A stretch of 64,000 nt of DNA from NCBI RefSeq assembly GCF_021026375.1, contig NZ_JAJNDB010000008.1, forward strand, positions 62,001-126,000, in the 5' to 3' direction. Position 1 is the stretch's first letter. Each line of letters starts with the position of its first letter. Both the position numbers and the translations under genes were made by a program. Of this stretch, positions 1-64,000 are shown piece by piece. Origin of the DNA: Actinomycetospora endophytica (GTDB lineage: Bacteria > Actinomycetota > Actinomycetes > Mycobacteriales > Pseudonocardiaceae). Below the pieces are notes generated by a model. It saw only the letters and a program-made list of their open reading frames with translations, was not told the origin of the DNA and searched no databases.

Positions 1-2444
1 GCCAGGTGCCGGCCGGGGTGGTCGTCACCCGCTACACCGCCGTCGGTGACGACCTGCTCGCCGTCGACGACGAGGTCGCGCAGTCCGGGTCCGACCCGGA
101 GCTCGCCGCGACCGTCCGTGCCCTCGGCGCGCTCTCCCGCGAGCGGGCCGAGCTCGCGACCGAGCGCGCCCAGCTCGGGGCCGCCTATCTCGCCGGCGGG
201 TTCGAGCCCGGCGGCGCCCAGGACCTCGTCGAGGCCGACGCCGCGCGCAGCGGCTACGAGGCGCAGTTCCGGGCGGCGGCCACGGAGGCCCAGGCGCAGT
301 CCTACGACGACGTCGTCGCCGGACCCGACGTCGACCAGACCGAGGGCATCCTCGACGGCGTCCTGCGGCCGGGGGCGACGTCCGCGTCGAGCCCCACGGT
401 GTCGGGCACCGTGCCTGGCGGACCGCCCGCCGCCCAGGCCTGGGACACCGCGTCGTCCGGGGCGCTCGGCTCGCTGCACACCGTCGAGAGCTCGCTGGTG
501 ACCGCGGCCCACGACCGCGCGGCGGCGCTGCGCTCGAGTCAGATCACCACCGCCGTCGTCGCCGGCCTGGTCGCCCTGCTCGTCGTGCTGATCGTCCTGG
601 TCGCGACGATCCTCGTGGTCCGGTCGCTCACCCGGCCGCTGCGGGCGCTGCGGCGCGGCGCGCTCGACGTCGCCGACGACCGGCTGCCCACCCTGGTCGG
701 CCGGATGGGACGCGAGGACCCGTCGCGGGTGGGCACCGAGGTCGAGCCCATCGACGTCCGGTCCGACGACGAGATCGGCGAGGTCGCGCGGGCGTTCGAC
801 GAGGTCCACCGCGAGGCCGTGCGCCTGGCCGCCGCCGAGGCCCGTCGTCGTGCCGCGACCGGGGCCATCGTCGTGAACCTGTCGCGGCGCACGCAGTCGC
901 TGGTGGAGCGCCAGATCGCGCTGATCGACGACCTCGAGGCCGGCGAGGACGACCCGGACCGCCTCGGTGACCTCTTCCGCCTCGACCACCTCGCGACCCG
1001 CATGCGGCGCAACGGCGAGAACCTGCTGGTGCTCGGCGGCGAGGAGCCGCTGCGGCGCTGGAACCGCGTGATGCCGCTGTTCGACGTGCTGCGGGCCGCC
1101 GCGTCGGAGGTCGAGCAGTACGAGCGGGTCGAGGTCCGCGCCATCCCCGAGGTGTTCGTCGCCGAGGACACCGTGAGCGACCTGGTGCACCTGCACGCCG
1201 AGCTGATCGAGAACGCCACCGCGTTCTCCGCGCGGACCGCGCCGGTGCGGGTCGGGGCCACCGTGCTGCGCGACGGGACGGCGCTCGTCGAGATCTCCGA
1301 CCGCGGCATCGGGCTCGCCGCGGACGAGCGGGACGCGCTGAACGAGCGGCTCGCCGTCGCCGGGGAGCCCGCCGACCTCGGGGCGGACGCGTCGCGGCGG
1401 ATGGGCATCGTCGTGGTCGCGCGGCTGGCCGCACGGCGCGGCGTGCGGGTGCGGCTGCGTCCCGGCGACGACGGCGGCACCACGGCGACCGTGTCGGTCC
1501 CGGCGCAGCTGTTCGCGGCCGAGGGGCCGCGCGAGGTCGCCTCCGACCGCGGCGCGGGAGGTCGCCCGGCCGCGCCCCCCGCCGCGGTGGCTCCCGACGA
1601 CGACGGCGCCCCGGGCTGGTTCGGCGGCGCCCCGCTCGCCGCCGCGGGCTCGGCCGGGGCGGCGGCCGCGGGCGGGTCGGGCGCGTCGTCGACCCCGGCG
1701 CCGGAAGCTCCGCCGGCCGCTCCGGCCTTCGTCCCCACCGCGGCCGGCACCACCGCCACCGGGTTGCCGCAGCGGGCGCCCGGCGCGAACCAGGTCCCGG
1801 TCGGCCCGCCGCCGGACGACGCGCCCGCCCCGCCGCCGAGCCGCTCCGCCCGGCCGGCGCCGCGGCCCGCGCACGCCCGGGCGGACACCACCCGTGACGA
1901 CGCCCCGGCCTGGGACCGCTCGCCCGCCGCCGTGCGCCACCGCTACGCCGGGGTCGCGCAGGGGCGGGCCCGTGCCCGGGTCGAGCAGACCGGCTCCACC
2001 CCGGCCGCCGGGACCCCCCGGGCCGACAACGGAGGCGCCCATCGGGCGGCCACCCGACCGGCACCCGAGCCCGGGCCGACGCCGGCACCCGAGCCGGCTC
2101 CGACGCCGCCACCCGAGCCGGCTCCGACGCCCGCACCCACTCTGCGCCCGATGACCGCCCACCCGGCGAGCGGGACCGCCGCCGACCCGGTCGCGAACCC
2201 CGTCGCCGACGGGACCACCGCCGACGGGCTGCCCCGCCGCGCGCCGGGCGCCAACTACGTCCCGGGCGCCGCCGACCCCGCGCCGGATCCGGTCACCACC
2301 CCGACGACCTCGGGCCCGGCGGGATCCGGCCCGGCCTGGGACCGTTCGGCGGAGGCCGTCCGTGCCCGGTTCGCCGGGTTCCAGGCCGGCCGCGACCGCG
2401 CCCGCACCACCAGCACCGTCCACTCCGAGGAGGCCCGACCGTGA
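1..2444 (+). CDS. CvnA-like sensor histidine kinase (NIT-HAMP-HATPase), 5' truncated by window edge
   Basis: The reading frame is already open at base 1, so the N-terminus lies outside the window. Counting from the GTG at 6, residues about 8-100 look like the helical NIT sensing domain. A membrane helix follows at about 178-205, then HAMP, a dimerisation helix region (about 295-350) and a HATPase domain (about 385-505) with an N-box (ELIENA) and a G1-like DRGIGL. The last 300 residues are Ala/Pro-rich. They contain two copies of a module made of GLP-RAPGAN-VP, a linker and AWDRS-AVR-R-AG. Downstream are a roadblock protein, a DUF742 protein and a GTPase, which is the conservon order. In conservons the kinase is thought to signal through these partners rather than a classical response regulator. 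The signal sensed is unknown. Confidence 0.9.
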
Positions 2445-2848
2445 TGACGAGCGGGGACCAGCACACATCGGCGAGCGATCTCGACTGGCTCGTCACCGAC
2501 TTCGTCGAGCGCGTCCCCGGCGTCGCGCACGCCGTCGTCGTCTCCTCCGACGGGCTGCCGATCGCGCGCAGCGCCGAGGTCCCCGCCGACCGCGCCGACC
2601 AACTCGCCGCCATCACCTCCGGCCTGGCCAGCCTGACCGGCGGGGCCGCCAAGGTGTTCCAGGGCGGGCCGGTCGACCAGACGATCATCGAGATGCGGCA
2701 CGGCACGTTCCTCGTCACCGCGATCTCCGACGGGTCCTCGCTCGCCGTGCTCGCCGCCCCCGGCTGCGACATGGGGCTGGTCTCGTACGAGATGGCGTTG
2801 CTCGTGGATCGCGTCGGACACGGCCTGAGCCCCGCGGCCCGCCCGTGA
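2441..2848 (+). CDS. CvnB-like roadblock/LC7 domain protein
   Basis: This 135-residue protein is about one roadblock/LC7 domain, the usual CvnB size. The start of the domain ([20 protein letters not shown]), the following [10 protein letters not shown] strand and the central [11 protein letters not shown] segment are typical. Family members act as MglB-like partners or GAP-like factors for small GTPases, here presumably the GTPase at 4607. The ATG at 2441 overlaps the stop of the kinase gene, and its own TGA overlaps the GTG of the next gene. This argues for translational coupling across the conservon. Confidence 0.93.
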
Positions 2849-4629
2849 GCACGCCCCCCGGACCGGAGTCGCGGGACGGCCCGCCGCGGGCGCTGGTCCG
2901 GCCCTACACGCTGACCGGCGGTCGCACCGCCGCCGCGGACTCCTGGCCGCCGGAGACGGTGGTGTCCGCGACCGCGCGGGTGCCCTCGCCGCGCACGCCC
3001 GCACCGTCCCGTCCCGCCGACGGCCGCGATCTTCCCGACGGCGACCTGCGCCGACTCGCCGACCACGTCCGCGGCCCGGTGTGGCTGCCCGGCGATCCCG
3101 GGTTCGCCGAGGAGATCGCGTCGTCGTACTCCAGCGTCGCGCACCGGCCGCGGGTGCTCGTCGGGGCGCGCGACCCGGGCGACGTCGCCGCGGCGGTGTC
3201 GTTCGCCGTCGAGCGGGGTCTGCCCGTCGCGGTGCAGGCGACCGGGCACGGCGCGGTCCGCCCCGTCGACGACGGCGTCATGCTCTCCACCCGCCGGATG
3301 CGCACGCTGCGCGTCGATCCCGACGCCCGCACGGCCACCGTCGGCGCCGGGGTGGTCTGGAGCGAGGTGATCGCCGCGGCGGCCCGCCACGGCCTCGCGC
3401 CGCTGTGCGGCAGCGCGCCCGCCGTCGGCGTCGTCGGGTACACCCTCGGCGGCGGGATCAGCCCGCTCGCGCGGACGTTCGGGTTCACCGCCGACCACGT
3501 CGTCGCGGCCGAGGTCGTCACCGCCGACGGTCACGTCCGGCCGGCCGACGAGGCCCACGAGCCCGAGCTCTTCTGGGGGCTGCGCGGCGGCAAGGGCAAC
3601 CTCGGGGTGGTCACGGCCCTCGTCGTGCGGCTGTTCCCGATCACGAGCCTCGTCGGCGGCGGGCTGTTCTTCGACGGCGACGCCGCGGACGCCGTCCTGC
3701 GCGCCTACCCCGGCTGGACCGCCGGGCTCTCCGAGGCGACGACGACGTCGGTGTCGCTCTCGCACCTCGGGCGCCGCAACCGGGCCGGCGGCCGGTCGCC
3801 GACGGTGCACCTGCGGTTCGCGCACGTCGGCCCGCCGGAGGCCGCCGCGGAGATCCTCGCGCCGATGCGCGCGCTCGTCCCGGCACTGGACACCGTCGGC
3901 GAGCTGCCCTTCGAGGCGATCGGCACCATCCACGACGACCCCACCGAACCCGCCGACGTCTGGAAGCGGGGCCTGCTCCTCGGCGACCTCCCGCCCGGCG
4001 TCGTCGAGACCGTGCTGCGCACCGCCGGGCCGGACGCGACGGACCCGGTCGCCGGCATCGAGATCCGGCACCTCGGCGGGGCGATGGCCCGCCGGCCGCA
4101 GCCCGACAACGCCGTCGGGGGCCGCGACGCCCGGTACGGGGTGTTCATCGTCGACGCGCACGGCGCTGACGGCGGCGCGCCGGAGCGGGGCCGGCGGCTG
4201 GTCGAGGCGCTCGAGCCGCACTCCACCGGCGCCACCGTGAACTTCCTCGGCACCGTCACCGACTCCGACGTCGTCGCGACCGCCTGGACCCGCGAGGACT
4301 ACCGCCGGCTGCGCGCGCTCAAGGCCCGCGTGGACCCCGACGAGGTGTTCCGGTTCGGCTACGCCGTCCCGGCGCTGGCCGACGACCGCCCCGACGACGA
4401 CGCGGGCCTCGACACCGGACCGCCCGAGGCCCGGGCCATCCTCGAGGCCGCCCGGCCGTGGCGCTCGCTCGCCGAGATCGCGGCCGGGACGCGGCTGCCG
4501 CTCGGCGTCGTGCGCGTCCTCGTCACCGACCTCGCCGACGCGGGCCACGTCCGCGTCCACCGCCCCGGCGCCGGGGCGGACACCGACCAGCTGGAAAGGG
4601 CACTGCGTGGACTCCAGCGCCGGATCTGA
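2845..4629 (+). CDS. DUF742 (CvnC-like) protein interrupted by a complete FAD-linked oxidase domain
   Basis: The GTG at 2845 overlaps the preceding stop and gives 594 residues, against about 120 for ordinary DUF742 proteins. Residues about 15-45 are the DUF742 N-terminus ([13 protein letters not shown]). Residues about 528-594 are its winged-helix half ([20 protein letters not shown]). Between them, about residues 70-512, lies a full berberine-bridge/PCMH-type FAD domain. It has the flavin-loop ATGHGA with a His able to bind FAD, the [10 protein letters not shown] motif, FTADHV and a C-terminal [10 protein letters not shown]. The Cys used for the second flavin bond in bicovalent members is replaced (SAPAVG). 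The reading frame is continuous and the gene overlaps both neighbours, so it is probably expressed as one protein. Function is unknown; a redox-sensing or flavin-dependent conservon component is an inference. Confidence 0.88.
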
Positions 4630-5287
4630 GACGGCACCCGGCCCGACCGTCACCGCCCTCAAGGTGGTCGTCGCGGGCGCGTTCGGGGTGGGCAAGACGA
4701 CCTTCGTGGGCTCCGCCTCCGACATCACCCCGCTGCGGACCGAGGAGGTCATGACGGCGGCGAGCGTCGGCGTCGACGACCTCTCCGCGACCCCGGACAA
4801 GCGCAGCACCACCGTCGCGATGGACTTCGGCCGCCTCGACCTGGACCCGGGCGACACCGACACCGCCGGGGCGCTGCCGCTCTACCTGTTCGGCACGCCC
4901 GGCCAGTACCGGTTCTGGTTCATGTGGGACGAGCTCGTGCGCGGAGCGGTCGGCGCGGTGGTCCTCGTCGACACCCGGCGGCTGCTCGACTCGTTCCCCG
5001 TCCTCGACTACCTCGACCGCACCGACCTGCCGATCGTCGTCGCGATCAACGGGTTCGACGGCGAGTTCCCCCACGGCGTCGACGCGGTGCGGGAGGCCCT
5101 GGCGCTCCCGACGACGACGCCGGTGGTCACCTGCGACGCCCGCGACCGGGCGTCCGCGACGGGCACGCTCGCGAGCCTCGTCGGGCACGCGCTGACGGTG
5201 CGCGGCGGGGCGACGGGGCGGGAGCCACAGCGGGTGGCGTCGTACCGGCGGGATCCCCAGACGACGACGGGAGGTGCGGCCCGATGA
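4607..5287 (+). CDS. CvnD-like GTP-binding protein
   Basis: This 226-residue GTPase has a P-loop near residue 25 (GAFGVGKTT), a G2-like TTVAMDFGR, a G3 region LYLFGTPGQYRFW with FGTPG instead of DTAG, and a G4-like NGFD. These deviations are usual for the conservon CvnD/Srp-like family. The GTG start at 4607 has GAAAGG just upstream and lies inside the end of the DUF742-oxidase gene (23-base overlap). It would be the switch component working with the roadblock protein at 2441. Confidence 0.93.
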   Translation: MDSSAGSETAPGPTVTALKVVVAGAFGVGKTTFVGSASDITPLRTEEVMTAASVGVDDLSATPDKRSTTVAMDFGRLDLDPGDTDTAGALPLYLFGTPGQYRFWFMWDELVRGAVGAVVLVDTRRLLDSFPVLDYLDRTDLPIVVAINGFDGEFPHGVDAVREALALPTTTPVVTCDARDRASATGTLASLVGHALTVRGGATGREPQRVASYRRDPQTTTGGAAR

Positions 5288-6915
5288 ACCCCGCGGCGAT
5301 CATGCTCGACCTGCTGCGCGACGAGGGCGTCGACCGCGTCTTCGGCAACCCCGGCACCACCGAGCTGCCACTGCTGCGGGAGCTCGCCGGGACGTCGGAT
5401 CCGTCCTACGTGCTCGCGCTGCAGGAGTTCTCCGCGGTATCGGCCGCCGACGGGTACGCGCGCGGCACCGGGCGCCCGGCGTTCGTGTCGGTGCACGCGG
5501 TGCCCGGGGTCTCCAACGCGCTGATCGGGCTGAACAACGCGCGGCGGTCCCGGACGCCGCTGGTGGTCACCGCCGGGCAGCAGGACCAGCGCTTCCTGCG
5601 CGACGAGCCGATGCTCGGCGGCGACCTGGTGGGCCTGGCCAGCTCGGCGTGCCTGTCCGCCGAGGAGATCCACACCCCCGGCGATCTGCTGCCGCTGCTG
5701 CGCCGCGCGTTCGCGCGGGTGCGCCGCCAGCCGTCGGGGCCCGCGTTCCTGTCGATCCCGATGAACCTGCTGGGCGGCGACGGCTGGTCGGACGAGCTCG
5801 CGCTGCCGGCCCGGATCCCCGTGCCCGACGTCGGAGCCGCGACGACGATCGACGAGGCCGCGGCGGTGCTGGCTTCCGCCGAGCGGCCCGCGATCCTGGC
5901 CGGCGACCGCGTCGGGGCGACCGGGGCGATCGCGGAGCTGACCGCGGTGGCCGAGGCCCTGGGCGCGACCGTCTACCCGCAGCCGCAGTACGAGTACGTC
6001 GACGCCGACTCCGAGCACCCGCTGACCGCGCCGTCGCCGTTCTTCACCGGCACCGAGATCGCCAAGGCGCTGGCCGGCCATGACGTGCTGCTGGTCGCGG
6101 GCGCGGCGATCCGGCCGCAGACGTGGACCGCTGACCGCCCGATGCCCGACGGGATGCGGGTGGTCCAGCTCGACGACGACCCGGGCGAGCTCGGACGGTC
6201 GTACCCCGTCGAGGTCGCGATGGCCGGGGCGATCGGGCCGTCGTTGGCGGCGCTGGCGTCGGCGCTGACTCCCGGGTCGCAGTCTCGTCGGGAGACCGTC
6301 GAGCGCCGGGCCGGGCGGACCGCGGAGGCGCTGGTGGCGGAGCGGACGGCCTGGCGGGAGCGGGCGCGGGCCGGGCTGTCGGGGGCGGGGCCGATCGAGT
6401 CGGCGAGCGCCGCGCAGGCCGTGGCGGACGCGCTGGCGCCGGGGAGCGTCGTCGTCGAGGAGGCACCCACGAGCGGTCCCGACCTGCGGCGCGCGCTGGT
6501 CCAGCGCGCGGCCGGGGACTACCACAACTCGTCGGGCAACGGCGGGCTCGGCTGGGGCGCCGGGGCGGCGGTCGGGCTGGCGCTGGCGCATCCGTCGCGG
6601 CCGGTCGTCGGGTTCCTCGGCGACGGGTCGGCGATGTTCGGCGTGCAGGGGCTCTGGACCGCCGCGCGCGTCGGCGCGCCGGTGACCTACGTCGTCGTCG
6701 ACAACGGCGGGTACCGGGCGGTCAGCGACGCGCTGCCGCCGGGCTTCGCCGGGACGAGGCTGGGCGGCGTGGACTGGGCCGGGCTGGCGGAGTCGATGGG
6801 GCTGCGCGGCACGCGGGTCGAGCGCGGCGAGGAGATCGGGCCCGCGGTGGCGGCCGCGCAGCGCAGTGGCGAGCCGTCGCTCGTCGTCGTACCCATTGCC
6901 GGGGGCCAGGCATGA
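5284..6915 (+). CDS. Thiamine-diphosphate-dependent enzyme, benzoylformate decarboxylase-like
   Basis: The ATG at 5284 overlaps the stop of the GTPase gene (ATGA). The 543-residue product has the three-domain ThDP architecture. The N-terminal PYR domain has NPGTTELP and the catalytic Glu in LALQE, and a conserved His lies in VHAVPG. A central transhydrogenase-like domain follows, then a C-terminal PP domain with the cofactor motif GDGSAMF...NGGY. The closest family by eye is benzoylformate decarboxylase (MdlC). The Ser of its NPGS motif is Thr here, and the second active-site His of the Pseudomonas enzyme has no obvious counterpart. Substrate is therefore uncertain; a 2-keto acid is likely. 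Its place inside a conservon operon is unusual. Confidence 0.85.
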   Translation: MNPAAIMLDLLRDEGVDRVFGNPGTTELPLLRELAGTSDPSYVLALQEFSAVSAADGYARGTGRPAFVSVHAVPGVSNALIGLNNARRSRTPLVVTAGQQDQRFLRDEPMLGGDLVGLASSACLSAEEIHTPGDLLPLLRRAFARVRRQPSGPAFLSIPMNLLGGDGWSDELALPARIPVPDVGAATTIDEAAAVLASAERPAILAGDRVGATGAIAELTAVAEALGATVYPQPQYEYVDADSEHPLTAPSPFFTGTEIAKALAGHDVLLVAGAAIRPQTWTADRPMPDGMRVVQLDDDPGELGRSYPVEVAMAGAIGPSLAALASALTPGSQSRRETVERRAGRTAEALVAERTAWRERARAGLSGAGPIESASAAQAVADALAPGSVVVEEAPTSGPDLRRALVQRAAGDYHNSSGNGGLGWGAGAAVGLALAHPSRPVVGFLGDGSAMFGVQGLWTAARVGAPVTYVVVDNGGYRAVSDALPPGFAGTRLGGVDWAGLAESMGLRGTRVERGEEIGPAVAAAQRSGEPSLVVVPIAGGQA

Positions 6916-7868
6916 GGCGCGCGCTGCTCGGTCTGGTGGCCGTCCTGGTGCTGGCGAGCGGATGTGCGTCGAGCGCGCCGTCCGCGGCACCGGAGCGCAC
7001 GAAGATCACCGTGACGAGCCTGCCGATCGTCGACGTCGCGCCCCTCTACCTCGCCCAGCAGAACGGCTTCTTCCGCGACGCCGGGCTCGACGTGACGATC
7101 AAGCCGCTGAGCTCCTCGCCGCAGGGCCTCGCGGGGCTCGCCGACGGCAGCATCGACATCGTCGCGGGCGCCAACTACGTCAGCTACCTGGAGGAACAGG
7201 CGCGCGGGAACGCCGACCTGCGGGTGGTCGCCGAGGCGGCGCTAGCGTCGCCGGGGCTGGACCAGGTGGTCGCGTCGCCGCGGTCGGGGATCCGGGACGC
7301 CTCGCAGCTGGCCGGGCGCACGATCGCGGTCAACACCCCGCCGCCGAACATCCAGACCCTCGCGCTGGACCGGGTGCTCGCCGCGCGCGGCGTCGACCCC
7401 CGGACCGTGCGCTACGTGCCGATGCCGTTCGCGCAGGCCGTCACGGCGCTGGGCAACGGGTCGCTGGACGCGGCGTGGCTGGTGGAACCGTTCGTCACCC
7501 AGGCCGAGCAGGCGGTGGGCGCGCTGCCGGTGATCGACCCCGCGAGCGGACCGACCGCCGCGCTCCCGCTCGACGGCTACTTCACCACCTCACGGTTCGC
7601 CGAGCAGTTCCCGCACACGGTCGACGCGTTCCGGTCGGCGCTGGCGCGGGGTGCGGCGCTCGCGGCCAACTCCCGCGCGACGACGGCGGCGCTGCCCGGG
7701 TTCGCCCCGGTCGACGCGCCGACCGCCACGCTCATCACCCTGCCGAACTATCCGACGACGGTGGAGGCGGCGCGGATCCAGCGCGTCGCCGACCTCATGA
7801 CCCAGGCCGGCATGATCGACCGTCGCCTCGACGTGGCGTCGCTGATCGCGGGGGGCTCCCCTTCATGA
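6912..7868 (+). CDS. ABC-type substrate-binding lipoprotein, NMT1/THI5-like
   Basis: The 318-residue protein starts with a lipoprotein signal peptide whose lipobox is LASGC, followed by a Ser/Ala/Pro linker. The mature part has the NMT1/THI5/SsuA-like fold signature. It opens with LPIVDVAPLYLAQQNGFFRDAGLDV, shown here in two parts: LPIVDVAPLYLAQQ and NGFFRDAGLDV. A ligand-loop region GLADGSIDIV and a hinge region GRTIAVNTPPPN follow. Such proteins bind thiamine precursors, sulfonates, nitrate or aromatic acids. No permease or ATPase gene is nearby, so it is an orphan binding protein. Start and stop overlap both neighbours by four bases, placing it in the conservon operon. Confidence 0.88.
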   Translation: MRRALLGLVAVLVLASGCASSAPSAAPERTKITVTSLPIVDVAPLYLAQQNGFFRDAGLDVTIKPLSSSPQGLAGLADGSIDIVAGANYVSYLEEQARGNADLRVVAEAALASPGLDQVVASPRSGIRDASQLAGRTIAVNTPPPNIQTLALDRVLAARGVDPRTVRYVPMPFAQAVTALGNGSLDAAWLVEPFVTQAEQAVGALPVIDPASGPTAALPLDGYFTTSRFAEQFPHTVDAFRSALARGAALAANSRATTAALPGFAPVDAPTATLITLPNYPTTVEAARIQRVADLMTQAGMIDRRLDVASLIAGGSPS

Positions 7869-8272
7869 CCGAACCCGAACCGCACCACCGGGAGCCTCTG
7901 CCCGGGGAGGTGCGCTCGTCGCGGGACCCGTGGGCGGACGGCCCGCTGCCCGGTCTGGTGTTCGACGACGTCACCGGGCGGGTGATCCGGGCCGACGCGG
8001 TCTCCGAGGAGACGGGGACGCCGGTGCCGGCGAGCGAGGCGCCGTCGTCGGAACCCGGGCCGTCGTCGGCGGACGCCGGTCCGTCGTCGTCGGGGGTGCC
8101 CGGACCGGCGCACGTCCCGGACCGGGGCCCGTCGCGGGACGACCGTCGTCGTGACGGGCGCGCGATGGTGCCGCTGCTGGCGCGGGCGCTCGCCTCGCAG
8201 CTCGAGCAGGTCGCGACCGACGACGAGACGACGCCCGACGGCTGGTGGTTCACGCCGGACACCGACCGCTGA
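7865..8272 (+). CDS. Hypothetical protein at the end of the conservon operon
   Basis: This 135-residue protein has an ATG at 7865 overlapping the preceding stop. The N-terminus has an ordered-looking segment (GLVFDDVTGRVIRADA). A Ser/Pro/Asp-rich linker of about 45 residues follows, then a short amphipathic C-terminus (ARALASQLEQV) ending in WWFTPDTDR. No family is recognised. There is no signal peptide or membrane helix. The tight coupling suggests it is a real gene serving the same operon. Confidence 0.7.
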   Translation: MTEPEPHHREPLPGEVRSSRDPWADGPLPGLVFDDVTGRVIRADAVSEETGTPVPASEAPSSEPGPSSADAGPSSSGVPGPAHVPDRGPSRDDRRRDGRAMVPLLARALASQLEQVATDDETTPDGWWFTPDTDR

Positions 8273-8291
8273 CGTCGGCGAGCGTGCGGCC

Positions 8292-9011
8292 ATGGCTCCG
8301 GTCACACTCCGAGGGGTGGACGGGATGCCGTGCTGGGCCGACCTCGCGCTCGCCGGGGACACGGACGCGGTCACGGCGTTCTACGGCGCGGTGCTCGGCT
8401 GGACGTTCACCGACGACGGCGCGGCCGAGCACCACGAGGCGGTGGCGCTGGCCGGTGAGCGGCGCGTCGCGGGTCTCGGCGCGCCGGACGGCAGTCCGCC
8501 CGGCTGGACGCTCTACCTCGGCGTCGAGGACGCGGCGGACGTCGCGGAGCGCCTCGAGGAGGCCGGCGGCATGCTGCTCCACGGTCCCGACGACGACGGG
8601 TGCGGCGGCCTCGTCGTCGTCGCCCTCGATGCTGGCGGGGCGACGGTCGGGCTCTGGGAGTCCGACGCGCCCGGGGCGGCGCCCGCCTGGGTGGAGGCCG
8701 CGTCCGCGGATCCCGGGCTGACGAAGACGTTCTACGGCACCGTCCTCGGGCTCACCCACGAGCCGACCGACGAGCCCGGCACGACGACGCTGCACCGTGA
8801 CGGCCCGGCGCTCGGTGCGGTCGTGTTCGCCGGGGACGCGCTGCCGCACTGGCTCGTGCACTTCGGGGTGTCGGACGTCGACGACGCCGTGGCTGCTGCC
8901 GGGTCGTCGGGCGGGCTGGTCCTCGAGGGCCCGGGGGAGGGGTTGGGCGGGCGGCGGACGGTGCTCGCGGACCCGTCGGGGGCGCGGTTCGCGGTGATCA
9001 CGCGGACCTGA
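8292..9011 (+). CDS. VOC (glyoxalase/bleomycin-resistance superfamily) protein with two repeats
   Basis: The 239-residue protein consists of two tandem VOC units, each beginning with a strand and a helix followed by FY-V-LG (TAFYGAVLGWTF and KTFYGTVLGLTH). Each unit ends with a hydrophobic GxxxGLWE- or GARFAVI-type strand. Proteins of this shape are often annotated as hydroxylases or antibiotic-resistance-like proteins; the substrate cannot be told from sequence. The ATG at 8292 is chosen because similarity begins right after it. It lies 19 bases past the conservon operon and could be co-transcribed. Confidence 0.8.
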   Translation: MAPVTLRGVDGMPCWADLALAGDTDAVTAFYGAVLGWTFTDDGAAEHHEAVALAGERRVAGLGAPDGSPPGWTLYLGVEDAADVAERLEEAGGMLLHGPDDDGCGGLVVVALDAGGATVGLWESDAPGAAPAWVEAASADPGLTKTFYGTVLGLTHEPTDEPGTTTLHRDGPALGAVVFAGDALPHWLVHFGVSDVDDAVAAAGSSGGLVLEGPGEGLGGRRTVLADPSGARFAVITRT

Positions 9012-9026
9012 GCGCGTTCCGGCGGT

Positions 9027-9063
9027 GGGCGCCCTTGGCTCGTCTATTCGAGCGAAGGTGCCC
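9027..9063. terminator. Hairpin between convergent genes (repeat family E)
   Basis: The arms GGGCGCCCTTGGCTCG and CGAGCGAAGGTGCCC flank the loop TCTATT. They lie between the stops of the VOC gene (+) and the ZIP transporter gene (-). Related arms and loops recur at 50544-50681. No U-tract follows, so a bidirectional terminator role is inferred. Confidence 0.55.
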
Positions 9064-9087
9064 TTCGGTCGGAAGGGGGCCGGGCCG

Positions 9088-9804
9088 TCAGCTGATCAGC
9101 TCGTCCAGCAGCAGGTAGATGAGGAACCCGACGAAGAAGCCGACCGACCCGAGCGCCGTCTCACCCTGCTCGTGCGCCTCGACCAGCAGTTCCTCGGTCG
9201 CGAGGTACATGAACGCGACCGCCCCGAACGCGAGCACCCCGGCCAGGAGCTGCGGCGACACTCCAGCCAGCAGCACCGCGCCCACCGCCGTCCCGGCCAC
9301 GGTGAGCAGGGACAGCGCGGCCGGGGCGGTCGCGGTGAGCGTCCGGGAGGCGGCCCCGGACATCGTCCCCGAGAGCGAGAGCCCGACGAAGAGGTACTCG
9401 ACGGCGAGGGCGATCGAGAGCAGCACACCCGTCGTCGAACCCGCGGCGAAGCCGGCGCCCAGGACGAGCCCGTCGACGGCGAAGTCGACGCCGGTCGCCA
9501 CCGCGAGCCCGATCGGCAGCGCGGGCCCGTCGGGGTGACGGCGACGCTCCAGCGCCGTCGACAGCGCCCGGAACGCGAACATCACGACGATCCCGGCGGC
9601 GAACCCGGCGATCGCGACCCACGGCTGCTGGCGGAGCACGCCGGGCAGCAGCTCGATCGCCGCCGCCGCGAACACCACCCCGGCCGCGAAGTGCTGGATC
9701 CCGCTGGTCACGCGTCGGCCGGGCGGTCGGATCGCCGCGACGACGCCCGAGACGCCGGCCGCCGCGACCGGGATCAGCGAGAACAGGACCGCGCGCAGGA
9801 GCAC
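9088..9804 (-). CDS. ZIP-family metal transporter (ZupT-like)
   Basis: The 238-residue protein has about seven or eight membrane helices. Helix 2 carries HFAAGVVFAAAAIELLP, typical of ZIP/GufA proteins. Helix 4 has GVDFAVDGLVLGAGF and helix 5 has ALAVEYLFVGLSLS, where the Asp, Glu and following polar residues are at the usual metal-site positions. The His normally found in the helix-4 HN motif appears replaced by Asp. It would move divalent cations (zinc, manganese or iron) into the cytoplasm. The metal is not predictable. Confidence 0.82.
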   Translation of the reverse strand: MLLRAVLFSLIPVAAAGVSGVVAAIRPPGRRVTSGIQHFAAGVVFAAAAIELLPGVLRQQPWVAIAGFAAGIVVMFAFRALSTALERRRHPDGPALPIGLAVATGVDFAVDGLVLGAGFAAGSTTGVLLSIALAVEYLFVGLSLSGTMSGAASRTLTATAPAALSLLTVAGTAVGAVLLAGVSPQLLAGVLAFGAVAFMYLATEELLVEAHEQGETALGSVGFFVGFLIYLLLDELIS

Positions 9805-9832
9805 CCGGGCACCCTAGGTGCGCTTCGCGCCC

Positions 9833-9872
9833 GTGAGCACTAATTGACGTCAGGGCATCAATTAGTGCTCAC
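9833..9872. terminator. Perfect 15-bp inverted repeat (family A)
   Basis: The arms GTGAGCACTAATTGA and TCAATTAGTGCTCAC flank a 10-base loop, downstream of the stop of the mannosyltransferase gene. Outside the arms, AGGTGCGC and GCGCACCT extend the symmetry. A near-identical element lies at 43921-43960, also behind a stop codon. Confidence 0.65.
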
Positions 9873-9888
9873 GAGCGCGTCAGCGCAC

Positions 9889-11478
9889 CTATCGCCACGA
9901 CGGCAGCCACAGCTCCGCGTTCCAGCGCGCGGCCGTGATCGAGGCGCCGACGAGGATCGGCCACAGCCACGCGAAGTTCGCCACGACGAGCCCCACGTAC
10001 AGCGCGACCACCATGCGGCCGGTCGCGCGCCGCTCCGGCCCGGACGTGCGCCGCCCCAGGACCTCGCCCAGCACCAGGGTCACCGCCAGCACGAGGAACG
10101 GGATCACCGGCGTCATGTAGAAGAAGTACATCTGCCGGTCGATGTCGGTGAACCACGGCAGGATGCCCGCGCCGTAGCCGACCAGGACGGCCGCGTAGCG
10201 CCAGTCGCGCTTGGTGATCCAGCGCCACACGCCCCAGCCGAGCACCGGGAACGCGGTCCACCACAGCGCGGGCGTGCCGATGGCCATCACCGCGCCGACG
10301 CAGTCGTTCGTCCCGCAGCCGGGCGCCGACGCCCCGGACTCGTAGTAGTAGAGCATCGGGCGCAGCCCCATCGGCCACGTCCAGGGCTTCGACTCCCACG
10401 GGTGCGGGTTGCCGCGCGGCGTGAACAGCGTCGCGTGGAACTCCAGCACCTTCGACTGGAAGTACGCCATGCCGCGGATCCAGTCCGGGAGCCAGTCGGG
10501 CAGCAGCGCGACGAGGGCCACCGTGTCGCCCTTGGCGGCCGGGACGTGGCGGTCGGTGCCGGTCTCCGAGGCGATCCAGGGCAGCCAGCTCGCGACGTAG
10601 ACGAGCAGCGGGATGACGAAGAACGCCCAGACCAGCGGCACGACGTCGCGCACCAGCGACCCGACCCACGGGCGCGCGACCCCCGCCGCTCGCCGGGCGG
10701 CGATGTCGAACCCGATCGTCAGCGCGCCGAAGAAGAGGACGTAGTAGAGCCCGGACCACTTGCTCGCCAGCGAGAGCCCGATGCACAGCCCGGCGGCGAA
10801 CCGCCACCAGCGCACCCCGAGCCGCGGCCCGAACGGGGTGTCGAGGATCCGGCCCTCGGCGACGACGAGCGCCATCCGGCTCCGGACGTCGTCGCGGTCG
10901 ACGAGGATCGCGGCGAAGGCCCCGAGCACGAACACCGTCGGGTAGATGTCGACCATCCCGACGCGGCTCGACACCTGCGAGAGCCCGTCGCAGATCAGGA
11001 GCACGCCCGCGACGCCGCCGAGCAGCGTCGAGCGGGTGAGCCGGCGCGCGATGCGGATGACCAGCAGCACGCACACCGTCCCGGCGAGCGCGGACATCAC
11101 GCGCCAGCCGACCGGGTCGTAACCGAACACCCACTGCCCGACCGCCATCAGCTGCTTGGACAGCGGCGGGTGCACGACGAGCTCGTAGCCCGGGTTGTCC
11201 TCGTACCCGCCGTTGCGCAGCGCCTGCCACGTCTGCGGCACGTAGTGCTTCTCGTCGAAGACCGGGGTGCCGTTGTCGGAGGGCCAGCCGAGGTCCCAGA
11301 GCCGGACCACGCCGGCGATCAGGGTGAGGACGAGCGTGACGCTCCAGCCGCGCAGCCGGTCGGTGGGCATCGGGCGCCCGAGCAGGCTCTCGACGCCACG
11401 CGGTCCGGGGGCGAGGACGCCGCGCGGGTCCGCTGCCGAAGGCGTCGCGGGCCGTTCGAGGGTGCTGCCGGCCGTCAC
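9889..11478 (-). CDS. pmt: Polyprenol-phosphate-mannose protein O-mannosyltransferase
   Basis: The 529-residue protein has about ten membrane helices of the PMT family. The first extracytoplasmic loop carries the acidic pair in FDEKHYVPQ, and the usual GYEDNPGYELVVHPPLSK region follows. Later come LASKWSGLYY and a PMT C-terminal four-helix block with WESKPWTWP and YYYESG. It transfers mannose from polyprenyl-phosphate-mannose to secreted proteins on the outer face of the membrane, as Rv1002c does in M. tuberculosis. It is divergent from rsmI, the arrangement known for Rv1002c/Rv1003. The ATG at 11478 leaves an N-terminal cytoplasmic tail of about 45 residues. Confidence 0.93.
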   Translation of the reverse strand: MTAGSTLERPATPSAADPRGVLAPGPRGVESLLGRPMPTDRLRGWSVTLVLTLIAGVVRLWDLGWPSDNGTPVFDEKHYVPQTWQALRNGGYEDNPGYELVVHPPLSKQLMAVGQWVFGYDPVGWRVMSALAGTVCVLLVIRIARRLTRSTLLGGVAGVLLICDGLSQVSSRVGMVDIYPTVFVLGAFAAILVDRDDVRSRMALVVAEGRILDTPFGPRLGVRWWRFAAGLCIGLSLASKWSGLYYVLFFGALTIGFDIAARRAAGVARPWVGSLVRDVVPLVWAFFVIPLLVYVASWLPWIASETGTDRHVPAAKGDTVALVALLPDWLPDWIRGMAYFQSKVLEFHATLFTPRGNPHPWESKPWTWPMGLRPMLYYYESGASAPGCGTNDCVGAVMAIGTPALWWTAFPVLGWGVWRWITKRDWRYAAVLVGYGAGILPWFTDIDRQMYFFYMTPVIPFLVLAVTLVLGEVLGRRTSGPERRATGRMVVALYVGLVVANFAWLWPILVGASITAARWNAELWLPSWR

Positions 11479-11721
11479 GGGGGCCGATCGTACGGGCCGC
11501 GCGTGCGCCGGCGGTGACGGCGCGAACCGGGACCGTGAGCGCTCAAGGTGAACGGGACGCCCAGGCCCAATCTTGTCGCGGGTCTACTGCGCCGATGGGT
11601 CCACCGTGTCGTTGTGATTCAGTGCGACAACCCGACGGTGATCCAAGGGAAGACCGCGACGAGCGCTCCGCGCCCGGCCGGACCGCGAGCGCGCACCCCT
11701 GATCTAGTGTCGGTCGCCGTG

Positions 11722-12555
11722 ATGGGCGTCCTGCTGCTGGCCGCGACCCCCCTCGGCGACCCCGGTGACGCGTCCGCCCGGCTGCGGGACGCGCTGGCGA
11801 CGGCGGACGTCGTCGCCGCCGAGGACACCCGCCGGCTGGCACGCCTCACGTCCGCCCTCGGGGTGACGGTGACGGGCACCGTCGTGAGCTTCTACGAGGA
11901 CGTCGAGCGGGCGCGGATCCCGCGGCTGCTCGAGGAGCTGCGCGGTGGCGCGACGGTGCTCGTGGTCTCCGATGCCGGGATGCCCGCGGTGTCCGACCCC
12001 GGCTACCGGCTGGTGGCCGCGTGCGTCGAGGACGGTCTCACCGTGCGCTGCCTGCCCGGTCCCTCGGCGGTGCTCGCCGCGCTGGCCGTCTCCGGGCTGC
12101 CCACCGACCGGTTCTGCTTCGAGGGGTTCGCCCCGCGCGCGGACGGCAAGCGCCGCTCGTGGTTCGCCGAGCTCGCGACGGAGCAGCGCACGACGGTGTT
12201 CTTCGAGTCGCCCCGCCGGCTCGCGTCGCTGCTGGCGGTGGCCGTCGACGTGCTCGGGGCCGACCGGCCCGCCGTCGTGTGCCGCGAGCTCACCAAGACC
12301 CACGAGGAGGTCGTCCGTGGCGGGCTCGGCGAGCTGGCGGCGTGGGCGCGGGAGCGCGACGTGCTCGGGGAGGTGACCGTCGTGCTCGGCGGCGCGGTCC
12401 TCGTCGCGCCGGAGCCGGAGGAGCTCGCCGACGAGGTGCTCGCGCTCGTCGCCGGCGGGCAGCGCCTCAAGGACGCCGCCCGCGCGGTGGCGAGCGAGCG
12501 CGGGGTGTCGACCAACGCGCTCTACGACGCGGCGGTGCGGCTCCGCCGCATGTGA
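11722..12555 (+). CDS. rsmI: 16S rRNA (cytidine1402-2'-O)-methyltransferase
   Basis: The 277-residue tetrapyrrole-methylase-fold enzyme has the RsmI signatures LAATPLGDPGDAS, VVAAEDTRRL, VSFYEDVERARIP, VSDAGMPAVSDPGYRLVAA and the SAM-site GPSAVLAALAVSGLP. It modifies C1402 in the decoding centre of the small ribosomal subunit. The ATG at 11722 is chosen because it starts the first conserved strand. The upstream 240 bases to pmt contain no convincing gene and must hold both promoters; a TAGTGT hexamer at 11705 is a weak -10 candidate. Confidence 0.95.
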   Translation: MGVLLLAATPLGDPGDASARLRDALATADVVAAEDTRRLARLTSALGVTVTGTVVSFYEDVERARIPRLLEELRGGATVLVVSDAGMPAVSDPGYRLVAACVEDGLTVRCLPGPSAVLAALAVSGLPTDRFCFEGFAPRADGKRRSWFAELATEQRTTVFFESPRRLASLLAVAVDVLGADRPAVVCRELTKTHEEVVRGGLGELAAWARERDVLGEVTVVLGGAVLVAPEPEELADEVLALVAGGQRLKDAARAVASERGVSTNALYDAAVRLRRM

Positions 12556-12594
12556 ACAGATGTGGTCGTCCAGGCGACCACATCTGTTCACATG
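12549..12594. terminator. Perfect 20-bp palindrome containing both convergent stop codons (family B)
   Basis: The arm CATGTGAACAGATGTGGTCG (12549-12568) is exactly repeated in reverse complement at 12575-12594, with a six-base loop. The TGA of rsmI (+) and the TGA of the oxidoreductase (-) both fall inside the stem. Both proteins therefore end in Arg-Met encoded by the same palindrome. A bidirectional terminator is likely. Confidence 0.75.
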
Positions 12595-13511
12595 CGCAGC
12601 ACGAGCTTCCCGCTCACGGCGCCGGTGCGGTTGTCCTCCTGCGCCTTGCCCGCCTCGTCGAGGGAGTACACGACGGTCTCCGGCGCGCTGTAGCGCCCGG
12701 CCGCGACCTGCCCGACGAACTCCGCGAGCGCACCGTCGATCCCGCCGCCCGAGGAGAACTGCACGCCGTACTCCTCGGCCTGCGGGTCGGCGATCGTGAT
12801 CACGCGGTCGGCGGACCCGGTGAGCGCGACGAGGTCGCCCAGCGATCCCTTGCCCGCGGTGTCGAACGCGGCGTCGACGTGGTCGGTGATCGCCCGGATC
12901 CGGTCGGCCAGCCCGTCGCCGTACACCACCGGGGTGGCGCCGAGGGCCTTGACGTCGCCCTGGTGGCGCTCGCTCGCGGTGCCGATCACGGTGATGCCGC
13001 GGTCCACCGCGACCTGCGTCGCCACGACCCCGACACCCCCGGACGCCCCGTTGATCACCAGGACCTTGCCGGCGGTGTCGTCGTCCGCGCCGAGCCCGAG
13101 CTGGGCCAGCACGCGGTAGGCGGTGTTCACGACGACGGCGACCGACCCCGCGATCTCCCAGCTCACCCCGGCGGGCTTGGCCACCAGCCCCTTCGCGTCC
13201 GCGAGGGCCTTCTCGGCGTAGGCGCCGCCGCTGGCGTTGCCGAGCACCTCGTCGCCGACGCCGAGCCCGGTCACCCCCTCACCGACGGCCTCGACGGTGC
13301 CCGCCAGGTCGACCCCGGGGACCACCGGCTTCTCCGGCGCGTCCGACGGCGCCATGCCGCCGCCCCGGAGCTTCCAGTCGATCGGGTTGATCGAGGCGAC
13401 GCGGACGGCCAGGCGGACCTGACCGGGGCCCGGCTGCGGGTCCTCGCGCTCCACGATCTCCAGCACTTCCGGCCCGCCGTAGCGGGCGTACTGCACGGCT
13501 CGCGATGTCAT
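12588..13511 (-). CDS. NADPH:quinone oxidoreductase-like protein (zinc-free MDR family)
   Basis: The 307-residue medium-chain dehydrogenase/reductase has an N-terminal GroES-like domain (INPIDWKLRGG, VPGVDLAGTVEAVGEGV). The Rossmann domain carries NGASGGVGVVATQVA. The zinc-ligand cysteines of alcohol dehydrogenases are absent, pointing to the quinone reductase/NADP-dependent oxidoreductase branch. The ATG at 13511 is used because the upstream in-frame extension has no family similarity and overlaps a palindrome. The gene converges on rsmI within the shared terminator. Confidence 0.85.
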   Translation of the reverse strand: MTSRAVQYARYGGPEVLEIVEREDPQPGPGQVRLAVRVASINPIDWKLRGGGMAPSDAPEKPVVPGVDLAGTVEAVGEGVTGLGVGDEVLGNASGGAYAEKALADAKGLVAKPAGVSWEIAGSVAVVVNTAYRVLAQLGLGADDDTAGKVLVINGASGGVGVVATQVAVDRGITVIGTASERHQGDVKALGATPVVYGDGLADRIRAITDHVDAAFDTAGKGSLGDLVALTGSADRVITIADPQAEEYGVQFSSGGGIDGALAEFVGQVAAGRYSAPETVVYSLDEAGKAQEDNRTGAVSGKLVLRM

Positions 13512-13530
13512 GGCTGGGGCAACGCGTTGC

Positions 13531-13575
13531 CATGTGCACGAATTTCGTCGCCAGGACGACGAAATCCACTCACAT
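13531..13575. terminator. Imperfect family-B palindrome behind a flavodoxin-like gene
   Basis: The ends CATGTG and CACATG and the inner arms ATTTCGTCG and CGACGAAAT pair, with a five-base mismatched block between. It contains the stop codon of the gene at 13570-14022 and lies upstream of the oxidoreductase at 12588-13511. It is clearly related to 12549-12594 and 24367-24412. Confidence 0.55.
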
Positions 13576-14022
13576 GGCTCGGAGAGCCACCGTCGCCCCG
13601 AGCTCCCAGGCCGCCTCACGCTCCGCGGTCCCGACGGAGCCGGTGGTCTCGACGACGGCCGCGGCCTGTTCCCAGCCGAGCGCCCCGGTGATGCGCAGGA
13701 CGTCGCGGACGGCCCCCGCGACGTCGTCGCCGCCGTGCACGTACAGCCCGAACGGCAGCCCGCCGGTGTCCTGCAGGCTCGGGTAGTAGATCTGGTCGAA
13801 GAAGTGCTTGAGCGCCCCGGACATCGTCCCGATGTTCGCCGGGGTGCCGAGCACGACGGCGTCGGCGGCCAGGACGTCCGCCGCCCCGGCGCTCAGCGCG
13901 GGCCGCGTCGTCACCTCGACCGGCTCGGGCAGCTCGTCGGTCCCCGCGCCCTCCAGGACCGCCTCGAGCAGTTCCTGGCACGACGGCGAGGGGGTGTGGT
14001 GGACCACCAGCAGGCCGGTCAC
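13570..14022 (-). CDS. Flavodoxin-like / NADPH-dependent FMN reductase family protein
   Basis: The 150-residue single-domain protein has a flavodoxin-like layout. An FMN phosphate loop HTPSPSC is near residue 10, [22 protein letters not shown] is the flavin-binding loop after strand 3, and [12 protein letters not shown] follows. Such proteins reduce quinones or FMN in the cytosol. Its ATG overlaps the stop of the PNP gene by four bases, so the two form an operon, although no functional link is obvious. Confidence 0.82.
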
Positions 14023-14849
14023 GTCGTCACCGCCGCCGTCACGAGCTCCCGCAGCAGCTCACCGGTGCGCTCGGCCGCGGCGTGCACGGCATCGAGGACC
14101 GCGAGGTGGTCGATGCCCTCCTCGGTGGTCCCGGCCGCGGGGTTGCTGACCAGCGCGATCCCGGCCACCCGGGCCCCGGCCGCCCGCGCCGCGATCGTCT
14201 CCAGCACCGTCGACATCCCGACGAGGTCCGCGCCCAGCGTGCGCAGCATCCGGATCTCTGCGGGCGTCTCGAAGTGGGGGCCGGGCAGGCCCGCGTAGAC
14301 GCCCTCGACGAGGCTCGGGTCGAGCCGGCGGGCGGCGGCGCGCAGGGCCGGGTCGTAGGCGTCGGTGAGGTCGACGAACGCCGGCCCGACCAGGGGGGAG
14401 CGGCCGGTGAGGTTGAGGTGGTCGCTGATGAGCACCGGCTGCCCGACGGCGTAGGACGGGTCGATCCCGCCGGCGGCGTTGGTGAGCACGACGGTGCCGG
14501 CGCCCGCCGCGCAGGCCGTCCGGACCGCGTGCACCGCCTGCGCCTCGCCGTGCCCCTCGTAGACGTGGGTGCGCCCGAGCAGGACCAGCACGCGGTGGCC
14601 GGCCACGGTCACCGAGCGGGCGGTGCCACGGTGGTCCGGGGCGCCGAGCGGGGTGAAGCCCGGCAGCTCCGCGACCGGGACCTCCGCGTCCGCGGGCCCG
14701 ATCCCGTCGGCCGCCGGTCCCCAGCCGGAGCCCAGGACGACGGCGACGTCGTGCCCCTCGACCCCGGTGCGCCGGGCCAGCTCGGCCGCGGCGGCGCGGG
14801 CGGCCCCGTCGGGGTCGGTGCGGGGACTCGTGACGGGTTCGGCGCTCAT
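14019..14849 (-). CDS. Purine-nucleoside phosphorylase
   Basis: The 276-residue protein matches the trimeric PNP family: [12 protein letters not shown] (phosphate loop), [50 protein letters not shown] and ALVSNPAAG. It splits purine nucleosides with phosphate into base and (deoxy)ribose-1-phosphate for salvage. In M. tuberculosis the equivalent gene (Rv3307) is close to an M20 amidohydrolase pair and lpdA, as here. Asn in the ALVSNPAAG loop agrees with guanosine/inosine specificity. Confidence 0.93.
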
Positions 14850-14872
14850 CGGTCGATCACCCTAGGAGGTCG

Positions 14873-17800
14873 CTACACCGGGGGCGTGAAGCTGTCCGCG
14901 ACCGTCGCGAACTGCTCCGGCGTGCCGCCCGGCGCGGTGCTGGGAGCGGTCATGCGCACCACCCACAGGTCGGTGCCCGACGGGATGAGCCGGGTCCAGG
15001 TCGTGCGGTCGTCGGTGGCGCCGGAGCGCGCGCGGTAGACCGTCTGCTGGACGGGTTCCTGGGCGCCCGCCCGCGGCGGCGCGACCACGGTGACCGGCTC
15101 GACCCGCACCGCGTCAGCCCCGAGCCGGGACGGGTCGGCGAGCAGCGCCACGTACGCGGCGGCGCGCTGGGCGGGGTAGAAGTGCACGAGCCGGTCGATC
15201 CGCAGCTCGCGGGTGGCGTCGTCGGAGACGTAGCGCACGACGATGTCCCCGGTCGGCTCCTGCAGCCGGAACTGCTGCCAGGTGCTCGGCACGAGCGCGG
15301 TGAATCCCATCCCGGTGCCGCTGTAGCGGGCGTTGTCGTCGGTGTGGGACACCAGCCGCACGCCGTCGACGACCGGTCCCGCGGGCGCGAGTGACACCGA
15401 GAACGGCGGCTGCCCGCCGATCATCCGCACCGCCGCGTAGCCGCCGAGCAGCCCCGCGAGGGCCAGGACGACGACGAGCACCACCACCCCGACCCGCCGC
15501 ATGCGGCTCGGGCCCGCCGGCGCCGAGCGGGACGGGGCGAACGGGAGCGGGCCGGGATCGGACGCCAGCGCCTGGGGGCTCCCCGGACGGCGCTGCGGGG
15601 TCATCGGCGCGCGGGGCCGCTGGTAGGGCTGCGACCACGGTCCCGGTGCCGACGGTCCGGGGCGCGGGACCGGGCGCGGCGGGTCGGTCAGCCGCGGTGT
15701 GACCATCGTCGTCTCGGCGGCGCTCGGTTCGGGGACCGCGGGACTGCCCGACGACGGCGTCGGCGTGCGCGGGCTGCCCGACGGCGGGGTGCCGGTCCGC
15801 GGCGTGCCGCCGGACGGGGTGCTCGGCCGGGTGGTGCCCGACGGCGGGGTGCCGGGCCGGGTGGTGCCCGACGGCGGCGTGCCCGGCCGGGAGGTGCCCG
15901 ACGGCGGGGTGCCCGGCTTGGTGGGGCCCGTACGTGGCGTGCCCGAGGACGGCGTCGTGGACGCGGCCGGGGCGTCGTCGCCGGTGGCGGCCTCGTCGTC
16001 GGTTTGGTCGTCCTCGGTGGTCGTCTTCCCGGTGTCCGTGCTCGACGAGGGGGCCGATGTCTCCTTCGCCGTGACACCGGCACTCGCGGCGGCGGCGCTC
16101 GTGCCCGAGGCCGCGTCCTTCGTCGAGCCGGCGTCCTTCGCCGCTGCGTTCTCGTCGGACCCGCTGTCGTCGGCCGTCGACCCGCCCTCGGCCGGCTCCG
16201 ACTCCTCGGACCCGATGCTGGGGGCCTTCGCCCGGCCCGCCGCCACGGCGGCCGCACCACCCGCGGCGAGAGCCGCGGCGCCGCCGGCCACCGCGGCGGC
16301 CGCGCCCGACCCGCCGTCGTCGGCGTCATCGCCCGCGGCGTCGTCGGACCCGTCGCCCTCCGATGCCGCCGCGTCGGCCGTGCCGGTGCCCTCGGCGTCG
16401 TCCGCGCCCTGGTCGGCGGTGTCGCCGTCCTCGGCGCTCTTCCCGTCGGCGTCCGGCGCGGAGGCCTCGGCGCCGGTGTCGTGCTCGTCGTCGGACGCGG
16501 CGTCCGCGGCCCCTCCGGTCGACGCCTCGTCCGGCTCCTGGTCGGCGGCGGGCGCCTCGGCGCCCTCCCGTGCCTCGTCGGACCCGGCGTCGTCGGGCGT
16601 CCCGGTCGGTCGGTCGCCGTCCGTGCCCGGGCCGTCCGCGGTCCTCGTGGCGGTGGAGGACGCGGCGTCGGCGGTGCCCGAGGCCGCCGCGGCCGCGACC
16701 GCGCCCGCCGCCCCACCCTCGTCGTCGCTCCCGGAGGGTGCGGTGCTCCCGCCGGCGGGCGCCTCAGCCGGCGCGGCGAGGGCCTCCGCCGCCTCCGAGG
16801 AGGAGTCGTCGCCGGGCGGGGTGTCGCGACCCGGGTCGGCGATCGGCGCGGTCCGGGGCGCGGGCGGCGTCGGGGACGGTCGCCGTGGTGCCGGGCTGGG
16901 CGGCGGGGGTCGCTCACCCGCCGGATCGGCGCCCTCGACCAGGGTCCCGCTGCGCCCGCGGACCGGGATGAGCCCGGAGCGGGGGTCGTCGGTGGACGGG
17001 GGCGGCGGCTGCGGGCCGGGCTGGCCCTCCGGGATGCGGAACTCCGTCGTCGCCGGCGAGGACGGCGCGGACAGCATCGGGCCCTCGGGGTCGGCCATCA
17101 GCGGCCGCAGGCGCCGCCGCACGGCGGGCAGCGGCATCCGCAGGCCGGGGTCCTTGACCATGAGGCCGCGGACGACGTCGACGACCGGTCCCTGCCCCGA
17201 CGGCCGCGGGATCTCGCCGTGCACGACGGCGGAGACGGTCGAGACCGGGTCCCCGGCGTCGTAGGGCGGGCGGCCCTCGAGGCAGGCGAACAGCGTCGCG
17301 CCGAGCCCCCACAGGTCCGCGGGCGGCCCGACCGCCCGTCCCATCGCCACCTCGGGCGCGATGTAGGGCGGCGAGCCGAGCACCGTGCCGGTCTGGGTCA
17401 TCGACGACTCGGCGGCGTTGCGCGCGATCCCGAAGTCGGTGAGCTTGATCTGACCGTCGGTCCCGATGAGCACGTTGCCGGGCTTGACGTCGCGGTGGGT
17501 GATCCCCGCGCGGTGAGCGGTCATCAGCGCCGAGGCGACCGCCGACCCGATCTCCGCGGTCTCGGCGTGCGACAGCGTTCCGCGCTCGCCGATGTAGGAC
17601 GCGAGGCTGCGCGAGGGGAGCAGCTCCATGACGACGTACGGCTCGGAGTCGACCTCCACGACGTCGTAGAGCGTCACGACGTTCGGGTGGCTGAGCATCG
17701 CCGTCGCGCGCGCCTCGCGGAGGGTGCGCTCGCGGACGATCGCCCGTTCGGAGACGGGCACCAGCGACAGCCGCACCTCCTTGACCGCGACCGGACGGTG

Positions 17801-17911
17801 CAGCACCTCGTCGTAGGCCGACCACACGGTGCCCATCGCGCCCCGCCCGAGCTCGGAGTCCAGGCGGTAGCGCCCGACCAGGCGTCGCGTCTCGGCGGGG
17901 CGGGGACTCAC
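14873..17911 (-). CDS. Transmembrane serine/threonine protein kinase with very long Ser/Thr/Pro/Ala linker
   Basis: The 1012-residue protein has a PknB-type kinase domain at about residues 12-265 (GRGAMGTVW, AVKEVRL, THRDVKPGNVLI, LTDFGIARN, GSPPYIAPEVAMG). A low-complexity region of some 530 residues follows. One membrane helix at about 840-865 leads to an extracytoplasmic domain of about 170 residues ending in VADSFTPP. The outside domain lacks PASTA repeats and is unrecognised. It may sense an envelope signal. The GTG at 17911 is chosen because it starts just before RYRLDSELGRG. Nearby DNA repeats encode a repeated Pro/Ser/Gly/Thr unit at about 15751-15930. Confidence 0.92.
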   Translation of the reverse strand: MSPRPAETRRLVGRYRLDSELGRGAMGTVWSAYDEVLHRPVAVKEVRLSLVPVSERAIVRERTLREARATAMLSHPNVVTLYDVVEVDSEPYVVMELLPSRSLASYIGERGTLSHAETAEIGSAVASALMTAHRAGITHRDVKPGNVLIGTDGQIKLTDFGIARNAAESSMTQTGTVLGSPPYIAPEVAMGRAVGPPADLWGLGATLFACLEGRPPYDAGDPVSTVSAVVHGEIPRPSGQGPVVDVVRGLMVKDPGLRMPLPAVRRRLRPLMADPEGPMLSAPSSPATTEFRIPEGQPGPQPPPPSTDDPRSGLIPVRGRSGTLVEGADPAGERPPPPSPAPRRPSPTPPAPRTAPIADPGRDTPPGDDSSSEAAEALAAPAEAPAGGSTAPSGSDDEGGAAGAVAAAAASGTADAASSTATRTADGPGTDGDRPTGTPDDAGSDEAREGAEAPAADQEPDEASTGGAADAASDDEHDTGAEASAPDADGKSAEDGDTADQGADDAEGTGTADAAASEGDGSDDAAGDDADDGGSGAAAAVAGGAAALAAGGAAAVAAGRAKAPSIGSEESEPAEGGSTADDSGSDENAAAKDAGSTKDAASGTSAAAASAGVTAKETSAPSSSTDTGKTTTEDDQTDDEAATGDDAPAASTTPSSGTPRTGPTKPGTPPSGTSRPGTPPSGTTRPGTPPSGTTRPSTPSGGTPRTGTPPSGSPRTPTPSSGSPAVPEPSAAETTMVTPRLTDPPRPVPRPGPSAPGPWSQPYQRPRAPMTPQRRPGSPQALASDPGPLPFAPSRSAPAGPSRMRRVGVVVLVVVLALAGLLGGYAAVRMIGGQPPFSVSLAPAGPVVDGVRLVSHTDDNARYSGTGMGFTALVPSTWQQFRLQEPTGDIVVRYVSDDATRELRIDRLVHFYPAQRAAAYVALLADPSRLGADAVRVEPVTVVAPPRAGAQEPVQQTVYRARSGATDDRTTWTRLIPSGTDLWVVRMTAPSTAPGGTPEQFATVADSFTPPV
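15751..15930 (-). repeat. 30-bp coding tandem repeats in the kinase linker
   Basis: About five or six imperfect copies of a 30-base unit encode variants of the ten residues GTTRPGTPPS. The units drift at third positions and by single substitutions, so they are a diverging in-frame expansion inside the disordered linker rather than a separate element. Confidence 0.8.
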
Positions 17912-18246
17912 ACCCCCATGATGGCGCCCCGGCCTGCGGTGACCGTCGCCCCACCCGTCCGGCCGCGTCCGTCGGCGACCGGTCGTGTGCAACCTGAACG
18001 GGGCCGCTCGTCACCGCGCGTGTGACCGCTCGTCGGACGACGACCGGGGCTCGGCACCGCTGACCCGGTGACCTGCACCGTTCCTCCGCTCGTCTCGTCG
18101 GGACCGGGTGTGTCACGCCACTGACAGCAGCGTCCGGACCCCTCACCGCCATCGGCGTTCGCGGACCCCGGGAGGCCGTCCGGGGGATGCATGCTGGGCC
18201 TACCAGTCGCGCGACGGTCCCGTCCGCGGCTCGAGGAGGTGGAACA
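17912..18246. other. Divergent intergenic region, kinase / amidohydrolase
   Basis: This 335-base gap holds the promoters of two divergent genes. No coding frame with family similarity was found. GAGGAGGT at 18233-18240 is a strong ribosome binding site for the GTG at 18247. No confident -35/-10 pair or operator could be assigned. Confidence 0.5.
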
Positions 18247-19482
18247 GTGACGCTGCTGCAGACCCGTCCGGACGGTCCGTCGTCCCGCGGGAGCGTGGCG
18301 GACCTCGGGTTCGGTACCGGGCCGCAGTGGCTCGACGCGTGGCTCGCGGAGCACACCGAGGACGTCCTCAGCTGGCGCCGCACCATCCACGCGCACCCGG
18401 AGCTGGCGCGCTCCGAGCACGCGACCACCGCCCTCTGCGCCCGCGTGCTGGAGTCGGCGGGCCTCGAGCCGCGGCTGCTGCCCGGCACCGGCCTGATCTG
18501 CGACATCGGCACCGGACCGCGCACCGTCGCGCTGCGCGCCGACATGGACGCGCTGCCGCTGCACGAGCACGCCGACGTGCCGTGGGCGTCGCAGACGCCC
18601 GGCGTGGCGCACATGTGCGGGCACGACGCGCACACCTCGGTGCTCCTGGGTGCCGGCCTCGCGCTGGCGTCGGTGGCCGACCGGCTGCCCGGCCGCGTCC
18701 GGCTGGTGTTCCAGCCCGCCGAGGAGGTCCAGCCCGGCGGGGCGCTCGACGTCATCGCCGCGAACGGGCTCGACTCGGTCGACCGCATCTTCGCGCTGCA
18801 CTGCGACCCGCGCCTCGAGGTCGGGCACGTCGGCACGCGGGTCGGCCCGATCACGTCGGCCTGCGACATGCTCGAGCTGCGCCTGACCTCGCCGGGCGGG
18901 CACACCTCGCGCCCGCACCTGACCGCCGACCTCGTCCACGCGCTCGGCACCGTCATCACCGGCCTGCCCGACCTGCTCTCCCGCCGCGTCGACCCGCGCT
19001 CGGGCACGGTCATGGTCTGGGGCCAGGTCGACGCCGGGCACGCCGCGAACGCCGTGCCCGAGCTCGGGACGCTGTCCGGGACGCTGCGCACCGCCCAGCA
19101 CGCCACGTGGAACGAGCTCGAGCCGCTGGTGCGCCAGCTCGTCACGGCGCTGCTCGCACCCACCGGCGTGGGGTACGTGCTCGAGCACCGTCGCGGGGTC
19201 CCGCCGGTGGTCAACGACCCGGTGTCGGCCGACCTGCTGTCCCGGGCCGCCGAGCGGGCCGCGGGCCCGGGCGCGGCGACCGACACCGAGCAGTCCTCCG
19301 GCGGTGAGGACTTCGGCTGGTACCTCGAGCACGTGCCCGGCGCGATGGGCCGGCTCGGCGTGTGGTCCGGCGAGGGCCCGCAGTCCGACATCCACCAGCC
19401 GACGTTCGCGCTCGACGAGCGGGCGCTCCCGGTGGGCGTGCGGACGATGGTCCAGGCGGCGCTGCTCTCGCTGGAGGGCTAG
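18247..19482 (+). CDS. M20 family amidohydrolase/peptidase
   Basis: The 411-residue enzyme belongs to the M20D (IAA-amino acid hydrolase/N-acyl amidohydrolase) group. Metal ligands appear in MCGHDAHTS, FQPAEEVQPGG and FALHCDP, with GGHTSRPH in the dimerisation domain and a final ligand in SGGEDFGWYL. It would hydrolyse N-acyl or amide bonds of small substrates using two zinc ions. In M. tuberculosis amiA1/amiB1 sit between PNP and lpdA, matching this order. The GTG at 18247 is preferred over an ATG 60 bases upstream because of the adjacent GAGGAGGT. Confidence 0.9.
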   Translation: MTLLQTRPDGPSSRGSVADLGFGTGPQWLDAWLAEHTEDVLSWRRTIHAHPELARSEHATTALCARVLESAGLEPRLLPGTGLICDIGTGPRTVALRADMDALPLHEHADVPWASQTPGVAHMCGHDAHTSVLLGAGLALASVADRLPGRVRLVFQPAEEVQPGGALDVIAANGLDSVDRIFALHCDPRLEVGHVGTRVGPITSACDMLELRLTSPGGHTSRPHLTADLVHALGTVITGLPDLLSRRVDPRSGTVMVWGQVDAGHAANAVPELGTLSGTLRTAQHATWNELEPLVRQLVTALLAPTGVGYVLEHRRGVPPVVNDPVSADLLSRAAERAAGPGAATDTEQSSGGEDFGWYLEHVPGAMGRLGVWSGEGPQSDIHQPTFALDERALPVGVRTMVQAALLSLEG

Positions 19483-19491
19483 GTCGGGTTC

Positions 19492-19543
19492 GTCAGCGAT
19501 GGTCCGTCGCTGACATCTCGCGTCAGGATGAACCCTTCCTGAC
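19492..19543. terminator. Double-hairpin element behind the amidohydrolase (family D)
   Basis: Hairpin one pairs GTCAGCGA with TCGCTGAC and hairpin two pairs GTCAGGA with TCCTGAC. The element starts 10 bases after the stop codon. A near-identical pair in the opposite orientation follows the accA stop at 31612-31663. Function as a terminator is inferred from position. Confidence 0.65.
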
Positions 19544-19614
19544 ATGGGGCTGGCACATGCCGTCCCGACGACGGGTCCCGGGTCCGGACGAGGCTGTCGG
19601 TGGGGTGTTGCACG

Positions 19615-22122
19615 ATGGATCCCGTGACCGCTCCGAGCACGCCCGCACCCGCCGCGCTGCCGCCCGTCCCGAGCCGGATCGCCACCGAGCTGGAGGTCGG
19701 CGAGGGCCAGGTCCGGGCCGCGATCGAGCTGCTCGACGGCGGCGCGACGGTGCCGTTCGTCGCGCGGTACCGCAAGGAGGTCACCGGCGGGCTGGACGAC
19801 GCGCAGCTGCGCACCCTGGACGAGCGCCTCGGGTACCTGCGGGAGCTCGAGGAGCGCCGGACGTCGGTGGTGGAGTCGGTCCGTGAGCAGGGCAAGCTCA
19901 CCGACGAGCTGCACGCGCAAATCCTCGCCGCGGAGACCAAGAGCCGCCTCGAGGACGTCTACCTGCCGTACAAGCCGAAGCGCCGCACCAAGGCGATGAT
20001 CGCCCGTGAGGCCGGCCTCGAGCCGCTCGCCGACGGTCTGCTGGGCGACCCGACGGTCGAGCCCCGGGCCGCCGCGGCGGCGTTCGTCGACGCCGAGAAG
20101 GGCGTGGCCGACGCCGACGCCGCCCTCGAGGGCGCCCGGGCCATCCTCGTCGAGCGCCTCGCGGAGGACGCCGACCTGGTCGGGGAGCTCCGCGAGCGGA
20201 TGTGGACCCGCGGCCGCGTCGTCGCGGCGGCGCGCGAGGGCAAGGCCGAGGACCCGACGGCGGCCAAGTTCTCCGACTACTTCGAGTTCGACGAGCCGTT
20301 CACCAAGCTCCCCTCGCACCGCATCCTCGCGCTGCTGCGCGGCGAGTCGGAAGAGGTCCTGGCGCTGACGTTCGACCCGTGCTCCGCCGACGACGACGGC
20401 GACACCTCGGCCTACGAGGGCCGGGTCGCGACGGCGGCCGGGATCGCCGACCGGGGACGGCCGGCCGACTCCTGGCTGCTCGGCGTCGCCCGCTGGGCCT
20501 GGCGGACGCGGATCTCGTCACGGCTCGTCGTCGACCTGCGGGTACGGCTGCGCGAGGTGGCCGAGGAGGGCGCCGTCGGGGTGTTCGCGGGCAACCTGCG
20601 CGATCTCCTGCTCGCCGCCCCCGCCGGCGCCCGCCCGACCATGGGCCTCGACCCGGGCCTGCGCACCGGCGTGAAGGTCGCCGTCGTCGACGGCACCGGC
20701 AAGGTCCTCGCGCACGAGACCATCTACCCGCACGTCCCGCGCAACCAGTGGGACAAGTCCCTGGCGACGCTGGCGGGCCTCGTGGCCGAGCACGGCGTCC
20801 AGCTCGTCGCGATCGGCAACGGCACCGCCTCGCGCGAGACCCACAAGCTCGCCCAGGAGCTCGCGAAGGCCACCCCCGGGCTGATCCCGGCGATGGTCTC
20901 GGAGGCCGGGGCGTCGGTGTACTCGGCGTCGGAGGAGGCCTCGAAGGAGCTGCCGGATCTCGACGTCTCGATCCGTGGCGCGGTCTCGATCGCCCGCCGG
21001 CTCCAGGACCCGCTCGCCGAGCTCGTGAAGATCGACCCGAAGTCGATCGGCGTCGGGCAGTACCAGCACGACGTGTCCGCGACGATGCTCTCGCGCTCGC
21101 TCGACGGCGTCGTGGAGGACTGCGTCAACGCCGTCGGCGTCGACGTCAACACCGCCTCGGCCCCGCTGCTGCGCCGGGTCTCCGGCATCTCGACCGGGCT
21201 CGCGACGACGATCGTCGGGTTCCGCGACGAGAACGGGCCGTTCCGGTCGCGCACCGCGCTGACCAAGGTCCCGCGTCTCGGGGCGAAGGCGTTCGAGCAG
21301 TGTGCGGGCTTCCTGCGCATCCCCGACGCCGACGACCCGCTCGACCGCTCCGGCGTGCACCCGGAGGCCTACCCCGTCGTGCGGCGCATCGTCGAGGAGA
21401 CGGGCACCGACGTCGCGTCGCTGGTCGGGAACTCCTCGCTGCTCGGGCGGCTCGACCCGACGACGTTCACCGACGAGACCTTCGGCGTCCCGACGGTCAC
21501 CGACATCATCGCCGAGCTCGACAAGCCCGGCCGCGACCCGCGCCCGGCCTTCGAGACCGCGAGCTTCGCCGAGGGCGTCGAGCAGATCACCGACCTCGCG
21601 GCGGGGATGGTGCTCGAGGGCGTGGTCACCAACGTGGCGGCGTTCGGCGCGTTCGTCGACGTGGGCGTGCACCAGGACGGTCTCGTGCACATCTCGGCGA
21701 TGTCGAAGGAGTTCGTGTCGGACCCGCGGGCCGTCGTGGGGCCCGGTGACGTGGTGCGGGTGAAGGTGCTCGACGTCGACGTGCCCCGCAAGCGCATCTC
21801 GCTGACGCTCCGGCTCGAGGACGAGCCCGGTTCCGGCTCCGGTGAGGACGGCGGCCGTGGTGGTGGTCGCTCCCGAGGTGGTCGCGACGGCGGTGGCCAG
21901 GGTCGGGACGGCGGCCAGGGTGGCGGCGGCAAGCGGTCGCCGGGTGGCGACGGCGGGCAGCGCGGCAACGGGGGCCAGCGCGGCAACGGGGGTCAGCGCG
22001 GCAACGGCGGCAAGCAGCCCCGAGGTGGTCAGGGCGGGGACCGGCGCGGCAAGCGCGACGATCGACCCGCACCCGGCGGGGCCATGGCCGACGCGCTCCG
22101 GCGGGCGGGCCTCGACAAGTAG
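19615..22122 (+). CDS. tex: Tex family transcription accessory / RNA-binding S1 protein
   Basis: The 835-residue protein shows the Tex order. An N-terminal helical domain (VPFVARYRKEVTGGLDD, RLEDVYLPYKPKRRTKA) comes first. A YqgF RNase H-like domain (MGLDPGLRTGVKVAVVDG) follows, then helix-hairpin-helix motifs (VDVNTASAPLLRRVSGI) and an S1 domain near residues 660-735 (GMVLEGVVTNVAAFGAFVDV). Tex binds nucleic acids and influences transcription. The last 90 residues are a Gly/Arg/Gln-rich tail with three GQRGNG repeats, an actinobacterial extension expected to bind RNA. The ATG at 19615 is chosen; a GTG three codons later is also possible. Confidence 0.95.
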   Translation: MDPVTAPSTPAPAALPPVPSRIATELEVGEGQVRAAIELLDGGATVPFVARYRKEVTGGLDDAQLRTLDERLGYLRELEERRTSVVESVREQGKLTDELHAQILAAETKSRLEDVYLPYKPKRRTKAMIAREAGLEPLADGLLGDPTVEPRAAAAAFVDAEKGVADADAALEGARAILVERLAEDADLVGELRERMWTRGRVVAAAREGKAEDPTAAKFSDYFEFDEPFTKLPSHRILALLRGESEEVLALTFDPCSADDDGDTSAYEGRVATAAGIADRGRPADSWLLGVARWAWRTRISSRLVVDLRVRLREVAEEGAVGVFAGNLRDLLLAAPAGARPTMGLDPGLRTGVKVAVVDGTGKVLAHETIYPHVPRNQWDKSLATLAGLVAEHGVQLVAIGNGTASRETHKLAQELAKATPGLIPAMVSEAGASVYSASEEASKELPDLDVSIRGAVSIARRLQDPLAELVKIDPKSIGVGQYQHDVSATMLSRSLDGVVEDCVNAVGVDVNTASAPLLRRVSGISTGLATTIVGFRDENGPFRSRTALTKVPRLGAKAFEQCAGFLRIPDADDPLDRSGVHPEAYPVVRRIVEETGTDVASLVGNSSLLGRLDPTTFTDETFGVPTVTDIIAELDKPGRDPRPAFETASFAEGVEQITDLAAGMVLEGVVTNVAAFGAFVDVGVHQDGLVHISAMSKEFVSDPRAVVGPGDVVRVKVLDVDVPRKRISLTLRLEDEPGSGSGEDGGRGGGRSRGGRDGGGQGRDGGQGGGGKRSPGGDGGQRGNGGQRGNGGQRGNGGKQPRGGQGGDRRGKRDDRPAPGGAMADALRRAGLDK

Positions 22123-22130
22123 CCGCTGAC

Positions 22131-22280
22131 GAGGGGCACCTCACGCAGGTTTTGAGGACGCCTGCGCTGCGTGGTGTGCCCTTCGCGCGGGGTCGGGCGG
22201 GGGGCTCGGCGGGCAGTCAGCCCGCGAGGGGCACCTCAGGCAGGTTCGATCGTCGCCCGTGCTGCGTGGTGTGCCCCTCG
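22131..22280. repeat. Two copies of a ~60-bp imperfect palindromic repeat (family C)
   Basis: Copy one (22131-22194) and copy two (22226-22280) both run from GAGGGGCACCTCA-GCAGG to GCTGCGTGGTGTGCCC, which are imperfect reverse complements. They lie between the convergent tex and gamma-glutamylcyclotransferase-like genes. Three further copies are at 39117-39362. Confidence 0.7.
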
Positions 22281-22311
22281 TCGAGGCCGCCGCTCGCCGT
22301 CGGAGCCCGAC

Positions 22312-22794
22312 CTACAGCGACGTCCCCGGCCCGATCGAGCGGCAGGGGCGCTCGCGCAGGGCCTGCACGTAGTCGTCGGGCGCACCCGCGGCCTCGGCCG
22401 CGTCGGAGAGCACCCCGATGTAGCGGGCCGACGGCAGGCCGCCCTCGTACGCGTCCAGCACGTAGACCCACGCGAGCTGCGGGCCGTCCATCGTCTGGAT
22501 CCGCAGCCGGAGCTTCTTGTGCATGCCGAGCTCGCCGCCCTCCCAGCGGTCGAGCTGGTCGACGTCGAGCTCGCTGACGTCGTAGAGCACGACGAAGACC
22601 CGCGACCCGGGGTCCTCGACGACGGTGGACAGCGCGCCCTCCCAGCCGAGATCCTCGCCCCCGAAGGTCAGGCGCCAGCCCTCGAGCCAGCCGGTCCCCG
22701 ACACGGGAGAATGCGGCGCGCGTTGCATCATCTGCCCCGGGTCCATGTTCGACCCGTAGGCGGCGTAGAGCGGCACGGCGGACAGGGTATCCAC
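22312..22794 (-). CDS. Gamma-glutamylcyclotransferase-like protein
   Basis: The 160-residue protein starts with the family motif YAAYGSNM (substrate-binding loop) and continues with GWRLTFGG and VVLYDVSELDVDQLDRWEG. This is the GGCT/AIG2-like fold, in which a Glu near the middle acts as the catalytic base. The neighbour arrangement with lpdA matches Rv3304 of M. tuberculosis. The GTG at 22794 is used; a second GTG at 22773, immediately before the motif, is possible. Confidence 0.82.
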   Translation of the reverse strand: MDTLSAVPLYAAYGSNMDPGQMMQRAPHSPVSGTGWLEGWRLTFGGEDLGWEGALSTVVEDPGSRVFVVLYDVSELDVDQLDRWEGGELGMHKKLRLRIQTMDGPQLAWVYVLDAYEGGLPSARYIGVLSDAAEAAGAPDDYVQALRERPCRSIGPGTSL

Positions 22795-22953
22795 GACGGA
22801 GGCACTCGACCGACGCCGGAATCCCGCCCGTTACGCCGAACGGGCAGGATGTTCCGTGACCGGCAGGCCGGGCGCCCACCACCACCGCCCGGCGCCACCA
22901 CCCGGGGCCCGCACCCGTCCCGGCGCCGTCACCGAAACGGAGGACCCCCTTCC

Positions 22954-24357
22954 ATGACCCGCATCGTGATCCTCGGCGGCGGACCGGCCGGGTACGAGGC
23001 TGCGCTGGTCGCCGCCCAGCACGAGGCCGACGTCGTCCTGGTCGAGGAGGACAGCCTCGGCGGGAACTGCGTGGCGTACGACTGCGTGCCGTCGAAGACG
23101 TTCATCGCCTCGGCCGGGGTGCGCGCCGGGTTCCGCCGCAACATCGACATGGGCATCGACGTCGACTCGGACGAGGCGACCGTCGACCTCCCGCGCGTCA
23201 ACGGCCGCGTCCGGGGGCTCGCCCTCGCCCAGTCGGCGGATATCAAGGCGACCGTGCAGCGCGCCGGGGTGCGGGTCTGCGACGGCCGGGGACGCTTCCG
23301 GGCGAGCGACATCCACAGCGCCACCCACGACATCGAGGTCTCGCACTCCGACGGGCGCACCGAGGTCGTGACCGCGGACGTCGCCCTCATCGCCACCGGC
23401 GCCTCGCCGCGCGTGCTCCCCGACGCCGTGCCCGACGGCCGGCGCATCCTCACCTGGCGCCAGATCTACGACCTCGAGGACCTGCCGGAGCACCTCGTCG
23501 TCGTCGGTTCCGGCGTCACCGGCGCCGAGTTCGTGTCCGCCTACGCCGAGCTCGGCGTGCCCGTGACCCTCATCTCCAGCCGCGACCGGGTGCTCCCGCA
23601 CGAGGATCCGGACGCGGCGGCGACGCTGGAGGAGGTCTTCACCGAGCGCGGGGTGACGATCGAGCCGCGGTCGCGGGCCGACAAGGTCGTCGCGACGGCC
23701 GACGGGGTGCGGGTGACGCTCTCCGACGGCCGCGAGGTCACCGGCTCGCACGCCCTGATGACGGTCGGATCGGTGCCGAACACCGAGGGACTCGGGTGCG
23801 AGGAGATCGGGCTCGACCTGCGGGACTCCGGCCACATCACCGTCGACCGCGTCTCCCGCACCTCGGTGCCCGGCGTCTACGCGGCCGGGGACTGTACGGG
23901 GCTCCTGCCGCTCGCGTCCGTCGCCGCCATGCAGGGCCGGATCGCGATGTGGCACGCGCTCGGCGAGGGGGTCGGACCGCTGCGGCTCAAGACGGTCGCG
24001 TCGGCGGTCTTCACCCGCCCCGAGGTCGCGACGGTCGGCATCGGGCACAAGCAGGTGGAGTCCGGGGAGTTCGCCGCTCGGGAGGTGCTCCTGCCGCTGG
24101 GGACGAACCCGCGCGCCAAGATGCAGGCCCTCTCGCGGGGCTTCGTGAAGGTGTTCTGCCGACCGGCGACGGGGGTGGTCATCGGCGGCGTGATCGTCGC
24201 GCCGGTCGCGAGCGAGCTGATCCTCCCGCTCGCGATGGCGGTGCAGAACAACCTCACCGTGGACGACCTCGCCCACACGTTCTCGATCTACCCGTCGCTG
24301 TCCGGGTCGGTCACCGAGGCCGGTCGCCGCCTCATGCAGCACGACGACCTGGATTAG
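22954..24357 (+). CDS. lpdA: NAD(P)H:quinone reductase LpdA-type flavoprotein disulfide reductase homologue
   Basis: The 467-residue protein has an N-terminal FAD motif (ILGGGPAGYEAALVAA), SLGGNCVAYDCVPSKTF with two cysteines, an NAD(P) motif (VVGSGVTGAEF) and a second FAD contact (GVYAAGDCTG). The C-terminal interface lacks the His-Glu pair that lipoamide dehydrogenases and glutathione reductases need (YPSLSGSVTEAG in its place). This matches Rv3303c, shown to be a quinone reductase rather than a lipoamide dehydrogenase. The ATG at 22954 is preceded by GGAGGACC. Proximity to the glycerol genes is conserved in mycobacteria. Confidence 0.88.
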   Translation: MTRIVILGGGPAGYEAALVAAQHEADVVLVEEDSLGGNCVAYDCVPSKTFIASAGVRAGFRRNIDMGIDVDSDEATVDLPRVNGRVRGLALAQSADIKATVQRAGVRVCDGRGRFRASDIHSATHDIEVSHSDGRTEVVTADVALIATGASPRVLPDAVPDGRRILTWRQIYDLEDLPEHLVVVGSGVTGAEFVSAYAELGVPVTLISSRDRVLPHEDPDAAATLEEVFTERGVTIEPRSRADKVVATADGVRVTLSDGREVTGSHALMTVGSVPNTEGLGCEEIGLDLRDSGHITVDRVSRTSVPGVYAAGDCTGLLPLASVAAMQGRIAMWHALGEGVGPLRLKTVASAVFTRPEVATVGIGHKQVESGEFAAREVLLPLGTNPRAKMQALSRGFVKVFCRPATGVVIGGVIVAPVASELILPLAMAVQNNLTVDDLAHTFSIYPSLSGSVTEAGRRLMQHDDLD

Positions 24358-24366
24358 GCCTTCGGC

Positions 24367-24412
24367 CATGTGAGCGGATTCGGTCGCTCTGACGACCAAA
24401 TCCACTCACATG
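24367..24412. terminator. Family-B palindrome between convergent lpdA and glpK
   Basis: The arms CATGTGAGCGGATTCGGTCG and CGACCAAATCCACTCACATG pair with two mismatches that can be G-U in RNA, around a six-base loop. The element fills the gap between the two convergent stops. Confidence 0.7.
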
Positions 24413-24415
24413 CCG

Positions 24416-25918
24416 CTAGGCCCAGTCGAAGGTCCGCGTGACCGCCTTCTTCCACTGGCTCATCAGCGTGTCGCGGGAGTTCGCGTCCATCGCCGGGGTC
24501 CAGGTCTTGTCCTTGGCCCAGTTGTCGCGGATGTCCTGCTCGGAGGACCAGAACCCGACGGCGAGCCCCGCGGCGTAGGCCGCGCCCAGCGCCGTCGTCT
24601 CCGCGACGACGGGCCGGGTGACCGGGACGTCGAGGATGTCGGCCTGGAACTGCATGAGGATCTCGTTGCCGACCATGCCGCCGTCGACCTTGAGCTCGGT
24701 CAGCGGCACCCCGGAGTCGGCGTTCATGGCGTCGATGACCTCGCGGGTCTGGAACGCCGTCGCCTCGAGCACCGCCCGCGCGATGTGGTTCTTGTTGACG
24801 TAGCGGGTGAGCCCGACGATCGCCCCGCGGGCGTCGGCGCGCCAGTACGGCGCGAACAGCCCGGAGAAGGCCGGCACGACGTACGCGCCGCCGTTGTCGT
24901 CGACCTGCGCGGCCAGCGTCTCGATCTCGGGCGCCGACGAGATCATCCCGAGGTTGTCGCGCAGCCACTGCACCAACGAGCCCGTGACCGCGATCGAGCC
25001 CTCGAGCGCGTAGACCTGGGGCTGGTCGCCGATCTTGTAGCAGACCGTCGTGAGCAGGCCGTTCTTCGACTCGACCTTCTCGGTGCCGGTGTTGAGCAGC
25101 ACGAAGTTGCCGGTGCCGTAGGTGTTCTTGGCCTCGCCGACCTCGAGGCACGCCTGCCCGAACGTCGCCGCCTGCTGGTCGCCGAGGATGCCGGAGACCG
25201 GGACGTCGCGGAACGTGCCACGGGCGCGGATGGGGCCGTAGTTCTCCGACGACGAGCGGATCTCGGGGAGCATCGACATCGGTACGCCGATCTCGGCGCA
25301 CAGCTCCGGGTCCCACTGCAGGGTGTCGATGTTCATCAGCAGGGTGCGCGACGCGTTCGTCGGGTCGGTGATGTGGAGCCCGCCCTCGTTCCCGCCGGTG
25401 GCGTTCCAGAGGACCCAGGTGTCCATCGTCCCGAACGCCAGCTCGCCGCGCTCCGCCCGCTCCCGGGCGCCCTCGACGTTGTCGAGGATCCAGCGCGCTT
25501 TCGGGCCGGCGAAGTAGGTGGCCAGCGGGAGGCCGGTCTTCGCGCGGTAGCGCTCGGCGCCACCGCCGAGCGCGCCGAGCTCGTCGCAGATCGCCTGGGT
25601 CCGGGTGTCCTGCCAGACGATCGCGTTGTAGACCGGCTCGCCGGTCGCGCGGTCCCAGACGACGGTGGTCTCGCGCTGGTTGGTGATCCCGACCGCGGCG
25701 ATGCTCGTCGAGTCCAGGTCGGCGCGCGCGAGGGCGCCGCCGCACACCTGTCGGGTGTTGCCCCAGATCTCCGCGGCGTCGTGCTCCACCCACCCGGCCT
25801 GCGGGAAGATCTGCTGGTGCTCGAGCTGGTCGACGGCGACGACCCGCCCGGAGTGGTCGAAGATCATGCAGCGGGTCGAGGTAGTGCCTTGATCGATCGC
25901 CGCGACGTACTGGGGCAT
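24416..25918 (-). CDS. glpK: Glycerol kinase
   Basis: The 500-residue FGGY kinase has [15 protein letters not shown] at the N-terminus, the glycerol-contact region GITNQRET and [22 protein letters not shown], and the C-terminal ATP motif [14 protein letters not shown]. Length and motifs are standard. It phosphorylates glycerol entering through the channel encoded by the divergent gene at 26082. The product, sn-glycerol-3-phosphate, is the substrate of the dehydrogenase at 27144. All catalytic-looking residues are present. Confidence 0.97.
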
Positions 25919-26081
25919 TCCGTGTCTCCTCTACTCGCCCGGGCGTCGCACGCCCTCCCGGCCACAGACGGTTGCCCACCGAGCCCGCTGTGACAAGGGG
26001 TTGACGCAGGTCACAAGCGGGGGTTTGCCTTGACGCACGCTCATGCACTCCGGGCGTATACGGCTCACGAGGAGGTGGAAA
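25919..26081. promoter_or_regulatory. Divergent glpK / glpF control region
   Basis: This region separates the divergent kinase and channel genes and should carry both promoters. TTGACGCA occurs twice (26001 and 26030), and TATACG lies at 26057. The spacing between the second TTGACG and TATACG is 21 bases, too long for a standard sigma-70 promoter, so the exact elements are not assigned. GGAGGTGG at 26071 is the ribosome binding site for the channel gene. Confidence 0.45.
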
Positions 26082-27062
26082 GTGACCCGAGCGCAAAAGC
26101 CGGCCGGATGGCGAAGCGGGACCGGCGGGGAGATGTTGTCGGAATTCCTCGGGACGTTCGTCCTGATCATGTTCGGCCTCGGATGTGTGGCGGTCGCCGT
26201 GGTGGGTCTCCCGGGCTCGGGCCGCCAGACCGTCGACTTCGGCCCCGCCAACTGGCTCATCATCGGCTGGGGCTGGGGCCTCGCGGTGGTCTTCGGTGTC
26301 TACGTCGCGGGTGGCGTCAGTGGGGCCCACATCAACCCCGCGGTGACATTGGCGTTCGCCGTTCGGCGCGGGTTCCCGTGGCGCAAGGTGCCTGCCTACT
26401 GGCTCGCCCAGGTGGTTGGTGCGTTCGCCGCGGCGGCGCTCATCTACTCGGTGTACTACCCGGCCATCGACGCGTACAACGCGACCAAGGGCATCGCCTC
26501 GCGGGCTGCGTCACAGGACACCTTCTCGATCTTCGCGACGTTCCCGGCCAAGTACTTCGGCGGAGCGTTGTGGGGGCCGTTGTTCGACCAGATCGTGGGC
26601 ACGGCACTCCTGGTCGCCCTGATCGCGGCGATCGTCGACAACCGCAACCAGGCGCCGACGGGCAACATGGGCGGGTTCATCATCGGCCTGGTCGTCGTCG
26701 GGATCGGATTCAGCTTCGGCACCGACGCGGGCTACGCCATCAACCCCGCCCGCGACCTCGGTCCGCGGCTCTGGACCTACATCGAGGGCTGGGGTGCACT
26801 CGCCTTCCCGGGGGCGGGCACGTACTTCGACAACTACTGGTGGGTCCCGATAGTCGGTCCACTGGTGGGCGCCGTCATCGGGATCGTCGTGTACGACCTG
26901 ATCATCGGCCAGGTGCTCGAGGCCCGGGCGGAGGCCGCCGGCGGTGAGGAGCCCCCGCCGCCTCCCGGACGCACCGGGGACGGCGTCGACTCGGCCGACG
27001 TCCCCGCGCAGAGCCGGGCGGAGGCGACTGTCCAGGAACGGCTCGGCCCCGAACAGGTGTGA
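26082..27062 (+). CDS. glpF: MIP family glycerol uptake facilitator
   Basis: The 326-residue protein has six membrane helices and two re-entrant NPA loops: GAHINPAVTLAFA and GYAINPARDLGPRL. The Asp after the second NPAR marks an aquaglyceroporin rather than a water-only channel. The loop between helices 3 and 5 is longer than usual (IDAYNATKG...). A charged tail of about 45 residues follows the last helix. The GTG at 26082 is chosen for its strong ribosome binding site. It provides glycerol to GlpK. Confidence 0.92.
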   Translation: MTRAQKPAGWRSGTGGEMLSEFLGTFVLIMFGLGCVAVAVVGLPGSGRQTVDFGPANWLIIGWGWGLAVVFGVYVAGGVSGAHINPAVTLAFAVRRGFPWRKVPAYWLAQVVGAFAAAALIYSVYYPAIDAYNATKGIASRAASQDTFSIFATFPAKYFGGALWGPLFDQIVGTALLVALIAAIVDNRNQAPTGNMGGFIIGLVVVGIGFSFGTDAGYAINPARDLGPRLWTYIEGWGALAFPGAGTYFDNYWWVPIVGPLVGAVIGIVVYDLIIGQVLEARAEAAGGEEPPPPPGRTGDGVDSADVPAQSRAEATVQERLGPEQV

Positions 27063-27143
27063 CCCCACCTGCCCCACGCGTGCGGCAGGGTGGTGGGGGG
27101 CATTCCCCGCCGTCAGGTCGATGCGATACGAGGAGGATCTTGC

Positions 27144-28943
27144 GTGGCTGCTCAGTCCGCAGAGCATGAACCGGGGCGGCAGTCCACGTCGCCCTCCACG
27201 GACGCCGACGAGATCGACGCCGCCGTGGAGCCCTCCCGGCTCGGCCCGGCCGAGCGCGAGGCCGCCTGGGAGCGGCTCTCCACGGAGCGGTTCGACGTCG
27301 TGGTCGTCGGCGGCGGTGTGGTCGGCGTCGGGGCGGCGCTCGACGCCGCGACCCGCGGCCTGACCGTGGCCCTCGTCGAGGCCCGCGATCTGGCCGCGGG
27401 CACGTCGAGCCGCTCGTCGAAGCTCTTCCACGGCGGGCTGCGCTATCTGGAGCAGCTCGACTTCGGGCTGGTGCGCGAGGCGCTCCACGAGCGCGAGCTG
27501 AACATGACGCGCCTCGCCCCGCACCTGATCAAGCCGGTGCCGTTCCTGTACCCGCTGACCCACAACGTGTGGGAACGGCCGTACGTGACGGCCGGCATCA
27601 CCCTCTACGACACGATGGGCGGCAAGAGCTCGCTGCCCAAGCAGAAGCAGCTCACCCGCTCGGGTGCGCTGCGCATGGCGCCCGCGCTCAAGCGCGACGC
27701 GCTCGTCGGGGCGGTGCGCTACTACGACGCGCAGGCCGACGACGCCCGCCACACGATGATGGTGGGGCGCACCGCCGCCCAGTACGGCGCGGTGGTGCGC
27801 ACGTCGACCCAGGTCGTCGACTTCCTCCACGAGGTGGATCGCGTCGCGGGGGTCCGGGTGCGCGACGTCGAGAGTGGCCGCGAGACCGATGTCCGTGCCC
27901 ACGTCGTCGTCAACTGCACCGGGGTCTGGACCGACCAGATGCAGCACACGGCCGGGACCCGCGGCCGGTTCCACGTGAAGGCGTCGAAGGGCGTGCACTT
28001 CCTGGTCGCCCGGGACAAGATCCCCTCGGACGTGGGGATGATCCTGCGGACCGAGAAGTCGGTCCTGTTCGTCATCCCGTGGCGCAACCACTGGATCGTC
28101 GGGACCACCGACACCGACTGGCACCTGGATCTCGCGCACCCGGCGGCCACCCGGCACGACATCGACTACCTGCTCGAGCACATCAACTCTGTGCTCGTCA
28201 CCCCGCTGAGCCACGACGACATCGAAGGCGTGTACGCGGGGCTGCGCCCGCTGCTGGCCGGGGAGAGCGAGGAGACCTCCAAGCTCTCGCGCGAGCACGC
28301 GGTCTCGCGGGTGATGCCGGGCATGGTGTCGATCGCCGGCGGCAAGTACACCACCTACCGGGTGATGGCCAAGGACGCGCTCGACGCGGCCGTGGACGAC
28401 ATCCCGGCCCGTGTCGCCCCGTCGATCACCGACCGCGTCCCGCTCATCGGGGCCGACGGGTACTTCGCGCTGATCAACCAGGCCGAGCACCTCGGGCGCC
28501 GGTACGGGCTGCACCCGCACCGCATCCGGCACCTGCTCGACCGGTACGGCTCGCTGCTGCACGGCCTGCTCGCGATGAGCGAGGAGGACCGGTCGCTGCT
28601 CGAGCCGGTGCCCGGGTCGCCGGACTACCTCAAGGTGGAGATCGCCTACGCGGTGGCCTACGAGGGCGCGCTGCACGTCGACGACGTCCTCACCCGCCGC
28701 ACCCGCATCTCCATCGAGTACGCACACCGCGGGGCCGAGTCGGCCGCCTCGGTGGGTGAGCAGATGGCGGCGCTGCTCGGCTGGGACGACGCGACGCGCG
28801 AGCGCGAGGTCCGCTCGTACGTCGAGCGGGTCGAGGCCGAGCGTCGCTCGCAGACGGTCGACACCGACGAGGAGGCCGACAAGCTCCGGATCGCGGCGCC
28901 CGACCCCCGCGCCGAGCGTCTCGCCGGCCTCGCGACCTCCTGA
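27144..28943 (+). CDS. glpD: FAD-dependent glycerol-3-phosphate dehydrogenase
   Basis: The 599-residue flavoprotein has an N-terminal tail of about 40 residues, then the FAD motif VVVVGGGVVGVGAALDAATRG, split here as VVVVGGGVVGVGAAL and DAATRG. RSSKLFHGGLRYLEQ and the family block WIVGTTDTDWHLD follow, with a C-terminal DAO_C domain (TRRTRISIEYAHRG). It oxidises glycerol-3-phosphate to dihydroxyacetone phosphate at the membrane and feeds electrons to quinone. The GTG at 27144 has AGGAGG upstream. The corresponding gene in M. tuberculosis, glpD2, is next to lpdA. Confidence 0.96.
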   Translation: MAAQSAEHEPGRQSTSPSTDADEIDAAVEPSRLGPAEREAAWERLSTERFDVVVVGGGVVGVGAALDAATRGLTVALVEARDLAAGTSSRSSKLFHGGLRYLEQLDFGLVREALHERELNMTRLAPHLIKPVPFLYPLTHNVWERPYVTAGITLYDTMGGKSSLPKQKQLTRSGALRMAPALKRDALVGAVRYYDAQADDARHTMMVGRTAAQYGAVVRTSTQVVDFLHEVDRVAGVRVRDVESGRETDVRAHVVVNCTGVWTDQMQHTAGTRGRFHVKASKGVHFLVARDKIPSDVGMILRTEKSVLFVIPWRNHWIVGTTDTDWHLDLAHPAATRHDIDYLLEHINSVLVTPLSHDDIEGVYAGLRPLLAGESEETSKLSREHAVSRVMPGMVSIAGGKYTTYRVMAKDALDAAVDDIPARVAPSITDRVPLIGADGYFALINQAEHLGRRYGLHPHRIRHLLDRYGSLLHGLLAMSEEDRSLLEPVPGSPDYLKVEIAYAVAYEGALHVDDVLTRRTRISIEYAHRGAESAASVGEQMAALLGWDDATREREVRSYVERVEAERRSQTVDTDEEADKLRIAAPDPRAERLAGLATS

Positions 28944-28968
28944 CGGTTCTCGAGGACGCCGACCCCGC

Positions 28969-29000
28969 CTCCCGGCCCGCCCTGCGTGGGCGGCCGGGAG
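28969..29000. terminator. Hairpin between convergent glpD and MFS genes
   Basis: CTCCCGGCC and GGCCGGGAG close a stem whose inner part pairs with one bulged base around a short loop. It is located 26 bases after the glpD stop. A bidirectional terminator is likely. Confidence 0.65.
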
Positions 29001-29031
29001 CGGGTCAGGCGCGTCCGGAACCGGCCGAACG

Positions 29032-30948
29032 TCAGGAGCCGGCGGCGGGCTCCGGCTCGCGGCGTGAGGTGACCGGGCCCGACGACGACGGACCCGGCGC
29101 GACCGGCAGCGTCACGTCGTGGGTCAGGACCGGACGGTCGCCGTCGGCCACCAGCCGGGCCGCGTGCGGCGCGTGCCCGGGCGCGCTGACGACGAGCAGC
29201 CAGGCCCCGGACGAGGGCAGCGCCAGCTCGTAGACCCCGCCCCGCGTTCCCGCGCGGCCGTACTGGACCCCGTGCTCGTCGACCAGCGTGACCACGGCCT
29301 CGCCGGGCCCGGCGAGCCCGACGCGCCCGCGCACGACGGTGCCCGCGGATGTGGTCGCCGGCCGGCCGGTCGGTGCATCGGTCGGTGCGGTGACCGGCGG
29401 GTCCGTCGGGGAGGTCCCGCCGCTCACCGGCCCGTCGTCGAGGGGGCCCGCGTCGGCGGACTCCGTGTGGATCGACTCGGCGGACGGCGCGCCCACCTCC
29501 TCGGTCTCGGCCACGGGGGCGGGCCTGCCGCCCATGAACAGCGACACCACGAACGCGACCACCCCGACGATGCCCGCGGCCATGAACCCGACCCGCAGGC
29601 CCTGCGCGTCCGGGATGCCGCTGAGTGAGGCGGAAGCGATCGCCGAGATCGTCACGAAGGCCGCGGTGCCGAACGCGCCCGCCACCTGCTGCAGCGTCGC
29701 GAGGATCGCGCTGCCGTGGGAGTACAGCGGCCCCGGCAGCGACGAGAGGCCCTCGGTCATCAGCGGCGTCATCATCAGGCCGAGCCCGGCCATGAGCAGG
29801 ACGTGGATCCCGACGACGGCCCACAGCGACGAACCCGCCCCGAGCAGCGTGAACAGCCACAGCGCGGCCGCCATCATGATCGAGCCGGGGATCACCAGCG
29901 GGCGGGCACCGACCTTGTCGTAGGCGGCCCCGACCGGACGGCCGAGCAGACCGAGCACCAGCCCGCCGGGCAGCACCGCGAGGCCTGTCCAGAAGGTGTC
30001 CAGGCCGAGCACGGTCTGCAGGAACAGCGGCAGCAGGATCGCCGCGGCGCCGAGCAGCGACATGAACAGCAGCGCCGCGAGGATGATCGAGACCACGAAC
30101 GAGCGGTGGGTGAACGGCCGCAGGTCCAGCAGCGCGGCGTCGCGCTTCTGCAGGGCCAGCTGCCGGGCGATGAACAGCACGAGGGCCACGGCGCCCACGA
30201 CGATCGGCACCCAGGGCGGCAGATGACCGCTCCCGCCGGACTCCCCGATGGTCGAGAAGCCGTAGAGGATGCCGCCGAACCCGATGGCCGAGAGCAGGAC
30301 CGAGAGCAGGTCGAGCGGGACCGAGCGGGTCTCGCTCGGCAGCCGCAGCAGGATCGCGCCCAGGATCAGGGCCGCCACGGCCAGCGGCAGCACGATGAAG
30401 AACATCCAGCGCCAGCCGAGCGAGGCCAGCACCGCGCCGCCGATGGTCGGGCCGATCGCCGGGGCGACCGCGATGACGATCGTGATCGTGCCCATCGTCG
30501 AGCCACGGCGCTCCGGGGGGACCAGCCGCATGATCGACGTCATCAGCAGCGGGATCATCACCGCGGTGCCGCAGGCCTGCACCACCCGACCGACGAGCAG
30601 CACCGCGAAGCCCGGCGCGACCCCGCTGATCAGCGTGCCGAGGCTGAAGAGCGTCAGCGACGCGAGGAAGACCTGGCGGGGGGTGAAGCGCTCGAGCAGG
30701 AACCCGGTGGTCGGGATGACCACGGCCATGGTGAGCAGGAAGCCGCTGGTCAGCCACTGCACCGTCGTCGTCGAGACCCCGAGGTCGACGGTGAGGTCCT
30801 TGAGCGCGACCGACAGGATCGTCTCGTTGAGGATCATGACGAACGCGGACACGACGAGGACCGCGATGACCACGCCGGCCCGCGTGGTGCCCGGCGCGTC
30901 CGGCTGCGGGCCGGCAGCGGCCTCCGGCGTGGTCGGAGCCGAACTCAT
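29032..30948 (-). CDS. DHA2-family MFS exporter with an extra C-terminal beta-sandwich-like domain
   Basis: The 638-residue protein has 14 predicted membrane helices. The DHA2 antiporter motifs include LNETILSVALKDL in helix 1, GRVVQACGTAVMIPL and the helix-5 motif AVAPAIGPTIGGAVL. Unlike ordinary members (about 480-520 residues), it continues with an acidic/Ser/Pro linker and then about 70 residues. That domain (VVRGRVGLAGPGEAVVTLVD and YELALPSSGAWLLVVSAPGH) resembles carboxypeptidase regulatory-like domains. The topology would place the tail in the cytoplasm. Export of drugs or metabolites by proton antiport is expected. The region 30949-31113 is non-coding and probably carries its promoter. 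Confidence 0.9.
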   Translation of the reverse strand: MSSAPTTPEAAAGPQPDAPGTTRAGVVIAVLVVSAFVMILNETILSVALKDLTVDLGVSTTTVQWLTSGFLLTMAVVIPTTGFLLERFTPRQVFLASLTLFSLGTLISGVAPGFAVLLVGRVVQACGTAVMIPLLMTSIMRLVPPERRGSTMGTITIVIAVAPAIGPTIGGAVLASLGWRWMFFIVLPLAVAALILGAILLRLPSETRSVPLDLLSVLLSAIGFGGILYGFSTIGESGGSGHLPPWVPIVVGAVALVLFIARQLALQKRDAALLDLRPFTHRSFVVSIILAALLFMSLLGAAAILLPLFLQTVLGLDTFWTGLAVLPGGLVLGLLGRPVGAAYDKVGARPLVIPGSIMMAAALWLFTLLGAGSSLWAVVGIHVLLMAGLGLMMTPLMTEGLSSLPGPLYSHGSAILATLQQVAGAFGTAAFVTISAIASASLSGIPDAQGLRVGFMAAGIVGVVAFVVSLFMGGRPAPVAETEEVGAPSAESIHTESADAGPLDDGPVSGGTSPTDPPVTAPTDAPTGRPATTSAGTVVRGRVGLAGPGEAVVTLVDEHGVQYGRAGTRGGVYELALPSSGAWLLVVSAPGHAPHAARLVADGDRPVLTHDVTLPVAPGPSSSGPVTSRREPEPAAGS

Positions 30949-31113
30949 GGGAGGGCACCTCTCGGGTCACGGGGAGCGGCATGCGGGGGTCGGCCTCGCC
31001 GCCGACGGTGTCCAGACAACCACGACCCCCTGACAACGACGACCGGATTCCCCGTCGACGTGCCACGGGCGCGCACCGGGGCGAACATCTCCGGGCCGCG
31101 GTTCGTTCCCGGG

Positions 31114-31590
31114 TCAGCCGCCGTGGCGGTGCCCCAGATAGCCCAGGATCGCGATCGCCGCGGGAACCAGCAGGAACACCTGCGGGAACCGGAAGCCCGT
31201 CAGCACGAACAGCGCGATCGCGATCAGGGGCGCGAGCGCGGAGAGCTTGCCCGCGTGCCGACCCAGCCGGGCGCCGAGCGGGGCCACCAGCTCCGGGAGG
31301 TCCTCGCCGGACCGCACCTCCGTCGTCGGGGACGCGGGCGAGGGGGACGACGGCGCGACGGCCTCGCCGTCGGCGGCCGGCGGGGTCGTCACCGGGGCCG
31401 ACGGGAAGGCCGGGTGCGGGTCGGGCAGGTCGGTGAACAGCGCGTCGAGCTCGGACCGGAACCGGGCGTTGGACGCGACGGCCGACCGCTCGGCGTACTC
31501 CGTCGGGTCGAGCCTGCCGTCGCGCAGGTGCTCGTCGAGGGCGGCCATGGCGAGCTCACGCTCCCGGGTCCCGATCCGCAGCTCGCCCAC
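31114..31590 (-). CDS. DUF1707 domain membrane protein
   Basis: The 158-residue protein begins with the DUF1707 signature (RIGTRERELAMAALDEHL, GRLDPTEYAERS). A Pro/Ser-rich linker and two membrane helices near the C-terminus follow (LAPLIAIALFVLTGF and VFLLVPAAIAILGYLG). DUF1707 is a SHOCT-like actinobacterial domain of unknown role, usually attached to membrane segments. The GTG at 31590 directly precedes the domain. Confidence 0.85.
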   Translation of the reverse strand: MGELRIGTRERELAMAALDEHLRDGRLDPTEYAERSAVASNARFRSELDALFTDLPDPHPAFPSAPVTTPPAADGEAVAPSSPSPASPTTEVRSGEDLPELVAPLGARLGRHAGKLSALAPLIAIALFVLTGFRFPQVFLLVPAAIAILGYLGHRHGG

Positions 31591-31611
31591 GCGGCCAGCG
31601 TAGGCGCCGAT

Positions 31612-31663
31612 GTGAGGATGAACCCGTCCTGACGTCAGATGTCAGCGGTGGTCCATCGCTGAC
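31612..31663. terminator. Double-hairpin element behind accA (family D)
   Basis: GTCAGCGG/TCGCTGAC and GTGAGGA/TCCTGAC form two adjacent hairpins. On the minus strand the element begins about eight bases after the accA stop. It is the reverse-oriented relative of 19492-19543. Confidence 0.65.
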
Positions 31664-31670
31664 AACGGGG

Positions 31671-33473
31671 TCAGTCGGCGATCTCGCAGATCACGGCGCC
31701 CTGGTTGACCGACGCGCCCTGCTCGATCGACAGCCCGGTCACCGTGCCGTCCTTGTGCGCGGTCACCGGGTTCTCCATCTTCATGGCCTCGACGACGACG
31801 ATCTGGTCGCCCGTCGACACCGTGTCGCCCTCGGAGACCGCGACCTTGACGACGGTGCCCTGCATGGGCGAGGTCACCGCGTCCCCGGAGACCTTCGCAC
31901 CGCCGCCGGAACGCTTGCGCGCCTTCTTCTTGGCCGCGGGCGCCGCCGCGCCGCCGCCACCCCCCAGGGACAGCCCGGCGGGCAGCGACACCTCGAGGCG
32001 CTTGCCGCCGACCTCGACGACCACGGTCTGGCGCGCGCCGGACTCGTCGTCCTCGTCGTCGCCCTCGCCCTCGGCCACGAACGGCGGGATCTGGTTGTCG
32101 AACTCGGTCTCGATCCAGCGGGTGTGCACCAGGAACGAGGAGGCGCCCTCGGGAGCGGCGAAGGCCGGGTCGTCGACGACCACGCGGTGGAACGGGATCA
32201 CGGTCGGCATCCCGTCGACCACGATCTCGTCCAGCGCGCGACGCGAGCGCTGCAGCGCCTGCTCGCGGTCCTCGCCGGTGACGATGAGCTTGCCGACCAT
32301 GGAGTCGAACTGGCCGCCGATCACGGTGCCGGACTCGACGCCCGCGTCGACGCGCACGCCCGGCCCGGCCGGCGCGACGAACCGCGTGACGGTGCCCGGG
32401 GCGGGCAGGAAGCCGCGCCCGGCGTCCTCGCCGTTGAGCCGGAACTCGATCGAGTGCCCGCGCGGCTCCGGGTCGGAGTGGAACCGCAGCTCCTCGCCGT
32501 TCGCGATCCGGAACTGCTCGCGCACCAGGTCGAGCCCGCTGGTCTCCTCCGAGACCGGGTGCTCGACCTGCAGGCGGGTGTTCACCTCGAGGAACGAGAT
32601 CGTGCCGTCCTCGCCGACGAGGAACTCGACGGTGCCCGCGCCGGAGTAGCCGGCCTCGACGCAGATGTCGCGGGCGGAGGTGTGGATGCGCTTGCGCTGC
32701 TCGTCGGTCAGGAACGGCGCGGGCGCCTCCTCGACGAGCTTCTGGTGGCGACGCTGCAGCGAGCAGTCGCGGGTGCCGACGACGATGCAGTTGCCGTGCT
32801 GGTCGGCGAGGACCTGCGCCTCGACGTGGCGCGGGCGGTCGAGGTAGCGCTCGACGAACGACTCGCCGCGCCCGAACGCCGAGACCGCCTCGCGGACCGC
32901 GGCGTCGAACATGTCGGCGATCTCGTCGCGCTCCCGGGCGACGCGCATGCCGCGTCCGCCGCCGCCGAACGCCGCCTTGATGGCGACCGGCAGGCCGTGC
33001 TCGTCCGCGAAGGCGATGACCTCGTCGGCGTCGGCGACCGGGTCCTTCGTGCCCGGCACCAGCGGCGCTCCCGAGCGCTCGGCGATCTTGCGGGCGGTGA
33101 CCTTGTCGCCGAGGTCCCGGATGGCCTGCGGCGAGGGCCCGATCCAGATGAGCCCGGCGTCGAGCACGGCCTGCGCGAAGTCGGCGTTCTCGGAGAGGAA
33201 CCCGTACCCGGGGTGGATGCCGTTGGCGCCGGACTCCTTCGCCGCGGCGATGATCTTCTCGATGTTCAGGTAGGTGTCGGCCGCGTTGTCACCGCCGAGC
33301 GCGAACGCCTGGTCGGCCAGGCGCACGTGCGGCAGGTCGCGGTCGGGGTCGGCGTAGACGGCGACGCTGGTGAGGCCGGCGTCCTTGCACGCGCGTGCCA
33401 CGCGGACGGCGATCTCCCCGCGGTTGGCGATCAGCACGGTGTGCAGCGGAGCCTGCTGGGCCGGCGTTGCCAT
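31671..33473 (-). CDS. accA: Acyl-CoA carboxylase alpha subunit (biotin carboxylase plus biotin carrier)
   Basis: The 600-residue protein starts with the biotin carboxylase domain ([32 protein letters not shown], an ATP-grasp Gly loop [26 protein letters not shown]). It ends with a biotinyl carrier domain bearing [11 protein letters not shown], where the Lys is biotinylated. This is the AccA3-like alpha subunit shared by acetyl- and propionyl-CoA carboxylases that make malonyl- and methylmalonyl-CoA. accD, accE and birA are close by. The ATG at 33473 is preceded by AGGAGG, so the longer in-frame extension upstream is discarded. Confidence 0.96.
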
Positions 33474-33715
33474 CGGACTGCCTCCTGGGGCGAGCGCATC
33501 GTTGCGTGGACACAAGGTGGTGAATCCGCGCGCAGTGTAGGGGCGCGGCCGCCGTTCGACCGGTCGGGTCTGCCCCGAACGGTCGGCCGTGACCGTTCCG
33601 GCGACTCTCCCGCACCTCGCCACCGCGAACCACCGGTGTGCGCGTGGTCATGGCCACAGCTGGAGGGGGCGTCGGTGACGGGGCTGTCGGGGTCGATCGC
33701 TACCGTCGGTACCCG

Positions 33716-34696
33716 ATGAGCCGACGCGAGACCGAGCGCAGCGGGGCAGGACTCCCGGGCGAGGGCGCCACGCCCCCGGCCGGGTCCGGCGGGGGTCGCT
33801 GGTGGGGGCGGGCGGTCGTGGCGTGCGCGTCACTGGCGGCGCTGGCGGGCACCGTGGCCGCGGTGGCGACGGCCGCCGGGGCTGACGGCGACCAGGCCGA
33901 GCGCAGCGAGGCGGCCGCCCGGGACGCCGCGGACGCGTCCCGCCCGCCCACACCTCACCCCGCCGCCGACACGGCGACGGCCGCCGTCACCACCCGGCCC
34001 GCGGCGGGCCCCGAACGGGTGGGTGCCCCGACGCTGGGCGCCACCGTCGAGATCCCCGCCGGGTGGGAGGCGACGCCCGACCAGGACCTCGTGCCGGTCC
34101 CGCCGGACCGCTTCCCGACGATCGTGGCCCTCCCGAACCGCGCGGCCGTGCTGGTCGGCCGGATGGACGCGGCACGAGGCTTCGGGCCGGACGCGCTCGC
34201 CGACGAGGCACGCCGTCTCGTCGGGGCGTTCGCCGACGGGACGACGCGTCAGGCCCCCGGCGGCAACGGGCGGATCGCGGACGTCTCCGACGACGCCGGC
34301 CGTCTCGACGGCCGTGACTCCCACACCGTGGTCCGCCGGGTGACCGGCGCGAAGGGGCCCGGCGCGCTCGTCCGGGTCACCACGGTCGCCGGGCAGGGCG
34401 GCGAGCCCGGCCTCGTCCTGCTCGCGGTGGCCGGCCCCGGGCCGCGTCAGGCCGCGGACGCGGCCGCGGCGGACCGGATCGTCCGCTCGCTGTCCTCGGC
34501 CCCGCCCGACGCGCCGCCGCGCAACGGCCGGGCCCAGGCCCCGCCGGCGTCGGCCGCGCCGGGGCTCCCGCCCCGCGGTGCGCCGACGTCCGCCCCGCCG
34601 CGCGCGCCGGCCTCGAGCCCGCCGCGCCCGTCGTCGCGGGCTCCGGTCAGCCCGCCGCCGGGCCGCCCCGCGCCGCCGTCGCCCACAGATCGCTGA
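33716..34696 (+). CDS. Membrane-anchored extracytoplasmic protein of unknown function
   Basis: The 326-residue protein has an N-terminal membrane helix (WGRAVVACASLAALAGTVAAV), a linker, a domain of about 140 residues and a Pro-rich tail. The domain starts ATVEIPAGWEATPDQDLVPV and shares the look of LpqN/LpqT-like mycobacterial lipoprotein domains (IPAGW, then a hydrophobic VAGPGP end). That relation is only by eye. It starts 12 bases after a TACCGT hexamer that could be a -10. Its last 50 bases overlap the end of maf on the other strand. Confidence 0.72.
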   Translation: MSRRETERSGAGLPGEGATPPAGSGGGRWWGRAVVACASLAALAGTVAAVATAAGADGDQAERSEAAARDAADASRPPTPHPAADTATAAVTTRPAAGPERVGAPTLGATVEIPAGWEATPDQDLVPVPPDRFPTIVALPNRAAVLVGRMDAARGFGPDALADEARRLVGAFADGTTRQAPGGNGRIADVSDDAGRLDGRDSHTVVRRVTGAKGPGALVRVTTVAGQGGEPGLVLLAVAGPGPRQAADAAAADRIVRSLSSAPPDAPPRNGRAQAPPASAAPGLPPRGAPTSAPPRAPASSPPRPSSRAPVSPPPGRPAPPSPTDR

Positions 34697-35303
34697 TCGC
34701 CACTCCCAGCTCGGCGAGCAGGTGGCGGGTCAGCGGCAGGCTGATCCCGACGACGTTGGCCGGGTCGCCCTGGATGCCCTCCACGAACCAGCCGCCGAGG
34801 CCGTCGAGGGTGAACGCGCCGGCGACCGCCAGCGGCTCGCCCGAGGCCAGGTAGGCCTCCAGCTCCAGCTCGGTCGGTGACCCGAACGTCACCATCGTCG
34901 CGGCGTGCCCCGAGATCTCGGACTCCGGCAGACCGCCGCGCAGGCGGATGACGGCGTGCCCGGTGACGAGCTCGCCGTGCCCGCCCGCGATCTGCTGCCA
35001 GCGGGCGCGCGCGGCTTCCGTCGTGCCGGGCTTGCCGACCAGCTCGCCGTCGAGGTCGAGCATCGAGTCGCACCCGATCACGACGCCGTCGAACCCGCCG
35101 TCGACCTCGGCGGCCACCCGCCCGGCCACCGACCGAGCCTTGGCCATCGCGAGCCCGGTGACCTTCTCGGCCGGGCTCGCGTCCCCGAGCGCGGCGAGCA
35201 GTGACTCCTCGTCGACGTCGGAGACCAGCACCGTGGGCTCGACGCCCGCGGAGCGCAGCACACCGAGGCGGGCGGGGGACGCGGACGCGAGGACCAGGTG
35301 CAC
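34647..35303 (-). CDS. maf: Maf-like nucleoside triphosphate pyrophosphatase
   Basis: The 218-residue protein has the Maf motifs LASASPARLGVLRSAGV, VIGCDSMLDLDGELVGKP, GHAVIRL and a final GDPANVVGISLPL. It hydrolyses non-canonical or m5U/dTTP-type nucleotides to the monophosphate and pyrophosphate. In mycobacteria maf (Rv3282) also follows accD5-accE5. The 3' end overlaps the convergent membrane-protein gene by 50 bases, so both C-termini are encoded on opposite strands of the same DNA. Confidence 0.93.
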   Translation of the reverse strand: MHLVLASASPARLGVLRSAGVEPTVLVSDVDEESLLAALGDASPAEKVTGLAMAKARSVAGRVAAEVDGGFDGVVIGCDSMLDLDGELVGKPGTTEAARARWQQIAGGHGELVTGHAVIRLRGGLPESEISGHAATMVTFGSPTELELEAYLASGEPLAVAGAFTLDGLGGWFVEGIQGDPANVVGISLPLTRHLLAELGVAISDLWATAARGGPAAG

Positions 35304-35337
35304 GGCGCGGGACCCTACGGGTGATCGGGCGTTGGCC

Positions 35338-35592
35338 TCAGCGGGGGAGCGCCGACGCCCGCCATGCCCCGGGACCGGGGGTGAGCGGACGGCGGACCAG
35401 CGACTCCCGCTCGTTCCACACCGAGGTGGGCCCGGTCTCCTCGGGCTCCCCGCCGCCGCCCGAGGCGGCCGCGAGCACGGCGGTCAGCGCGGCCACCTCC
35501 TCGGGCGTGGGGTCGCCGCGCACGATCCGCAGCACCGGCCGGGCCGGCGCGGTCTCGTCGGTCTCGCCGTCGCCGCTCACCGCATCGTCCAT
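35338..35592 (-). CDS. accE: Acyl-CoA carboxylase epsilon subunit
   Basis: The 84-residue protein fits the AccE family of actinobacterial carboxylases. The core is PVLRIVRGDPTPEEVAALTAVLAA, shown here as PVLRIVRGDPTPEEV and AALTAVLAA, with W and R residues near the C-terminus. It stabilises the alpha-beta complex of propionyl-CoA carboxylase. It lies directly behind accD. Its start codon lies in the second copy, in reading direction, of a 38-base tandem duplication, so two identical ATGGACGATGC initiation sites exist. Confidence 0.88.
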   Translation of the reverse strand: MDDAVSGDGETDETAPARPVLRIVRGDPTPEEVAALTAVLAAASGGGGEPEETGPTSVWNERESLVRRPLTPGPGAWRASALPR

Positions 35593-35658
35593 TCGAGCTC
35601 CGCTTCGCTGCGTCTCACAGCATCGTCCATTCGAGCTCCGCTTCGCTGCGTCTCACAG
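35583..35658. repeat. 38-bp perfect tandem duplication across the accD stop / accE start junction
   Basis: Bases 35583-35620 and 35621-35658 are identical. On the minus strand each copy carries a TGA, a purine-rich stretch (GACGCAGCGAAGCGGAG) and ATGGACGATG. The first ATG opens a 17-codon frame that ends just past the real accE start. This could be a recent slippage event or a translational control element. Confidence 0.9.
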
Positions 35659-37311
35659 CGGGATGTTCCCGTGCTTCTTCGGGGGCAGCGTCTCGCGCTT
35701 GGTGCCGAACGAGCGCAGCGCCCGCGCGACGTACCCGCGGGTGTACGACGGCGGCACGACCGCGTCCACGTAGCCGCGCTCGGCCGCGATGTAGGGGTTG
35801 GCGAGGGTGTCCTCGTACTCCTGCTGCAGCTCGACGCGCCGGGCCTCGACGTCGCCGCCCTCGTCCTCGGTCTTCTTGAGCTCCTTGCGGTACAGGATGC
35901 TCACCGCGCCGGACGCGCCGGTGACCGCGATCTGCGCGGTCGGCCAGGCGATGTTCAGGTCGGCGCCGAGGTGCTTGGAGCCCATGACGTCGTACGCGCC
36001 GCCGTAGGCCTTGCGGCAGATGACCGTGATCAGCGGGACCGTCGCCTCGGCGTACGCGTAGATCAGCTTCGCGCCGCGCCGGATGATCCCGTTGTACTCC
36101 TGGTCGACGCCGGGCAGGAATCCCGGCACGTCGACGAAGGTCAGCACCGGGATGTTGAACGCGTCGCAGGTGCGCACGAACCGCGCCGCCTTCTCGCTGG
36201 CCCCGATGTCGAGGCAGCCGGCGAGCTGGGTCGGGTTGTTCGCGACGACGCCGACCGCGCGGCCGTCGACGCGGCCGTACCCGACGACGATGTTCGCCGC
36301 GTAGAGCTCCTGGACCTCGAGGAACTCCTCGTCGTCGACCACGCCGCGGATGACCTGGCGGATGTCGTAGGGCTGGTTCGGCGAGTCCGGCACCAGCGAG
36401 TCGAGCTCGCGGTCGGTCTCGGTGATCCCGTCCTCGACCGAGCCGGTCTCCTCGGCCGTGTCGCCCCCACCCGCCCCGAGCCGCGGCGGCTCGGAGAGGT
36501 TGTTCGACGGCAGGTAGCCCAGCAGCTCCTGCACGTAGGCGATCGCGTCGTCCTCGTCCGAGGCGAGGTAGTGCGCGTTGCCCGAGGTGGTGTTGTGGGT
36601 GCGGGCGCCGCCGAGCTCCTCGAACTCGACGTCCTCACCGGTGACCGTCTTGATGACGTCCGGTCCGGTGATGAACATGAACGAGGTCTCGTCGACCATG
36701 ATCGTGAAGTCGGTCAGCGCGGGGGAGTACACGGCGCCGCCGGCCGCCGGTCCCATGACCAGCGAGATCTGCGGGACGACGCCGGAGGCGTGCGAGTTCC
36801 GCCGGAAGATCTCGCCGTAGAGGCCGAGCGCGACGACACCCTCCTGGATGCGCGCGCCGCCGCCGTCGTTGATGCCGATGACGGGGCAGCCGATCTTCAT
36901 GGCCACGTCCATGACCTTGACGATCTTCTCGCCGTAGACCTCGCCGAGCGCGCCGCCGAACACCGTCGCGTCCTGCGAGAAGACACAGACCGGGCGGCCG
37001 TCGACGGTGCCCTGGCCGGTGACGACGCCGTCGCCGTACGGACGGTTCGCCTCGAGGCCGAAGTTCGTGGAGCGGTGGCGGGCCATGGCGTCGAACTCGA
37101 GGAAGCTGCCCTCGTCGAGCAGCAGGTCGATGCGCTCGCGGGCGGTCTTGCGCCCGCGGGAGTGCTGACGCTCGACGGCGCGCTCCGAGCCCGCGTGGAC
37201 GACGTCCTCCTGCCGGCGGTGCCAGTCGGCCAGCTTCCCGGCGGAGGTGTGGACGTCGGGTTCGTCCCCGGCCCCGTCGGGCTCGGGCGGCGGCTTCGTC
37301 GCGGCGGTCAT
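35653..37311 (-). CDS. accD5: Acyl-CoA carboxylase beta subunit (propionyl-CoA carboxylase type)
   Basis: The 552-residue carboxyltransferase shows both halves of the fold. The N half has [28 protein letters not shown] and [13 protein letters not shown]. The C half has [18 protein letters not shown] and [21 protein letters not shown]. The N half matches AccD5, and an Asp at the substrate-pocket position (VTGEDVEF...) fits short acyl-CoAs, though specificity is not proven by this. Together with accA and accE it makes methylmalonyl-CoA or malonyl-CoA. The ATG at 37311 is chosen over one seven codons upstream because the family starts there. Confidence 0.95.
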
Positions 37312-37420
37312 GAGCGCGGACCCTAGCGACACCTCGGTGGGGACACCCAGATGAACCGGGGAGTGAGACCAGCCACGTCCGGCGGCGGCGGCTGTCGGTG
37401 GGGCCCGCTACCGTGCGCGC

Positions 37421-38278
37421 ATGCTCCCCGGGATTCAGGAGGCCGCGGCGTGGGCGGCGCTGCGGGAGACGGCCGTCGCGCCGCGCGGCGCGTGGGCCCG
37501 CGTCGACGTCGTCGACCGGACGGGTTCGACGAACGCCGACCTCGTCGTGGCGGCGGCCGACGGGGCGCCGGACCGCACGGTGCTCGTGGCGCACCGCCAG
37601 GACGCGGGGCGTGGGCGTCGCGAGCGGGTGTGGGAGTCGGCGCCGTCGGAGGGCCTGACGTTCTCCGTACTGCTGCGCCCGTCGGAGGTGCCGGTCGCGC
37701 AGTGGGGGTGGGCGCCGCTGATCGCCGGCCTGGCCCTCGTCGTCGCGATGGAGGACTACCGGCCCGCCGCGGGCGACGCGCCGGTCACGGCCGCGCTGAA
37801 GTGGCCGAACGACCTGCTGCTGGGGCCCGACCTGCGCAAGGGCGCGGGCATCCTCTCGGAGGTCGTGGACGGCGGTGCTTCCTCCCAACCGCCCCAGGCG
37901 CTCGTCGTCGGGATCGGGATCAACGTGTCGACGCCGCAGGCCGAGCTCCCGGAGGGAGGCACCTCGCTGCTCGCGCAGAGCGTGACGCGGTCGCGGCCCG
38001 ACGTGCTGGGTGACGTGCTCGCCACCTACGCCTCGCTCGACGCCGACTGGCGCGCCGCCCGGGGCGACGCGGCCCGGGCCGGGCTGCTCGCCGGGTACCG
38101 CCGCCGCTGCGCCACGCTCGGGGCCACCGTGCGCGTCTCCCTGCCCGGGGACCGGGTGCTCGAGGGCGTGGCGGAGGACGTCGACGACGACGGGCGCCTC
38201 GTCGTCCGCGGTCACGACGGGTCACTGACGACGGTGTCGGCGGGCGACGTCGTGCACGTGCGCACGGTCGGGTCGTAG
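37421..38278 (+). CDS. birA: Biotin-[acyl-CoA-carboxylase] ligase
   Basis: The 285-residue protein has the catalytic loop GRGRRERVWESAP (GRGR type), the substrate lid RTGSTNADL, LKWPNDLLL and a C-terminal SH3-like domain (VRVSLPGDRVLEGVAEDVDDDG). It lacks an N-terminal helix-turn-helix, so it is a monofunctional ligase. It biotinylates the AccA carrier domain. It is divergent from accD, as in mycobacteria. The 109-base gap between them must hold both promoters. Confidence 0.94.
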   Translation: MLPGIQEAAAWAALRETAVAPRGAWARVDVVDRTGSTNADLVVAAADGAPDRTVLVAHRQDAGRGRRERVWESAPSEGLTFSVLLRPSEVPVAQWGWAPLIAGLALVVAMEDYRPAAGDAPVTAALKWPNDLLLGPDLRKGAGILSEVVDGGASSQPPQALVVGIGINVSTPQAELPEGGTSLLAQSVTRSRPDVLGDVLATYASLDADWRAARGDAARAGLLAGYRRRCATLGATVRVSLPGDRVLEGVAEDVDDDGRLVVRGHDGSLTTVSAGDVVHVRTVGS

Positions 38279-38379
38279 CCGGAAGCACCCGGTGGGGTGG
38301 GCTCGCCGGGCGATGCGCTCGGATCCGGGCCCTGGCGCGGATACGCTCGGACGGACCACACCGAGCGTGAGGGGGATCC

Positions 38380-39084
38380 GTGCCGTACCCGGAGCGCCTC
38401 CTCGTCGCGGGTGAGCGGGTCGCGCGGCACGTGCGGCCGCACTGGCGGATGCTCGTGCTCCCGGCGGTCCTGCCGATCGTGGTCGCGTTCCTCGGCGCGT
38501 GGCTGGTCGCCCTCACCCGCTCGACGCCGTGGTCGATCACGGTGCTCGTCGCGGTCCTCGTGGTGGGGATCGGGCTGGTCGGGTGGTTCTCGGTGGCGCC
38601 GGTGATGCGCTGGCGCTCCACCCACTTCGTCGTCACCGACCGGCGGATCCTGGTGCGCGAGGGCGTGTTCTCGCGCAGTGGCGTGGCGGTGGTCGGGGCG
38701 TCGATCACGTCGGTACGCACCACGCGGACGTTCTCCGACCGGATGCTCGGCTGCGGGACGCTCGTGGTGGCGGTCGACGACACCCGTGAGCCGTGGCAGT
38801 TCGACGGCATCGGGCGCGTCGACCGGGTCGCCTCCGAGGTCGAGCGGATGGCCCAGCGGCGCGGCGGGCTGCGCCCCGACCGGTGGGGCGCGTGGCGGGA
38901 CGGCGACGTCGAGGACGCCGAGGACGCCGACTGGAGCGAGGACGACGAGGACGAGGACTGGGACGACGCCGACTGGGACTCCGAGGACGACGACGAGCGC
39001 GACTCCCTCGCCGACGTCCCCGCGCCGCGCCCCCGTCGCCGGCTGCCGTTCACCCGTCGTCGGGCGTTGACGGCGGGGCGGTAG
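38380..39084 (+). CDS. Bacterial PH-domain (YdbT-like) membrane protein
   Basis: The 234-residue protein has two adjacent membrane helices (WRMLVLPAVLPIVVAFLGAW and ITVLVAVLVVGIGLVGW). A bPH_2 domain follows (RWRSTHFVVTDRRILVREGVF, RTTRTFSDRMLGCGTLVV), then a very acidic tail of Asp/Glu/Trp. The order birA then a PH protein matches Rv3279c-Rv3278c. The role in the envelope is unknown. The GTG at 38380 is preceded by GAGGGGGA. Confidence 0.87.
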   Translation: MPYPERLLVAGERVARHVRPHWRMLVLPAVLPIVVAFLGAWLVALTRSTPWSITVLVAVLVVGIGLVGWFSVAPVMRWRSTHFVVTDRRILVREGVFSRSGVAVVGASITSVRTTRTFSDRMLGCGTLVVAVDDTREPWQFDGIGRVDRVASEVERMAQRRGGLRPDRWGAWRDGDVEDAEDADWSEDDEDEDWDDADWDSEDDDERDSLADVPAPRPRRRLPFTRRRALTAGR

Positions 39085-39408
39085 GGGCGCTGGCGTCGGC
39101 GACGGGCGCTCTCGGCTTGATCAAGAGCACGTGGCGCACGCCGTATCGCCCCGGAGCTGCGCATTGTGCCCCTCGTCGCGCGAGCCGCACTGCCCTCGCT
39201 GATCAAGAGCACCTGACGCATGATCCGAACGATCCGAAGCTGCGCGATGTGCCCCTCGCGGGATCGGGTGGCGGTGGCGCGGCGCACAGCCCCACCCACT
39301 CGTTGATCAACAGCACCTCACGCAGGAATCGAGCGCTCCGTAGATGCGCGGTGTGCCCCTCGCCGAACCGAGCGGAACCGGCGCACACCCGCCGTCGTCG
39401 GAACCCGT
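39085..39408. repeat. Intergenic block with three palindromic repeats (family C)
   Basis: The copies span 39117-39175, 39199-39258 and 39303-39362. Each starts with TTGATCAAGAGCAC or a close variant, continues with a CGCA arm, has a variable centre, and ends with TGCGC-ATGTGCCCCTCG, which is an imperfect reverse complement. No gene was found in these 324 bases. The same family occurs at 22131-22280. Confidence 0.75.
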
Positions 39409-39687
39409 GTGGGGATCGACGTGCTGCCGGGCTGGCTCGAGGCGCTGGGCCTGTCACCGCCGACGGTGCTCGTGGCGCACGACCCCGACGAGGTCGGAGA
39501 CGACGCCGAGAAGCTCTGGTGCGTCGTCGCCGGCCCCGAAGGCTGGGACGTCTACTGGGTCGAGGACGGGCAGCGGTGGTCGTGGACCCGGTTCGACGAG
39601 GAGTCGACCGCGTGCTTCCACCTGTTCGGGCGCCTCGCGTGGGCCCAGATGATGCGGGGCGCGCTACGGGCCGGCGGGCCCCGGTGA
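39409..39687 (+). CDS. Small conserved-looking protein of unknown function
   Basis: The 92-residue soluble protein has a compact fold-like pattern: VLVAHDPDEV, KLWCVVAGPEGWDVYWVEDG, RWSWTRFDEESTACFHLFGRLAWAQM. It resembles small actinobacterial proteins annotated only as hypothetical. The GTG at 39409 has no clear ribosome binding site. Its end overlaps hisN on the other strand by 24 bases. Confidence 0.65.
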   Translation: MGIDVLPGWLEALGLSPPTVLVAHDPDEVGDDAEKLWCVVAGPEGWDVYWVEDGQRWSWTRFDEESTACFHLFGRLAWAQMMRGALRAGGPR

Positions 39688-40482
39688 CCCGACGATCCGG
39701 AGCACCGCGTCGTGCAGCAGCCCGTTGGTCGACACCGCGTCCCCGCCGTCGATCCGCTCGGCGCCGGCGAAGTCGGTGAGCCGCCCCCCGGCCTCGCGCA
39801 CGACGACGGCGGGTGCGGCCAGGTCCCACGCGCTCGCCCCGGGCTCGGCCACGACGTCGAACAGCCCTTCCGCGACGAGCATGTGGTGGAGGAAGTCGCC
39901 GAACGCCCGGCTCTCCCAGGTCTCGCGGGTCAGCGCCAGCCAGCGGTCCTGGGCGCCGATCTCGCGCCAGTACTCGAGGTCGGTGGTCGACACGTACGCG
40001 TCGCCCAGCGCCGACACCGCGGACACCCCGATCGGGGCCGCCTCGATCCCGCGCGCGACGTCGGTGGTGAACGCCCCGAGCCCGCGCGCCGCCCACCACC
40101 GCCGGCCCAGCGCCGGGGCGCTGACGACCCCGACCACCGGGTCACCGTCGACGACCAGCCCCAGCAGCGTCGCGAACACCGGGACACCGCGCGAGTAGTT
40201 CTTGGTGCCGTCGATCGGGTCGACGATCCAGTGCCGGGTCGCCGTGGTGTCGCCGCCGCGTTCCTCGCCGAGCACCGCGTCGTCCGGCCGCTCGGCGGCG
40301 AGCAGCCGGCGGACCTCGTCCTCGCAGGCGACGTCGGCGTCGGTCACCGGGGTGCGGTCGGGCTTGCGGTCGACCTTCAGGTCGCTCGCCCGGAAGCGGC
40401 CGTGGGTCACCGCGTCGGCCGCGTCGGCGATCCGGAGGGCGAGGTCCAGGTCGGCGGCGAGGGAATCCGTCACGGCGGGCAT
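39664..40482 (-). CDS. hisN: Histidinol-phosphatase, inositol-monophosphatase family
   Basis: The 272-residue protein has the IMPase metal motifs: GEERGG (Glu ligand), WIVDPIDGTKNYSRG and GASAWDLAAPAVVVREAGG. The N-terminal LKVDRKPDRTPVTDADVACE and FATLLGLVVDG are typical of the actinobacterial HisN, which removes phosphate from histidinol phosphate. Inositol or fructose bisphosphatase activity cannot be excluded by sequence. The ATG at 40482 is chosen; a GTG three codons later is also reasonable. Confidence 0.87.
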   Translation of the reverse strand: MPAVTDSLAADLDLALRIADAADAVTHGRFRASDLKVDRKPDRTPVTDADVACEDEVRRLLAAERPDDAVLGEERGGDTTATRHWIVDPIDGTKNYSRGVPVFATLLGLVVDGDPVVGVVSAPALGRRWWAARGLGAFTTDVARGIEAAPIGVSAVSALGDAYVSTTDLEYWREIGAQDRWLALTRETWESRAFGDFLHHMLVAEGLFDVVAEPGASAWDLAAPAVVVREAGGRLTDFAGAERIDGGDAVSTNGLLHDAVLRIVGSPGPAGP

Positions 40483-40547
40483 CTTCCCAGGAAGGACGGG
40501 CACAGCCGCACGGAGATCATGCATCCGGCGGACTAGGCTGCTGGTCC

Positions 40548-41222
40548 ATGACCACCGTGCTGCTCGTCGAGGACGATGCGGCGATCGCCGGACCCCTCTC
40601 CCGCGCGCTGACCCGCGAGGGCTACGAGGTGGACGTCATCGACGACGGCCCCTCGGCCGTGACGCGCGCCGGTGAGGGCGAGGTCGACCTCATGGTGCTC
40701 GACCTCGGCCTCCCGGGGATGGACGGCCTCGAGGTGTGCCGCCGCGTCCGCGCCGGCAAGCCGGACCTGCCCGTGCTCATGCTGACCGCGCGCACCGACG
40801 AGGTCGACTTCGTCGTGGGTCTGGACGCCGGCGCCGACGACTACGTGGGCAAGCCGTTCCGCCTGGCCGAGCTGCTCGCCCGCGTCCGGGCCCTGCTGCG
40901 GCGCCGCGCCCCCGAGATCCTCGACGCCGGCGGGGTGCGGATGGAGCCGTCCGCGCGCCGGGTGCTGGTGGACGGGGTCGAGGTCGGGCTCGCGAACAAG
41001 GAGTTCGAGCTGCTGCGGGTGCTGCTCGCGCACGCCGGGCAGGTCGTGTCCCGCGAGGAGATCCTCCGCGAGGTCTGGAACGACCCGGAGATGAAGACCT
41101 CGAAGACCCTGGACATGCACATGTCGTGGCTGCGCCGCAAGCTCGGCGACACCGACGCCGGCCCGACGTCGGGCAAGCGGATCTCGACGGTGCGCGGGGT
41201 CGGGTTCCGCTTCAACACGTAG
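40548..41222 (+). CDS. OmpR/PhoB-family response regulator
   Basis: The 224-residue protein has a receiver domain with the acidic pair EDD, the phospho-acceptor Asp in LMVLDLGLPGMDG, Thr in MLTART and Lys in VGKPF. A winged-helix effector domain follows (LANKEFELLRVLLAHAGQVV, SKTLDMHMSWLRRKLGD, ISTVRGVGFRF). It is followed nine bases later by its cognate kinase. It starts 65 bases from the divergent hisN start. Confidence 0.95.
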   Translation: MTTVLLVEDDAAIAGPLSRALTREGYEVDVIDDGPSAVTRAGEGEVDLMVLDLGLPGMDGLEVCRRVRAGKPDLPVLMLTARTDEVDFVVGLDAGADDYVGKPFRLAELLARVRALLRRRAPEILDAGGVRMEPSARRVLVDGVEVGLANKEFELLRVLLAHAGQVVSREEILREVWNDPEMKTSKTLDMHMSWLRRKLGDTDAGPTSGKRISTVRGVGFRFNT

Positions 41223-41231
41223 GGGCGAGGG

Positions 41232-42512
41232 GTGCGCCGCCGGATCCTGATCTCGACGCTGCTCGTCGTCGCGATCACCGTGACCGTGCTCGGTGGCCCG
41301 CTGGCGTTCACCACGTGGCGCCTGGTGGAGGACTTCACGCACGCCGAGCTGGCGGGGCGGCTGAGTCAGGTGGTCAACACCCTCGACGCGCAGGTGCAGT
41401 CGGACCGGCCGGTGAACCTGGAGGCGGTGGCGATCGCCGTCCCGCCGGGCGGCTCCCTCGTCGTGCGCACCCCGCGCGGGACCAGCGCCATCGGTGACAC
41501 GACGGACCCGACCCAGGTCGCCGAGACCCTGCCGTTCGGACTGAACGGCTCGGCCGTGCTCTCCGAGCCGGCCGCGGAGATGCGCGCGCGCCAGCTGCAG
41601 GCCACGGCGCTGGTGCTCTCCGCCGTCCTGCTCTCGGTGGCGGTCGGCGCGGTCGTCGCGACCCTCACCGCGCGGCGCCTCGCCGACCCCCTGCAACAGG
41701 TCGCGGGCCGGGCGGCCCGGCTGGGCGCGGGCGACTTCCGGCCGACCCCGCACCGTCACGGCATCCCCGAGCTCGACCGGGTGGCCGACGTCCTCGACTC
41801 GTCGGCGGTCGCGCTGGCCGAGCTCCTGCAGCGCGAGCGCGACCTCGTCGGCGACGTCTCGCACCAGCTGCGCAGCCGGCTGACCGCGTTGCAGCTGCGC
41901 CTCGACGAGCTCTCGATGCACCCGGACCCGGACGTCTCCGCCGAGGGCGGCGCGGCGCTGGAGCAGGCCGAGCGGCTCTCCGAGGTCCTCGACGAGCTGC
42001 TCAGCTCGGCCCGGGAGGCGCGGGCGGCCAGCGCCTCGCCGCTGGAGCTCGACGGCGAGCTGGCGGCGGTCCGGGACGAGTGGCAGGGGCCGGTGGGCGC
42101 CGAGGGCCGCACGCTGCGGGTCCGGGTCGGCGAGGGGCTGGTGGCCCGCGCGACGTCGGCCCGGCTGCGCGAGGCGCTCGGCGTGCTCGTCGACAACGCC
42201 CTGCGTCACGGTGCGGGCACCATCACGATCTCCGGGCGGCACTCCGACACGGACACGATCGTCGTCGAGGTGTCCGACAACGGCGACGGGGTGCCCTCCG
42301 AGCTCGCGCCGCACGTGTTCGACCGCGGGGTCTCCGGCGCGGCGTCCACCGGGGTGGGTCTGGCGCTGGCCCGGGCGCTGGTGGAGGCCGACGGCGGGCG
42401 CCTGGAGCTGGCGCGCACCCGGCCCGCGGTGTTCGCGGTGTTCCTGCCGGTGCCGCGGACCGACCAGGTGGTGGCCACCCCGCGTCCGCTGCCGGCGACG
42501 GGGCCGCGGTAG
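41232..42512 (+). CDS. Sensor histidine kinase, partner of the upstream regulator
   Basis: The 426-residue protein has membrane helices at about 5-28 and 133-155 flanking an extracytoplasmic domain of about 105 residues. HAMP follows, then the H-box (LVGDVSHQLRSRLTALQLRL, His phospho-acceptor) and a HATPase domain (LVDNALRHGAG, SDNGDGV, TGVGLALARALVEADGG). The sensor domain is not recognised. The GTG at 41232 is used. The order and close spacing identify the pair as a two-component system. Confidence 0.94.
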   Translation: MRRRILISTLLVVAITVTVLGGPLAFTTWRLVEDFTHAELAGRLSQVVNTLDAQVQSDRPVNLEAVAIAVPPGGSLVVRTPRGTSAIGDTTDPTQVAETLPFGLNGSAVLSEPAAEMRARQLQATALVLSAVLLSVAVGAVVATLTARRLADPLQQVAGRAARLGAGDFRPTPHRHGIPELDRVADVLDSSAVALAELLQRERDLVGDVSHQLRSRLTALQLRLDELSMHPDPDVSAEGGAALEQAERLSEVLDELLSSAREARAASASPLELDGELAAVRDEWQGPVGAEGRTLRVRVGEGLVARATSARLREALGVLVDNALRHGAGTITISGRHSDTDTIVVEVSDNGDGVPSELAPHVFDRGVSGAASTGVGLALARALVEADGGRLELARTRPAVFAVFLPVPRTDQVVATPRPLPATGPR

Positions 42513-42520
42513 CCGGGTCG

Positions 42521-43003
42521 TCAGTCGGCCAGCGCCGCCGGGAACACCCACCGCCGGAACGCCCACCAGCGGAACGCCATCGCGAGCAGGGTGCCCACCA
42601 CCTGCGCGCTGACGAGGTCGGCCGCCTGCTCGGTGAACGCCGAGACGTACGGCGTCGCGAGGTGCAGGACGTAGCGCGAGACGCCCAGCGGCGCCGCGTT
42701 GACCAGCAGGGCGATGCCGGACACGACGAAGTAGAGCGTCGCCTCCCGGGGCCGGGCGAGCCCGCCGCGGGCACGGAAGGACCACTCGCGGTTGGCGAGG
42801 TATCCGACGATCGTCGCGACCAGCACCGCGACGATCTTCGCGGTGACCGGCTTCGGCTCGAGGATCGTGTTCTCGAGCAGGAGGAACACGGCGGTGTCGA
42901 CGACGAACGTGCTGGCCCCGACGATGGCGAACCGCACCAGCTCGCCGTGGCGGCGCAGCAACGCCTGGAGGCGGGGGCGCGCCAGCGAGCCGTCGATCCG
43001 CAT
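42521..43003 (-). CDS. GtrA family membrane protein
   Basis: The 160-residue protein has four membrane helices and GtrA hallmarks: LVRFAIVGASTFVVDTAVFL, the Arg/Asn pair in GYLANREWSF, and the last helix ending AFRWWAFRRWVF. GtrA proteins are thought to help move polyprenyl-linked sugars across the membrane for wall polysaccharides. A gene of this type (Rv3277) sits near purK in M. tuberculosis. The ATG at 43003 is chosen because the longer upstream extension has no membrane or family character. Confidence 0.9.
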   Translation of the reverse strand: MRIDGSLARPRLQALLRRHGELVRFAIVGASTFVVDTAVFLLLENTILEPKPVTAKIVAVLVATIVGYLANREWSFRARGGLARPREATLYFVVSGIALLVNAAPLGVSRYVLHLATPYVSAFTEQAADLVSAQVVGTLLAMAFRWWAFRRWVFPAALAD

Positions 43004-43111
43004 CGCGCCCGAGTCTAGGGCCGGGACCGCCCGTGGTGATGTCGGACGAGCGCATTGGTCCGAGCGGGTCGACACCGCCCGGCGGGAAACCTCCGCCGTC
43101 GACTGGGGCGG

Positions 43112-43155
43112 TTGGCAAGTACTCGCCGGATCGCATATGCTTTCCATACGGAAAG
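43112..43155 (+). promoter_or_regulatory. Promoter with overlapping palindromic operator for the 43176-43924 operon
   Basis: TTGGCA (43112-43117) and TATGCT (43136-43141) are 18 bases apart and read toward the membrane-protein gene. The perfect palindrome CTTTCCATACGGAAAG (43140-43155) overlaps the end of the -10 and the likely start point. The downstream winged-helix protein is the obvious candidate repressor. Confidence 0.6.
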
Positions 43156-43175
43156 TGCTTGCCGGGGAGGGCGAC

Positions 43176-43637
43176 ATGACGCACGAGGCGATGGCCCAGG
43201 TGGCCGCACAGCGGGAACAGTTGGCGGAGAAGGCGCGCCTGCCCTGGTGGTTCTGGGTGCTGTTCACCGTCGCGACCGTCGGGCTGGTCGGTGGCCCACT
43301 CTTCGCGCGGGCGCTCCCGGGCGACGTCTCGACCTACGTGATCACGTGGCCGTCGATCCTGGTCTACGCGGTCGCCGACCGACTGGTGCGGTGGACCCGG
43401 GGGATCAGCCTCTCGACCCGGATGACCGCCTACCCGTCCGCGCGGCGGCCCGGGATCGCGTTCCTGCTGATCGGGATCGTGGGCATCATCGGGGTCTCCA
43501 CGCTGCACCGCGTCGAGCAGCTCCCCTGGGCCGTGGCGGTGCTGGTCCTGGCGACGGTCCTCATGGTCGGCGCCATGGTGGCCATGCAGCGGGCGATGCG
43601 GCGGGACATCCGCGAGGGCCGGGTGCGCTCCGCGTGA
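43176..43637 (+). CDS. Membrane protein of unknown function co-transcribed with a winged-helix regulator
   Basis: The 153-residue protein has four predicted membrane helices (WWFWVLFTVATVGLVGG, VITWPSILVYAVADRLV, IAFLLIGIVGIIGVSTL, VAVLVLATVLMVGAMVAM) and a basic tail. No family is recognised. The ATG at 43176 follows GGGGAGGG by a few bases. Its stop overlaps the start of the regulator gene. Confidence 0.8.
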   Translation: MTHEAMAQVAAQREQLAEKARLPWWFWVLFTVATVGLVGGPLFARALPGDVSTYVITWPSILVYAVADRLVRWTRGISLSTRMTAYPSARRPGIAFLLIGIVGIIGVSTLHRVEQLPWAVAVLVLATVLMVGAMVAMQRAMRRDIREGRVRSA

Positions 43638-43924
43638 CACCCGCCCGGGATCCGCTGCTCGAGGTCGGTCCGCGTCTCGCGATCTGCGCGCTGCTGCAGG
43701 GCGCGAAGTGGGCCGACTTCGCGACGGTGCGCGACACCGTCGGCGCGGGCGACTCGGTGATCTCGAAGCACACCCGCACGCTCGAGGACGCGGGCTACCT
43801 CGAGGTGCGCAAGGGCGCCGTCGGACGCCGCGCCCGCACCTGGTTCCGGCTGACCGACGCCGGCCGCGAGGCGCTCACCGCCCACCTGGCCTGGTTGACC
43901 GAGCTGGGTGCCTTCGGCCTGTGA
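43634..43924 (+). CDS. Winged-helix transcriptional regulator (HTH_34/MarR-like)
   Basis: The 96-residue protein is a single winged helix: RLAICALLQGAKWADFATVR, then GAGDSVISKHTRTLEDAGYLEV as recognition helix (written as two parts, GAGDSVISKHTRT and LEDAGYLEV). The wing and dimer helix follow (RRARTWFRLTDAGREALTAHL). Single-domain regulators of this type commonly repress the membrane protein gene they are paired with. The GTG at 43634 overlaps the preceding stop. A palindromic operator lies in the shared promoter. Confidence 0.9.
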   Translation: MTPARDPLLEVGPRLAICALLQGAKWADFATVRDTVGAGDSVISKHTRTLEDAGYLEVRKGAVGRRARTWFRLTDAGREALTAHLAWLTELGAFGL

Positions 43925-43960
43925 GCAGTAATTGACGCTCCAGCGTCAATTACTGCTCAC
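43921..43960. terminator. Perfect 19-bp inverted repeat between convergent genes (family A)
   Basis: GTGAGCAGTAATTGACGCT is followed after two bases by its exact reverse complement. It overlaps the stop of the winged-helix gene and lies before the stop of the S53 protease gene. It is nearly the same as the element at 9833-9872, and the GAGCGCG...GCGCACCTA sequence beside it is also shared. Confidence 0.75.
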
Positions 43961-43975
43961 GAGCGCGGAGCGCAC

Positions 43976-45871
43976 CTAGCAGGCCTTCGCCACGTCGCAC
44001 ATCAGCCCGGCGACCCGCGGGACGCCCCAGCCGGTCTGGTAGTCCCAGCCCGGCAGCGACGGGTACGCGCCATTGGTGCTCGGCAGCCCGCTCCGGACGT
44101 CGGTGGAGCTGATGTCGTGGAAGTCGCGGGCGTAGGTCGCGGGGTCCTTGCCGACGCGGTAGAGGTCGAAGTTCGCGAAGCCGAGCCCGCCGCCGGCTGA
44201 CGACGCCGACTGGATCCGCGCCCACATCCCCGCCCAGAGCGGCGACGACAACGACGTCCCGCCGCCTCCGCCGTCGCTGAACTTGCCGTCCGAGACGATG
44301 TCGTAGCCGTTGCCGAGGACGTCGCCGGACTGCGCCGCGACGTCGGGGATCCCGCGGCAGACGCTGGTCGGCGCCGTGACGCACGGCAGGTTCAGTCCCG
44401 GGGTGCCCTGCTGGTAGGCGGGCGCCGGGGTGAACAGCGCGGTGCCGCCGCCGCCGTGGGTCCAGCCGTACTCGCGGGCGCGCCCGCCGCGGCCGTCGGT
44501 GTAGAGCACCGTGCCGCCGACGCCGACGACGTAGGGCAGCGACGCCGGCGAGTTGGTGATCGGCACGCCCTGGTTGAGGACGCCGTTCCCCGCGCCGACC
44601 ACCGGCAGCGACGCCACCGGGCACGACGACCCGGTGTCGCCGGTCGAGGAGAAGATCGTCTTGCCCTCGAGCGCCGCCTGCCGGGTGATCGCGGTGAGCG
44701 TGGTGTCGAGGTTGTTGCCCAGGCCCTGCGCGACCGGCGGCGCCGGCTGCGGGTTCGTGATCGGGTTGTTCAGCACGCCGGAGACCACCGGCACCTGCTC
44801 GCACTCGCCGAAGCTCGCGGACGCCTGGCGCGGCGAGTCCTGGTCGTCGGTGAACTGGCTGAAGGTCCTGGCGACGTCGGCGTCGGACAGGTCGGTCCCG
44901 AAGTAGAGGTCCATCCCGCCGATGCCCGGGGCCATCCCGTGGGACGCCTGGGTGTCGATGTTCCACTCGGTGTGGCCGGAGTCGTCGGAGAAGTCGGTGT
45001 CACCGGCCGGGTGCTTCACCGTCACCGGCGGGTGGCCGAGCCGGAACCGGTCCTCGAAGGCCCGCAGGTCGGAGATCACCCCGTCGGTGCGGCCGTTGCC
45101 GAAGATCGCGACTCGCTGCCCCGACCCGGTGTGCGTGGGCGGCTGCTCGTAGACCGACCAGAGATCGGCCGGGGTGGTGCCGCCGGTGCAGGCCCCGGGC
45201 AGACAGGTCGACTGCAGCGGGCCCTGGGGCAGCGGATGCGGGGTGTGCATCTGCTGCAGCGTGTTGAGGCCGACCACGTTGGTGATGCCGAGGTTCCCCG
45301 GCAGCTGCGGATCCGCGGTGTTGGCGAGGAACTTCCCGTCGGGGGAGTCGAACCCGTGCAACGGGGTGGCGAACAGCTGCGACACCGCGTCGGCCGGCCC
45401 GTCGGCGGCGATCTGGTCGCGCGCCGCGGACACCGAGACCACATGCATGCCGGTGGAGGACAGCCAGGCCTTCGCGGCGTCGGCGGTCCTGGCGGGCACC
45501 CCGAAGCGGTCGACGAACGCGCCCACCGACAACGGCGCGGCCTTCCCGTTCTGTTGGGCGGCCAGCGCGGCCTCCTCGCCGGCCACGTCCGGGCGCTGCA
45601 GGGTCACCATGACGTGCATCGGTGCGTTGCCCGGCGCGGGCCCCTGGTCGGTGGCCTTCGCCAGACCGGGCAGCACGTTGCGGGTGGAGACGAGGCCGGG
45701 GGCCGGTATCGGGCCGTCGACGACCGAGCGCGGTGCGGTCGAGCCCGATGCCGCCGCTCCGGCGGGTGGCGCGGCCGGGCCCGGCGCAGCGGCCGCGGCG
45801 CCCGGGACGAGCACGGCGACGGCGAGCGCGGCGGCTGCGGCTACGGGCAGCAGTCGAGTGGTGACCGACAC
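43976..45871 (-). CDS. Secreted S53 (sedolisin) family serine-carboxyl peptidase
   Basis: The 631-residue preproprotein has a signal peptide (LLPVAAAAALAVAVLVPG), a pro-domain to about residue 210 and the catalytic domain. The Glu/Asp pair is in HTEWNIDTQASHG, the oxyanion Asp in FSSTGDTGSS and the nucleophile in GGTSLSSPLWAG. A calcium-site segment (DFHDISSTD) and GWDYQTGWGVP lie near the C-terminus. Sedolisins are endopeptidases active at acid pH outside the cell. Length and all four catalytic residues are intact. The gap to 46067 holds its promoter. Confidence 0.95.
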   Translation of the reverse strand: MSVTTRLLPVAAAAALAVAVLVPGAAAAAPGPAAPPAGAAASGSTAPRSVVDGPIPAPGLVSTRNVLPGLAKATDQGPAPGNAPMHVMVTLQRPDVAGEEAALAAQQNGKAAPLSVGAFVDRFGVPARTADAAKAWLSSTGMHVVSVSAARDQIAADGPADAVSQLFATPLHGFDSPDGKFLANTADPQLPGNLGITNVVGLNTLQQMHTPHPLPQGPLQSTCLPGACTGGTTPADLWSVYEQPPTHTGSGQRVAIFGNGRTDGVISDLRAFEDRFRLGHPPVTVKHPAGDTDFSDDSGHTEWNIDTQASHGMAPGIGGMDLYFGTDLSDADVARTFSQFTDDQDSPRQASASFGECEQVPVVSGVLNNPITNPQPAPPVAQGLGNNLDTTLTAITRQAALEGKTIFSSTGDTGSSCPVASLPVVGAGNGVLNQGVPITNSPASLPYVVGVGGTVLYTDGRGGRAREYGWTHGGGGTALFTPAPAYQQGTPGLNLPCVTAPTSVCRGIPDVAAQSGDVLGNGYDIVSDGKFSDGGGGGTSLSSPLWAGMWARIQSASSAGGGLGFANFDLYRVGKDPATYARDFHDISSTDVRSGLPSTNGAYPSLPGWDYQTGWGVPRVAGLMCDVAKAC

Positions 45872-46066
45872 GAATGGTCGAACGAGTCGGCGCCGTTCAC
45901 GGTGCGATCACCGCCGTGACGATCTCGTTGCCTCGCGGCCCACTCGCGTCTCCACCCGCGTCTCCACCCCGCCTCCACCCGCAGGACGACGTCCGCGGTC
46001 CGGGGCCTCCCTAACGTCGTTCTCGCCCCCGGAACACCGGGGTCACGGACCATCGGGGAGGACGAC

Positions 46067-46765
46067 ATGACCGCCATGGAGACCGCACCGCAGCACTCCG
46101 CAGGCGCCCACCGCGTCGCCCCGGCGGAGGCCACCGATCGCCGCCGGCAGTTCCTCCGGGCGGCCATGAACCCGACGCTGCTCTTCGGCATCGTCGCGCC
46201 GTTCGTGGTCTACGAGCTGCTGAGCGGGCGGACCTCCGTCGTGACGGCCCTCGCCGTCGGTGCCGTGTTCCCCGCCGCGGCGACGCTGTGGACGCTGATC
46301 CGCACCCGGCGTCCCGATCCCATCGCGCTCATGACGCTCGGCGGGATCATCCTGGGCCTGATCGGGGCGCTGATCTTCGACAGCCCGCTGTTCCTGCTGC
46401 TCAAGGAGTCGGTCGTCACCGGGACGATCGGGCTGGTGTTCCTGGGGTCGCTCCTCGCGGCGCGCCCGCTCACCTTCGTGCTGGCGCGCTCGATGATGGC
46501 CTCGACGCCCGCGCAGTCGGCCGCGCTCGAGGCCAGCTGGGACCGCGCGACGGTGCGCGCCGGGCACCGGCGCACGACGATCGAGTGGGGCACCGCCCTC
46601 GTCGTCGAGGCCGGTCTGCGCGCCGCGCTCGCGTTCGTCCTGACGCCCGGGACGCTCCTGTTCGTCTCGCCGTTCCTGACGGCGGCCGTCATCGGCCCGG
46701 TCGCGATCGTGACGTTCCGCCGGCGTCGCCGGGCGGCGGCCCGCCTCGCGGAGGACCAGGCCTGA
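46067..46765 (+). CDS. VC0807-like membrane protein
   Basis: The 232-residue protein has five or six membrane helices with the pattern PTLLFGIVAPFVVYELLSG, ALAVGAVFPAAATLWTLIR and FDSPLFLLLKESVVTGTIGL. This resembles the VC0807/intracellular-septation-like family of unknown function. An N-terminal soluble stretch of about 25 residues precedes the first helix. No functional partner is obvious in the neighbourhood. Confidence 0.78.
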   Translation: MTAMETAPQHSAGAHRVAPAEATDRRRQFLRAAMNPTLLFGIVAPFVVYELLSGRTSVVTALAVGAVFPAAATLWTLIRTRRPDPIALMTLGGIILGLIGALIFDSPLFLLLKESVVTGTIGLVFLGSLLAARPLTFVLARSMMASTPAQSAALEASWDRATVRAGHRRTTIEWGTALVVEAGLRAALAFVLTPGTLLFVSPFLTAAVIGPVAIVTFRRRRRAAARLAEDQA

Positions 46766-46771
46766 GCGGAC

Positions 46772-46815
46772 ACGACGGAGCCCGACCCACGACTCGATGG
46801 GTCGGGCTCCGTCGT
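46772..46815. terminator. Perfect 18-bp hairpin between convergent genes
   Basis: ACGACGGAGCCCGACCCA (46772-46789) pairs exactly with 46798-46815 around an eight-base loop. It lies eight bases after the stop at 46765 and just before the stop of the methyltransferase gene on the other strand. Confidence 0.8.
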
Positions 46816-46822
46816 CGCGTCG

Positions 46823-47722
46823 TCAGCCCTTCTGCGCGACGACGAGGTAGCTCTGCCCGTTCAGCCGCTGGGTGAGGGCGTCGAGCTCCCGCCCGTAGCC
46901 CTTGGCGACCTCGATGGCCACCGAGACCTCGGTGCTCCAGCCGCGCTCGCGCAGCCAGGCGGCGGGGTCGGGGCGCTCGTCGGTGTAGAGCAGCTGCGTC
47001 ATGTCGACGCCCATGGTCGCGGCGATGCGCCGGAACGCGGGGTCGGAGATCTGCTGGGCGACGTTGGTGAAGTCCTCGATGGCCCACTCCGAGCCCGGGG
47101 CGGAGCGCTCGTCGATGGCCGTGCACAGGGCGTCCTGGGCCTCCGGGGGCAGGTAGGGCAGGAGTCCCTCGGTGAGCCACGCGGTGGGCCTCGTCGCGTC
47201 GAACCCGGCGGCCTCGAGCGCCGCGGGCCAGTCGTCGCGCAGGTCGGCGCGAACGGCGCGGCGGTCGCAGCGCGGGGCCACCCCCTGGGCCTCCAGCACC
47301 TCGTCCTTGAACTGGATCATGAGCTTCTGGTCGACCTCGTAGACGACGGTCCCGTCCGGCCAGTCGAGGCGCTGGGCCCGGGTGTCGAGGCCGGCCGCGA
47401 GGATGACGACCTGGCGCACGCCCCGGTCGGCCGCGGCGGCGAAGTACTCGTCGAAGAACTTCGTGCGCGTGCCCATGTAGCCCGACATCATCTGCCAGGT
47501 CTCGTCCTCGGAGTCGTCCTTCGGCTCGGTCGGACGGACCGGCAGCGGGTGGGCCGGGTTCGCGGCGGCGACGAACGACTCGGCGTACGGGTCGGAGATC
47601 AGGCCGTCGGGGCGGTGCGTGTCGACGGCCCGCCCGGCGGCGACGACGAGCGCCGTGAGTCCCACGCTCGACACCACGTCCCACTGCTCGAACCGGCTCG
47701 CCAGGGCCTGGTCGTCCACCAT
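46823..47722 (-). CDS. Class I SAM-dependent methyltransferase, TIGR00027/LCMT-like
   Basis: The 299-residue protein matches the actinobacterial SAM methyltransferase family expanded in mycobacteria. Near the N-terminus it has WDVVSSVGLTALVVAAGRA, then VVILAAGLDTRAQRLDWP (SAM loop), VYEVDQKLMIQFK and TAWLTEGLLPYLPPEAQD. The substrate is unknown in most members. The ATG at 47722 is chosen because GGGGAGG lies eight bases upstream and the family begins there. A longer frame starting at 47791 lacks such support. Confidence 0.88.
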   Translation of the reverse strand: MVDDQALASRFEQWDVVSSVGLTALVVAAGRAVDTHRPDGLISDPYAESFVAAANPAHPLPVRPTEPKDDSEDETWQMMSGYMGTRTKFFDEYFAAAADRGVRQVVILAAGLDTRAQRLDWPDGTVVYEVDQKLMIQFKDEVLEAQGVAPRCDRRAVRADLRDDWPAALEAAGFDATRPTAWLTEGLLPYLPPEAQDALCTAIDERSAPGSEWAIEDFTNVAQQISDPAFRRIAATMGVDMTQLLYTDERPDPAAWLRERGWSTEVSVAIEVAKGYGRELDALTQRLNGQSYLVVAQKG

Positions 47723-47848
47723 CGAAAATGCCTCCCCGTAGAGGTTGTTAGCGTTCACAACGAGCGTCCGGGATAGATCCGACATGGGCAAGCGGAGGGT
47801 GACGATATTGACACGCGCGGTATCCGATTGCCCGCGACCGATGGATCC

Positions 47849-49132
47849 GTGCTAGACGACCGGCCCGTGACGGTCGGTCCGGGTCGTGCCCGCCAGGAAG
47901 AGATCTACCGCGACGGCGTCTCGGGGCGGCGCCCCCGGGTGCCCACCGCGCCCGCCGAGCGCGAGCGCCGGGGTCGGCGGGCGATGAGCCGGGCGGCGGA
48001 CGCGTACGTCAGCGGTGGCGCCGGGGCCGAGGCGACGATGCGCGCCGACCGGGCCGCGTTCGGCCGGTACGAGATCGTCCCGCGCGTGCTCCGGGGTTCG
48101 GTGGAGCGCGACCTCTCCGTCGACCTGTTCGGCCGGCGCCTCCCCTCACCGCTGCTGCTCGCCCCGATCGGCGCGCTCGACCTCGTCCGCCGCGACGCCG
48201 ACCTCGCCGTCGCGCGCGGGGCGGCCGCCGCGGGCGTCCCGATGATCGTCAGCAACCAGGCCGGCTCCCCGCTCGAGGCGATCGCGGCCGCCGGGGGTGC
48301 CGCGCCGCGCTGGTTCCAGCTCTACTGGTCGACCTCCGACGACCTCGTCGACAGTTTCCTGCGCCGCGCCGAGGGCAGCGGGTGCGACGCCGTCGTCGTC
48401 ACCCTGGACACGACGATGCTCGGCTGGCGCCCGCGCGACCTCGACCGCGGGCACCTGCCGTTCAGCCGCGGCCTCGGGATCGCGCAGTACACGTCGGATC
48501 CGGTGTTCCTGCGGCTGGCCGCGGACCGGGCATCCGCGCCGCGTTCCGGACCCGCGCCGCGCATCACTCCGCGGGCCGTACGGACGCTGCTGGAGATCTC
48601 CCGCCACCACCCCGGGGGCCTCCTGGACAACCTCACCTCGCCGCTGCCCCGGGCCGCCGTCGAGACCTTCCTCGACGTGTACTCGCGCCCGCACCTGTCG
48701 TGGTCCGACCTCGCGAGCCTGCGCGGGCGCACCCGCCTCCCGATCGTGCTCAAGGGCGTCCTGCACCCCGACGACGCGCGCCGTGCCCTCGACGCGGGCG
48801 TCGACGGGCCGCTGGTCTCGACCCACGGCGGACGGCAGGTCGACGGCGCGGTCGGCTCGCTGGACGCGCTGCCCGGCGTCGTGGACGCCGTCGCGGGCCG
48901 GGTGCCGGTGCTGCTGGACTCGGGGGTGCGCACCGGGGCCGACGCCGCGCTCGCCCTCGCGCTGGGGGCGACCGCGGTGTGCCTGGGCCGGCCGTGGGTG
49001 TGGGGGCTCGCGCTCGCCGGGGCGGGCGGGGTCGAGCAGGTCGTGCGGGACGTGCTCGCCGAGCTCGACCTGACCGTCGGGCTGGCCGGGGCGCGGACGC
49101 CGGCCGAGGTCGAGGTCCGGGCGCGTCGGTGA
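47849..49132 (+). CDS. FMN-dependent alpha-hydroxy-acid oxidase, lactate 2-monooxygenase-like
   Basis: The 427-residue TIM-barrel flavoprotein has PLLLAPIGALDL, PRWFQLYWSTSDDL, VVTLDTTMLGWRPRDL, LPIVLKGVLHPDDARRALDAGVDG (shown as LPIVLKGVLHPDD and ARRALDAGVDG), STHGGRQVDG with the catalytic His-Arg, and VLLDSGVRTGADAALALALGA. The loop and LGWRPRDL are typical of lactate 2-monooxygenase-like enzymes. Thr replaces the usual Asn in SNHGGRQ. Oxidation of a 2-hydroxy acid is likely. The start is uncertain: GTG at 47849 or 47867, or TTG at 47828. Confidence 0.87.
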   Translation: MLDDRPVTVGPGRARQEEIYRDGVSGRRPRVPTAPAERERRGRRAMSRAADAYVSGGAGAEATMRADRAAFGRYEIVPRVLRGSVERDLSVDLFGRRLPSPLLLAPIGALDLVRRDADLAVARGAAAAGVPMIVSNQAGSPLEAIAAAGGAAPRWFQLYWSTSDDLVDSFLRRAEGSGCDAVVVTLDTTMLGWRPRDLDRGHLPFSRGLGIAQYTSDPVFLRLAADRASAPRSGPAPRITPRAVRTLLEISRHHPGGLLDNLTSPLPRAAVETFLDVYSRPHLSWSDLASLRGRTRLPIVLKGVLHPDDARRALDAGVDGPLVSTHGGRQVDGAVGSLDALPGVVDAVAGRVPVLLDSGVRTGADAALALALGATAVCLGRPWVWGLALAGAGGVEQVVRDVLAELDLTVGLAGARTPAEVEVRARR

Positions 49133-49206
49133 CCAGAACCGTTGCTTCTGGCGGCGGTCATGACTGTGTCTTGGACTTCTGAGGTCGGCGTTCCGAGGAT
49201 GAGGTC

Positions 49207-50532
49207 ATGACGAGCACCGAGACCGACTTCCCGGCCGACGTCCGCGGCTCCGTCCTGCGCCGCGGCGACGACGGCCTGCCCGACGGGGTCGTCGGGTTCC
49301 AGACCGCGGACCCGCACCGACCCGACGTCGTCGTGAGCGCCCTCGACGCCGACGATGTCGTGGCCGCCGTGCGCCACGCCGCCGCGCACCACCTCCCGGT
49401 CGCCGTCACGGCGACCGGCCACGGCCACATGACCGGACTCGCGGGCGGGGTCCTCGTGGCCACGGGGCGGATGCGCGGGGTGAGCGTCGACCCGGCGTCG
49501 CGGGTGGCGCGGGTCGAGGCCGGCGCGCGCTCGGCGGACCTCGTCGCGGCGGCGGCCGGGCACGGGCTGGCGCCGGTGTCGGGGTCGTTCCCGGGGGTCG
49601 GCGTCGTCGGCTACACGCTCGGCGGCGGGCTGGGCCTGCTCGGGCGTGAGTCCGGGTGGGCGTCCGACCGGCTGCGGGAGGTCGAGATCGTCACCGCGGA
49701 CGGGGTGCTGCGGCGGGTCGGGCCGGGCGACGAGCTGTTCGCGGCGCTGCGTGGCGGGCGGCCGGCGGTGGGCGTGGTGACGGCGGTGTCGGTCGGGCTG
49801 GTGCCGCTCGGGCCCGTCGTCGGGGGTGGGCTCTTCCTCGACGCCGCGGACGCGGACCGGGTCCTGCCGGTGGTGCGGCGCGTCGGCGAGGCGGCGCCCG
49901 AGTCGCTGGGCGTGTCGGTCGGGGTGATCCCGATCCCGGACCTGGAGGGCGTGCCGGCGCCGATCCGCGGCCGGACGGTGCTGCACGTGCGGCTGGTGGA
50001 CACCGACGGGGCGGCCGCGCGAGAGGCGGAGGCCGCGCTGCGGGCGGTGTCCCCGGTGCTGCTCGGTGGGCTGCGGGAGTTGCCGTGGACCGAGAGCGGT
50101 TCGATCTTCGCCGAGCCCGAGGTCCCGCACGCCTACGAGGGCATGAACGTGCTGGTGTCGTCGCTGTCCGACGCGGCGCTCGATGCCGTGGTGGCCGCCG
50201 CGCGCTCGGCGTCGGTGGGGTGCGTGGTCGACGTCCGGCGGCTCGGCGGCGCGCTGTCCCGCCCGGCCGACGGGCCCGACGCGGTCTCGTTCCGGGAGGC
50301 GGGATGGATCGTGCGGGTGCTGTCTTCGCGGGGGGAGGTCCCGGACGCGGAGATGCGGGCGGCGCACGCGGCGGTGCTGGCGCCGGTGGCTGAGGTGACG
50401 CTGGGTCGGATGGCGGGGTTCGTGTACGGCGGTGCGCCGGTCTCGGACGAGGAGCTGTACGCGCCGTCGGTGCGGGCGTTGCTCGCTCGGGTGCGGGAGG
50501 CGGTCGACCCGCGGGGGATGTTCGGCGGGTGA
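49207..50532 (+). CDS. FAD-linked oxidoreductase (berberine-bridge/PCMH type), paralogue of the domain inside 2845-4629
   Basis: The 441-residue protein has an FAD PCMH domain with [29 protein letters not shown] (flavin pyrophosphate loop) and IVTADGVLRRVGPGDELFAAL. The BBE-type C-terminus ends VREAVDPRGMFGG. The His of the ATGHGH segment may bind flavin covalently, and the bicovalent Cys is absent (FPGVG). The sequence pattern closely parallels the oxidase domain inserted in the DUF742 protein. The ATG at 49207 has GAGGATGAGG upstream. It lies 74 bases after an alpha-hydroxy-acid oxidase gene and may act on its product. Confidence 0.88.
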   Translation: MTSTETDFPADVRGSVLRRGDDGLPDGVVGFQTADPHRPDVVVSALDADDVVAAVRHAAAHHLPVAVTATGHGHMTGLAGGVLVATGRMRGVSVDPASRVARVEAGARSADLVAAAAGHGLAPVSGSFPGVGVVGYTLGGGLGLLGRESGWASDRLREVEIVTADGVLRRVGPGDELFAALRGGRPAVGVVTAVSVGLVPLGPVVGGGLFLDAADADRVLPVVRRVGEAAPESLGVSVGVIPIPDLEGVPAPIRGRTVLHVRLVDTDGAAAREAEAALRAVSPVLLGGLRELPWTESGSIFAEPEVPHAYEGMNVLVSSLSDAALDAVVAAARSASVGCVVDVRRLGGALSRPADGPDAVSFREAGWIVRVLSSRGEVPDAEMRAAHAAVLAPVAEVTLGRMAGFVYGGAPVSDEELYAPSVRALLARVREAVDPRGMFGG

Positions 50533-50543
50533 TCGCGCGGTCC

Positions 50544-50681
50544 CGTTCTGAGCGAGGGGCCCCTTCGGTCGGCTCTATCGACTGCGGGGGCCCTTCGCTC
50601 GTCTCGTCGGGCCGGGTCGGCGTTCTGGCCGGGGGCGCCCTTCGCCGGTCTGTTCGAGCGAGGGGCCCGGCGCTCAGAACG
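50544..50681. repeat. Composite palindrome between convergent genes (family E)
   Basis: The outer arms CGTTCTGAGCG (50544) and CGCTCAGAACG (50671) enclose an inner pair AGCGAGGGGCCCC/GGGGCCCTTCGCT (50551/50587, one mismatch) and a third hairpin at 50633-50667. It is related to 9027-9063. It fills most of the gap between the oxidase gene and the sigma-factor gene. Confidence 0.65.
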
Positions 50682-50722
50682 AGCGGGGGTGGGGTGAGGC
50701 GGGGGTGGGTCGGGCGCGGGGC

Positions 50723-52438
50723 TCAGCGGAGGAGGACGTCGAGCGCCGGCTCGAGGAGGCCGCGGTGGGACGAGCGGGACTCGCGGAGCTCGGCGCCCAG
50801 CCCGAGCACGCGGAGCCGGACGAGCGGGGAGGGTGTCTGCTGGTCTTCGACCGAGTCGTCGTGACTCGGTTGCGAGCGGGCACTCGACGGTTGGGCGTGG
50901 TGTGTCGCATCCGGTGACCACGTCCCGGACGTCACCGTGCCGCTGCTCGCGACCTCGCTCCGGCGCGCAGGTCGGTCGTCGGAGCCCGACGCGCCGGCCG
51001 CGTCGGAGGAGCCGGACAGGCGCGCCGCCGACTCCTCGGTCTGCGGTTGGGCCGCGACCGACGGGACACGTGCGACGTCGGGTCGTGCGCTGGTGCCGGG
51101 ACCACCCGCCGCCGCACTCGACGGTCCGGAATCGCCCGCCGTCGTGCCCGACGAGCCGACACCACCCGCCGTCGTGCCCGACGACCCACCGGGCCCGCTC
51201 GGTGCGGAGCCGCCGGGAACGGTCGGAGCCGAGGGCATCCCGAGCGCCCCGGGGGCGGCCGGGCCGGGCGGCGACAGCCCGGGAAGCGCCCCCGGCAGCA
51301 CCGATCCCGGGAACGTCACCGCCGGGGCCGCCGCCTCGGGTACCGCCGGCGCGCCGGTGCCGAGCGCGGTCGCCGTCGCCACCCCCAGCCCCGCGAGCCC
51401 CACCGCCGCCGCGCCCAGGCGCCGGGCCCGCGGGACCTCGGCGGCGCGGACCACACCCCCCACCGAGCCGAGCACTCCCACGACCCCACCGCCGGCGACG
51501 ACCCACTCCGCCGTCGTCGGCCACGAGCCCGTGAACACGCCGGGCGCCGCGCGGTCGGCCAGGTAGCCGACGAGGGCGGCGCCCAGGACCAGCGGCGCGA
51601 TCGTCGAGCGCAGGATCCCGGAGTTGACCTCCCGCAGCTCCGAGGCGAGCGCCCGGCACTCCGCGCACTCGCGCAGGTGCTCCTCGACCTTGGCCGCGTC
51701 GCGCTTGGACAGTCCGCCCCGGGTGTAGGCGCCGAGCTTCTCCTCGGCCTCGCGGTGCCTGCGGTCGCGCGGCGGGGCGGCGGCGCCGCCACCGGCGAGG
51801 TGCTCCTGCAGGTACGCCTGCCGCAGCCCCTCGCGGGCGCGGTAGCCCAGCGCCGAGACCGCGTTCGCGGTGAGACCGAACAGCGGGGCGATGTCGGCGG
51901 GCGAGTCCCCCTCGACCTCCAGGTGCCACAGCACGGCCTGCCAGCGCTCGGGCAGCGTCGCGAACGCCCGGGCGGCCAGCGAGCGCTCGAGCCCCGCGAC
52001 CGCCGGATCGGCGAAGGGCACGACGGTGCGCTCCGGGTCGATGCCGATGACGTCGCCCATGTCCTCGGTGAGGTCGAGGCGGCGTTCGGCGCGGGTGCGG
52101 TCGTAGGCGAGATGGCGCAGCGAGGTGAGCAGGTAGGCCCGGAACGCCTCGGTCGGACCGCCTCCGGCACGGAGGATCTCCAGCAGGCGGGCGAAGGCGG
52201 CCGAGACCAGGTCCTCGGCGTCGGCGGGGGAGCGGGCGAGCTGGCGGGCCAGGCCCCGGGCGGCGTCGCGGTGGCGGGCGTAGAGGGTGCCGAAGGCGCG
52301 TGAGGACGCCGCGTCCCCGGGGCGCCCCCGCACGACGGCGAGCAGTTCCGCGTCGCTGCGGGCGTCCGCGCGTCCGGACCCGTCGTCCGGCTCACCGCCG
52401 GACACGGGCCCGTCGACCGGACCGCCGCCGTCCGCCAT
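50723..52438 (-). CDS. ECF-type sigma factor fused to an anti-sigma-like zinc finger and membrane helices
   Basis: The 571-residue protein has sigma region 2 (LYARHRDAARGLARQL, AEDLVSAAFARLLEIL, AYLLTSLRHLAYDRTRAERR) and region 4 (LPERWQAVLWHLEVEGDSP, LFGLTANAVSALGYRAREGL). A zinc-finger HLRECAEC (about residues 250-257) is as in anti-sigma factors. Three hydrophobic segments at about 285-385 follow, then a Ser/Pro/Gly-rich tail of roughly 180 residues. Fusions of this kind are known among actinobacterial ECF sigma factors, but function is little studied. It may be membrane-held and released. The ATG at 52438 starts the ordered protein. Confidence 0.9.
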   Translation of the reverse strand: MADGGGPVDGPVSGGEPDDGSGRADARSDAELLAVVRGRPGDAASSRAFGTLYARHRDAARGLARQLARSPADAEDLVSAAFARLLEILRAGGGPTEAFRAYLLTSLRHLAYDRTRAERRLDLTEDMGDVIGIDPERTVVPFADPAVAGLERSLAARAFATLPERWQAVLWHLEVEGDSPADIAPLFGLTANAVSALGYRAREGLRQAYLQEHLAGGGAAAPPRDRRHREAEEKLGAYTRGGLSKRDAAKVEEHLRECAECRALASELREVNSGILRSTIAPLVLGAALVGYLADRAAPGVFTGSWPTTAEWVVAGGGVVGVLGSVGGVVRAAEVPRARRLGAAAVGLAGLGVATATALGTGAPAVPEAAAPAVTFPGSVLPGALPGLSPPGPAAPGALGMPSAPTVPGGSAPSGPGGSSGTTAGGVGSSGTTAGDSGPSSAAAGGPGTSARPDVARVPSVAAQPQTEESAARLSGSSDAAGASGSDDRPARRSEVASSGTVTSGTWSPDATHHAQPSSARSQPSHDDSVEDQQTPSPLVRLRVLGLGAELRESRSSHRGLLEPALDVLLR

Positions 52439-52586
52439 CTCGGCACACCACCCCCTCGCGGGCGAGTGTGCGGGCGCGCACGAGAGGATCCCTGCAGCGT
52501 CACCGTCACGGATGACCGTCTCGCGCGTCGCCACCACAGGACCCGGCGATGGTGTACGGGCCGACGGACGAGTAGGAGAGGCGTGC

Positions 52587-53582
52587 ATGACCCTCGCGGA
52601 CGAGCGCACCGAGGACGTCGCGTCCTCGGACGACCGGGCGATCGGTGACACCGTGAGTCGCCGCCCGGGCCGCGGTCTCGCCCTCGAGGCACTCCGGGAA
52701 CGGTGGTTCGCCTGCAGCAACGCGCTCGGGTGGTCGGTCGTCTCGGAGTGGCCCGACCCGGCCGTCGACGAGGTCTGCGAAGCCGTCCTCGACGGGCACA
52801 CCGGCCCGCCGCTGGAGCAGGCGCTGACCCACTGGGCGGGCGCGCGCGCCACCGCGGGCATCGGGCTCGACGAGACGCTGTCCGACCTGGCCGCCCTGCA
52901 CACCGCGGTCAGCGGGGCACTGGGCGAGCTCGGGCCCCGTCGTCGGCTCGCTCTTCCCGGAGCGGACGGGTCGCGGCTGGTGCGGGTCGTGTCGCTGGGC
53001 TGGACCGACGTGGCGTGCGGGGACCTCTCCGAGACCGCCGCCGTCGACCCGCTCTCCGGGCTCGCCAGCTCCCGCTACCTGCTCACCCGGCTGGCCGAGG
53101 TGCACCGCGCCGCCCGCGCGGGCGGCACCCGCGTCCCCGAGACCCACGCCCTCGTCGCGATCAACCTCCCGGTGGCGGGGTGGTCGCGGGTCGCGCCGTT
53201 GACGGTCGCGGGCGACGCGGCGTCGGTGGTGTTCGACGCCGGCGAGACGATTGCGGTGGTCGGGCGCTCGACGGTCGTCGTGCTCGCCCCGCGCGCCGGC
53301 CTGGCCGCCCGCGTCCGGGTGCTGCGCGGGCTGCTCGCACGGCGGCTCTCCGGAGCCAGCGGGGTCACCGGGACGCCGGGCGCGCGCATCGTCGCGCTGC
53401 CCGCCACGCTCGACGGTGTGCGGGACACCCTGACCCGGCTCCGCGACGCCGAGCCGCCCCTGCCGCGGCGTGACCGCATCATCGGTCTCGACGTTCCCGC
53501 GATGGGGACCGAGTCCGGCGCTGGTGCTGGTGACGACGACCGGCCGGGTCCGCCTGAGGCCCCCGGTCCCGCGCCCGATTAG
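52587..53582 (+). CDS. Protein with degenerate GGDEF-like domain
   Basis: The 331-residue protein has an N-terminal helical half and then DPLSGLASSRYLLTRLAEVH at about residues 153-172. That segment mirrors the DPLTGLxNRRxL start of diguanylate cyclases. The expected GGDEF site aligns with GRSTVVVLAP, so the catalytic and metal residues are gone. A following VRVLRGLLARRL helix fits the fold. It could bind a nucleotide or act as a structural regulator. The ATG at 52587 has AGGAGAGG upstream. It is divergent from the sigma-fusion gene, suggesting a regulatory link. Confidence 0.68.
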   Translation: MTLADERTEDVASSDDRAIGDTVSRRPGRGLALEALRERWFACSNALGWSVVSEWPDPAVDEVCEAVLDGHTGPPLEQALTHWAGARATAGIGLDETLSDLAALHTAVSGALGELGPRRRLALPGADGSRLVRVVSLGWTDVACGDLSETAAVDPLSGLASSRYLLTRLAEVHRAARAGGTRVPETHALVAINLPVAGWSRVAPLTVAGDAASVVFDAGETIAVVGRSTVVVLAPRAGLAARVRVLRGLLARRLSGASGVTGTPGARIVALPATLDGVRDTLTRLRDAEPPLPRRDRIIGLDVPAMGTESGAGAGDDDRPGPPEAPGPAPD

Positions 53583-53594
53583 TCTTCCCTGCTC

Positions 53595-54782
53595 GTGGAG
53601 AAGCGCACCGGCCTGCCCGTCGTCGCGATGGTGGGAGGCGGCCAGCTCGCGCGGATGACCCACCAGGCGGCGATCGCCCTCGGTCAGTCGTTGCGGGTGC
53701 TCGCGGTGGGGCCGGACGAGCCGGCCGCGCTGGTCAGCCCCGACATCGTCCTCGGCGACCACCGCGACCTCGACGCGCTGCGCCGGGTCGCCGCGGGGGC
53801 CGAGGCGCTCACCTTCGACCACGAGCACGTCCCCGGCGAGCTCCTCGAGACGCTCGTGGCCGAGGGCGTCGCCGTCCACCCCGGTCCGGACGCGCTGCGC
53901 CACGCCCAGGACAAGCTGGTGATGCGCCGCCGCCTCGCCGAGCTGGGCGAGCCGGTGCCGCCGTTCGCGCCGGTCGAGGGCACGTCCGACGTCGAGGCCT
54001 TCGCCGCCGAGCACGGGTGGCCGGTGGTGCTCAAGGCCGTGCGCGGCGGCTACGACGGGCGCGGGGTCTGGATGCTGGACTCCCTGGAGGAGGCCGCCGC
54101 GACCGTCCCCGAGCTGCTCGACGCCGGCACGCCGCTGATGGTCGAGCAGAAGGTGGCGCTGCGCCGCGAGCTGGCCGTGCTGCTCGCCCGCTCGCCCTAC
54201 GGGCAGGCCGCGGTCTACCCGACGGTCGAGACGGTGCAGGTCGACGGGATCTGCACCGAGGTCCTCGCGCCGGCGCCGGGGCTGTCCGACGACGCGGGCG
54301 AGGCCGCCGAGGAGCTCGCGCTGCGGATCGCGGCCGCGCTCGGCGTCGTCGGGCTGCTCGCGGTGGAGCTCTTCGAGACCCCCGACGGGCGGGTCGTGGT
54401 CAACGAGCTGGCGATGCGCCCCCACAACTCCGGGCACTGGTCGATGGACGGCGCGGTCACCGGGCAGTTCGAGCAGCACCTGCGCGCGGTCCTCGACTAT
54501 CCGCTGGGCTCGACGTCGACGCTGCGGCCGGCGTGCGTGATGGCCAACGTGCTCGGCGGTGATCCGGTTCCGGCCACCGGTCCCGACGAGCGCCTGCACC
54601 ACACCCTGGCGCGGTTCCCCGAGGCGCGCGTCCACCTCTACGGCAAGGCCGAACGGCCGGGCCGCAAGATCGGGCACGTCAACATCACCGGCGACGACAT
54701 GGACGACCTCCGGCGCCGCGCGCGCCTGGCCGCGGACCATCTCGCGACCGGTGTCTGGACCGACGGATGGAGCGTGCACTGA
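53595..54782 (+). CDS. purK: 5-(Carboxyamino)imidazole ribonucleotide synthase
   Basis: The 395-residue ATP-grasp enzyme has the N-terminal [17 protein letters not shown], the ADP-contact [16 protein letters not shown] and the metal/ATP motifs [20 protein letters not shown] (E and N-E) and [10 protein letters not shown]. It carboxylates AIR to N5-CAIR in purine synthesis; PurE then converts it. The GTG start has no strong ribosome binding site but similarity starts at once. It overlaps purE by one base. Confidence 0.96.
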
Positions 54783-55315
54783 TGTCCTCGGAGCTCGAGG
54801 TGGCTGGTCACCTGCCGCCGCTCGTCGGCATCGTCATGGGCAGCGACTCGGACTGGCCGACGATGCAGGCCGCCGCGGAGGCGCTCGACGAGTTCGGCGT
54901 GCCGTGGGAGGCCCGCGTCCTCTCGGCGCACCGGACCCCGCGGGCGATGCTCGACTGGTCGGAGTCGGCCGCCGGGCGTGGGCTCCGCGTGGTGATCGCC
55001 GGGGCCGGCGGCGCGGCACATCTGCCGGGCATGGTGGCCGCGGCGACGGTGCTCCCGGTGATCGGCGTGCCGGTGCCCCTCAAGCACCTCGACGGGATGG
55101 ACTCGCTCCTCTCGATCGTGCAGATGCCGGCGGGGGTCCCGGTCGCGACGGTGTCGATCGGGGGCGCCCGCAACGGCGGTCTGCTCGCGGTGCGGATCCT
55201 GGCCGCGGCGGACGCCGGGCTGGCCTCGCGCATGGCGGACTTCCAGGCTGATCTGCGCACCTCGGTGGCCGGGAAGGACGAGGCCGTGCGCAAGCTCGGA
55301 CCCGGCGGGGCCTGA
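54782..55315 (+). CDS. purE: N5-CAIR mutase
   Basis: The 177-residue protein has the class I PurE motifs [28 protein letters not shown] (catalytic His), [26 protein letters not shown] (in parts [13 protein letters not shown] and VLPVIGVP) and [17 protein letters not shown]. It rearranges N5-CAIR to CAIR. It is translationally coupled to purK through a TGATG overlap. The purK-purE order and the acyl-CoA dehydrogenase downstream match Rv3276c-Rv3274c. Confidence 0.97.
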
Positions 55316-55329
55316 GCGTTCCAGCGTGA

Positions 55330-55530
55330 CTGTCAGGGGGTCGCGACCCCTTCTGCGACGCCCCGGCGAGCCTCGCGAACGGTCGTGGGGTGTGTGCCCG
55401 CGGGAACTACGTCAAGGAGATGCCGGGCCGGCAGACCGACGTGATCCATGACGGTCGAGGCGAGCAGCCGCACACGGTGCGAACCACCACCCCGACCGGC
55501 CACACCTACACCAGCCGCGCCGGACCCTGA
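55330..55530 (+). pseudogene. Relic of an HNH endonuclease (REP13E12/DUF222-HNH family), C-terminal part only
   Basis: The open frame encodes GRDPFCDAPAS, LANGRGVCARGNYVKEMPGR, and RTTTPTGHTYTSRAGP before a stop. This is the end of an actinobacterial HNH protein. The block between DAP and the ANG segment, which normally carries the RHIDHI first His, is missing. A TGA in the same frame lies at 55327 and no N-terminal DUF222 region is upstream. It cannot encode an active nuclease. It is a decayed copy between purE and the next gene. Confidence 0.62.
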
Positions 55531-55553
55531 CCTCGCGGGCCTAGGGTGGCCCC

Positions 55554-56483
55554 GTGGACCTGAGGATCTTCACCGAACCCCAGCAGGGCGCCTCCTACGC
55601 CGACCTCCTGCGCGTCGCGCGCACCGCCGAGGACGCGGGCTTCGACGCGTTCTTCCGCTCCGACCACTACCGAGCCATGGGTGGGGTGTCCGGCGAGCCG
55701 GGGCCGACCGACGCCTGGACCACGCTCTCCGCGCTCGCCGTGCAGACGGAGCGGATCGCGCTCGGCACGCTGGTCACGTCGGCGACGTTCCGCCTGCCCG
55801 GCCCGCTCGCGATCACCGTGGCGCAGGCCGACCAGATGTCCGGCGGGCGGATCGAGCTCGGGCTCGGCGCCGGCTGGTTCGAGGCCGAGCACACCGGCTA
55901 CGGCATCCCGTTCCCGCCGCTGGCCGAGCGGTTCGAGCGGCTCGCCGAGCAGCTCGAGATCGTCACCGGGCTGTGGACGACCCCCGCCGGCCAGCCCTAC
56001 TCGTTCTCCGGCGAGCACTACACCGTCGTCGACTCGCCGGGCCTGCCCAAGCCGGCCCGGCCGATCCCGGTGATCATCGGCGGGAAGGGTCCGCGCCGCA
56101 CCCCCGCGCTCGCCGCCCGGTTCGCGACCGAGTTCAACATCCCGTTCACCCCGCTCGACGAGGCCGCGCCGCAGTACGAGCGGGTCGCGCAGGCGTGCAC
56201 CGACGCCGGTCGCGACCCCTCGGAGCTGGTCCTGTCGGCCGCGCACACGCTGGTGATCGGGCGGGACGACGCCGAGGTCGCCCGCCGCGCCGAGGCCGTC
56301 GGGGGCGGCACCGGGCCGCTGGAGAGCAACCCCCTGGCGGGAAGCCCGGCGCAGATCGTCGACGCGCTCGGGCGTTGGCGCGAGCGCACCGGCATCACCC
56401 GCGTCTACCTGCAGGCGCTCGACCTCACCGACCTCGACGCGCTCGAGCTGGTCGCCTCGGAGGTCGCGCCCCAGCTTCGCTGA
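55554..56483 (+). CDS. LLM-class F420-dependent oxidoreductase (luciferase-like)
   Basis: The 309-residue TIM barrel has the luciferase-like motifs RTAEDAGFDAFFRSDHY, GPTDAWTTLSALAVQTERI (shown as parts GPTDAWTTL and ALAVQTERI), LGTLVTSATFRLPG and GGRIELGLGAGWFEAEH. PIPVIIGGKGPRRTPALAARF contains the cofactor region. It is typical of the F420-dependent class found in actinobacteria. The substrate is unknown. The GTG at 55554 is followed within residues by the first barrel strand. A perfect palindrome terminates it. Confidence 0.9.
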   Translation: MDLRIFTEPQQGASYADLLRVARTAEDAGFDAFFRSDHYRAMGGVSGEPGPTDAWTTLSALAVQTERIALGTLVTSATFRLPGPLAITVAQADQMSGGRIELGLGAGWFEAEHTGYGIPFPPLAERFERLAEQLEIVTGLWTTPAGQPYSFSGEHYTVVDSPGLPKPARPIPVIIGGKGPRRTPALAARFATEFNIPFTPLDEAAPQYERVAQACTDAGRDPSELVLSAAHTLVIGRDDAEVARRAEAVGGGTGPLESNPLAGSPAQIVDALGRWRERTGITRVYLQALDLTDLDALELVASEVAPQLR

Positions 56484-56488
56484 CGCCC

Positions 56489-56530
56489 GTGCGTGCGTTT
56501 CCGTGCTCAGGCACGGAAACGCACGCACGT
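56489..56530 (+). terminator. Perfect 19-bp hairpin behind the luciferase-like gene
   Basis: CGTGCGTGCGTTTCCGTGC pairs exactly with 56512-56530 around TCAG, starting six bases after the stop codon. There is no U-tract. The next gene is on the same strand, so this should isolate it from read-through. Confidence 0.75.
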
Positions 56531-56633
56531 GCCGTCAGGCCAACGTGAGACGCGGGCCATCACCCGGACCGTAGGACGTCCTAGCTTCTGGCGGTACCGT
56601 GGCACGAAAGCGCTGGTGCTGGGAGGAGTCGCA

Positions 56634-57791
56634 GTGAACCCGGAGTTCGACGTCTACGACCTGGGCGAGGAGCGCGCCGCACTGCGGGAGTCGGTCCGCT
56701 CGCTCTGCGAGAAGGAGATCGCCCCGCACGCGGCGGAGGTCGACGCGACGCCCCGCTTCCCCCGGGAGGCCCGCACCGCGCTCACCGCGGCCGGCTTCCA
56801 GGCGATCCACATCCCGGAGGCGTACAGCGGCGAGGGCGCCGACTCGATCGTCGCCTGCATCGTCATCGAGGAGGTCGCACGCGTCGACGCGTCGGCCTCG
56901 CTCATCCCGGCGGTGAACAAGCTCGGCTCGATGCCGATCATCCTGTCCGGCTCCGAGGAGCTGAAGCAGCAGGTCCTGCCGACCATCGCGTCCGGCGAGT
57001 CGATGATCAGCTACGCGCTCTCGGAGCGCGAGGCCGGCTCGGACACCGTCTCGATGCGCACCCGCGCCCAGGCCGACGGCGACGACTGGATCCTCAACGG
57101 CACCAAGTGCTGGATCACCAACGGCGGCGAGTCCGACTGGTACACGGTCATGGCGAAGACCGACCCGGACAAGGGCGCCAACGGGATCTCGGCCTTCGTC
57201 GTGCACAAGGACGACCCCGGGTTCAGCGTCGGCCCCAAGGAGCACAAGCTCGGCATCAAGGGCTCGCCGACCACCGAGATCTACTTCGAGAACTGCCGCA
57301 TCCCGGGCGACCGCATCATCGGCGAGCCCGGCAGCGGCCTGAAGACCGCGTTCGCGACGCTGGACCACACCCGCCCGACCATCGGTGCGCAGGCCGTCGG
57401 CATCGCGCAGGGCGCCCTCGACGCGGCGGTGGACTACGTCCGCGACCGCAAGCAGTTCGGCAAGGCGATCTCGGAGAACCAGGGCGTGCAGTTCATGCTC
57501 GCCGACATGGCGATGAAGATCGAGGCGGCCCGCCACCTCGTCTACGTCGCGGCCGCGAAGGCCGAGCGCGGCGAGAAGAACATCGGCCTGGTCGCGTCGG
57601 CCGCGAAGTGCTTCGCCTCGGACACCGCGATGGAGGTGACGACGGACGCCGTGCAGCTCTTCGGCGGCGCCGGCTACACCACCGACTTCCCGGTCGAGCG
57701 GATGATGCGCGACGCCAAGATCACCCAGATCTACGAGGGCACCAACCAGATCCAGCGCATGGTGATGGCCCGGCAGGTCCTGCGGGGCTGA
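56634..57791 (+). CDS. Acyl-CoA dehydrogenase, FadE25-like
   Basis: The 385-residue flavoprotein shows the ACAD blocks SVRSLCEKEIAPHAAEVD, YALSEREAGSDTVSMRTRA, GTKCWITNGGESDWYTVMAK, KEHKLGIKGSPTTEIYFENC and RMMRDAKITQIYEGTNQIQR. The Glu in IYEGTNQ is the catalytic base. It would oxidise acyl-CoA to enoyl-CoA with electron transfer to ETF. Proximity to purE/purK matches fadE25 of M. tuberculosis. The GTG at 56634 has GGGAGGAG upstream. Confidence 0.94.
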   Translation: MNPEFDVYDLGEERAALRESVRSLCEKEIAPHAAEVDATPRFPREARTALTAAGFQAIHIPEAYSGEGADSIVACIVIEEVARVDASASLIPAVNKLGSMPIILSGSEELKQQVLPTIASGESMISYALSEREAGSDTVSMRTRAQADGDDWILNGTKCWITNGGESDWYTVMAKTDPDKGANGISAFVVHKDDPGFSVGPKEHKLGIKGSPTTEIYFENCRIPGDRIIGEPGSGLKTAFATLDHTRPTIGAQAVGIAQGALDAAVDYVRDRKQFGKAISENQGVQFMLADMAMKIEAARHLVYVAAAKAERGEKNIGLVASAAKCFASDTAMEVTTDAVQLFGGAGYTTDFPVERMMRDAKITQIYEGTNQIQRMVMARQVLRG

Positions 57792-57800
57792 CGCCCCGCG

Positions 57801-58514
57801 TCAGAGCACGCGCAGCGCCTTCTCCACCTCGCCCTTGCGGTCCAGCGCCGCGAGGTCGGGGTGGCGAACCTGCACCAGTGAGCCCCCGACGGCGAGGACC
57901 GCGAGCAGACCGTCGACCAGGCCGCCCTCGAGTCGCAGCGGCCAGTCCGCGATGGACAGAACGCGGGACCCGGCGTCGTACCCCAGTTCCGCGGCCCGAC
58001 GGCGGGACACGGTCACCACCTCGTCGACGCTCGCGTCGTCGAGCGCCGGGGCGTCGCCGGGGACGGGGTCGAGCGGGGCGAACGCGTCGCCGTGCATCCG
58101 GACCTCGCTCGCGTAGTCGACCGCGTCGCCCGGCAGCCCGTCGAGCGGGCGGCCGAAGGCGTCGAGGGACAGCCCGACGACGAGGCCCGCGGCGGTGGCC
58201 GCGTCGAGGTGCTCGGCGTCGGCGAGCGCGACGTCGGCGCCCGCCGGGTCGTCGGTCACCACCGCGCCGTTCCACCAGGCACCGAGCAGCACGGCCGCCG
58301 TCTGCCAGTGCGCCGGCAGCAGCACCGCCACCCGCATCCCCGGCTCGACGTCGCACTCGTCGCGCAGGAGGTTCGCGGTCTTCGCGATCCAGTTCGCCAG
58401 CGTCTCGCCGGAGAACTCCAGACGCTCGCCCGTGGCGTCGTCGTAGAACGTGATCAGCGGCCGTCGCGCATCGGCGGCGAGCGCGGGGGCCAGCAGGGCG
58501 TCCGTGACGGTCAT
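57801..58514 (-). CDS. TIGR03089 family protein (AMP-ligase-like N-terminal fold)
   Basis: The 237-residue protein looks like a shortened adenylate-forming enzyme: RPLITFYDDATGERLEFSG, TLANWIAKTANLLRDEC, MRVAVLLPAHWQTAAVLLGAW and a C-terminal RHPDLAALDRKGEVEKALRV. It lacks the ATP P-loop and the C-terminal domain, so it cannot act as a ligase by itself. The family is restricted to actinobacteria and occurs next to the LCP protein gene, as Rv3268 with Rv3267. Its ATG lies 23 bases from the LCP stop on the same strand. Confidence 0.85.
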   Translation of the reverse strand: MTVTDALLAPALAADARRPLITFYDDATGERLEFSGETLANWIAKTANLLRDECDVEPGMRVAVLLPAHWQTAAVLLGAWWNGAVVTDDPAGADVALADAEHLDAATAAGLVVGLSLDAFGRPLDGLPGDAVDYASEVRMHGDAFAPLDPVPGDAPALDDASVDEVVTVSRRRAAELGYDAGSRVLSIADWPLRLEGGLVDGLLAVLAVGGSLVQVRHPDLAALDRKGEVEKALRVL

Positions 58515-58537
58515 CGGCTCGTGAGGATACGGCCGGC

Positions 58538-60487
58538 TCAGTTCACGCAGGGCACCCCGTCGGCGGTGATCGGCGGTTGCGACGGCGGCGGCGGCGCGCT
58601 GTCCTGCGAGTCGCCGGTGGGCTGGGGCGCCACCGCGCCCGGACCCTTGTAGTCGGACGCGAGCAGCACCCGGACGGTGTTCGGCGGCACCGTCGGGTCG
58701 GGCTTCGTCGTCAGCCCGCCGAGCGTCTTCGCGACGACGCCCGCGGCCGCGTCGCCGCCGGGGCCGAACACGATCGACGACGCGTCGGTGTGCTGGTCGG
58801 CGTTGCCCGAGGTGACGTGGGTGTAGCCCTGCGCACCGAGGATCTGCACGACGCGGCCCGCGGCGCCCTCGGTGCCCGAGGCGTTGCGGACGTCGACCGG
58901 GATCGTCCCCGGCGCGGGTCCACTGGGCGTGGCCGCCGTGGGTGCGGGCTTCGGGCCGATCGCGTCGGCGACGAAGCGCTGTACCTCTACGGGGTCGACC
59001 TTGAGCGCATCGCCCGACGAGGTGTTCTCGCCGCCCTGGGTCGGGATCGTCATGAACGACACCGAGCCGCCGCTGACGCCCTGCATCTGCTGCGCCAGGC
59101 CGAGCAGGTCCCAGCCGTTGTCGAGGATGACCGACTGCTTCACGGCGTCGAGGAGCTTGGTGAGGGTGATCGGGTCGGCGAGGGTGCCCGCGGACAGGAT
59201 CTTGTGGGAGAGCCCGGCGAGGAACGCCTGCTGGCGCCGGACGCGGTCCAGGTCGCCGAGCGGCAGCCCGTGGCGCTGGCGGACGAACGCCAGCGCGTCC
59301 TTGCCCTGCACCGTGCGCGGACCGGCGGCGAAGTGCGCCCCGGAGAAGTCGTCGTCCACCGGGTTCTTGAGGCAGACGTCGACGCCGCCGATGGCGTTCG
59401 TCAGGTTCGAGAAGCCGAGCAGGTTGACCTCGGCGTAGTGGTCGACCCCGATGCCGGTGAGGTCCTGGACCGCCTCGATGAGCGACTGCCGTCCGGCCTC
59501 GGAGGACTTCACGTCGACGTCGGCGGGGTTGCTGTCCCCACTCGCCGCGAGCTGCTGCTGCGCGGCGGCCTTGGCGGCCGGGTAGACCGAGTTCAGCTTC
59601 CCCTTGCCCGTCTGGCCCGGCAGCTTCACGAAGCTGTCGCGGGGCAGCGAGAACGCCACCGCGCGGCTGCCGTCGTTCGGCACGCGCACCAGCATCATCG
59701 TGTCGGTGTTGAGCTCGCCGTCCGCGGACCCGGCGTCGAGTTGGTTGAGGACGTCGCGCGGCAGCGGGTTGCCCTGCGCATCGGTCCGGCTGTCGGTCCC
59801 CACGAGCAGGATGTCGGTGGCGCCGTCGGCGGCGGTGCCCTTCTTCGACAGTGCGCCGGAGCTCGAGAAGCTGCCCGAGAGCGCGGCCCACGCGGTGCCG
59901 CTCATCGCGAACACCAGGACGGAGGCGACGACGGCGACGATGCGCAGGATCCGCCGGCCCCGGCCGGGCTTCGGACCGTCGCCCGACGGTGGCGCCGGCG
60001 GCCCGCCGGGACGGGGCGGCGGGACGGGGCGTGCCGGGGCCGGGCGCGTCGGGGCGGCACCGTTCGGACGGGCACCGTCCGGGCGCTTCCCGGCGGCCCC
60101 GGCCGGCGCCTTGGCGTCACGCGGGGGCGCCTTGGGATCCCGCGGCGGTGCCTTGGCGTCACGCGGGGGCGCCTTGGGATCCCGCGGCGGTGCCTTGGCG
60201 TCACGCGGGGGCGCCTTCGGCTCACGCGGCGGCGCCTTCGGTTCGCGCGGCGGTGCCTGGGGCTCGGGCGGAGGGCCACCGCCACGGGCGGCGCCCTCGG
60301 GCGGCGGGCCGTCCCGGAAGCCGACCGTGCCCCGGCGTCCGCGGGCCTCGTCGGCGCCGGGGGCCTCACCGGGACCCCGCGCCGCGGGCGGGCCGTTCGG
60401 GGCCGCCGCAGGCTCGGCGCCGCGTCCGGCCGACGGTCCGAACCGGCGTCCGGGATCCCGCGGGGGACGACCACGCTCGTCCTTCAC
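58538..60487 (-). CDS. LytR-CpsA-Psr family wall-polymer ligase (Rv3267-like)
   Basis: The 649-residue protein has a Pro/Ala/Lys-rich cytoplasmic stretch of about 185 residues, a membrane helix (RIVAVVASVLVFAMSGTAWAA), an LCP domain and a LytR_C domain. LCP motifs include ILLVGTDSRTDAQGN, NTDTMMLVRVPNDGS, VAFSLPRDSFVKLPGQ, IGVDHYAEVNLLGFSNL and RQRHGLPLGDLDRVRRQQ. LytR_C has IPVDVRNASGTEGAAGRVV. LCP proteins join arabinogalactan to peptidoglycan outside the membrane. Context with rmlD and wbbL supports that. The GTG at 60487 is preceded by GGGAGG. Confidence 0.95.
   Translation of the reverse strand: MKDERGRPPRDPGRRFGPSAGRGAEPAAAPNGPPAARGPGEAPGADEARGRRGTVGFRDGPPPEGAARGGGPPPEPQAPPREPKAPPREPKAPPRDAKAPPRDPKAPPRDAKAPPRDPKAPPRDAKAPAGAAGKRPDGARPNGAAPTRPAPARPVPPPRPGGPPAPPSGDGPKPGRGRRILRIVAVVASVLVFAMSGTAWAALSGSFSSSGALSKKGTAADGATDILLVGTDSRTDAQGNPLPRDVLNQLDAGSADGELNTDTMMLVRVPNDGSRAVAFSLPRDSFVKLPGQTGKGKLNSVYPAAKAAAQQQLAASGDSNPADVDVKSSEAGRQSLIEAVQDLTGIGVDHYAEVNLLGFSNLTNAIGGVDVCLKNPVDDDFSGAHFAAGPRTVQGKDALAFVRQRHGLPLGDLDRVRRQQAFLAGLSHKILSAGTLADPITLTKLLDAVKQSVILDNGWDLLGLAQQMQGVSGGSVSFMTIPTQGGENTSSGDALKVDPVEVQRFVADAIGPKPAPTAATPSGPAPGTIPVDVRNASGTEGAAGRVVQILGAQGYTHVTSGNADQHTDASSIVFGPGGDAAAGVVAKTLGGLTTKPDPTVPPNTVRVLLASDYKGPGAVAPQPTGDSQDSAPPPPSQPPITADGVPCVN
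60108..60250 (-). repeat. 42-bp coding tandem repeat in the LCP protein tail
   Basis: Alternating 21-base units encode PPRDAKA and PPRDPKA, so the real period is 42 bases. About three full periods and degenerate copies on both sides are present. The two 21-base units differ at fixed positions, showing block duplication of a pair. Confidence 0.8.
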
Positions 60488-60795
60488 GCGGGCCTCCCTT
60501 CGGGGTCGGCGGGCCCGGGCAGCCGGGGGTCGGGGTCGGGCGTCCGTGTCACCGTTGCCGCGCGGGGGGACCCGCGGGGCGGCGCTCGCGAACGAGGACG
60601 TCATCGTCCGTCGTGCGCAACTCACCAGGCAGGTTAGACGGCCTCCACGGCGGTTCGTGCCCACCACCCGTTCGGGCCTGCCACGGCGCGTCGGAGGATG
60701 ACACACGCTCGCGCAGGTCCTCGGAGCCGGGACGGCCCCCGGGGACCTGGGATCCGACGACGCGGGGCCGATGCCGACGACGGGAGGACGACGAC
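60488..60795. other. Divergent intergenic region, LCP gene / rmlD
   Basis: This 308-base gap contains both promoters. No coding frame with family similarity was found in it. GGGAGG at 60782-60787 serves rmlD. CACCAGGCAGGTTAGACGG at 60624 contains a TTAGAC hexamer that might be a -10, with no convincing -35. Confidence 0.45.
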
Positions 60796-61728
60796 GTGCG
60801 CTGGATGGTGACGGGAGCGGGCGGGGCGCTCGGGACGGACCTCGTCCGGCAGTTGCGCGCGGACGGTGAGCGGGTGGCCGCCTTCACGCGCGCCGAACTC
60901 GACATCACCGACGCGGACGCCGTGGAGCGAGCGGTCGCGGCGTGGGTGGAGCCGGACGCCGTCGGGCCCGCCGTGCTGCTCAACGCCGCCGCGTTCACCG
61001 CGGTCGACCTGGCCGAGACCGACCCCGACGCGACGCGCGCCGCCGAGGCGGTCAACACGGTGGCGCCCGGCCTGCTCGCCGAGGCGTGCGCCCGCCACGG
61101 CGCCCGGATCGTCCACGTCTCCACCGACTACGTCTTCGACGGCGCGGGACCCGGGCGCACCGCCCCGGACGGCGGCACCGCCGGGTACGAGCCGGACGAT
61201 CCGACGGGTGCGGCGGGTGTCTACGGGCGCACCAAGGAGGAGGGCGAGCAGCGGGTCCGCGAGGCGGCGGCCGCCCATCACGTGGTGCGCACCGCCTGGG
61301 TCTACGGCGGCACGGGCGCCAACTTCGTGGGCACCATGGCCCGGCTGGCCGGCGAGCGGGAGACCCTCGACGTCGTCGACGACCAGCACGGCTCGCCCAC
61401 ATGGTCCGCGGACCTCGCGGCCGGACTGGTGGCGCTCGGGCGCTCCGACGTCGCGCCCGGCACCCTGCATGCGACCGGCGGCGGGATCACCACGTGGTGC
61501 GGGTTCGCCCGCGCGGTGTTCGAGGAACTGGGCGCCGACCCCGAGCGGGTCCACGGGTGCACCACCGAGCAGTTCCCGCGCCCGGCACCGCGCCCGGCGT
61601 GGTCCGTGCTCTCCCCGGCCTCGTGGACGGCGGCCGGACTGCCCCCGCTGCGCCCCTGGCGCGACGCCCTCGCCGCGGCGGTGCGCCGTCACCCGGAGCT
61701 CATCGGCCGTACCCCCGCCGTGCGCTGA
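60796..61728 (+). CDS. rmlD: dTDP-4-dehydrorhamnose reductase
   Basis: The 310-residue short-chain reductase has MVTGAGGALGTDLVRQL, LLNAAAFTAVDLAETD, VHVSTDYVFDGAG, YGRTKEEGE (catalytic Tyr-xxx-Lys) and VVDDQHGSPTWSADLA. It makes dTDP-L-rhamnose, the donor of the linker sugar between peptidoglycan and arabinogalactan. A Met-rich MRWMVTGAG start is expected from the GTG at 60796. The downstream wbbL uses its product. Confidence 0.95.
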   Translation: MRWMVTGAGGALGTDLVRQLRADGERVAAFTRAELDITDADAVERAVAAWVEPDAVGPAVLLNAAAFTAVDLAETDPDATRAAEAVNTVAPGLLAEACARHGARIVHVSTDYVFDGAGPGRTAPDGGTAGYEPDDPTGAAGVYGRTKEEGEQRVREAAAAHHVVRTAWVYGGTGANFVGTMARLAGERETLDVVDDQHGSPTWSADLAAGLVALGRSDVAPGTLHATGGGITTWCGFARAVFEELGADPERVHGCTTEQFPRPAPRPAWSVLSPASWTAAGLPPLRPWRDALAAAVRRHPELIGRTPAVR

Positions 61729-61741
61729 AGGGTAATCATCA

Positions 61742-61797
61742 GACGACGGACGGCTTCCCCGCGCCGCCGCCCGGCGGCACCCGTCGTCGGGACCTTT
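61742..61797 (+). terminator. Branched hairpin with short T run after rmlD
   Basis: GACGACGG (61742) and CCGTCGTC (61781) close a stem with an inner GCCGCC/GGCGGC hairpin, followed by GGGACCTTTT. It starts 13 bases after the rmlD stop and is the only terminator in the window with a U-tract. Confidence 0.55.
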
Positions 61798-61864
61798 TCT
61801 CGACCCCGATCAGGCGTGTCGGCGAAAGACCGTCACCTCCCGGCGCCCCGCGCGTTGGTCGGGC

Positions 61865-62149
61865 ATGGCGATGGAGACGGTCCTGCTGGCCCTCCTGGGT
61901 GTGGTGGCGGTCTGGTTGGTCATCGACGCCGGGCGGGAACGCCATCGTCTCCGTGCGCGGATGGACCGCGCCGCGCGCCGAGCGGTCGGTGACGACAGCC
62001 CCATGGGCGTCTCCGCCTCGCACCGCCGGTCCGTCCGCACGCCGGCCCCGGCGGCCCGTCCCGCGGAGCTGAACACCGGCGGCGTCGGACCCGACTCGTG
62101 GCGCTACTGGCCGCTCGCGCTCCCGGCGACCGACGAGTTCCACCGGTAG
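61865..62149 (+). CDS. Small single-pass membrane protein, unknown
   Basis: The 94-residue frame has one N-terminal helix (ETVLLALLGVVAVWLVIDAG). A basic stretch follows (RERHRLRARMDRAARRA), and then a tail ending WRYWPLALPATDEFHR. No family is recognised. The codon pattern looks coding, and it lies between two genes of the rhamnose pathway with no other use for the space. The ATG at 61865 or 61871 is used. Confidence 0.55.
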   Translation: MAMETVLLALLGVVAVWLVIDAGRERHRLRARMDRAARRAVGDDSPMGVSASHRRSVRTPAPAARPAELNTGGVGPDSWRYWPLALPATDEFHR

Positions 62150-62203
62150 CCCTCGGGCGGGCCGCGTGATCGCCGCCCGGACCCCGGGGCCAGGATGGCC
62201 CCC

Positions 62204-63097
62204 ATGACCGCGGCGCCCCGGAGCTCCAGCGCGACCACGACGTACGGCGACGGCCTGGCCGTCGTCGTCGTCACCTACTCCCCGGGCGACTCGCTGGCCG
62301 CCTTCCTCGACTCCGTCGTCGACGCGACCGACCGCCCCGTCCGCACGGTGCTGGCGGACAACGGCTCCGTCGACGGTGTCCCCGAGGCCGCCGCGTCGGC
62401 CGGGCGGGCCGAGCTGCTGGGCATGGGGGAGAACCTCGGCTACGGCGCCGCCGCCAACCGGGCCGTCGCGGGACTGGACCGGTCGGTCGGCTGGGTGCTG
62501 GTCAGCAACCCCGACATCGTCCTGGGCGCGGGCGCGCTCGACACCCTGCTGGAGGCCGCCGAGCGCTGGCCCCGCGCCGGGTCGCTCGGCCCGTTGATCC
62601 ACACCGACGGCGAGGTCTACCCCTCGGCGCGGCTCCAGCCGTCCCTCGGGCGCGGGATCGGGCACGCGCTGTTCGCCCGGGTGTGGCCGGGGAACCCGTG
62701 GACGCGGTCCTACCGGCAGGAGGGCTCGGTCGAGGAGCGGACGGCGGGATGGCTCTCCGGCTCGTGCGTGCTGCTGCGTCGCGAGGCCTGGGACTCCGTC
62801 GACGGTTTCGACCCGCGGTACTTCATGTACTTCGAGGACGTGGATCTCGGCGACCGGCTCGGACGCGCCGGCTGGCTCAACGTCTACGTGCCCGACGCGC
62901 AGGTGGTACACACGGGCGGCCACGCCACGACCCGCGACGACGGGACCTCGGCGCGGATGCTCCGCGAGCACCACCGCAGCGCGTACCGCTTCCTCGCCGA
63001 CCGCTACTCGGGCGCCCGGTGGGCCCCGCTACGCGGCGGGCTGCGGATGGCGCTCGCCGCGCGGGCGCGCTGGGAGACCCGGAAGCAGCGGGCCTAG
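62204..63097 (+). CDS. wbbL: WbbL-like rhamnosyltransferase (arabinogalactan linker)
   Basis: The 297-residue GT2 protein has VVVVTYSPGDSLAAFLDSV, LADNGSVDG, NLGYGAAANRAVAG, VLVSNPDIVLGAGAL and the donor/acceptor block AGWLSGSCVLLRREAWDSV then GFDPRYFMYFEDVDLGDRL. It would add rhamnose to decaprenyl-PP-GlcNAc, forming the linker. The rmlD-wbbL-manB order is the same as Rv3266c-Rv3264c. The ATG at 62204 has AGGA at a good distance; another ATG is at 62195. Confidence 0.9.
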   Translation: MTAAPRSSSATTTYGDGLAVVVVTYSPGDSLAAFLDSVVDATDRPVRTVLADNGSVDGVPEAAASAGRAELLGMGENLGYGAAANRAVAGLDRSVGWVLVSNPDIVLGAGALDTLLEAAERWPRAGSLGPLIHTDGEVYPSARLQPSLGRGIGHALFARVWPGNPWTRSYRQEGSVEERTAGWLSGSCVLLRREAWDSVDGFDPRYFMYFEDVDLGDRLGRAGWLNVYVPDAQVVHTGGHATTRDDGTSARMLREHHRSAYRFLADRYSGARWAPLRGGLRMALAARARWETRKQRA

Positions 63098-63630
63098 CCG
63101 AGGCCGAAGAGGCGCTTCCACCACGGCACGCGGATCCCGACAGGCGGCGTGGTGGGCGTGTCGTCCGGCCCCGGCCCCGGGCTGGAGTCGGGGCGCGGGG
63201 TGGCGGGGCGGGCGGCCGGTGATCCGCCCTGGGCGGGGAACGGCGCCGTGCGCGGCCGGGTGGCGGCGGTCCGCACGGTCGGCGGCTCCACCGGTGAGAG
63301 CGGGCGCATCAGCGTCGGGTCCGAGACCTCGACCGGCGTCGTCTCCGGCTCGCTCGGATTCGGCCGCCCGTGGCTCCCCCGACGGTGCGGGTCCTGACCG
63401 GGTCCCGGACGACGCCCGTCGGCAGGGGGACGCGGCGACGGCGGCCGCCCGGGCTGGCGACCGTGCGTGTTCATCGACCCGTTCTGGTACCCCGGAGTCG
63501 GGATCATCTGGGTCTTCGAGGCGTCGAACGGTGACTCGGCGTTGTCGGGTGTCACGACGGTGCCGTTGCGTTGCTGCGCGCGGGCGATAGCCTGCTGAGC
63601 ACGGTCCCACGCGTTCGACGGCTCCACCAC
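63094..63630 (-). CDS. Proline-rich hypothetical protein
   Basis: The 178-residue protein has a short ordered N-terminus (WDRAQQAIARAQQRNGTVVT, SPFDASKTQMIPTPGYQNGS) and a long Pro/Arg/Thr-rich disordered body. It ends in VPWWKRLFGLG, a short amphipathic end that may touch the membrane. No family is recognised. Its last four bases overlap the end of wbbL on the other strand. Start is GTG at 63630. Confidence 0.6.
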   Translation of the reverse strand: MVEPSNAWDRAQQAIARAQQRNGTVVTPDNAESPFDASKTQMIPTPGYQNGSMNTHGRQPGRPPSPRPPADGRRPGPGQDPHRRGSHGRPNPSEPETTPVEVSDPTLMRPLSPVEPPTVRTAATRPRTAPFPAQGGSPAARPATPRPDSSPGPGPDDTPTTPPVGIRVPWWKRLFGLG

Positions 63631-63769
63631 GCTGCTCCTGCCCGGTCTCGGTCGGAGTGGCCCCGACGGCGGGGTCCGTTACCCGTTACGTGCCGAGGAA
63701 CGTCACAGTAGCGCCCGGCCGGGACGCCGTCGTCACGCCGGGCCCACACGATCATGAGGGAGGTCGGTC

Positions 63770-64000
63770 GTGGACACCATGGGGGGACTCGACCGGACGG
63801 CCGCCGTCGTCCTCGTCGGGGGGCAGGGGAGCAGGCTGCGCCCGCTCACCGCCTCGACACCGAAGCCGATGCTGCCGACCGCGGGCGTGCCGTTCATCGG
63901 GCATCTGCTCTCGCGGATCGCCGCGGCGGGGATCCGCCGGGTGGTGCTCGGGACCTCGTACCGCGCGGAGGTCTTCTCGTCCTATCTCGGCGACGGTTCG
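63770..64000 (+). CDS. manB: Mannose-1-phosphate guanylyltransferase-like protein, 3' truncated by window edge
   Basis: Only the first 77 residues are in the window: AAVVLVGGQGSRLRPLTAST is the nucleotide-binding loop, and PKPMLPTAGVPFIGHLLSR follows. This fits Rv3264c-type ManB/ManC better than RmlA, whose loop has GG-GTRL with PKQ. It would make GDP-mannose for mannolipids and the PMT donor pathway. GAGGGAGGT lies upstream of the GTG at 63770. Confidence 0.87.
   Translation, partial: MDTMGGLDRTAAVVLVGGQGSRLRPLTASTPKPMLPTAGVPFIGHLLSRIAAAGIRRVVLGTSYRAEVFSSYLGDGS

Follow-up and report, generated by a model that had tools for sequence, protein, structure and literature searches.

In Actinomycetospora endophytica, a conservon carries a complete flavin oxidase within its CvnC protein. 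The oxidase domain is inserted in the loop between strand 1 and helix 1 of the winged helix that is predicted for CvnC. In the same operon, the sensor CvnA is fused to a symporter. This anatomy of domains and genes is observed directly in the window (the whole stretch of 64,000 nucleotides that was analysed) and in the DNA just upstream of it. The best explanation, with about an even chance of being correct, is that the conservon may have turned into a unit for transport, oxidation and signalling.

Table 1. Features of the operon and of the fused CvnC protein. Positions are those of the window unless a locus or genome prefix is given.
Feature	Position	Strand	Basis
MFS-CvnA frame	L145:13927-18444 = G000:C16:59927-64444	+	upstream of and into window
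cvnA, C-terminal part, 812+ aa (rest of NIT, HAMP, HATPase)	1..2444	+	Pfam, NCBIfam
cvnB, Roadblock/LC7 protein	2441..2848	+	Pfam 82.8 bits; 82-90% identical in two syntenic loci
cvnC::FAD, fused gene	2845..4629	+	594 aa, GTG start, stop-free frame; Pfam and homologues
N-terminal DUF742 part, residues 16-44 (VRPY..GRT..ETVV; predicted beta strand 39-42)	2890..2976	+	genome scan, alignment, model
Insert, residues 45-525: linker, complete McrA/EncM-type FAD oxidase, linker	2977..4419	+	alignment; linkers low-confidence in model
Codon of His135 (EncM His78 column, covalent FAD)	3247..3249	+	alignment
Codon of Glu406 (EncM Glu355 column)	4060..4062	+	alignment
C-terminal DUF742 part, residues 526-594, predicted winged helix	4420..4626	+	Pfam, alignment, model
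cvnD, Ras-like GTPase, intact GAFGVGKT loop	4607..5287	+	Pfam ATP_bind_1; motif
ThDP enzyme, benzoylformate-decarboxylase-like, 543 aa	5284..6915	+	Pfam, NCBIfam, PDB relatives
NMT1/SsuA-type solute-binding lipoprotein	6912..7868	+	Pfam, NCBIfam; lipobox by eye
Small ORF, last of overlapping run	7865..8272	+	only tail matches L037:15102-15251, L038:15038-15139

The usual DUF742 protein is approximately 120-136 residues long, compared with 594 here, where a complete DUF742 is split by about 480 residues. Pfam recognises DUF742 in the fused protein with 81.3 bits (cut-off 27) in two stretches. The main stretch covers residues 522-592 and profile positions 38-113. The N-terminal match, at C16:64887-65003 in a genome scan, covers profile positions 4-42 with 23.4 bits and falls below the cut-off when taken alone. 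Between the two lie FAD_binding_4 (residues 102-232, 93.4 bits, cut-off 26.4) and BBE (residues 476-508, 25.6 bits, cut-off 20.6). A sequence-only reading had claimed that the halves of DUF742 are separated by a whole FAD oxidase domain, and had proposed a profile search as a check. All three profiles exceed their curated cut-offs, and the claim is borne out both by the Pfam matches and by alignment with ordinary DUF742 proteins.

In these alignments, made with seven ordinary DUF742 proteins and with a second set of ten, residues ~16-44 and ~526-594 of the fused protein align with ordinary congeneric DUF742 proteins, with 481 additional residues between them. Within these, the oxidase unit spans approximately residues 62-512, which agrees with the earlier estimate of about 440 residues for the FAD domain. 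The second DUF742 motif had been placed near residue 545 and has to be moved, since LPLGVV begins at 551. In plain CvnC proteins the insertion point is a loop of about a dozen residues, the length of which differs between paralogues. The linkers between the domains of the fused protein have low confidence in the structure model. By sequence, DUF742 has no significant match in the PDB.

The insert had been described as berberine-bridge-type; its nearest relatives are the mitomycin radical oxidase McrA and EncM, not the plant berberine bridge enzyme. McrA, EncM and 6-hydroxy-D-nicotine oxidase are VAO/PCMH flavoproteins with a BBE-type C-terminus, like the inserted domain, and two features of the McrA/EncM branch, the FAD_binding_4 fold and the BBE C-terminal segment, are both present in the insert. 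Whereas those three are free-standing enzymes, the oxidase here is nested in DUF742. The NCBIfam model for BagK/FevA1 gives 398.6 bits with the fused CvnC and does not reach its cut-off of 800.

Bicovalent berberine bridge enzymes hold their flavin by a second, cysteinyl link at the CPxVG position. Inspected by eye, this position in the fused CvnC has no cysteine, and a nearby cysteine in PLCGSAP is replaced by serine in P0010. Glu406 aligns with Glu355 of EncM, a catalytic residue, and all 13 fused proteins, counting the window's own, keep it. His135 falls in the same alignment column as His78 of EncM, described as the residue of covalent FAD attachment (PMC7662398). By this column match, the fused protein has the histidine that would carry an 8-alpha covalent FAD. 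It is kept in 11 of the 12 fused proteins that cover the column, again counting the window's own; P0012 has no letter there. The exception, P0014, has tyrosine in place of His135 and a degenerate oxidase C-terminus, with DUF742 still recognised. Since P0014 lacks the flavin-binding histidine, the flavin link is not universal among the fused proteins. The inserted oxidase is probably active.

Selective constraint was compared by counting dN/dS. Between the window and A. termitidis, the oxidase has a ratio of 0.30 and the two DUF742 parts have 0.25 and 0.30. Against the more distant L038, a Pseudonocardia metagenome-assembled genome (MAG), the oxidase has 0.49 and the DUF742 parts 0.35 and 0.81, the last being unreliable with 69 codons and low dS. 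The C-terminal DUF742 part gives 0.85 between A. termitidis (L037) and L038, likewise on few sites. Between near relatives, the oxidase is about as constrained as DUF742.

The fused architecture is present in more than one genus. A homologue search in which 8000 candidates were scored found 2342 homologues. Among the best 120, those most like the fused query, 13 rows have DUF742. Apart from the window's own protein, this set comprises 12 proteins; they are 53-91% identical to it, and P0012 and P0016 among them are fragments. A. termitidis is represented among them by P0007 and L038 apparently by P0010, so neither adds to the 12. A further full fused gene occurs in G150, which belongs to the same family as the window's organism and to another genus. 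More distant fused proteins could lie beyond the best 120 homologues. The sequence-only reading had suggested looking for the same architecture in other genomes of the family, and it is found in A. termitidis, the Pseudonocardia MAG and G150.

In a tree of oxidase domains (117 tips, with P0012, P0013 and P0015 excluded), the 12 fused domains form a single clade with a support of 0.992. The simplest reading is one insertion event. Fused genes are found in 2 of 18 genomes of the genus, in 3 of 200 of the family at E <= 1e-100, and in a class-wide draw only in the window's own genome (1/296) at E <= 1e-115, a threshold that weaker fused genes would escape. As a control, 123 loci containing an oxidase match were examined, and only five have DUF742 within 1.5 kb of it; these five hold the three fused genes of A. 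termitidis, the Pseudonocardia MAG and G150. Searching with the DUF742 residues 515-594 against proteins of ~327-1040 aa returned the fused family only (8 proteins); this search relies on shared words and missed five known fused proteins. Of the oxidase matches that seemed to run into a DUF742 part with in-frame stops, L009 in G051 (13-578) was rejected, as it has no DUF742 match.

Proximity of an oxidase gene to a conservon before the fusion is unsupported, since 78 free-standing oxidase loci show no general link. Up to 10 kb on each side was searched, and cvn genes occur near two of these loci (L042 and L106) and a similar MFS near one; DUF742 lies within 1.5 kb of the oxidase in none of the 78. 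In L042, from Streptosporangium amethystogenes, two conservon gene sets flank a free-standing oxidase that shares about 50% identity with the insert. The window also has a free-standing oxidase of its own at 49207-50532 (+), 39% identical to the inserted domain and preceded at 47828-49132 by an ORF that by eye resembles an FMN-dependent alpha-hydroxy-acid dehydrogenase. Two long homologues from Cellulomonas soli, P0013 and P0015 (939 and 941 aa), are without DUF742, and P0013 reads as a tandem pair of oxidase domains.

The surrounding genes have the anatomy of a conservon: cvnA to cvnD lie in order on one strand, CvnD has a P-loop, and CvnA has a HATPase domain and membrane spans. Seven genes overlap in a row, by 4, 4, 23, 4, 4 and 4 bases in succession, and the fused gene comes third. 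The first six are found in the same order in A. termitidis and the Pseudonocardia MAG, with 51-90% protein identity. At the G150 locus, cvnA-B-C::FAD-D and the binding protein are kept, no ThDP match lies in the 20 kb examined, and the MFS upstream of cvnA differs from the window's. This other MFS (L229:15020-17125) has carboxypeptidase-regulatory-like repeats, and in L038 a repeat protein of this type follows the binding-protein gene.

The cvnA frame begins upstream of the window and encodes MFS, NIT, HAMP and HATPase domains as a single frame. The ORF has 1505 aa, or 1425 aa from a likely ATG at G000:C16:60167, downstream of a tRNA gene. NIT scores 130.8 bits in Pfam, and HAMP lies 0.5 bit below its cut-off for the full ORF and 0.5 bit above it for the part in the window. 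Hydropathy gives spans at 566-584 and 880-898. In A. termitidis, the same MFS-cvnA frame is open over 1366 aa. Residues 90-900, used as a database query, retrieved five proteins (P0122-P0126) that combine MFS, NIT, HAMP and HATPase and are 76-89% identical; P0126 is the one from A. termitidis. The cvnA and cvnC fusions are combined in one operon in the window genome and in A. termitidis. P0124 and P0005 come from contigs of the same length, 918963, which suggests a further case of both fusions in one genome. The Pseudonocardia MAG has the symporter and cvnA as adjacent separate genes. The best models for the symporters of these three genomes are metabolite/H+ and shikimate-transporter models, the cut-offs of which are not reached; for TIGR00883 (cut-off 443.45) the scores are 364.6 bits in the window genome, 371.1 in A. 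termitidis and 396 in the MAG.

An example of a fusion between transporter and sensor kinase is CbrA, in which the transporter domain precedes the sensor-kinase domain. The CvnA fusion resembles it in having a transporter domain ahead of a domain of sensor-kinase type. Here, however, an MFS metabolite/H+ symporter precedes a conservon CvnA with a NIT domain.

Two further genes of the operon bear on its function. The ThDP enzyme has as its best solved relatives benzoylformate decarboxylase, PDB 1bfd and kin, with 202.6 bits. Although this is its nearest solved kin, the enzyme scores 315.6 bits with the NCBIfam benzoylformate decarboxylase equivalog NF005485 and fails the cut-off of 493. ThDP homologues with 45-50% identity adjoin SDR genes in L207, L210 and L211, and in L211 a gene for a GMC flavoprotein is also near. 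In L209, an EAL protein and an aminotransferase lie beside the ThDP gene, with no redox enzyme. A pairing of oxidation and decarboxylation would thus fit three of the four regions scanned (8 neighbours, in 4 of 7 regions).

The second gene encodes the binding protein. No ABC permease or ATPase gene was seen beside it among the scanned neighbours in four loci (window, L037, L038 and G150). A paralogous binding protein, 42-45% identical, adjoins an ordinary conservon in five congeners (G002, G005, G011, G012 and G013; tblastn-confirmed for four), so the association of such a protein with a NIT-type conservon may be older. NMT1-type binding proteins adjoin NIT-type conservons both fused and ordinary (window 6912-7868; L213, L214, L215 and L216). 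Having no noticed ABC partners, the NMT1-type protein could possibly be an input of CvnA that presents a ligand.

In known conservons, CvnA is the sensor, CvnB is the GAP and CvnC is likely the GEF of the GTPase (MfpD, MfpC; PMC13343842). CvnC8 and CvnD8 are believed to work jointly, and a DNA-binding role of CvnC has been considered too (PMC8510531). Cvn8 and Cvn9 of Streptomyces coelicolor and the mycobacterial Mfp system share with the present operon the order cvnA-cvnB-cvnC-cvnD and the NIT-HAMP-HATPase, Roadblock, DUF742 and Ras-like GTPase domains. Unlike them, it has a flavoenzyme in CvnC, a symporter on CvnA, and genes for a decarboxylase-like enzyme and a binding protein. Some conservons have accessory proteins, CvnE (a P450) and CvnF (GAF), which are encoded by separate genes and go with a CvnA lacking NIT (PMC13343842). 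Here, in contrast, the oxidase is inside CvnC and CvnA has NIT.

The sequence-only reading knew of no described system of this kind, and no description was found in the open-licence PMC literature. In that literature, DUF742 together with FAD led to no paper, conservon together with major facilitator led to one unrelated paper only, and the accessible text on conservons and actinobacterial G-protein systems yielded no fusion with a flavoenzyme or transporter. The main text of PMC13343842 has no word starting with "flavin" or "fusion", nor "MFS" or "transporter" as whole words. The operon is a new architecture within a known kind of system, neither fusion having a precedent that was found in open-licence PMC.

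How might such a unit work? In the proposed mechanism, the binding protein and the symporter-CvnA would recognise a small organic acid, or a compound related to one, and bring it into the cell. The oxidase domain, tethered to the membrane complex via the DUF742 parts, would oxidise the imported compound with O2, and the ThDP enzyme would process the oxidation product. Since the oxidase lies in a loop of an exchange-factor-like CvnC, substrate binding or flavin reduction would alter the action of CvnC on CvnD. The switch would then report metabolic flux and not the mere presence of the compound.

A CvnA with NIT and an extra enzyme in CvnC favour this succession of import, oxidation on CvnC, ThDP step and feedback of oxidase occupancy on CvnD. 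Likewise, the setting (a CvnA-transporter, a ThDP enzyme, a binding protein and a cassette bordered by a tRNA gene) points to metabolite uptake and oxidation over a pure redox sensor, one of the roles that the sequence-only reading had proposed. The most likely reading is that a small organic acid-like compound is both imported and oxidised by the flavin enzyme at the GTPase complex, which is informed by these steps; the coupling of the oxidase to the GTPase is what we infer. A more specific version, in which each turnover of the oxidase, by occupancy or flavin redox state, would determine which nucleotide state the Ras-like GTPase takes, is tentative and on the doubtful side.

Several observations weigh against a transport-oxidation-signalling unit. 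The low-confidence linkers of the model would allow a loosely tethered enzyme without allostery. P0014 has tyrosine at the place of His135 and a degenerate oxidase C-terminus. The missing ThDP match and different MFS of G150 suggest that the pathway is not constant. The high ratios of the C-terminal DUF742 part against L038 (few sites) and the neighbourhood of the ThDP gene in L209 also count against it.

In one alternative, which deserves a minor but real share of belief, the fusion is a scaffold: the DUF742 parts would dock an ordinary oxidase at the symporter complex and channel its product to the ThDP enzyme, with no sensing or gating by the GTPase. An insertion point in a loop of variable length, linkers that are probably flexible in view of the model, conserved active-site residues and further enzymes in the same overlapping gene run all speak for it. 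Yet between the window and A. termitidis the constraint on the DUF742 parts matches that on the oxidase, and four conservon genes with an intact GTPase loop have been kept, which is more than a handle requires.

Another alternative is that the oxidase fold serves as a sensor only, of flavin redox state, oxygen or a ligand, by analogy with CvnE and CvnF, so that turnover would be irrelevant. The loss of the flavin-linking histidine from P0014, where DUF742 remains recognisable, agrees with this, as does the proposal that accessory proteins of conservons are sensory inputs (PMC13343842). It is nevertheless improbable. His135 and Glu406 are otherwise kept, the operon includes a transporter and a decarboxylase-like enzyme, and the accessory proteins accompany a CvnA without NIT, while in this CvnA the NIT domain is present and flanked by two hydrophobic spans.

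It is very unlikely that internal starts or proteolysis free an oxidase and a C-terminal DUF742 piece, leaving the fusion without functional meaning. GTG codons are indeed frequent within the GC-rich ORF and the linkers are modelled with low confidence, but the C-terminal piece would be without the N-terminal DUF742 strand, and no stop separates the parts in any fused gene read as DNA or protein. Finally, an assembly artefact or a chance ORF, in favour of which no point was found, has next to no probability: homologues with the same architecture refute it, and the earlier concern about misassembly is settled by identical junctions in independent assemblies from Actinomycetospora, Pseudonocardia and G150.

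Conservons are widespread in Actinomycetota, and this locus offers hard-wired candidates for conservon input and for the role of CvnC. These are carried by the proteins themselves: the sensor bears a transporter, and CvnC an enzyme that is coloured and can be followed by spectroscopy. The flavin enzyme in CvnC and the transporter-fused sensor suggest that a few soil actinobacteria may couple a G-protein switch directly to the uptake and breakdown of a compound. If the coupling is found, it would represent a bacterial small-GTPase switch driven by metabolite turnover. Such a switch, if true, would be loosely comparable to eukaryotic nutrient sensing by Rag GTPases. If flux reading is also true, transport, catalysis and small-GTPase signalling would form one covalent and complexed machine.

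The operon as a whole looks like a cassette of approximately 10 kb that is gained and lost. It is flanked by a tRNA-Ala(CGC) gene on one side and a glyoxalase-like gene on the other. G016 and G010 lack the operon and have approximately 180 bp between these two; the tRNA gene is likewise present without the operon in G015 and G003. Of 15 congeners in which the flank gene occurs without the fused gene, seven are covered by the regions L237-L243. None of the seven holds operon genes at E 1e-10, and both flanks are seen in six, the seventh, L238 (G001), having the downstream flank only. The sole match at E 1e-10, in four of the seven, is the tRNA-borne stretch before cvnA. An ordinary DUF742 gene at this locus, with the oxidase encoded by a gene of its own, had been named earlier as evidence that would speak against the fusion. 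This arrangement is rejected for the seven congener regions, in none of which an operon gene appears.

Borders formed by tRNA genes are found in two genera: tRNA-Ala at L145:13958-14031 (a site that lacks the operon in L239, L237, L241 and L240) and tRNA-Leu at L038:4744-4829, the Pseudonocardia operon starting approximately 290 bp past the tRNA-Leu gene. Integration directed by tRNA genes is without support, as no stretch of 11 or more bases is common to the end of the tRNA gene and the opposite border of the cassette, and no integrase is among the Pfam-scanned neighbours. A second variable spot exists in this region. Two other flank genes, which adjoin in G001, G015 and G016, are separated by approximately 10 kb of DNA in G010 and G003 (L237:4857-14964; L240:5054-15979).
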